A stretch of DNA of 26,340 bases from a virus. The translations under genes were made by a program, and so were the position numbers. The stretch is taken from positions 1 to 26,340 of IMG/VR virus record IMGVR_UViG_3300025133_000527; one strand, given 5' to 3'. Shown piece after piece: positions 1 to 26,340 of the stretch (position 1 is its first letter; every line of letters starts with the position of its first letter). The notes under the pieces are model-generated. The model was given only the letters and a program-made list of their open reading frames with translations, ran no database searches and had not been told where the DNA came from.

Positions 1-71
1 TCACGCATCTCAACAATCCTCTTGCGAACCTTCATCATACGTTCGTCTTTGAGGTCAAATATACTAGTCAA
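1..71 (-). CDS. 5' fragment of an unknown gene after the head genes
   Basis: An open frame runs off the window edge. The likely start is the TTG at 71-69, because AAGGAG lies six bases upstream and no stop follows before position 1. The visible residues begin (M)TSIFDLKDERMMKVRKRIV, a charged, probably helical amino terminus. An in-frame ATG at 38-36 is the alternative start. The TTG lies ten bases beyond the stop of the preceding small gene, which suits the same operon. Position after portal would suit a head protein such as a protease, scaffold or capsid protein, but nothing in these 23 residues shows this. Only a fragment is visible and the function is unknown. Confidence 0.4.
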   Translation of the reverse strand, partial: MTSIFDLKDERMMKVRKRIVEMR

Positions 72-81
72 ATCTTACTCC

Positions 82-282
82 TTACTCGGGAGTGCCATCC
101 TCTTCTCTCTTGGTCTTTTTAGACTTATTACCTCTTGGGCTGTCTAAATGTTGACCGGAAGCGGCTGCCCCCAATGTGTGCGTAGTGTAGGCTCCTAGCC
201 CACCTTGTCCCAATTGTAACAGACTACTTATGCTTGTCAAGGCTTTCTCTAAACGAATATCATTTTCACGATGAATATCCAT
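82..282 (-). CDS. Small hypothetical protein (66 aa)
   Basis: This 66-residue frame starts with ATG three bases after the stop of the preceding gene and is followed ten bases later by the next probable start, so it fits the continuous operon. The first half is a possible amphipathic helix (residues 5-25). A Gly/Ala-rich stretch follows, then a charged Lys/Arg/Glu tail from about residue 50. There is no signal peptide, convincing membrane segment or recognised motif. It sits among head genes downstream of portal, so a minor structural or assembly role is possible but not shown. The compact spacing supports it as a real gene; its shortness limits confidence. Confidence 0.5.
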   Translation of the reverse strand: MDIHRENDIRLEKALTSISSLLQLGQGGLGAYTTHTLGAAASGQHLDSPRGNKSKKTKREEDGTPE

Positions 283-285
283 TAC

Positions 286-1209
286 CTATTGTTCATCCTC
301 TTCCGGATTGTCCTCTAGGGCAATGTATTCATCTAAAATCTTATTAAGTTCAATTGTAGCACTGCGGTCAGCTTTAGCTGCAACTTCGGACTCAATTTCG
401 GATTGGATTAAATCTACAAGGGTTAGTTGCTTTTTAACATCTGTTTCTGTCCCTGCTCTATGCGCTGTATTGTTTTTTTGATCTTCGGTTGTATCTGCGG
501 GGGGAATATATCCAGATACATCACCATAGTGAGCCTCCCCTGTAAAGGTTTTAGCTTCCACTGTACCCTTTTTATTATCCATAAGGCTGGTTGATACAGA
601 TTTTATTATATCAATTGCAAACCCCTCAACTGCATCTTTACCCTTACTACTCATCTTAGAAAGTGATTTTCGTTGGAGGAATGCGTCTAACTTCTGGGGT
701 CCACTTTTAGATTTTTTCTTACCCTTTTTCCCACCTGAACCACCATAGGTTGTCGTGAATACCCCCGGGTCGGAAGACACTGCCACTGTTCCACCGGCAA
801 ATTCCTTTAAAAATTTTTGAAGTTCTTTTACCCTAGGTGTGCCGCCTTGTGCAGAAATGGCAAATTCATGCCCTGATGCAGCCCTCCCGTGTGCCTTTGC
901 ACGTCGTAATTTACCCGCTTTTAGAGCCCTCCGTGATAGCTGTTCATGATGCTCTTTAGCACTGTTATGGTAATTCGGACCAGCTACCTTGTTGTCTGGG
1001 TGGTGGATAGCTTTGACACCATCACCATAATAATATGTCGTAGTCCCGTCTCTAGCAACATCCCGCCTAACGTACAGATGACCCTTGCGCTCTTCAGGGG
1101 TGTTCCTGAGGTACTCCTTATCATTCTTATTTTCTGGGCGTGATCTGGTTTCAGGTATATCGCCGTCATGTTTTGCATCTTTAGGGTTAAATTTCATAGC
1201 ATCAGGCAT
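286..1209 (-). CDS. Hypothetical protein after portal (307 aa), basic and low-complexity
   Basis: I do not recognise the family. The protein is hydrophilic. Residues 20-115 are rich in Arg, Lys and His, with a YYYGDG patch near residue 60. A Gly/Lys linker (GGSGGKKGKKKSKSG) lies near residues 156-170. The last 70 residues are acidic and probably helical, ending EDNPEEDEQ. It starts at the ATG overlapping the portal stop (TAATG); the ATG four codons later is an alternative. Translational coupling to portal suggests a head-associated protein made in step with it, such as an internal, scaffold-like or injected DNA-binding protein. That role is inference from position and charge only. Confidence 0.7.
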   Translation of the reverse strand: MPDAMKFNPKDAKHDGDIPETRSRPENKNDKEYLRNTPEERKGHLYVRRDVARDGTTTYYYGDGVKAIHHPDNKVAGPNYHNSAKEHHEQLSRRALKAGKLRRAKAHGRAASGHEFAISAQGGTPRVKELQKFLKEFAGGTVAVSSDPGVFTTTYGGSGGKKGKKKSKSGPQKLDAFLQRKSLSKMSSKGKDAVEGFAIDIIKSVSTSLMDNKKGTVEAKTFTGEAHYGDVSGYIPPADTTEDQKNNTAHRAGTETDVKKQLTLVDLIQSEIESEVAAKADRSATIELNKILDEYIALEDNPEEDEQ

Positions 1210-3230
1210 TATTCATCCTCGTTTTCATAAGAGTACGGACCTTTCTTTTCACGTTCTGATACTGTAGAAGGACGCCTATGCTCAGGTTTTTGTATTGAAG
1301 ATGCGCTAAATGTGGCTTTCTCAACAAAACCTACACCATTGGGGGTAAGGGCTCCCACATATTGTGTACCATCTGATTCAAACCACAACTTGCTACCGTC
1401 AGCACTAGGACCTTTAATAATAGGTGTAAAACCTTTATCCATTAAATCTTGAACCCATGTCTTACCTGAACCTAGAGATTTAGCTAATCCATGTATTCTA
1501 TCAATAGTTACTTTATCTCTTGCTTCGTTATATTCATCTACGTCCCGTTCCATCAATGGTGTTTTATCCATTGCTGTGGGGACTTTACCAAATCGTGGGA
1601 CTTTTACAGTATCTACAGGATCAAATTCTAATTGCATAGGATTCATCTCAGGGGGGACTTCTTCCCCACCTTGCTGTTGTTGAGCCATCTGATCAGCTTG
1701 TTGTTGAGCTTGCACTGCCTGTTGTTCTACCTGCTGATGCATAGACTCTACTCCCAAAACTTGACTTTCACCTTCAATTTGGGCTAGTGGGACTGGTTCG
1801 CCTGTTACAACAAACATGATATCATCCATGTCTACATTTTCATTCTTTAGTTTCAGAGTGTATCCCATATCTAATAGAATCTTAGCGTTGTTTACACGCT
1901 GTTGAGAGAAACTAATTCGTGTGGCTTCTGCCTTTTCTTCAGGGTTAGGGAGTATAAGCTCAAAATCTGTAATACCAAAAGCCTCTAATAACCTAGGGAA
2001 TACTTTATCTTTAAGCCTCCGTTGATCAGACTCTACAGTTCTACCCATAACTACAAGTTGGGAAGTTTGTGTGGACATTCCCCCAAATGAATCGGGGTTA
2101 CCTTGCCATACAGGGGTTACTCCCCATATAGCGGCAATTCGTTCCCTGATTTCGTCCTTAATTGGGAGGTAATCCATTTCCTGTAAGGTGTGGAATAGTC
2201 TTACCATATCAACTCTACCACGTTGGTTTCTGGCACTTACCGCAATCATAGGGACATAGTTAGGGTCTTTACGTGTTTCTGCCTGAATAATAGCTCGTTC
2301 ACGCTTCAACGCTTCTGGGTCATCAGTCTGAACCATCAGCATAGATGCGGGCATCTTGCGTTCAAAGAAGTAACGGTATAGGTTTTTATCCATACCTATT
2401 AAAGTTAGAGCCTTTTCAAAAATAGTAAGAATTGGAGACATGCCGTATGTCTCAGTTGGAGTGAACTTTGACGTGTGAATAATTTCATTTTCTAAGAAAT
2501 AAACTACTTGTGTTCGGTGTAGGAACCTGTACATGGCTCCTCTGAGTTCTATACCACAGGGTTCTCCCTCAGACCCGTCTTCTTCCTGTGCGGGAATCTT
2601 ACAGTTACCGGGGGATTCAGTGATAGCTTCACGATGAATGGGGCAAATAAAATGTGTGTTATTAGGGAGTCCCATCTCATCTAGGTCAAATTCTATCAAC
2701 GCAGGATTCATTCTTCGGATTTCTACTACTTTAGAAGAAACTTTATTATTTTCATCCGCTACATATTCTTTTACTAAATAAAGAAATGCGTCATCAATTG
2801 TATTAACATCAAACTCAAATAGTCTAAGTACTTCTTCCAACGTCTGACCGAATTGGTTGGCGTGGGACATTACTTTTTTCATTCTGGTTAATTGATCTAA
2901 GTCAGGCTCGTCTGTGGTGGCGGAGAAGGATAATCCTTGCCTGAATACTTCGTTAATAATATGCCCTATAGGGGCACGTATTTCTTCTACTGTATATGAA
3001 ATATTCTGTAAGTCAGAAATTAACTGTCGTCTGTATGCTAACTGGTTACGTATATAAGAGTTAGCAATGTAATCAACACCGAACTCAGGGCTTCTTCCTT
3101 TTTCCCTGTCATCAGAACCTTTCATGATAAGGTTTTCGTTAAAGTTTGCTAACGAATCTAACACAGAGGAAGCAGAGGCTCTTTTTTGTACAAAGGGGCT
3201 GCCGGGGCCGACAAACTCATCTAAACGCAT
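1209..3230 (-). CDS. Portal protein
   Basis: The portal is the dodecameric ring at the capsid vertex through which DNA enters and leaves. At 673 residues it is within the usual size range. The central part (about residues 260-430) has the family style: a long helical region with RRLKDKVFPRLLEAFG, preceded by WGVTPVWQGNPDSFGGMS, which matches the end of many portal cores. Residues 196-225 hold C196, H199, C210 and C225 on a Gly/Glu-rich loop, a possible zinc site unusual for portals. A Gln-rich stretch (about 505-540) and a separate carboxy-terminal region follow. The gene lies four genes downstream of large terminase in transcript order, as expected for packaging genes. Assignment rests on core pattern, length and position. 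Confidence 0.82.
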   Translation of the reverse strand: MRLDEFVGPGSPFVQKRASASSVLDSLANFNENLIMKGSDDREKGRSPEFGVDYIANSYIRNQLAYRRQLISDLQNISYTVEEIRAPIGHIINEVFRQGLSFSATTDEPDLDQLTRMKKVMSHANQFGQTLEEVLRLFEFDVNTIDDAFLYLVKEYVADENNKVSSKVVEIRRMNPALIEFDLDEMGLPNNTHFICPIHREAITESPGNCKIPAQEEDGSEGEPCGIELRGAMYRFLHRTQVVYFLENEIIHTSKFTPTETYGMSPILTIFEKALTLIGMDKNLYRYFFERKMPASMLMVQTDDPEALKRERAIIQAETRKDPNYVPMIAVSARNQRGRVDMVRLFHTLQEMDYLPIKDEIRERIAAIWGVTPVWQGNPDSFGGMSTQTSQLVVMGRTVESDQRRLKDKVFPRLLEAFGITDFELILPNPEEKAEATRISFSQQRVNNAKILLDMGYTLKLKNENVDMDDIMFVVTGEPVPLAQIEGESQVLGVESMHQQVEQQAVQAQQQADQMAQQQQGGEEVPPEMNPMQLEFDPVDTVKVPRFGKVPTAMDKTPLMERDVDEYNEARDKVTIDRIHGLAKSLGSGKTWVQDLMDKGFTPIIKGPSADGSKLWFESDGTQYVGALTPNGVGFVEKATFSASSIQKPEHRRPSTVSEREKKGPYSYENEDE

Positions 3231-3724
3231 TAGTCATTAAGTCCTATCATGTTTTCCGATTGCCCCATATTAGCTAGTTTGGAGATAATCATCTGCTTTA
3301 TAAGAAAGCTCTCTGATACCTCACTAGGTGGAGCAGGTTGTTGAATATTTAGTAGAGGTTCTCTCTCGGCTTGTGCAGAGTCTAGGTCTAGAAGCTGCTC
3401 ACTTAAACTTTCATTTTCTCTTTCTAAAACAATTTTGTCGGCTTCAAGTTCTTCAACCTTGGCTTCTAAAGCTTGAATTTCAGCAATAGCGGCACTTTGT
3501 AAGTAGCCTCCTTTGGTTGCCTCTCGTATCACTGCTAAATACTGCCCCTCTGTAAGTAAAGTTACAGCGGTATGATTATCAGGAATATCTTCACTATCTT
3601 CTATTGTATTTAGGGATTCATCCCATGAATCTAAAACTCTCCACGTACCTGATGCATCTCTTTTGGCTACATACTGAAGGTCGTATGTTTTGCTTAGTCT
3701 GTCCACTATATCTTGATCACTCAC
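3230..3724 (-). CDS. Coiled-coil hypothetical protein upstream of portal (164 aa)
   Basis: Translation starts at GTG with GGAGG six bases upstream, and the stop overlaps the portal start (TAATG), so the two are probably translationally coupled. Residues 1-75 look globular. Residues about 78-120 form a convincing coiled coil of Leu/Ile and Glu heptads (ALEAKVEELEADKIVLEREN). A Pro-rich link near residue 128 and a short helical tail follow. No enzyme motif is visible. Coiled coil plus position suggests a portal-associated assembly factor or a regulator, but the family is unknown. It is the first gene after the ribonucleotide reductase and has a promoter-like sequence directly upstream. Confidence 0.7.
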   Translation of the reverse strand: MSDQDIVDRLSKTYDLQYVAKRDASGTWRVLDSWDESLNTIEDSEDIPDNHTAVTLLTEGQYLAVIREATKGGYLQSAAIAEIQALEAKVEELEADKIVLERENESLSEQLLDLDSAQAEREPLLNIQQPAPPSEVSESFLIKQMIISKLANMGQSENMIGLND

Positions 3725-3752
3725 GAGAGCCTCCTAGTCTTTATTCTTTCTT

Positions 3753-3783
3753 ATTATACTGCTAATGCGATGATTTTACGCAA
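3753..3783 (-). promoter_or_regulatory. Possible sigma-70-type promoter for the portal operon
   Basis: In the short gap after the reductase gene the minus strand carries a perfect TATAAT (3758-3753). TTGCGT, which shares TTG with the -35 consensus, lies 19 bases upstream (3783-3778). The -35 overlaps the end of the reductase gene and the -10 lies in the intergenic gap. The spacer is longer than the ideal 17 bases. A start here would serve the coiled-coil gene, portal and the genes beyond it. Confidence 0.4.
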
Positions 3784-5746
3784 TATGACACTTAGACCAC
3801 CCACAACTTTTGCAAGTAGAGCATCCTGATTCTTCTACAATGAAGGGAGAACTACAGCACTCTTCTTCTGTGATAGATAGTCCTAACCACTTTAAAGAAG
3901 AAGGGGAATCAGTGTATAAAGATTCAAGTTTGAATTCATTATCAACTGATGAAGCCATTGAAGGTATCATAGATAATTGGGATAAATCAAAACTTTCTGT
4001 TTTAGTTTCCTCTTTTACATTAGACACTAGAACCTCCTTGTCACGAGAACCTGACCTGTACACTGTAATCCCTTTACACCCAGTTCTCCATGCTTCTATA
4101 TAAGCGGTTGATATATCTTCAACTGTAGCACTATTGGGGAAATTAATTGTCTTAGATATACCAGAGTCACAATATTTTTGGAAAGCTGATTGCATGCCTA
4201 CGTGTCCTTCAGCACCTATATCGGCAGATGTTACAAAAACATCTTTAGCCCACTGTGGAACATCATCTCTGTCCTGAATAGAACCACCATCAGCCACGTA
4301 CCCCATTAAATCTTCCGAGTAAAAGCCTGAATCTTTAGCAGTATTTTTAAAATATTTGTTTGCATAAAAGAATTCCTGTCCTTCAAGAACATTTTGTTTC
4401 CGCCAAACTAGCGCAAAAGTAGGCTCTATTCCACTAGATGTGTCCGCAAGCATAGAAATAGTTCCTGTGGGAGCCACTGTAAGTCGGCAAGCGTTACGAT
4501 ACTTAGGTCCACCTTCCTTGGCATAATCACTGCGATCCCAAGCAGGGAAAACCCCACGTTCTTCAGCTAATTCTATAGAGGTATCATCTGATGTGGTTTG
4601 TATGAATTCCATGACAGTAGCACCCACTTCCCTGCCAATCTTCGTGTCATATCCTATTTTCAGTTTAATGAGTAAATCAGCAAAACCCATGACCCCTAAA
4701 CCAATCTTCCTAGTTGATTTAGTCATCTTCTCTATTTCTGGGGTAGCGTAATAATTAGCGTCAATAACATTGTCAAGGAATCTAGTGGATAATTTAATTA
4801 CAGAGGCTAAATCTTCCCAGTCTACTGAGTCTTTCCAGTTTGTGCTTTCTGAAAAATTATGAAATTCAGCTAAATTGACAGACCCTAAATTGCAGGATTC
4901 ATTGCCCAACAAAGGCTGCTCCCCGCAAGGGTTAGTTGCTATCATGTCTCCATATTGTTCTTTGACTTTATTGTCCTGATTTATGCGGTCTAGGAAAACC
5001 ATTCCCGGCTCTCCGTTTTTCCATGCCCCTTTAGTAATTGTATCAAAGACCATCCGAGCATCATGCTCGCCTACAACTTCATGGGTGTTTGGGTCAATCA
5101 AAGGGTAATGAACTCCCGCTGCAACGGCTTGCATAAAGGAATTGTCCACCCCAACAGAAATATTAAAGTTATGAATGTCGCCTTCCACTGACTTGCAGGA
5201 AATGAACTCAAGGATATCGGGGTGATGAACATCCAGAATAGCCATATTCGCCCCGTCTCTCTTACCCCCTTGTGTAATCATTGATGATACACGACTCAAA
5301 GTTTTTAATACTTCTATCGGTCCGCAAGCCTTCCCATGTGTAGAGGCAATGTTGGTTCCTCTTGGACGCAACTTAGACAAGGCAAACCCTGTGCCACCAC
5401 CGAACTTCTGAACCATAGCTGCGTCAGTTGCACCTTTCATAATTCCTTCCATAGTGTCTTCCAGAGGAAGTACAAAACAGGCTGAAAGGGTTCCTTGATG
5501 AGTCCCTGCGTTCATCATAGTCGGGGAGTTGGGTATAAATTTTAGACCATCCATCATCTCAAAAAATTGATTGGTGATTTTCGTAACTTCATGGTCTGGT
5601 TTGTCGTACAGTTGTTCTATCAGGGCTACGGTTTTTGCAACACGTTTGAACATATCAGTGGAATCCTCAACTGTCTCCCCTGCCTCGTCTTTTAAGTAAT
5701 ATCGTTTTTTCGCAATCGTCTCGGCTTGGGGGGTAAGATCAGCCAT
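3776..5746 (-). CDS. nrdJ: Class II (adenosylcobalamin-dependent) ribonucleoside-diphosphate or -triphosphate reductase
   Basis: This enzyme reduces ribonucleotides to deoxyribonucleotides for phage DNA synthesis, using a radical made from vitamin B12. The catalytic signature NPCGEQPL gives N272, C274 (thiyl radical) and E276. C90 (TLSAC) and C285 (ESCNLGS) match the redox pair. APTGTISMLADTSSGIEP (about 425-442) and PNSATVEDI (537-545) are also family motifs. The carboxy terminus is a cysteine cluster, C642, C645, C648 and C653 (CSTCKSCGWSKCHIA), typical of B12-dependent NrdJ and used for re-reduction. No small radical subunit gene is seen nearby, as expected for class II. It starts at ATG after GGAGG. 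Its place between large terminase and portal, rather than with replication genes, is unusual. No intein or frameshift was seen. Confidence 0.96.
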   Translation of the reverse strand: MADLTPQAETIAKKRYYLKDEAGETVEDSTDMFKRVAKTVALIEQLYDKPDHEVTKITNQFFEMMDGLKFIPNSPTMMNAGTHQGTLSACFVLPLEDTMEGIMKGATDAAMVQKFGGGTGFALSKLRPRGTNIASTHGKACGPIEVLKTLSRVSSMITQGGKRDGANMAILDVHHPDILEFISCKSVEGDIHNFNISVGVDNSFMQAVAAGVHYPLIDPNTHEVVGEHDARMVFDTITKGAWKNGEPGMVFLDRINQDNKVKEQYGDMIATNPCGEQPLLGNESCNLGSVNLAEFHNFSESTNWKDSVDWEDLASVIKLSTRFLDNVIDANYYATPEIEKMTKSTRKIGLGVMGFADLLIKLKIGYDTKIGREVGATVMEFIQTTSDDTSIELAEERGVFPAWDRSDYAKEGGPKYRNACRLTVAPTGTISMLADTSSGIEPTFALVWRKQNVLEGQEFFYANKYFKNTAKDSGFYSEDLMGYVADGGSIQDRDDVPQWAKDVFVTSADIGAEGHVGMQSAFQKYCDSGISKTINFPNSATVEDISTAYIEAWRTGCKGITVYRSGSRDKEVLVSNVKEETKTESFDLSQLSMIPSMASSVDNEFKLESLYTDSPSSLKWLGLSITEEECCSSPFIVEESGCSTCKSCGWSKCHIA

Positions 5747-5764
5747 TTATTGGAACCTCCGCTT

Positions 5765-7456
5765 TCATTCTTCTTTTCGTGAACCGCATTGCAAGCACAA
5801 ACGGTTATTTCTGACCCACATTGTTGGGACACAAGTGTCTTCCTGACAGGCAGGATTAGGGCCTTTTAACCGTGTGTCGTCTTTGAGGATACCTTCATTA
5901 TACTCATTCTTTTTATGTTCCACCACCTTGAAAAGGTCAGTTTCTTTGTCATTTACTGCGACATCTAAAGAGTGGGTAGTTGGCTGTTTAGAGCCGTCTA
6001 TATCTTCCATCCAATCCAGCACGTTTCCTATGTTAGTAAACCCCATAGATGTACTATCATACACTGCCCGTAGAGCCATTGCAACAGAGAAAAAGGCATC
6101 ACCATGCCCTTCCACAGTATCAGGGGCTTTTAGCTCGTTATTTACTGAAAGTATCTGAGAACGTTGACGCTCATCACGTAATAGCCGTAGATTACCAGAG
6201 TGTACGTATTCCTCAAATATTTGTGCCATTTCATTTTTAGATTTTAGAGAGAAGTGCATGGGGTACCACTTATTGTCAAGTCCCCTATCTTCTAACTCTC
6301 CACGAGTGTTATCATAAAAGGCGTAGTCTAAATCGAAATTTTCTACCAAAGAATTCAAATACTTTACTTGGGCGGTAAATTCCCAGTTATCAAGCCATGA
6401 TTGGTGTACTTGGGTTATAACCCCATTGTATTCCTGAAAAATCACAATATGGCTAGGGTTACGCTTTTTACCCACGTCACACCCAGCGTACAACCTAGAC
6501 CCCGGCTTTTTATAGAAAAGCTCACTAGGGCTGTGGTTTTCTAAGTCACCATCTTCACAAGATAATATGGAGGGGGCATCAAAGTACGCCTCATCACTGA
6601 ACGCCGGTTTTAGCAAAAACTCTGAATCAAACGCTTTGGGTTTAGCTCTTTGTATTTGTAGTAAATCTTCTTCCGAGTAACGTTCAGGGAACAACACTCT
6701 ACGATCTGGTTCTGGGTCTAGGGCGGGCATACGACGCTGGAAGAACCGTTCGTCGTTCTCTAGTACTGCTAGAAGGTCAGACGGGGTTTGAGGAGTTCCT
6801 ACAACAACTGTCGGGACTCCGGGGTTAGGTATAAAAATAGCCTCAGTAAGGAACTGGTTTTCTACTTTTGACAGATTAGCTAAATTCAAACCCGAATCAG
6901 GGTCTCTAAGGATGTCATCTGCTATCATTCCTCCATTTACGTGCAAGCCACGTTTGAAGGAAAACACGCCACCACGAATAATTTCCACTATGTAGTCATC
7001 GTTAATAGAGTATCTAAACGTATATTCTGAACTAGTATTTTTATTAGTCATCCATTGGTTTAGTACAGGATTACGGTCTACTTCCTTTATAAGCTCACCG
7101 ACGTGATACTTAGCCATTGTGTCGCTATAAGATAGGTACAGGAAGTTAACGTCCCTCCCCATCTTTAAAGCCCTCCAAATAGGAAAGGCGTGACCAATAA
7201 TGGTGGACTTAAAATGCGTTCTAGGGACGACGCTTACATAGTTTAGATTATCTTCTATAGCCCGTTCTACATCATCGCACATTTTACCTACGTGCCATGC
7301 ATTAAATAATTGGGGCTGGTCAAAGCTAAGAGACCATATGTCTCTTACGAAATCCCACATCCCGCCTACCTTAATAGTGGAGGAAGTTTTTAACCCTCTG
7401 GATAAAAGCGCAAAAGCATCTTCATAAGAGGTTACGTCTTTCTTATTAGTCGCCAT
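5765..7456 (-). CDS. terL: Terminase large subunit (packaging ATPase and nuclease)
   Basis: The protein pumps phage DNA into the capsid and cuts it. The amino-terminal ATPase has a terminase-type Walker A (VVPRTHFKST, R79 to T85), Walker B (MIADD, 177-181) and a coupling motif VVVGTPQ (217-223). The RNase H-like nuclease shows three spaced acids: D327 (YAGCDVGK), D382 (FYDNTRGE) and D453 (GHGDAF). At 563 residues it is of normal length. The last 30 residues add C537, C542, C554 and C557 (C-x4-C then C-x2-C), a likely zinc ribbon that most TerL proteins lack. Its start overlaps the end of the small subunit by 11 bases. The headful or cos packaging type cannot be told from motifs alone. Confidence 0.94.
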   Translation of the reverse strand: MATNKKDVTSYEDAFALLSRGLKTSSTIKVGGMWDFVRDIWSLSFDQPQLFNAWHVGKMCDDVERAIEDNLNYVSVVPRTHFKSTIIGHAFPIWRALKMGRDVNFLYLSYSDTMAKYHVGELIKEVDRNPVLNQWMTNKNTSSEYTFRYSINDDYIVEIIRGGVFSFKRGLHVNGGMIADDILRDPDSGLNLANLSKVENQFLTEAIFIPNPGVPTVVVGTPQTPSDLLAVLENDERFFQRRMPALDPEPDRRVLFPERYSEEDLLQIQRAKPKAFDSEFLLKPAFSDEAYFDAPSILSCEDGDLENHSPSELFYKKPGSRLYAGCDVGKKRNPSHIVIFQEYNGVITQVHQSWLDNWEFTAQVKYLNSLVENFDLDYAFYDNTRGELEDRGLDNKWYPMHFSLKSKNEMAQIFEEYVHSGNLRLLRDERQRSQILSVNNELKAPDTVEGHGDAFFSVAMALRAVYDSTSMGFTNIGNVLDWMEDIDGSKQPTTHSLDVAVNDKETDLFKVVEHKKNEYNEGILKDDTRLKGPNPACQEDTCVPTMWVRNNRLCLQCGSRKEE

Positions 7457-7952
7457 CCGGGGTCTTTTGCATCAACGCTCCTAACCTAATAGATAGCCGT
7501 ATACGAGTGTCTTCATCGTGTATTTCTTCAGATAAAATATCGAGCACTTCTTCTACAAACGAAATGTTCACTAATCCTCTAGCTATTCCTCTGGAACCTT
7601 GTATGCCTATATCAACGGCTTTCACAGCGTCACCCGGACGTTGGAAGGTTAGGTTCTCTAACTCGTCAATAGCTTTTTTAGTAATCCTATCATATATTTT
7701 TCTTTGCTCTATATCATCTTTAGCTATTCGAGAAGCTTGGGACTCCTCTACTTTAGCTAGGGCTTTTTCCTCTACATTATTCTTACGTTCTGCCCAATTG
7801 TACCTCCGCTTCCAACTGTATATAGTCGGGGCAGATACTGGTTCATTTGGGAACTTCTTCCCTAGCCCTGATACAATTTTTGAAACTGTCATCCCTTGAG
7901 AAAACAGTTTGAATGCATGGGTACGTACTTCTAAAGGTGCTTGTCTAGGCAT
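7446..7952 (-). CDS. terS: Probable terminase small subunit
   Basis: The small subunit recognises phage DNA and brings it to TerL. I chose the ATG at 7952 (MPRQAPLEVRTHAF), giving 168 residues. It overlaps the previous stop by eight bases, and the longer upstream frame lies wholly inside the previous gene and looks unlike protein. Residues 10-55 form a helix-turn-helix of the kind seen in terminase small subunits: AFKLFSQGMTVSKIV, then APTIYSWKRRYNW with the recognition helix. The rest is charged and helical, as expected for oligomerisation and TerL contact. The location directly before TerL, with overlap, makes the call strong despite the divergent sequence. Confidence 0.82.
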   Translation of the reverse strand: MPRQAPLEVRTHAFKLFSQGMTVSKIVSGLGKKFPNEPVSAPTIYSWKRRYNWAERKNNVEEKALAKVEESQASRIAKDDIEQRKIYDRITKKAIDELENLTFQRPGDAVKAVDIGIQGSRGIARGLVNISFVEEVLDILSEEIHDEDTRIRLSIRLGALMQKTPDGD

Positions 7953-8523
7953 CAAACAGTCCACTTCCACCAGTTTGTAGAGGGGCTTGAGGTTCGTCTC
8001 CGTCGTATGAACCTTGGTCTTTAGGAGAGTCCCAGCTTCCCCATCCACCGTCGCTAAATGCCATGTGGTCAGGGTTTTGAGATTCGATACTTCCCCCATA
8101 TGGAGTGCCATCTGGTTGTAGTGTTTTAGACCAGTCCATCTTTGAACGTCTGTCAGTAGAAGCTGAATGGCAAGACGGAATGTCTACCTTAGTTCCAGCG
8201 GGTCCAGTTTTTGAAATTACACTTTTGAAATCTATTGTGATTTCCTTCCTCATGCATACACCTTCCCAGATATGGGCTTGCTCATTAAAGGGTTTGAAGT
8301 TGGAGTTGTCTTGGATATCAGAGGTAGTGCGTTGTACACCCTCGATGGTCTGATTGTATTTACATGCAGTAAACTTACACCAGACTACTTTTCCTACCGC
8401 TTCTCTCAGGCTTTCACCTGTCATACCTTCAGGAAGGGTGGATTTATACTCTTTGCTGTTATCTTTCGTCTTTTTCCCACGATTTACGTAAAAGGTTGAT
8501 CGCTGTTGGTTATGCATTGTCAT
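7945..8523 (-). CDS. Hypothetical protein with cysteine knuckle, resembling DUF1540 (192 aa)
   Basis: The product is not identified. The middle carries WCKFTACKYN (C49, C54) and later GVCMRKEITID (C90) and PSCHSAS (C118). Cys-x4-Cys-x-Tyr-Asn followed by Cys before an I-x-ID strand and a last Cys resembles the DUF1540 metal-knuckle layout, but with a much longer loop between the second and third cysteines. The tail from about residue 130 is Gly/Asp/Ser-rich and looks disordered. It starts at ATG 8523 with GGAG ten bases upstream, overlapping the end of ruvC by 14 bases; ATG at 8517 is an alternative. It lies between RuvC and the terminase genes, so a DNA-processing or packaging role is possible but only a guess. 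Confidence 0.65.
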   Translation of the reverse strand: MTMHNQQRSTFYVNRGKKTKDNSKEYKSTLPEGMTGESLREAVGKVVWCKFTACKYNQTIEGVQRTTSDIQDNSNFKPFNEQAHIWEGVCMRKEITIDFKSVISKTGPAGTKVDIPSCHSASTDRRSKMDWSKTLQPDGTPYGGSIESQNPDHMAFSDGGWGSWDSPKDQGSYDGDEPQAPLQTGGSGLFDA

Positions 8524-8974
8524 CTAATTCTATCTCCTTAGCCCATAAAGCTATACACGCTGCGTCCGCAAAATCTTGTTCAGGGAAAATCTTACCCCAC
8601 TTTTTTTCAGCAAATTCCATTATATCGGGTTTTTTGGCGTTTCCCTTGCCTATAACCTTCTTTTTCCACGTATTATTGTCAACAGCGGAGAACGGAATAC
8701 CTGACCCATAGAGTGCATACTTACAAGTAGCTGCTACGGACGCAATAGCGATAGTAGCTTTGGCGTTTTGGATGTATATAGCGGACTCTATTCCCGCCGT
8801 ATCTGTAGATATTATACTCAGTTGACGGTAAAATTCATCAACTATTTCATAAAACCTGTCTTCCGCTAACTTTTTCTTGCTACCACATTTTATCTGCTGT
8901 AAGACCTCATCATCTTCTCCTAGGAGTACCATGTGGATAGCTTTACTTGACGTATCTATTCCTAATGTACGCAT
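8510..8974 (-). CDS. ruvC: RuvC-like Holliday junction resolvase
   Basis: This nuclease of the RNase H fold resolves four-way and branched DNA made during recombination-dependent replication, clearing DNA for packaging. Expected acids are visible: D7 in the first strand (LGIDTSS), E63 in AGIESAIYIQN, and D134/D137 in DFADAACIALW. NNTWKKKVIGKGNAKK (about 100-115) is the Lys-rich segment common in phage RuvC-type resolvases. At 154 residues the length is typical. It starts by a one-base TAATG overlap with the preceding gene, ties into the RecA/nuclease block, and precedes the terminase genes, a sensible order for debranching before packaging. Confidence 0.9.
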   Translation of the reverse strand: MRTLGIDTSSKAIHMVLLGEDDEVLQQIKCGSKKKLAEDRFYEIVDEFYRQLSIISTDTAGIESAIYIQNAKATIAIASVAATCKYALYGSGIPFSAVDNNTWKKKVIGKGNAKKPDIMEFAEKKWGKIFPEQDFADAACIALWAKEIELDDNA

Positions 8975-9492
8975 TAATTCCTCTCTCGCCTGTCACCATC
9001 AAAGCCCCCAGTTCGTACAGTCACTACCCTAGATATAGTTGCTACTGCTGAAGAATACAACTTCAAACGTCCCAAAGCCTGTTGGTACATTGCTTCAATT
9101 TCTATGATATTTCTTCGCAAATCTCCCAGATCATCATTCTTTAGGAAGATTTCCCCTCTAGTAGCTTCCTTAGTGGGGCGTTTTTCCTCCTTCATGTCAT
9201 ACTCTCTTAAGAGTTCAAAGGACATTACATTGTAAATCTCATCAAAATGTGCAGTCATAGCACCTTTACGAGATTCTAAATCCGCTACATGCTGTTCAAG
9301 TAAGGCTCTATATGCCCCAAAGTATATTAGATACTTACCAATATCGTCGGGGGTGGCAGTAATCAAATCTTTAAAGGTAGGTGCCTTGTAATCACCTGAC
9401 TCAAACCCAGTTATAAACTCAGGTATTTCTAAGGTATCCATATAGGATTTAGCTTTAGACAGGGCGTCTACTGCATTCCATCGTTTTTTCAT
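8974..9492 (-). CDS. Hypothetical helical protein between nuclease and RuvC (172 aa)
   Basis: No family is recognised. The sequence is mostly alpha-helical with a likely coiled coil at residues about 55-85 (YRALLEQHVADLESRKGAM) and another helix at 125-155 (RRNIIEIEAMYQQALGRL). It ends with a basic, Gly-containing tail (RTGGFDGDRRERN). There is no Cys cluster, membrane segment or catalytic signature. It overlaps the Cas4-like nuclease by ATGA and the ruvC start by TAATG, so the three are very likely translated together. Context suggests an accessory factor for recombination, such as a nuclease partner or recombination mediator, but this is inference from position. Confidence 0.72.
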   Translation of the reverse strand: MKKRWNAVDALSKAKSYMDTLEIPEFITGFESGDYKAPTFKDLITATPDDIGKYLIYFGAYRALLEQHVADLESRKGAMTAHFDEIYNVMSFELLREYDMKEEKRPTKEATRGEIFLKNDDLGDLRRNIIEIEAMYQQALGRLKLYSSAVATISRVVTVRTGGFDGDRRERN

Positions 9493-10184
9493 TTGTCAAC
9501 TCCTTTACATACACACCATGAGGGACCCGTACATTTCCAATCTTGGGGGAGTATTTCCTCAGCCATTACCTCTTGGCACATCGCTACCATCTGCCCCCAT
9601 AACTCTTCGTCTTGTTCTATTCTGTACTCTTTCCAAGTTTGATTATCTTTATTCTCGTACAAAATGAAGGCTTCATTATACTCTGTACTGTTCAAGTAAC
9701 ATTGCACCTGCATTATGTGTTCTGGTTTAGGTCGCCTTAATTTATCAAACCCTCTGGCATTAATAGTTTTTAACTCTACTATCCAAATCTTTTCCTTGAA
9801 ATCAATGATAAAATCTATTCTACCTGAAATAGGAAGGGGTTCATTGACTAGGAAACTTTTCTCGTCTTCTACATACAATTTAGCAGACTTTAAGTATTTT
9901 ATAAACCTATCTTCAAAAGAATTACCTGTAGAGAATACCCTAGATAGTAAAGGGTCAATCTCTTGAAGGGGTAAAGGGTCACCTTTTGAGTCCACTCCCC
10001 AGTAGTGATACCATAAGGCTTTTTTACACTCTAGCTTTAATGCTGAAGGGTAGAAGAACTTAGGTCTACTTGCTCTTGATGTGTACCCCATAACTTTATT
10101 TAGGGTTCTTGATAGTATTTGACTCTTATGTATCTTTCCTGATTTAGGGATACTGTTTGTCTGAATCTGCCCTATTCCCGGCAT
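9489..10184 (-). CDS. Cas4/RecB-like PD-(D/E)XK exonuclease
   Basis: The nuclease core reads GRIDFII (D124), VELKT (E137, K139) and QVQCYL (Q159), the ordered motifs of the RecB/Cas4 family, which process DNA ends. One cysteine before the core (C53, LECKKALWYHYW) and three at the carboxy end (C218, C224, C226) resemble the Cas4 iron-sulphur arrangement, though the spacing is not canonical. I chose ATG 10184 (MPGIGQ, 231 aa), which has GGAGG upstream; the frame could extend 14 residues further into the preceding gene without a comparable SD. It overlaps the DUF559 gene by 41 bases. With RecA and RuvC it probably prepares recombinogenic ends. No CRISPR array or other cas gene is present, so it is a phage replication enzyme rather than an adaptation gene. 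Confidence 0.85.
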   Translation of the reverse strand: MPGIGQIQTNSIPKSGKIHKSQILSRTLNKVMGYTSRASRPKFFYPSALKLECKKALWYHYWGVDSKGDPLPLQEIDPLLSRVFSTGNSFEDRFIKYLKSAKLYVEDEKSFLVNEPLPISGRIDFIIDFKEKIWIVELKTINARGFDKLRRPKPEHIMQVQCYLNSTEYNEAFILYENKDNQTWKEYRIEQDEELWGQMVAMCQEVMAEEILPQDWKCTGPSWCVCKGVDK

Positions 10185-10473
10185 GGTGTTCCTCCATAAA
10201 ATTACTGAACTCATCTCTAAGCCCACTTAGTGTTTGTTCTTTTAGATGCCAAACTAGGGGGTAACCCATATCACCTAAGTCCCTATCTCTTTTTCTGTCA
10301 CGCTTACCAAGATGCCCAAATACTCCGTCTGCCTCTATTATCACATCTAATTCTGGCAAAAAGAAGTCAACGGTATATTGCCCCATTCGTACTTGATACT
10401 CATAAAGTAAACCGTTTTCTTCGATTACAATCTTCAACAGTTTCTCCTGAGGAGTGTTATCCCTGTAAGGCAC
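10144..10473 (-). CDS. DUF559/Vsr-like PD-(D/E)XK endonuclease
   Basis: The 109-residue protein has the compact Vsr-like fold seen in DUF559 proteins: E10, D36 in the strand YTVDFFLP, E47-A-D49 in VIIEADG, and the following GHLGKRDRKRDRDL segment, then YPLVWHL. These match a metal-dependent endonuclease of the very-short-patch repair type. Translation begins at GTG, with GAGG nine bases upstream, and overlaps the recA-like gene by 17 bases. It is embedded between the recombinase and the Cas4-like nuclease, so a nick or branch cut during recombination is plausible. The target is unknown, and a homing endonuclease role is less likely because it interrupts nothing and is translationally nested. 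Confidence 0.8.
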   Translation of the reverse strand: MPYRDNTPQEKLLKIVIEENGLLYEYQVRMGQYTVDFFLPELDVIIEADGVFGHLGKRDRKRDRDLGDMGYPLVWHLKEQTLSGLRDEFSNFMEEHHAGNRADSDKQYP

Positions 10474-11458
10474 TCTTTATCACCTCAAAAGCAGATTGAT
10501 CTAGTTTGAAATAGTCTCTCACATTAGCCCAACCCTGTATAGACTTCTGGTCTGGTAACAAATCGGAGGAGTAGAAGGCTCCTTTTTGAGTGATGATTCC
10601 TTGATTCAAAGCTTCTTTCAAATAAGTCTCCACCTCGTCGATGCCTCCTTCAAGTCTGAATGGTACAGAAACCTGCTCCCAACGCTCACCACCAAACTTG
10701 TCTTTTAGTAGGGAAGCATTGATATCAAAGCCTACACGTTTATCAGCCCCATTGACCTTTTCTTTGATGTAAGCACCTCTGCGAGTTTCCAGCACACCGT
10801 GAGCAAAGAACTGTTGACCTTTACCTCCCGGCATAGTTTCAATTGCTGATACCGGTCCCATACTACCTCTGACTTGGTTAATGGCAACTAATGTTGAACC
10901 ATAACGAAGCATTGGGAAGAAGCGAACAATAGCCTGATTCCATGACCGTGCTTGCCATGCCATCGGGTTGTAATTGAATAGATCATCTTCCTCGGAAATA
11001 GACGTGGGAATTAGCCCTGCAATGCTGTCAAGACCTATGAGGGTTACCCCAGCTTTCATGGTGGCGTAAATGCCTTCATATGCTTGCTCTGCATTAAGGG
11101 CAGGTAGTACTAGGCATTTGGAAGCGTCTACACCATTTAACTCAGCCCAGTCAGCATCCCAAGATAGCTCTGTGTCAATTATGGCAACTGAACCACCTCT
11201 ATCCTGAACCTGTTTAGCTAAACTTAGGAGTAGGTAGCTTTTGCCAGATGACCACCCACCAAACATAAGGAACATCTTCTTTGCAGGAATCCCTCCGTTT
11301 GTAATCTTGTCAAGCTGAGGGATACCAAACGGTATACGGTCGTACTTGAAAAACTTGTCATCACCAGCTAGAAAACCTAATTCTGATTGATCAAGAAGAC
11401 CAGAAAACATATCCTCTGAGGACTTACCTAGTAAGTCATTTGATTTACGCTTCGCCAA
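10457..11458 (-). CDS. RecA/UvsX-like strand-exchange ATPase
   Basis: The protein pairs homologous DNA strands, supporting recombination-dependent replication and repair. The core shows Walker A GGWSSGKS (67-74), the catalytic glutamate in DTELSW (E97), Walker B LIGLDSIAG (about 140-148) and the strand VAINQVRGS (191-199) that ends in the sensing Gln. The length of 333 residues suits RecA or T4 UvsX. The start codon is TTG (11458-11456) with AGGA seven bases upstream, giving MAKRKSND; it overlaps the MazG-like gene by 14 bases. The rare start may tune the level. I call it RecA/UvsX-like, not host RecA, because it is shorter, lacks the host-type carboxy tail and sits in a phage operon. Confidence 0.92.
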   Translation of the reverse strand: MAKRKSNDLLGKSSEDMFSGLLDQSELGFLAGDDKFFKYDRIPFGIPQLDKITNGGIPAKKMFLMFGGWSSGKSYLLLSLAKQVQDRGGSVAIIDTELSWDADWAELNGVDASKCLVLPALNAEQAYEGIYATMKAGVTLIGLDSIAGLIPTSISEEDDLFNYNPMAWQARSWNQAIVRFFPMLRYGSTLVAINQVRGSMGPVSAIETMPGGKGQQFFAHGVLETRRGAYIKEKVNGADKRVGFDINASLLKDKFGGERWEQVSVPFRLEGGIDEVETYLKEALNQGIITQKGAFYSSDLLPDQKSIQGWANVRDYFKLDQSAFEVIKSALQG

Positions 11459-11708
11459 TGGAGTTCCTGTTCAAGTATGCTTCTCCCCATGCCATACACA
11501 CCGCTGCACACTGTATGACTTCCTCAAACATTCCAGCACTACGTTTTTCATATACCTCCCTAGCCACTTCACCTACTTCTTCAGTTAGGATGACTGTCCA
11601 ACGGTCATCCGAGTTGTGGGTTTGGTCACCCCATTTTTTATCTTGTCGTTCACGTTCTGCTAGAACAGCTTGTAGTACGTTAGCTCGTGTCATTTCATTT
11701 ACTGGCAT
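11445..11708 (-). CDS. MazG-like NTP pyrophosphohydrolase
   Basis: Members hydrolyse nucleoside triphosphates to monophosphates and pyrophosphate, and phage versions are proposed to adjust nucleotide or (p)ppGpp pools. The all-alpha signature is visible: AERERQDKKWG (17-27), the metal-binding LTEEVGEVARE (E43, E44, E47) and EEVIQCAAVCMAWGEA (62-77). At 87 residues it is the short single-domain phage form. ATG 11708 is used, although its SD (AAAGG) is distant; ATG 11693 is an alternative. It is the gene before the recombinase and overlaps it by 14 bases. The acids match, but the exact substrate is not predictable. Confidence 0.85.
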   Translation of the reverse strand: MPVNEMTRANVLQAVLAERERQDKKWGDQTHNSDDRWTVILTEEVGEVAREVYEKRSAGMFEEVIQCAAVCMAWGEAYLNRNSIGEA

Positions 11709-11712
11709 AATT

Positions 11713-11919
11713 TTATTCTTGACCTTTCATTATGTAAGATACTTCTTGTTGGACCTTTTTGTAAACCTCTATAAAAACCTTGTCAAAAGTCTCTTTTGCT
11801 TCAGCTATTTGTTTTTCCACGTCTCCTTCAGTATCAATGTCGTGGATACCTACTTCTACTTTTGCAGATTGGTAGTTGCCCAAATTAACTGTAAAAGCCA
11901 TATTCTGTGATACTTTCAT
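11713..11919 (-). CDS. Small hypothetical protein (68 aa)
   Basis: It starts with ATG directly after the stop of the holin-like gene, using an AAAAGGGG ribosome site inside that gene's end. The first 30 residues read as beta strands (MAFTVNLGNYQSAKVEVGIHD) and residues 33-64 as one acidic and basic helix (EKQIAEAKETFDKVFIEVYKK). Short beta-hairpin plus helix proteins of this type occur in marine phages without an assigned role. There is no membrane span, cysteine or catalytic motif. Its position between a lysis-like and a nucleotide-pool gene does not reveal a function. Confidence 0.68.
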   Translation of the reverse strand: MKVSQNMAFTVNLGNYQSAKVEVGIHDIDTEGDVEKQIAEAKETFDKVFIEVYKKVQQEVSYIMKGQE

Positions 11920-12201
11920 TTATTTCCCCTTTTTTCCTATAGCCGAACCAGTTAGTAACGCTCCAAAGGATAGGTGGAACAACCCACCACCCTTGAGCGT
12001 AAATGGCTCGTGTTGACTTACTAGCTTCTTCAGGTACTCCAGTTGTACCATTGGGTCTTCTATTGCTTGTATATGCGCCATGTAATCAGCTAAGTCCAGC
12101 CCCATTCTTGCAATTCCGTAGTAAACCGGAACAACCATGAAGTCGTATATGCAAATCGTCAAGTAGGTGATAAGGGCAGTCCATCGCCAATAATCAGTCA
12201 T
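11920..12201 (-). CDS. Small membrane protein, possible holin
   Basis: The 93-residue product has a hydrophobic segment at about residues 8-31 (WRWTALITYLTICIYDFMVV region) and a second near 72-88 (GLFHLSFGALLTGSAIG). A charged, helical loop separates them, and a Lys-rich tail (KKGK) follows. Size, two membrane spans and a basic end match small phage holins, which permeabilise the inner membrane to release the lysin. There is no signal peptide cleavage site. It lies just after DNA polymerase, with AAGGAG upstream. No lysin is seen in the window, so the lysis call is tentative; another small membrane protein is possible. Confidence 0.55.
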   Translation of the reverse strand: MTDYWRWTALITYLTICIYDFMVVPVYYGIARMGLDLADYMAHIQAIEDPMVQLEYLKKLVSQHEPFTLKGGGLFHLSFGALLTGSAIGKKGK

Positions 12202-12225
12202 TACACACTCCTTTCTTATGAGTTA

Positions 12226-14244
12226 TTACTCTATAAATTGTAACAAATTTGTAGCGGGAATGTCAATAGTCTGAGGGGTGTATTCCACCTTTTGTGCCCA
12301 TGATGGATTCGCTACTTCTATATCTACTTGTAATGTAAGTCCTAGTGAGTTTTGTTCCATAATATCCTTTAGATCGTGTACCACTTCATGATACTCACTC
12401 TCATGAACTTCAAAGACTAATTCATCGTGAACCTGTATCAAAAGTCTTGATGGCTTATCTTTAAGATACTTGACGCATTCAATGAAACGTTCGGTAACTA
12501 CTTCTGCGGAGGTACCCTGAATCAAAAAATTAATACCCTTATAAGCATCATTTTTATTAATTCGGTATAAACGACCATATTTATTTCTTACTGTGCCAGT
12601 ACGCTCAATAGCCCTTTCTACATTAGTCTTAAAGTCTTTGAACCCCGGCATGCGTTCTATAAAATTATTCTTATACTCTCTTGCTTTTGTTCTGGATATC
12701 TGTAATGTCATAGCCAACTTCTTCTCTCCCATACCGTAAAGAACCCCGAAGGTAATCGTCTTTACAAGTTGTCGGTAAAACGAGAAGTCAGGGTGGTCTT
12801 TACCAATCCCATACGCAACAACTGCGTTTTCTGAGTGAAAGTCTACATTAGGCTTATTTAACAAAGTAGTAGCTTCAGGGGTGTTTAGGTAATACAGAAG
12901 CATGCGTACTTCCATCTGAGAGTAATCCATTGCAACTAGTTTGTATCCCGGTCTAGGGGTTACAAGTTGTCTAACGTGGCACTCCCCTTCCTCTCCCACC
13001 ATCTTATCTCCACCTAGATATGCCCATGATTGAAGAGTGCTATCTGATAACTTAGGTAGTTTTTCAATCTTACCTTTATTAAGGGCGACCGCTTTTACAC
13101 GCTCCCTTACCACATTAAAGTCTTCAGGAGACTCCAGATTCTTTTCTGTAATATAAGTAACACTTGCCGGTATATTTTGCAGGTTAGGATTAAGCGACGA
13201 GAGTCTTCCTGTACCCGCTTGCCAATTAGAGAACGTAGAATGTATAGTCGAGTCATGTAGATACGGTTCCAAGTATGTGTTTTTTAACTTAGCTAACGTT
13301 CTATACTGCTTTACAAGCCCTGTGAATGGGGAATCTATTTGAACTAATGCGTCCTCTGCCCACGATTCTATATGTGGCTCTCCTGAAGCTTGATGAGAAC
13401 ACTCTGCGTTCCTACACTTCGGTGTAAGGATGGGGGAGTGGAGACCTTTAGCATTCATTATTTTACTAATATTAGGTCCAGAGTTAATGTTAAACTCCTT
13501 CCCAGCGTCCTCAAAAAGAATCGTTTGTATCTCCTCCATACGTGACTCTATACGTAACTTTAGGTTTTGGGCTAATTCTACGTCTACGTTAATTCCGGGT
13601 CTCTCTACTTCTAATAACGCTTTAGTTGAATCCAACATTAGTGACCAGATTTCCATCTGATTAGTAGAGCGTATCTCATCTAGGCAGTCGGTGTATAGCC
13701 TCCATGTCCAGTATACATCCTTCTCGCAGTACGGACCTAAAATAGACGGAGGGGCTAGGGAGAAGTCATCACCCCACCCATTTTTTGTTATGACAGCCTT
13801 TGTTTCTATATCATATGCCCCTGCATCTATTCCGTACTTACGAATAATAGAGGGGGTAAGACCTAGTTTACTGACATTGGAATGCTCCGTTAAACGCACC
13901 ATGACAAGAACATCAATAAGAACCTTATCTTCAACATCTAAACCATCCTTCTCTAGGAAGGCGACATCGAATTTTAGGTTATAAGCATATACTCTCTTAG
14001 CTTTATTCAATACATCCATAAGCTTAGGGAGGTTTTCCAATGGTAAATTAGAGTCACGGGTTTTATGTCTAAACGGAAAGTAAAAAGTCTTTCCTTCAAG
14101 GGTGCCTACCCCAATACCACAGTTCTGGTGTGCTCCGAACCTGTCAAGACCGTTTGTTTCTACATCTACAAACAAGTCCTCATTGCTACTCGAAAGTACA
14201 CTCAGAGCATCTTCAAATTCTTTAGCTGTTGTTACTACTGACAA
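12226..14244 (-). CDS. polA: DNA polymerase I (family A) with 3'-5' exonuclease
   Basis: This is the replicative polymerase. The amino-terminal proofreading domain has FVDVETNG (D27, E29), AYNLKFD (N89, D93) and YCEKD (Y172, D176). The polymerase has TGRLSSLNPNLQNIP (345-359), motif A AMDYSQMEVR (D440), motif B RQLVKTITFGVLYG (R491, K495, F499, Y503) and motif C QVHDELVFEV (H606, D607). F499 corresponds to Phe762 of E. coli Pol I. There is no 5'-3' exonuclease domain, as in many phages. Two additions stand out: C277, C282, H284 and H291, and about 60 extra residues between LQNIP and motif A. The start appears to be TTG 14244, with only a weak SD, three bases after the previous stop. Confidence 0.96.
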   Translation of the reverse strand: MSVVTTAKEFEDALSVLSSSNEDLFVDVETNGLDRFGAHQNCGIGVGTLEGKTFYFPFRHKTRDSNLPLENLPKLMDVLNKAKRVYAYNLKFDVAFLEKDGLDVEDKVLIDVLVMVRLTEHSNVSKLGLTPSIIRKYGIDAGAYDIETKAVITKNGWGDDFSLAPPSILGPYCEKDVYWTWRLYTDCLDEIRSTNQMEIWSLMLDSTKALLEVERPGINVDVELAQNLKLRIESRMEEIQTILFEDAGKEFNINSGPNISKIMNAKGLHSPILTPKCRNAECSHQASGEPHIESWAEDALVQIDSPFTGLVKQYRTLAKLKNTYLEPYLHDSTIHSTFSNWQAGTGRLSSLNPNLQNIPASVTYITEKNLESPEDFNVVRERVKAVALNKGKIEKLPKLSDSTLQSWAYLGGDKMVGEEGECHVRQLVTPRPGYKLVAMDYSQMEVRMLLYYLNTPEATTLLNKPNVDFHSENAVVAYGIGKDHPDFSFYRQLVKTITFGVLYGMGEKKLAMTLQISRTKAREYKNNFIERMPGFKDFKTNVERAIERTGTVRNKYGRLYRINKNDAYKGINFLIQGTSAEVVTERFIECVKYLKDKPSRLLIQVHDELVFEVHESEYHEVVHDLKDIMEQNSLGLTLQVDIEVANPSWAQKVEYTPQTIDIPATNLLQFIE

Positions 14245-14247
14245 GGC

Positions 14248-14487
14248 TCATCGTCGCCTTCGGTCAGCACGGTTACGGAACTCTGTGTTACCTATGCCGT
14301 TTTTCCATACTGCGTTTAGGTTATGCTTCAAAATCCAATGAGGTCGGTGAACTCCGCCTATTCGATCTTTAGGGGCACTATCATTTGGATAAGCTTCTAG
14401 GTAGCCCTTTTTACGAGCGTACTCTGGTTTACTACTCTCTCTCATCTGTCGTCGTCTAGCAGCCCTATCCATTTTTTTACTACCCAT
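14248..14487 (-). CDS. Small basic hypothetical protein before polymerase (79 aa)
   Basis: The protein is strongly basic: MGSKKMDRAARRRQ at the start and NRADRRRR at the end, with a central segment containing HRPHWILKH. There is no known motif. Such charge suggests contact with nucleic acid, but this cannot be shown. It is the first gene after the hairpin terminator and has a strong AGGAG four to five bases before the ATG run, so it may be well translated on a downstream transcript. Its stop lies three bases before the polymerase start, which suggests coupling. It could be a small DNA-binding partner of the polymerase. Confidence 0.7.
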   Translation of the reverse strand: MGSKKMDRAARRRQMRESSKPEYARKKGYLEAYPNDSAPKDRIGGVHRPHWILKHNLNAVWKNGIGNTEFRNRADRRRR

Positions 14488-14515
14488 CTTTCTCTCCTCG
14501 TTTCCTGTAAATAAG

Positions 14516-14541
14516 TAAGGGGGTGGTTTCCCACCCCCCTA
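14516..14541 (-). terminator. GC-rich hairpin terminator or attenuator after the SSB-like gene
   Basis: On the minus strand a stem TAGGGGGGTGG pairs with CCACCCCCTTA across a GAAA tetraloop (14530-14527), giving eight GC-rich core pairs plus a G-U, A-T and T-A extension. It is followed by CTTATTTAC, a weak T-rich tail. It lies six bases after the stop of the SSB-like gene and before the 79-aa gene. Because the tail is not a solid T run, partial termination or RNA 3'-end protection is more likely than a full stop. Confidence 0.75.
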
Positions 14542-14547
14542 AGTCAA

Positions 14548-15282
14548 TTACTCCCATGGGAGTTTTTCAACAAGCTCGTTTTCGTGAGATTCTGACTTAG
14601 AGTCATCAATACTCACAGCAGAGGTTGGCACATCACCCGCTCCGGATGATTGCCCTACACCATAGTTATCCATCATGTAGTCCCACGCTGAAGGAAGGTC
14701 ACTTACCTTAGCTAACTTGTCTTCAGGAATTTTAAGCTCTAGCAAGGCTTGTGCGGCAATAGAATAATTAGTATTCCTTCCTGCCCCACGCCGAGTCACT
14801 TTGATGACACCTTTAGTAAGGTCACCACCCCAATCATTGTAAACATCTACTAGATCGTTGTAGTATTGGTCGTCCCTACCAAAGGGTAGGATACAGAACC
14901 TAAAATCACCGACTTCCTCAACATATCGTTTAGTCTTACCATCTGGAAGGAAAACCTCATTCCAAGCTTCATTCTTCTTTACGGCATGCGCTACATTATG
15001 TATGTACGCCCAGAACCCAAAACGGTACGATGGTCTGTTACCTTCAGGCACAGGTCGAAGGGGTCCGTCTTTATCTGCAAGAACTTTAGTCCAACCACCA
15101 CTGCCATCAGTTTGTTGGAAGGTGTGAACCCAGAAGCTGTCCATATATGGGTCATCGTCTTGACCGGACGCTACTGAAGTTAAAAACACTTGGCTGTCTT
15201 CCAACCAAAACTGTTCCCTACGACTTCCGCCCCCGTCTCCACCTGTACGACGGCTATTTCTCATTTCACCAATTCCCGGCAT
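14548..15282 (-). CDS. Probable phage single-stranded DNA-binding protein
   Basis: The protein probably coats single-stranded DNA during replication and recombination. It has a Gly/Arg-rich leader (RRTGGDGGGSRR, residues 11-22), a central region rich in aromatics (FWLEDSQVFL, PSYRFGFWAYIHN), the segment GVIKVTRRGAGRNTNYSI typical of phage SSB-like proteins, and an acidic tail ending in aromatic and charged residues (ENELVEKLPWE). An acidic tail is a hallmark of SSB proteins that recruit partners. I start at ATG 15282 (MPGIGE, 244 aa) because AAGGAG precedes it; the frame extends 14 residues further upstream without such a site. It follows primase and helicase, and a terminator comes after, which suits a highly expressed protein. 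The family is inferred, not certain. Confidence 0.7.
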   Translation of the reverse strand: MPGIGEMRNSRRTGGDGGGSRREQFWLEDSQVFLTSVASGQDDDPYMDSFWVHTFQQTDGSGGWTKVLADKDGPLRPVPEGNRPSYRFGFWAYIHNVAHAVKKNEAWNEVFLPDGKTKRYVEEVGDFRFCILPFGRDDQYYNDLVDVYNDWGGDLTKGVIKVTRRGAGRNTNYSIAAQALLELKIPEDKLAKVSDLPSAWDYMMDNYGVGQSSGAGDVPTSAVSIDDSKSESHENELVEKLPWE

Positions 15283-15292
15283 TATATTCTCC

Positions 15293-16159
15293 TTACCAGT
15301 AATTCCTGTTGCTAATAATTTCATCTATTAGTGTTTTATCAGAAATTTCTTGAATGTCCTTGTTACCTTCTGGTAACTGTATGTAACTAATCCTACATGT
15401 GGGTGAAAGCTTTGTCAAGCAACGCTCTGTCCCAATCCTTCCAGCCTCATCATTATCTAAGCATAACACAATTTCACCTATTGATAAATCTTTTAGTAAT
15501 TGCGCTTGAGTCCCAGATATACTGGCACCTAGTAACGCTACCGCATTGTATCCCATTTGGTCTAACCACATGGCATCTAACGAACCTTCGGTTATGCACA
15601 CCATATCAGTACCCCGAACTAACGGTTGCCCGAACAGAACTCTAGATTTTTTAAATCCTGTGGCATATACATACTTTGGTTGCTCGCCTTCTGCTCTACG
15701 AATTAGGTGACCCACATTAACTTTGTCTTTGTCTAAGATAGGCACGGCTAACCCATTTTGTGAGGTTATTCCACAGGAAAATCTCTTCAAGGTATCTACT
15801 GTGAATCCCCTATCAAATATCCAGTCCGGTACATAAGATTGGTTGAAGTCAAATGACATCTCTCGATTACCCTCATTTGGGTCAACCTTCCAAAGCAAGT
15901 CATCAAATACATTTATGTCAACTACATAAGCGGAATTACCTATATATTCATCTACAGCTTTTTCATCCATCTGTAAATATTTCTTAAAAAAGTATTTTAA
16001 GTCTCCCCCACCACATCCTGCATAGCAAATCCATTTTCCTTTTTCAGTATTTACTGAAAACGAATCATGAGAATCTCTGTGGAACGGGCATAACATCTGA
16101 GATTCCCCGTGAGGTACGTTGAACCCTGCCTTAATCATTAACTCTTGCCAGTTAGACAT
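15293..16159 (-). CDS. DnaG-type primase (CHC2 zinc finger and TOPRIM)
   Basis: The enzyme makes RNA primers. From the ATG at 16159 it has 288 residues: a CHC2 zinc finger with C24, H27, C45 and C49 (CPFHRDS ... WICYAGCGGGD), then a TOPRIM domain with ITEGSLDAMW (E191), GASISGTQ and LCLDNDEAG (D235, D237). I prefer this start over an upstream ATG at 16213, because the added 18 residues lie inside the helicase gene and look unconserved; the ATG sits two bases after the helicase stop. The stop codon is embedded in the SD for the next gene (TAAGGAG). It lacks a carboxy-terminal helicase domain because the helicase is separate, in the preceding gene. Confidence 0.92.
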   Translation of the reverse strand: MSNWQELMIKAGFNVPHGESQMLCPFHRDSHDSFSVNTEKGKWICYAGCGGGDLKYFFKKYLQMDEKAVDEYIGNSAYVVDINVFDDLLWKVDPNEGNREMSFDFNQSYVPDWIFDRGFTVDTLKRFSCGITSQNGLAVPILDKDKVNVGHLIRRAEGEQPKYVYATGFKKSRVLFGQPLVRGTDMVCITEGSLDAMWLDQMGYNAVALLGASISGTQAQLLKDLSIGEIVLCLDNDEAGRIGTERCLTKLSPTCRISYIQLPEGNKDIQEISDKTLIDEIISNRNYW

Positions 16160-16161
16160 TA

Positions 16162-17409
16162 CTACATTGCTGCCATATCTGTTTCGGTGATTAACCCTTG
16201 GTTGACATCCCACTTCAAAGTGGCTAGGTCAGACCCTAAAACACCATCTCGGAACTTCTGGAATTGTACGTCCCTTAGTTGAGGGAAGTTTTCGACTAGG
16301 CACATCGACAACGCCACATCACTGGCTCGAATAAGTGCATCTCCGAACGCAACTTGATTAGGACCCGGAGGTTGGAACATGTTCGCCCCAGCTTCACGGG
16401 TAGCTTGGGTAGCAGCTACAATAGTCATATTATTAGCTAGTGCAAAATTCTTCAACCCGTAGAACAAGCTGTGGCTTTGCTCCCATGCAGCCCGATTGGA
16501 AACCGCAGTAGAAACTAAGTACACCCCGTCAATAATACAAATGTCTGGGCGGTACTTACGTATAAGCCCTGAAATCCCTGACATAGATATACTATCCTCT
16601 CCTGATATGCTGTCACTTATCATAAGGTTCTTTCGATTATTACTCTGTAAAAACTTCTTATACAAAGCTGTGTCCATTTGTGAACCTGTTCGTATCGCAT
16701 GGTGGGATAACTTTATTCCCATCATGTTTGACATTACTACGTCTACCCTCATTCCTATTGATTGCTTAGGCATCTCAGTAGAGATTAATAGAGTTTTCTT
16801 ACCCTGAAGGGCGGCTTCACAGGCAATTTTTACACATAACCATGTCTTACCGACTGTAGGTCTTGCAAAGAATGATACTAACTCCCCGGGCTGCCAACCC
16901 ATTCCGGTGGCATTTATGGTTCTAAATGGTGTCCGTATACCAATCATACCCTCCCCTAGGGTACGCTTTTCCACTCTATCTTCATACTCTGCAAGCCTAT
17001 CGGTTTCACCGTCGTCATATTGCGAAACGTCTTCATCGTAACCTACTTCAACATCTGCTAGAGAGTTAACTATAGAAGTTAGAGCCGATTTAGGGTTAGA
17101 AGAAAGTAAGGTTTTATTATCAGAGAAGGACTTGATTACCTGCCTAAATAGAACTTGCTTCTTGAATTCTTGTTGTGCGTAATCAAAATTAGTATCTCTG
17201 GCATCGGAACGTAAGGAGGGGTACTTTTCCAGTAAAGCCCCGTTACTTACTGCCTCTTTAAAGTCGTCTCTAAATTTCATTGACCACTCTACAGCATCTT
17301 TGTGTACCACAAATTGACTAAGAGGGTGGTTGAATTTCTTAAAGTTCTGATCTTCTAAAAGACCGAAAACCAACGCTGACTCTACAAAACTGAAACTTTC
17401 GCTATCCAT
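16162..17409 (-). CDS. DnaB-like replicative helicase
   Basis: This hexameric RecA-fold motor unwinds DNA at the fork. The core has FFARPTVGKTW (Walker A, 181-190, with Ala at the first position), STEM (E212), PDICIIDGVYLV (Walker B, D294) and AATQATRE (the NQ-like sensing strand). At 415 residues it is of the usual phage DnaB length, with a helical, less conserved amino-terminal region (1-150). It starts at ATG 17409, overlapping the previous stop by eight bases (ATGGATAG). It lies directly before primase, the standard replisome pairing. A loader is not clearly identified, but one of the two preceding genes is a positional candidate. Confidence 0.93.
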   Translation of the reverse strand: MDSESFSFVESALVFGLLEDQNFKKFNHPLSQFVVHKDAVEWSMKFRDDFKEAVSNGALLEKYPSLRSDARDTNFDYAQQEFKKQVLFRQVIKSFSDNKTLLSSNPKSALTSIVNSLADVEVGYDEDVSQYDDGETDRLAEYEDRVEKRTLGEGMIGIRTPFRTINATGMGWQPGELVSFFARPTVGKTWLCVKIACEAALQGKKTLLISTEMPKQSIGMRVDVVMSNMMGIKLSHHAIRTGSQMDTALYKKFLQSNNRKNLMISDSISGEDSISMSGISGLIRKYRPDICIIDGVYLVSTAVSNRAAWEQSHSLFYGLKNFALANNMTIVAATQATREAGANMFQPPGPNQVAFGDALIRASDVALSMCLVENFPQLRDVQFQKFRDGVLGSDLATLKWDVNQGLITETDMAAM

Positions 17410-17704
17410 TTGGGGTCCTCTCGACTACATGCACTTCTCGTCCTGAACTATTTATAATACGGAATTTTGCGGGGCTTGTCACTACACAATTTAAGCTAAA
17501 GGATTGAGCCTCACGGACACCGGTAAAAACACCGTAATCCCAAAGTTCTTGAGATGCAGGTGAGTCACCTTGGATGTGACACAATAAACGTACCTTATCC
17601 TGAGGTGGTAACTTTACAGTTGAAACGTTATTTCGTTGTATCGGGTCTCTTTTTTCTTGCCGCTTTCTTCTTTGGCGATAAGTTCGCGAGTTTGGTTTTG
17701 TCAT
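17402..17704 (-). CDS. Hypothetical protein before helicase (100 aa)
   Basis: I do not recognise a family. The amino terminus is strongly basic (RTYRQRRKRQEKRD, residues 7-20). The remainder (about 27-95) reads as beta strands: TVKLPPQDKVRLLCHI, SFSLNCVVTSPAKFRII. It starts at ATG 17704 with GGAG about ten bases upstream and overlaps the preceding gene by 77 bases in another frame; no later in-frame start is available. It ends inside the helicase start. Basic tail plus a small beta domain before helicase suggests a DNA- or helicase-binding accessory, but this is a guess. Confidence 0.7.
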   Translation of the reverse strand: MTKPNSRTYRQRRKRQEKRDPIQRNNVSTVKLPPQDKVRLLCHIQGDSPASQELWDYGVFTGVREAQSFSLNCVVTSPAKFRIINSSGREVHVVERTPNG

Positions 17705-18116
17705 TCAGAGAGTTCTCCAATCGCATAATTAGCTCATTTTGAGTAGTGGCGTCATCTGCGGTAGGGAACCATTTGTTCTCTATGTGCATAAGACGCCTCC
17801 AAGTAAGCTTATCATCAGGAGTACCTTTTGTCAAAACTAAGTAATACAGGTCAGGGCGTTGGACATTAGGTAGATAGTTCCAGTACCCCTTCATTATATA
17901 AGTGGCTTTAATTTGCCGCTCACTGTCCCGTAACCCGACATACAGCCCGCACAGGGTCTTGTATAGTCCTTCCCCGTCAACCACTTTTTTGATGGCACTT
18001 AGTTCGTTACCAATAAAACCATGCGGGGTATACTCGTCATCGAATTTCTCTTCGTACCACCCTTTATACAGGTCAAAAATATCTTTAGATGTAAGGGTTT
18101 TATTCGAGGGAGCCAT
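17628..18116 (-). CDS. Hypothetical replication-region protein (162 aa)
   Basis: No family is recognised. The sequence is aromatic and helical: IFDLYKGWYEEKFDDEYTP (13-31), GYWNYLPNVQRPDLYYLV (77-94) and LTWRRLMHIENKWFP (104-118). The end is a basic, flexible tail (SPKKKAARKKRPDTTK). There is no nucleotide-binding motif. It overlaps the sigma-factor end by 17 bases and the next gene by 77 bases. Its position before helicase and primase suggests a replisome assembly role such as a helicase loader or an SSB-binding adaptor, but no motif supports this. The long overlap may force translation coupling with the next gene. Confidence 0.7.
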   Translation of the reverse strand: MAPSNKTLTSKDIFDLYKGWYEEKFDDEYTPHGFIGNELSAIKKVVDGEGLYKTLCGLYVGLRDSERQIKATYIMKGYWNYLPNVQRPDLYYLVLTKGTPDDKLTWRRLMHIENKWFPTADDATTQNELIMRLENSLNDKTKLANLSPKKKAARKKRPDTTK

Positions 18117-18615
18117 AATAATTATTAAACTTTTCTTTTAGGGCTCTTTTGATCTTATACAAAGATACCCCGTTAATGCCTTTACCAATTTCAGTGTTAG
18201 AGAATCCGGTAAGACGTTTAATAAGATAGTCGGATTCTTCATCAGAGAGGTCTAATACTTCTAGATCAATCTTATCAAGCACTGCTTCAATATCATCAGT
18301 CTCATCTGCTACGTCATACCCTGAAGACTCCCAGTCACCTGAGTCAGAATTTTCAGAGGCTCCTAAACTTGCCATGTATCTAGGTCTTCTAGCACTTTTG
18401 GTATGTAATGTGCGTATAGTATTTACCATACTTGTATGAAGGTAGGTGTGGAAACTTGTTTGTTTTGATACATCAAATTTTTCAGCAGCTTTTATGATTA
18501 CTATTCTAAGTTCTTGGGCTAAATCGTCTCTATCAAAGCCGGGGATATACGTATTGCTTACAAAACGTTGTACTTTAGGCTCCCACTGCTTGATTAATTC
18601 GTCGTTTACTATCAA
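18100..18615 (-). CDS. Sigma-70-family-like transcription factor
   Basis: The protein should redirect host RNA polymerase to phage promoters, probably late or middle ones. Residues about 10-70 match sigma region 2 (VQRFVSNTYIPGFDRDDLAQELRIVI, then KFDVSKQTSFHTYLHTSMVNTIR), with an acidic linker (90-115). Residues 121-165 match region 4 (LDLSDEESDYLIKRLTGFSNTEIGKG then a recognition helix VSLYKIKRALKEKF). It lacks regions 1 and 3, like small phage and ECF-type sigma factors. The start is TTG 18615 with GAGG seven bases upstream; it overlaps the preceding HTH/zinc gene by 41 bases. Placement between tail and replication genes is notable, and a direct match to T4 gp55 is not shown. Confidence 0.8.
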   Translation of the reverse strand: MIVNDELIKQWEPKVQRFVSNTYIPGFDRDDLAQELRIVIIKAAEKFDVSKQTSFHTYLHTSMVNTIRTLHTKSARRPRYMASLGASENSDSGDWESSGYDVADETDDIEAVLDKIDLEVLDLSDEESDYLIKRLTGFSNTEIGKGINGVSLYKIKRALKEKFNNYYGSLE

Positions 18616-18994
18616 TGGCTACCTCTTTGTTACGTCTAGCAGTATAAAAATGATTTTTAGAGCAATATATCCCTTTATAACGTTCTTTATGACCCCTGAT
18701 AATTGCATCTCTGTGTCTATAAAAACTAATTTTACACCAACTACACGTAACTTGCAAGTATCTAAAGGCGAATTTACACTCTTCTGAGTGCCATTTTCTG
18801 GCATCTTGTACTTGTTCACCACATATCTTACACCTAGGGACAGAACGGAGCCGAGGAGCCTTAGTTATATAGCCTCTACGGGATAACATATTATGTACGT
18901 TCTGCCGAGTCGTGCCTATTAAGGAAGCAATTTTTGAAGTTGACATAAAAGGGTAACGTTCCTTCAAACGAACTACCCTGTTTTTATTTTTCAT
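18575..18994 (-). CDS. Helix-turn-helix protein with two zinc-binding clusters (139 aa)
   Basis: Residues 15-43 form a helix-turn-helix (STSKIASLIGTTRQNVHNML, a SIGT turn with a recognition helix). Two metal sites follow: C55, C58, H69, C73 (RCKICGE ... WHSEECK) and C84, C87 with C111, H115 (CSWCKIS ... YCSKNH), similar to treble-clef fingers. The combination suggests sequence-specific DNA binding. It overlaps the sigma-like gene by 41 bases and begins by a one-base overlap with the preceding gene, so it is made with the sigma factor and may modulate the same promoters. An HNH nuclease was considered, but the catalytic H-N-H motif is not clear. Confidence 0.72.
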   Translation of the reverse strand: MKNKNRVVRLKERYPFMSTSKIASLIGTTRQNVHNMLSRRGYITKAPRLRSVPRCKICGEQVQDARKWHSEECKFAFRYLQVTCSWCKISFYRHRDAIIRGHKERYKGIYCSKNHFYTARRNKEVAIDSKRRINQAVGA

Positions 18995-19200
18995 TAGAAG
19001 TTACTTAACCCGTCGTCCGCATCTTTACGGGCTTTATCCTTTTCATAATTCAATACAAGTTTTTCTATTCTGGATTTTAGAGTAGCGGCTAGATACGTAG
19101 CATCTACATCTCCTGTTTCTCCAATGTCTTTTATACGACTGGATGCGGCTACAATTCTTGTCCATTGTGCGTCTGAGAACGATATTGTTACATCAGGCAT
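18994..19200 (-). CDS. Small hypothetical protein after the fibre gene (68 aa)
   Basis: The start overlaps the fibre stop by one base (TAATG) and the end overlaps the next start in the same way, so it is firmly part of the operon. The sequence starts MPDVTISFSDAQWTRIVAAS (a strand then a helix) and continues with a predicted helix and an acidic, Asn-ending tail (ARKDADDGLSNF). Short proteins downstream of tail fibres can be fibre assembly chaperones, but no motif distinguishes this. It has no cysteine or membrane span. Confidence 0.7.
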   Translation of the reverse strand: MPDVTISFSDAQWTRIVAASSRIKDIGETGDVDATYLAATLKSRIEKLVLNYEKDKARKDADDGLSNF

Positions 19201-22200
19201 TAGTTTTTCTCCTTTAATTCTTTAACTTCGGTTGAAAGTTCTTGTACTGCTTTTATTAATATCGGGATGAAATGTTCATACTTTGCTTTGTACATTTGTT
19301 CTGGATTTCCGCTATGGAGTATCCCTCCAAAATCTTCTAACGAAGCTATCCCGTGATCTTTTAATACTTCAACAACATCCTGTGCTATAAGCCCATAATG
19401 TCTTTGATCCATAACGTCGTCATGTTTTTCTTTCCATCTATATGATACAGGAGTTAGATCATTTACAAAAGATAATCCTAAATTAACAGGTTGGATATCT
19501 TCTTTAAGTCTACGATCTGAGGATACAGATAAGGTATTGACAGAATAAATATTCCTAAAATCATAATCAGTACCTCCACCTCCGTCATTCCATCCTAAAT
19601 CAAAAGAGTTAGTGGGGTTCGGAAAAATGGACTCGTAAATCCAAATCCCTGCACCGTTTTCCCCAAAGTAGGCTGCTAATGACCCATTAGCGGTAATACC
19701 TAAATATTCGTTTCCGCCTGTTTCATATTCAAATAATCCCGTATCCTTACCAGCGGAGCCAGCAAAAGTTATACTAGGAGCCGAATTAGTCCCATCTTCA
19801 ACTATAACTCCTGTGTAATTATCTATAATGACATGTCCGTATGAAGTACTTCCACTACTATCATTATCATAAGAATTAGCTTGTATAGTAAAATCGTACC
19901 CTTCCTTAGTACTCATCAGGAATGTGTGCCCCGTTGCATACGTGGTGTCCCCAAAATTAAATTTGAATAAACCTTCTGATGCGGAGGTACCAGACCCATA
20001 TGATCTATTGGATACTTGGAAAGAAATAGCTGTGCCTGTATTAATACCGGCTGGACCTTGAAGCGTTAATGGGGTAGTAGCAGCGTCTCCTTGCAGTCCT
20101 ACAGATGCCGCATTAGCCGCTGTTGTGTTGTCGTTTGCAAACCTAAGAGCCATCAACCCCCCTGCTCCACTAGTGAGGCTTTGTGGCTGGAATGCAACGA
20201 TACCGTTAGACGTTACACTAATAAGTTCACGTCCGGGTGAGGCGGGGTCACTGGACGACCCATCATAAACATGCATACCAGAAGCGTTAAATCTAGACAT
20301 TATAATAGATGTGGTAGCCCCATTGTAAAAGTTTAGGTCTTCTCCTGCAACGTCAAACTCAAACCATTTTCCTGTGGTATCAGCATTACTGTTACTGTTA
20401 AACCCTCTAAACCACGCTGCATTAGCAGCACTTGCGGGGGTACTAAATTTGAATCTAACTCCTGAAGTACCATCTGAACCAACCGTCAACATATGCTTGG
20501 CTAGGATTCCGTCTACGGCAAAATAATCCCCGCCTAACCTCATAGCAGAACCTGCCGCCCCTGATGCTGCTCCTTCTAATATTACTGAACTATCATTAGT
20601 ATCAAATGAGAGTTCAGCTTCTAGCCCGTCCCCTGATGCACCATTAGCAGATACAGTTTTAATTGTAGCAACTTTTATTTTTGTCCTATCTTCAGATTGC
20701 CATGAAGTAGAAGCTACAATCTTAAAATCATTGAGATCATCATCAGGTTTAAAATATAACATATACTCAGTATCAGCAGATAAAGCACCACCGTTTATAG
20801 TAGTCGTGTCATTATTGTTAATGGTATATTCATCAGTTTCATTTCCGTCAATAGTAAGTGACTTATTAAACTTAAGCGTACCCGCCGCCCAACTCAATGT
20901 GTTGTGCCTAGTGCCATCGGGAGATGATTTAGCTCCTATTGTAAATGCACTGGTTAGTTTTGCTGGAACGTCCCCTATGGGAACTGGAGGGCTAGACCCT
21001 GTATCAACTCTCGAATGAGAGGCAGCGGAAGTCGTGGACTCCGCTAGATCAGTTGGTATACTTCTAGCGGCAGCACCTTGGGTTTCCCATGATGTAAGTG
21101 TTTGGCTACCCATATTCTGCCGTATTGAAACCTTAGTAACAATCTGATTCTCCCCTGATATACCTTTCGGTACACACTTAATATGCACCTGATGCCCTGC
21201 TCGTACACGAACTTGCCACCTGTAATAGTCATTTACTGCCCATGACCCTGTGTTTAGGGTGCATGTAATAACCCCTGCGTCTGTTAGGCTTGACACATAC
21301 CCGTAAGCGGATACAGTGCCCCCTGTACCAGATAATTTAAGGAACGTAGCTCCAGTTCTTACACCTTTTAGTTCCCAATTGACAGCCGAGTCATGTAATG
21401 TAGCACCCGTGGTACTACTGGTAGCACGACCCTCTGCCCAATAATAAGGGAGCTGAGAGGTAGTAAAAGACAGTCGGTCAGGTACGTTTTGTCTCCCCTC
21501 AAATATTGCTGCTAATTTAGTACGGATTTCATCTGCATTTGATTCTTTATCAAAATTAGATTTCATAGTTTTTGATACACCCCATACCGCCTTAGGTTCA
21601 TAAACATTTTGAGAACCTATAGTGGCGACGGAGGAAAGAGTTATCGTAATACCACTACTACTTGAATCCGCATATAGAGTCTCTCCAGCTACTAGGGCGT
21701 GGTCAGTCCTATCTGATAAAATCATAAAACCGGGGAAAGTACCCCCAGACACTACGGACATATATTGAATTCTACCAATGACATTATTGCCGGAGTCTAC
21801 CAGATTGGATATGTCTGAGCCCCCTGTTCCGGGGGTAACGTCAAACCCTATACCGTCATACTGAGCCGATGCCATACCGCTTAAAGCCGTGTAATGTATT
21901 ATGGAAAATCTTTTAGAAACACGTTTTCCTGTCTCATCATGATAGTAATTTGCTATAATATCAGTCACTAGCTCCCTATTGGATGTACTAAGGTCTAACC
22001 GGCTCATCATAATATGTTTTGTACCAGTTTCTGAGATAGATACACCAGCAGGTTTTTCTATAGTCAGACCATTGGTTAACGGGACTGCATCCCCTGAGGT
22101 TCCAGCTTCCTGTGCGGGCATTCTATTTCGTGCAAAATAGTTGAAGAACCCCGCAGGATTATGGGATGTAGCAGTACTAGTAAAATTAGGGTCAACATAA

Positions 22201-22817
22201 TATATGTACCCACGATCTAGCGCAGTCAATTTTATATCTTGTAGGGCTTCTTGTAATATAGCCGCCAATACGGATATTTGACTACGACCAGCTTTTACTG
22301 GACTGGAAGTATTAGCACGATTAACAGATGAAGTTTCAAACCTATCTACGTCGCCTGAATCATTAGTAACTGAAAGTAACGACGTTGATATATGGTTACC
22401 TATCCAAGTTGATATTAAAGTATGCGCTTTAGTCGCTGCAATACTATCTGAGTCAGTATCTAAGTATTCATTTCCTAAACTGTACAGTGGGTCATAGCAT
22501 ACTGCTTCTATAACTTCTCCGTATGGAACTTCATAGGTCTTTGCCATACGGAAAATTTTACCACTGAAATATATTATATATTTGTCAGCGTCTAGAATCC
22601 TAATGTTCATAAACTCTTTAAGAACACTATTTGTGGAACTAGCAGCGAATATCCCATTGTTTTTAAGATCAGCTATTTTAAAAGTAGCAGTTTGGGGGTT
22701 GTATAAAGTGTCTATTATTTCTAATTCAAGAACTAAAGAATTGCCATTAGAAGTAAGAGCTACCCAGTTGGAGCCATCAAAATATTCTACTTGGAGTCTT
22801 CCGGGGGTCTCAGCCAT
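19200..22817 (-). CDS. Tail hub-like/fibre protein with S74 intramolecular chaperone
   Basis: This 1205-residue protein is probably part of the tail tip that binds the host. The amino-terminal about 120 residues (RLQVEYFDGSNWVALT ... YFSGKIFRMAKTYEVPYG) look like the beta-barrel of baseplate hub proteins such as gpD-like. A long middle is rich in Ser, Gly, Thr, Asn and Asp and typical of fibres. The last ~107 residues are an S74 peptidase domain: SSDRRLKEDI (S1100, D1101, K1105), LTPVSYRWK and YGLIAQDV. S74 domains trimerise fibres and cut themselves off, probably just before S1100, leaving about 1100 residues. It lies after the tape measure and an adaptor, as hub and fibre genes do. The host receptor is unknown. 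Confidence 0.87.
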   Translation of the reverse strand: MAETPGRLQVEYFDGSNWVALTSNGNSLVLELEIIDTLYNPQTATFKIADLKNNGIFAASSTNSVLKEFMNIRILDADKYIIYFSGKIFRMAKTYEVPYGEVIEAVCYDPLYSLGNEYLDTDSDSIAATKAHTLISTWIGNHISTSLLSVTNDSGDVDRFETSSVNRANTSSPVKAGRSQISVLAAILQEALQDIKLTALDRGYIYYVDPNFTSTATSHNPAGFFNYFARNRMPAQEAGTSGDAVPLTNGLTIEKPAGVSISETGTKHIMMSRLDLSTSNRELVTDIIANYYHDETGKRVSKRFSIIHYTALSGMASAQYDGIGFDVTPGTGGSDISNLVDSGNNVIGRIQYMSVVSGGTFPGFMILSDRTDHALVAGETLYADSSSSGITITLSSVATIGSQNVYEPKAVWGVSKTMKSNFDKESNADEIRTKLAAIFEGRQNVPDRLSFTTSQLPYYWAEGRATSSTTGATLHDSAVNWELKGVRTGATFLKLSGTGGTVSAYGYVSSLTDAGVITCTLNTGSWAVNDYYRWQVRVRAGHQVHIKCVPKGISGENQIVTKVSIRQNMGSQTLTSWETQGAAARSIPTDLAESTTSAASHSRVDTGSSPPVPIGDVPAKLTSAFTIGAKSSPDGTRHNTLSWAAGTLKFNKSLTIDGNETDEYTINNNDTTTINGGALSADTEYMLYFKPDDDLNDFKIVASTSWQSEDRTKIKVATIKTVSANGASGDGLEAELSFDTNDSSVILEGAASGAAGSAMRLGGDYFAVDGILAKHMLTVGSDGTSGVRFKFSTPASAANAAWFRGFNSNSNADTTGKWFEFDVAGEDLNFYNGATTSIIMSRFNASGMHVYDGSSSDPASPGRELISVTSNGIVAFQPQSLTSGAGGLMALRFANDNTTAANAASVGLQGDAATTPLTLQGPAGINTGTAISFQVSNRSYGSGTSASEGLFKFNFGDTTYATGHTFLMSTKEGYDFTIQANSYDNDSSGSTSYGHVIIDNYTGVIVEDGTNSAPSITFAGSAGKDTGLFEYETGGNEYLGITANGSLAAYFGENGAGIWIYESIFPNPTNSFDLGWNDGGGGTDYDFRNIYSVNTLSVSSDRRLKEDIQPVNLGLSFVNDLTPVSYRWKEKHDDVMDQRHYGLIAQDVVEVLKDHGIASLEDFGGILHSGNPEQMYKAKYEHFIPILIKAVQELSTEVKELKEKN

Positions 22818-22835
22818 AATATTTTTCTACCTTCC

Positions 22836-23351
22836 TTAGGACCATCCAGTAGTAGCTTGGTTATAATCGTCAGACTCACCAGTCCGACGTTTTGTAACAA
22901 GCAGAACTAAAGTGCAGTCGTATCTATCTTCTTTAGAAGGTGTAAGGTTTGTAGTAAACTGCTGGATAGCAAATTCATATTGTTCATACTTATTGTCTTC
23001 TTGTATTAACATTAGGGTTAGTTTCTGGCTGTCGTCGTAAGGATTATCTGAAACAAAAGTTTCCATGTCTTGCTTGGTAGGGACTTTGTAGACGGTCAGG
23101 TTTGAACCTGTCCCTTTACTGGGACCGGTTATAGTTTGCCCTGTGATTACTTTGTCAAGTAATAAACTTAATGTTATTGTAGGACGAACCATATTAAGGT
23201 CTAAAAGCTGAGGGTTCTCACTTGGTATAGCAATCTGTATCGGGGATTTCCCTATTTGATGGGCTACAGAAAGAGTTTTTAGTGCATATCTACGTGCACT
23301 ACTTCCGTTTTGTCCATTCCATATTAAACACATTAGTTCTTGCTGTGCCAC
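22836..23351 (-). CDS. Tail adaptor-like structural protein (171 aa)
   Basis: The start is GTG 23351 with AAGGAG upstream. The sequence is mainly beta: SPIQIAIPSENPQLLDLNMVR (35-55), PTITLSLLLDKVI and DRYDCTLVLLVTKRR (143-157). An IPSENPQLLDL strand before a beta-rich region resembles the style of small tail-tube initiators and distal-tail or LysM-like proteins between the tape measure and the hub gene. Position is the main support: it is immediately after the tape measure and before the hub/fibre gene. No LysM repeat or enzyme motif is visible. A minor tail or baseplate adaptor is the best call, with no certain family. Confidence 0.65.
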   Translation of the reverse strand: MAQQELMCLIWNGQNGSSARRYALKTLSVAHQIGKSPIQIAIPSENPQLLDLNMVRPTITLSLLLDKVITGQTITGPSKGTGSNLTVYKVPTKQDMETFVSDNPYDDSQKLTLMLIQEDNKYEQYEFAIQQFTTNLTPSKEDRYDCTLVLLVTKRRTGESDDYNQATTGWS

Positions 23352-23362
23352 ACTTACACTCC

Positions 23363-24796
23363 TTAATAATTAGCCAAGTTGCCAGCCATAGCCATGTCCA
23401 TACTAGAACTGCGGGAGCCTAAACTATCGACTCCCATCATTAGGTTGAATGATGAGAAACTTTGTTCAGCAATTTGGAAACGATCAAATTGAGGAAGGTC
23501 AATCTGTTTCCCGAATGGTAGATCAATTTGGGTTGGTATCAAATCATATACCCAATTCAGAAGACCATTTATTCCTTTAATAATCGTATTTACCAACCCC
23601 TCAGCCAAATTACGTACACCATCATTAATAGTCCGTTTTATTCCTTCAGTGAGAATCATAGAAAGGCTTATCCTAAACAAATTAATAGGTCCCATAAAAA
23701 GCAGGATTATAGCATTTATAATTTTACTAAAGAGACTGCCGCCACCTAAAGAAAACATCTCCCTAAAAACATCTCCGATTTCTGAGAATAATTTGCCTAC
23801 AAAGTCGTAAACGCTCTGTTTTACGTCCTCTGGAACCAATAGCTCCCACAAGATCATTCCTGCTCCTATCACTATCGCTGCAACGAGTCCGGGCACTACC
23901 CCTGTAGCCAAGATTCCTATAATAATGGGTACAGCGAAAGCCATCATATTCATTATGAGTTTTGTAATTGCCTTTCCAGTATCTCCTTCTTTAAAGGCAG
24001 CCCAAACTTCCGCTATTGCAAGAGGAATTCCTACAATCATAGCCATTGTACCTAGACCTTTTATCCCAGCCGCTGCTATTTTACCTATTTTAGCTAAAAA
24101 TGCAAATGAAAGCCCTTTCGTTAAACCGCTGAAAAAGGCCTTTGCAGCACCTATACCTTTATTCCCTGTTTTAAAGGCTGCTTTGACATCATCAACTACG
24201 TCTGACTGTTCTATGGGCTCAAACAGGTCTGCAAATTTCCAATTCATAGGATTCCATCCCAAGCCTTTGAATTTCAATGCAAATTCGCTACCTACCATTG
24301 CCCCTAAACCACTTATGCTCATTATCCTGAAACCCTGCTCTACTAGTTCGGGCACACCAAAGTCGTTTGGTTTGCCAAAGTTCACTAGGTCAGTTAATTT
24401 GTACACAGCGTCTTTTAGCCACTGAACAGCCGTTTCAGACCAAGAGCCAATTTTAGGAATCCACCCAGATATAATGCCCACTAGTTTAAACAAATAAGGT
24501 GCTAGTGGGGCTAATACGACATCAACAAGCATACCAATAAGCTGGAAAACAGAACCTAAGAACCCCGTAAAAATCTGTGACTGTTTCAACATAGCTGCAA
24601 GGCTGATGTCAATTCCTATAAGTTTCTTTAAAGATTTATCTTTGTTCTTTTTTTCTTCTTCTTTGTCCTTTTTAGCACTATCACCTGAGGGTGAACTTGT
24701 CCCTCCCGAGGAACCTCTTCCAGAGGCGACGCCCATCTGAGTGCTAGCAGAACCCTCTATCTTTATCAATAGAGTTTTGTCCATTCCCATTACCAT
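23363..24796 (-). CDS. Tape measure protein
   Basis: The tape measure sets tail length and is often injected. The 477-residue protein begins with a Ser/Gly-rich segment and a Lys/Glu-rich coil (KKDKEEEKKNKDKS, 42-55). It then has many hydrophobic helices (75-110, 250-265, 285-318, 355-378), the membrane-active segments typical of tape measures, and a helical remainder to the end. At usual helix rise this length suits a short tail, roughly 70 nm. No muralytic motif is visible. Its ATG follows AGGAGG directly, and the stop of the frameshifted chaperone extension sits right at the start (TAAATG), the classic order for G/GT then tape measure. Confidence 0.88.
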   Translation of the reverse strand: MVMGMDKTLLIKIEGSASTQMGVASGRGSSGGTSSPSGDSAKKDKEEEKKNKDKSLKKLIGIDISLAAMLKQSQIFTGFLGSVFQLIGMLVDVVLAPLAPYLFKLVGIISGWIPKIGSWSETAVQWLKDAVYKLTDLVNFGKPNDFGVPELVEQGFRIMSISGLGAMVGSEFALKFKGLGWNPMNWKFADLFEPIEQSDVVDDVKAAFKTGNKGIGAAKAFFSGLTKGLSFAFLAKIGKIAAAGIKGLGTMAMIVGIPLAIAEVWAAFKEGDTGKAITKLIMNMMAFAVPIIIGILATGVVPGLVAAIVIGAGMILWELLVPEDVKQSVYDFVGKLFSEIGDVFREMFSLGGGSLFSKIINAIILLFMGPINLFRISLSMILTEGIKRTINDGVRNLAEGLVNTIIKGINGLLNWVYDLIPTQIDLPFGKQIDLPQFDRFQIAEQSFSSFNLMMGVDSLGSRSSSMDMAMAGNLANY

Positions 24797-25389
24797 TTAT
24801 CGCCTCCTTTCACTATCTTTTTGGTCTTTGTCCGCTAATGCTCCTAAAGCGGAAAGTAAATATGTTAGTTCAGACTCTGTTAATCCCAAGATATCTTTAT
24901 AAGACATTCCCATTTTCAGTAGAGAAGCTACTAATGTCCAGTGGGAATACAACACATTTTCCGAGTCCGAAACAGGTATCCCCGTTAGAAATCTTAGGAT
25001 TCTTTTTTTATGACCTCTATTTCTGTCATTTCATTAGTAAATGCGTTAGGAACCAGTTGTTCTAACGCCGCTCCTAGTGTACCATCAATCGAATCTAAAA
25101 ACTCGTCTGTTACAGAAGATACCCCGTTCACAAACCATGGGGCATCTACAATAATTTTCTTTAAAACCTCTCGTAAGTACAAGCCTGAGTTAAGTTCTGG
25201 TTCCCCTGACTTGGGATCAAATGTCATACACTTTGTCGTAATATCACTTTTTTCAAACCATGGGAGTTGCCTTGTGGTTATTGTGAACTTATCTTCGTTT
25301 ATAGAGACTTCCATTTCTGTGGTTGCCCCTTTAGTTTGGTACTTACTTATGTCAAAAGGTTGAGCCGCCGCTATTTTCTTATTTGCCAT
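24797..25389 (-). CDS. Frameshifted tail assembly chaperone (G-T fusion, 197 aa)
   Basis: The fusion probably forms by -1 frameshifting at A AAA AAA (25009-25003). Residues 1-129 are shared with the short product; after two Lys codons the frame continues RILRFLTGIPVSDS and runs 68 residues without a stop to TAA (24799-24797), adjacent to the tape-measure ATG. The extension (WTLVASLLKMGMSYKDIL) is helical and charged at the end (DKDQKDSERRR). Lambda gpG/gpGT-like chaperones wrap the tape measure at this exact gene position. The open alternate frame, heptamer and neighbour order agree. A separate 38-residue gene from an internal ATG is less likely because it has no SD. Confidence 0.82.
24994..25389 (-). 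CDS. Tail assembly chaperone, unshifted form (131 aa)
   Basis: Without frameshifting the product ends six bases past the slip site (KKES). It is the G-like component: about 131 residues, mixed strands and helices (TEMEVSINEDKFTITTRQLPWFE at 23-45, then TLGAALEQLVPNAFTNEMTEIEV). It is found between tube and tape measure, as in lambda-like and many other tails. It starts at ATG 25389 with GGAG about 13 bases upstream. The short form is normally more abundant than the fusion. No catalytic motif is expected or seen. Confidence 0.85.
   Translation of the reverse strand: MANKKIAAAQPFDISKYQTKGATTEMEVSINEDKFTITTRQLPWFEKSDITTKCMTFDPKSGEPELNSGLYLREVLKKIIVDAPWFVNGVSSVTDEFLDSIDGTLGAALEQLVPNAFTNEMTEIEVIKKES
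25003..25009 (-). promoter_or_regulatory. Slippery heptamer for -1 ribosomal frameshift
   Basis: The minus strand reads A AAA AAA in the zero frame (third base of ATA, then AAA AAA), followed by GAA TCC TAA. It is a classic X XXY YYZ site near the end of the tail chaperone gene. A weak SD-like GAGG lies a few bases upstream. No strong downstream stem was recognised by eye. Confidence 0.82.
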
Positions 25390-25425
25390 CTTTACTTTAT
25401 TCTCCTGTCTGGTTCAGTTTATCAT

Positions 25426-26340
25426 TTAAGGATATACTGGAACGCCATCTGTAATGACGATTTTCATATTCCTTGCTACACAATCTATGGATGTCTGTAA
25501 TGTGGGCTCTTCTGTGATGTCGTGAGGTGCTGACCGTAAGAATACTCCTCCTTGAGCTAGTCCGGTCGCTGCTGTTGCATCTCCCGGTAAGTCTATTACC
25601 ATCGTATCATTTGTACCCCTAGTAAACTCTAGTCTCACATTGAAGCCTTGAGACCCACTACCATAATTTCCCTCTAACAGTAATTGTTTGTACAGTTCAA
25701 GGGCTCCACCTATATCATTTCCTGTGGTTGCCTCTGAATCATTAAGTGACACGGTTGCAGAGAAAGTATATTCACGACGACCTTCACGCATTTCGTTAGG
25801 ACCACGCCTTCTTCCGTTTCCATGCCGGGAACTTACGTAATACCGTTGCTCTGTTGCATTTGAAACGCCTATGGAGAAATCTCTAATTCTTGCAAATTCC
25901 TTACGGTCAACTGCTGAGTCCGCTGGAGATGTAACTCCTGCCCCTCCAATATACACAGTTCCTTCTGAGAAGTAATATGGTTCAGTTGTGAGGAAATCAA
26001 TATCCGTGTCACTAATATCATCCATTATTGCATACCCGGGCATACCTGCACCAACCGAGTCCCCACTATATAAAGAAGTTCCTACAGTTTTCTGATCCTC
26101 TAAGTTATGGATAGTCCCCATGAAATTGACTGTATCCCATCCAACTGTTAGCATCCCACCTTCATCAGCACTAATAGTCATTGAGTCTACCATGCCGCCC
26201 AGTGAACGCCTAATGAATGCGTTTCCCTCATCAGAATCTAACATTCTAAGATGCCACGTCATTGTTGGGAGTAAGTTCGCTTCCGTAATAAAGTGTTTGA
26301 ATACATTAGTAGTAACATCATCGTCAAATGCAATTATATA
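25426..26340 (-). CDS. Probable major tail tube protein, 5' end outside the window
   Basis: The frame stays open to the last base: 304 residues are visible, and the ATG at 26262 is internal, since the 26 codons upstream continue in frame (TTNVFKHFITEANLLPTMTWHL). The sequence is rich in strands and Gly/Asp/Thr, with a patterned basic patch (GNGRRRGPNEMREGRREY, near the middle) and YTFSATVSLNDS and VRLEFTRG strands. Tube proteins are typically single beta-rich subunits, and this lies directly before the chaperone and tape-measure genes, the standard order. No sheath gene is visible in the window, so a contractile tail cannot be excluded. Name assigned by position and composition. Confidence 0.7.
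   Translation of the reverse strand, partial: YIIAFDDDVTTNVFKHFITEANLLPTMTWHLRMLDSDEGNAFIRRSLGGMVDSMTISADEGGMLTVGWDTVNFMGTIHNLEDQKTVGTSLYSGDSVGAGMPGYAIMDDISDTDIDFLTTEPYYFSEGTVYIGGAGVTSPADSAVDRKEFARIRDFSIGVSNATEQRYYVSSRHGNGRRRGPNEMREGRREYTFSATVSLNDSEATTGNDIGGALELYKQLLLEGNYGSGSQGFNVRLEFTRGTNDTMVIDLPGDATAATGLAQGGVFLRSAPHDITEEPTLQTSIDCVARNMKIVITDGVPVYP

Follow-up and report, generated by a model that had tools for sequence, protein, structure and literature searches.

A tail assembly chaperone (TAC) gene that almost certainly uses programmed -1 ribosomal frameshifting of the lambda G/GT type was identified in a 26,340-nucleotide stretch of viral DNA (the whole of the stretch analysed, hereafter the window); the fusion itself is predicted. 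The virus is tailed and uncultured. A slippery site, overlapping reading frames, their conservation and coding selection on the extension can all be read from the DNA. Frameshifting had been proposed in an earlier note made from the letters alone, and the proposal is supported here by the position of the gene, purifying selection on the extension, a confident structural model of the extension and distant homology to the TACs of HVTV-1/HHTV-2.

The slippery site and the -1 frame extension

The features of the locus and of its surroundings are collected in Table 1. The codons around the slip read GTC AUA AAA AAA GAA UCC UAA, with the heptamer beginning at codon position 3 and lying two codons upstream of the stop, and the zero-frame protein ends in ...VIKKES. 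The earlier note had placed the end of the zero frame just past the heptamer, and its coordinates were confirmed to the base.

Table 1. Features of the chaperone locus and other genes in the window (positions in the window; all on the minus strand)
Feature	Position	Strand	Remarks
Tail tube / major tail protein gene, upstream	25426..26340	-	runs off the window; domain and PHROG matches
Zero-frame TAC (G-like)	24994..25389	-	131 aa; ATG at 25389, TAA 24996-24994
Slippery heptamer A AAA AAA, then G	25003..25009	-	X XXY YYZ phase
-1 frame extension (T-like)	24797..25003	-	68 codons, RILRF...SERRR, and TAA 24799-24797
Putative tape measure gene, next	23363..24796	-	477 aa; position and weak tape-measure/tail PHROG matches
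Sigma-70 region 2 protein gene	18100-18615	-	downstream of the tail genes
Ribonucleotide reductase large-chain gene	3776-5746	-	between portal-side genes and terminase

On the minus strand, no stop interrupts the -1 frame between 25030 and 24800, and its TAA abuts the ATG of the next gene at 24796; the open -1 frame described in the earlier note thus has the length and the end that were claimed. The zero-frame and -1 frame stops are separated by 197 bases, the figure given earlier for a stretch with no separate annotated gene, and this stretch is filled by the extension. Translation of the -1 frame in the window predicts a TAC fusion product of 197 aa. The annotation is corrected accordingly to one product of 131 aa and one of 197 aa, with no orphan gap.

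Elsewhere in the gene the -1 frame contains 13 stops in 121 codons; at that density, a run of 65 codons without a stop would arise by chance with a probability of ~6e-4. Thirty window ORFs with 8,609 codon junctions were examined, and the heptamer occurs in this phase nowhere else among them. A stop closes the +1 frame after 32 codons in the window, after 41 in the relative L001 and after 3-18 in the remaining IMG/VR relatives of the first set examined.

By sequence comparison, the extension is evolving as a protein in the -1 frame, under purifying selection. Between the window and L001, differences in this frame number 13, 3 and 23 at codon positions 1, 2 and 3 (dN 0.13, dS 0.69, with similar values in other pairs), and the zero frame across the same region contains nine stops. 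A tryptophan, a glycine and an alanine are invariant in the alignment of the extension from 19 loci. AlphaFold2 models the extension as four helices with a pLDDT of 92, and the zero-frame part with lower confidence (pLDDT 65). The extension matched no named family, fold searches with the models of both domains gave no significant match, and neither did profile searches of solved structures.

In the predicted mechanism, most ribosomes would terminate at the zero-frame stop and release the shorter protein. With tRNA-Lys in both the P and the A site on the heptamer, a minority of ribosomes would slip by -1, and in this phase both tRNAs could re-pair perfectly. Slipped ribosomes would yield the fusion, whose added 68-aa helical domain would end at the start of the next gene. 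That slipping occurs, and its efficiency, are points that we infer. As in lambda, the two products in a fixed ratio may assist in loading the tape measure with tail tube subunits; by the same analogy (PMC5009743), the tape measure would be bound by the portion that both products share, and the tail tube subunit by the extension.

A stimulatory RNA structure downstream of 25003, for which the earlier note had proposed a folding check, was not evident in the window, where folding did not go beyond chance (z -0.1 to -0.9, in a test covering pseudoknot-free folds). Across the family, folding of the 60 nt downstream of the slip was slightly stronger than that of shuffles, with a mean z of -0.95 compared with -0.14 in a control stretch (p 0.002, from rows that are not independent), and strong downstream hairpins are present in a few members (L020, L074 and L028). 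No Shine-Dalgarno-like stimulator was found at a constant place across the loci, only scattered matches. An A AAA AAG at codon 48 of the next gene (23363-24796) was considered as a second programmed site and rejected; it sits in a lysine-rich linker, and a stop follows only a few codons later in its -1 frame.

Conservation among relatives and competing explanations

IMG/VR pattern searches with the chaperone returned 41 distinct related contigs. Removal of near-duplicates left a non-redundant set of 38 loci, comprising the window and 37 relatives. Nineteen chaperones were aligned, and the relatives ranged from 86% down to ~35% identity to the window's protein. One candidate relative, L091, was discarded as a false match, and no relatives were found in genome_contigs.

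A AAA AAA G is present in phase in 37 of the 38 loci (the window and 36 relatives). The remaining locus, L038 (contig IMGVR_UViG_3300032006_000003, 82.8 kb), carries T TTA AAA G near 3360, at the same place and followed by a similar extension; by its sequence this is another canonical slippery heptamer, not a broken one. In every locus the -1 extension continues for 67-85 codons past the slip, and one to three zero-frame codons lie between the heptamer and the stop. In the first 20 loci examined, the end of the extension lies no more than ~26 nt from the next gene. Neither a stop in the -1 frame nor a broken heptamer, which the earlier note regarded as counting against frameshifting, was found among the 37 non-redundant relatives, and conservation of the extension in related phages, listed there as a check, was borne out, L038 differing in its heptamer but remaining slippery.

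The codon before the two lysines is ATA in 28 loci, GTA in 8, GCA in 1 and AAT in L038. Elsewhere in these genes, ATA accounts for 35% of Ile codons and AAA for 67% of Lys codons; despite this usage, the wobble A ahead of the lysine codons is retained across ATA, GTA and GCA. An intact heptamer would be expected in ~16% of independent lineages with an IKK peptide, a per-lineage figure from which no overall probability follows because the rows are related. The natural swap in L038 suggests that selection keeps slipperiness rather than the KK peptide. The analysis contributes a collection of loci from uncultured viruses in which the slippery site hardly varies.

Could the extension instead be a separate small gene, translated from a start of its own or by ribosomes re-initiating past the chaperone stop, so that no fusion is made? 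In 13 of the 38 loci, the zero-frame stop overlaps a -1 frame ATG two codons past the slip (TAATG), an arrangement that would suit such a gene but is absent from the window and from 24 other loci. The window has no start near the beginning of the extension; its first start-like codon, a GTG, comes 16 codons into the frame and lacks a ribosome binding site, and no start-like codon occurs for 47-73 codons in L011, L016 and L018. An independent start was rejected, neither a start nor a ribosome binding site being conserved, and a separate gene would leave the conserved slippery heptamer unexplained. We consider it highly improbable. Slippage by RNA polymerase on the A run, which would make a fusion mRNA without any slipping by ribosomes, deserves equally little credence. 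Seven A's do make a homopolymer, and RNA polymerase is known to slip on A runs longer than this, but here the run is just seven long in every locus except L038. This route is disfavoured because the phase for tandem tRNA re-pairing is kept in all loci, and in L038 it is kept even though T TTA AAA is no homopolymer. The split does fall at a homopolymer, a kind of sequence prone to error, as it would if a sequencing error or an indel in a pseudogene had broken a single ORF; against this, the 38 non-redundant loci, which come from many independent assemblies, all have the split at an identical site, and in L038 the heptamer has been replaced by another slippery one. An artefact or pseudogene of this kind is exceedingly improbable.

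Programmed ribosomal frameshifting remains the preferred reading, and the TAATG loci (L006, L007, L008, L014, L015, L017, L019, L023, L027, L057, L066, L074 and L083) add a possible variation on it. Since the overlap occurs in 13 of 38 loci, a free T domain could be made there in addition. That these loci, about a third of the group and not including the window, produce the T domain both fused and free by re-initiation is a tentative idea that we regard as unlikely; if true, one chaperone locus would give three products there.

Chaperone identity, gene neighbourhood and host

The window chaperone matches PHROG 32593/35486 (tail assembly chaperone) weakly (E 9e-4 to 2e-3), and 14 of the 19 aligned members match PHROG 25860 (best E 1.2e-6). 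In profile comparison, the G domain aligns with the HVTV-1/HHTV-2 TAC with an hhalign probability of 97 (pairwise E 1.2e-10).

The TAC gene is located between the genes for the tail tube and the putative tape measure, the latter assigned by position and weak PHROG matches. Identification of the upstream gene product as the tail tube protein is supported by sequence matches to Phage_tube_2 (E 2e-5, slightly below the Pfam cut-off), to PHROG 290 (E 4e-11) and, weakly, to the HCTV-5/HHTV-2 tail tube. The next gene has an AGGAGG ribosome binding site within the extension, and its product has no detectable sequence match to the HVTV-1 tape measure, gp131. This putative tape measure ORF is short, and ranges from ~308 to 614 aa among relatives (L006-L023); such variation would predict differing tail lengths within one virus group.

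The window also encodes a bacterial-type RecA, a DnaB-like helicase, a DnaG-like primase and a family A polymerase, besides the sigma-70 region 2 protein. A Sigma70_r2 or sigma-like gene was present in 12 of 12 related contigs tested, and the window's copy appears to be a phage sigma factor shared across the group. A search of genome_contigs gave no match to a host genome. From this gene content the host is likely bacterial, despite a tail cassette similar to those of haloarchaeal viruses.

Comparison with known frameshifting chaperones

The frameshift principle has been known since lambda and is familiar in many other tailed phages; the kind of system is already well known. The lambda heptamer is G GGA AAG and differs from the A AAA AAA of the window, whose extension, moreover, matches no named family. 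In other respects the locus is like lambda gpG/gpGT and the equivalent systems of long-tailed phages (PMC5009743): it lies before the presumed tape measure gene, the heptamer for the -1 shift is close to the 3' end, and the two products would share an N-terminus. The XkdN-like TACs of PF08890 (Phage_TAC_5; Bacillus PBSX/skin, YqbN) are a further point of likeness, with weak matches in 8 of 19 members, the best of them at E 0.0026, whereas the window protein itself has no PF08890 match and so does not reach the curated cut-off; YqbN (3klu) was also the top fold match of the G model, not significantly so.

Distant counterparts are the TACs of the haloarchaeal siphoviruses HVTV-1, HVTV-2 and HCTV-5 (e.g. 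HVTV1_129/130), which have a homologous G domain; reviews describe apparent -1 frameshifting in HVTV-1 and HCTV-1/2/5 (PMC5009743, PMC8211752). The HVTV-1 T domain is longer than that of the window and has no detectable similarity to it, and the HVTV-1 heptamer is G GGA AAG, in phase. The hosts of HVTV-1, HVTV-2 and HCTV-5 are archaeal, in contrast to the bacterial sigma-70 region 2 protein carried by the window and all the relatives tested. The gene order is nevertheless alike in HVTV-1/HCTV-5, running from the tail tube through the TAC (a joined CDS) to a tape measure of ~480 aa and a small gene.
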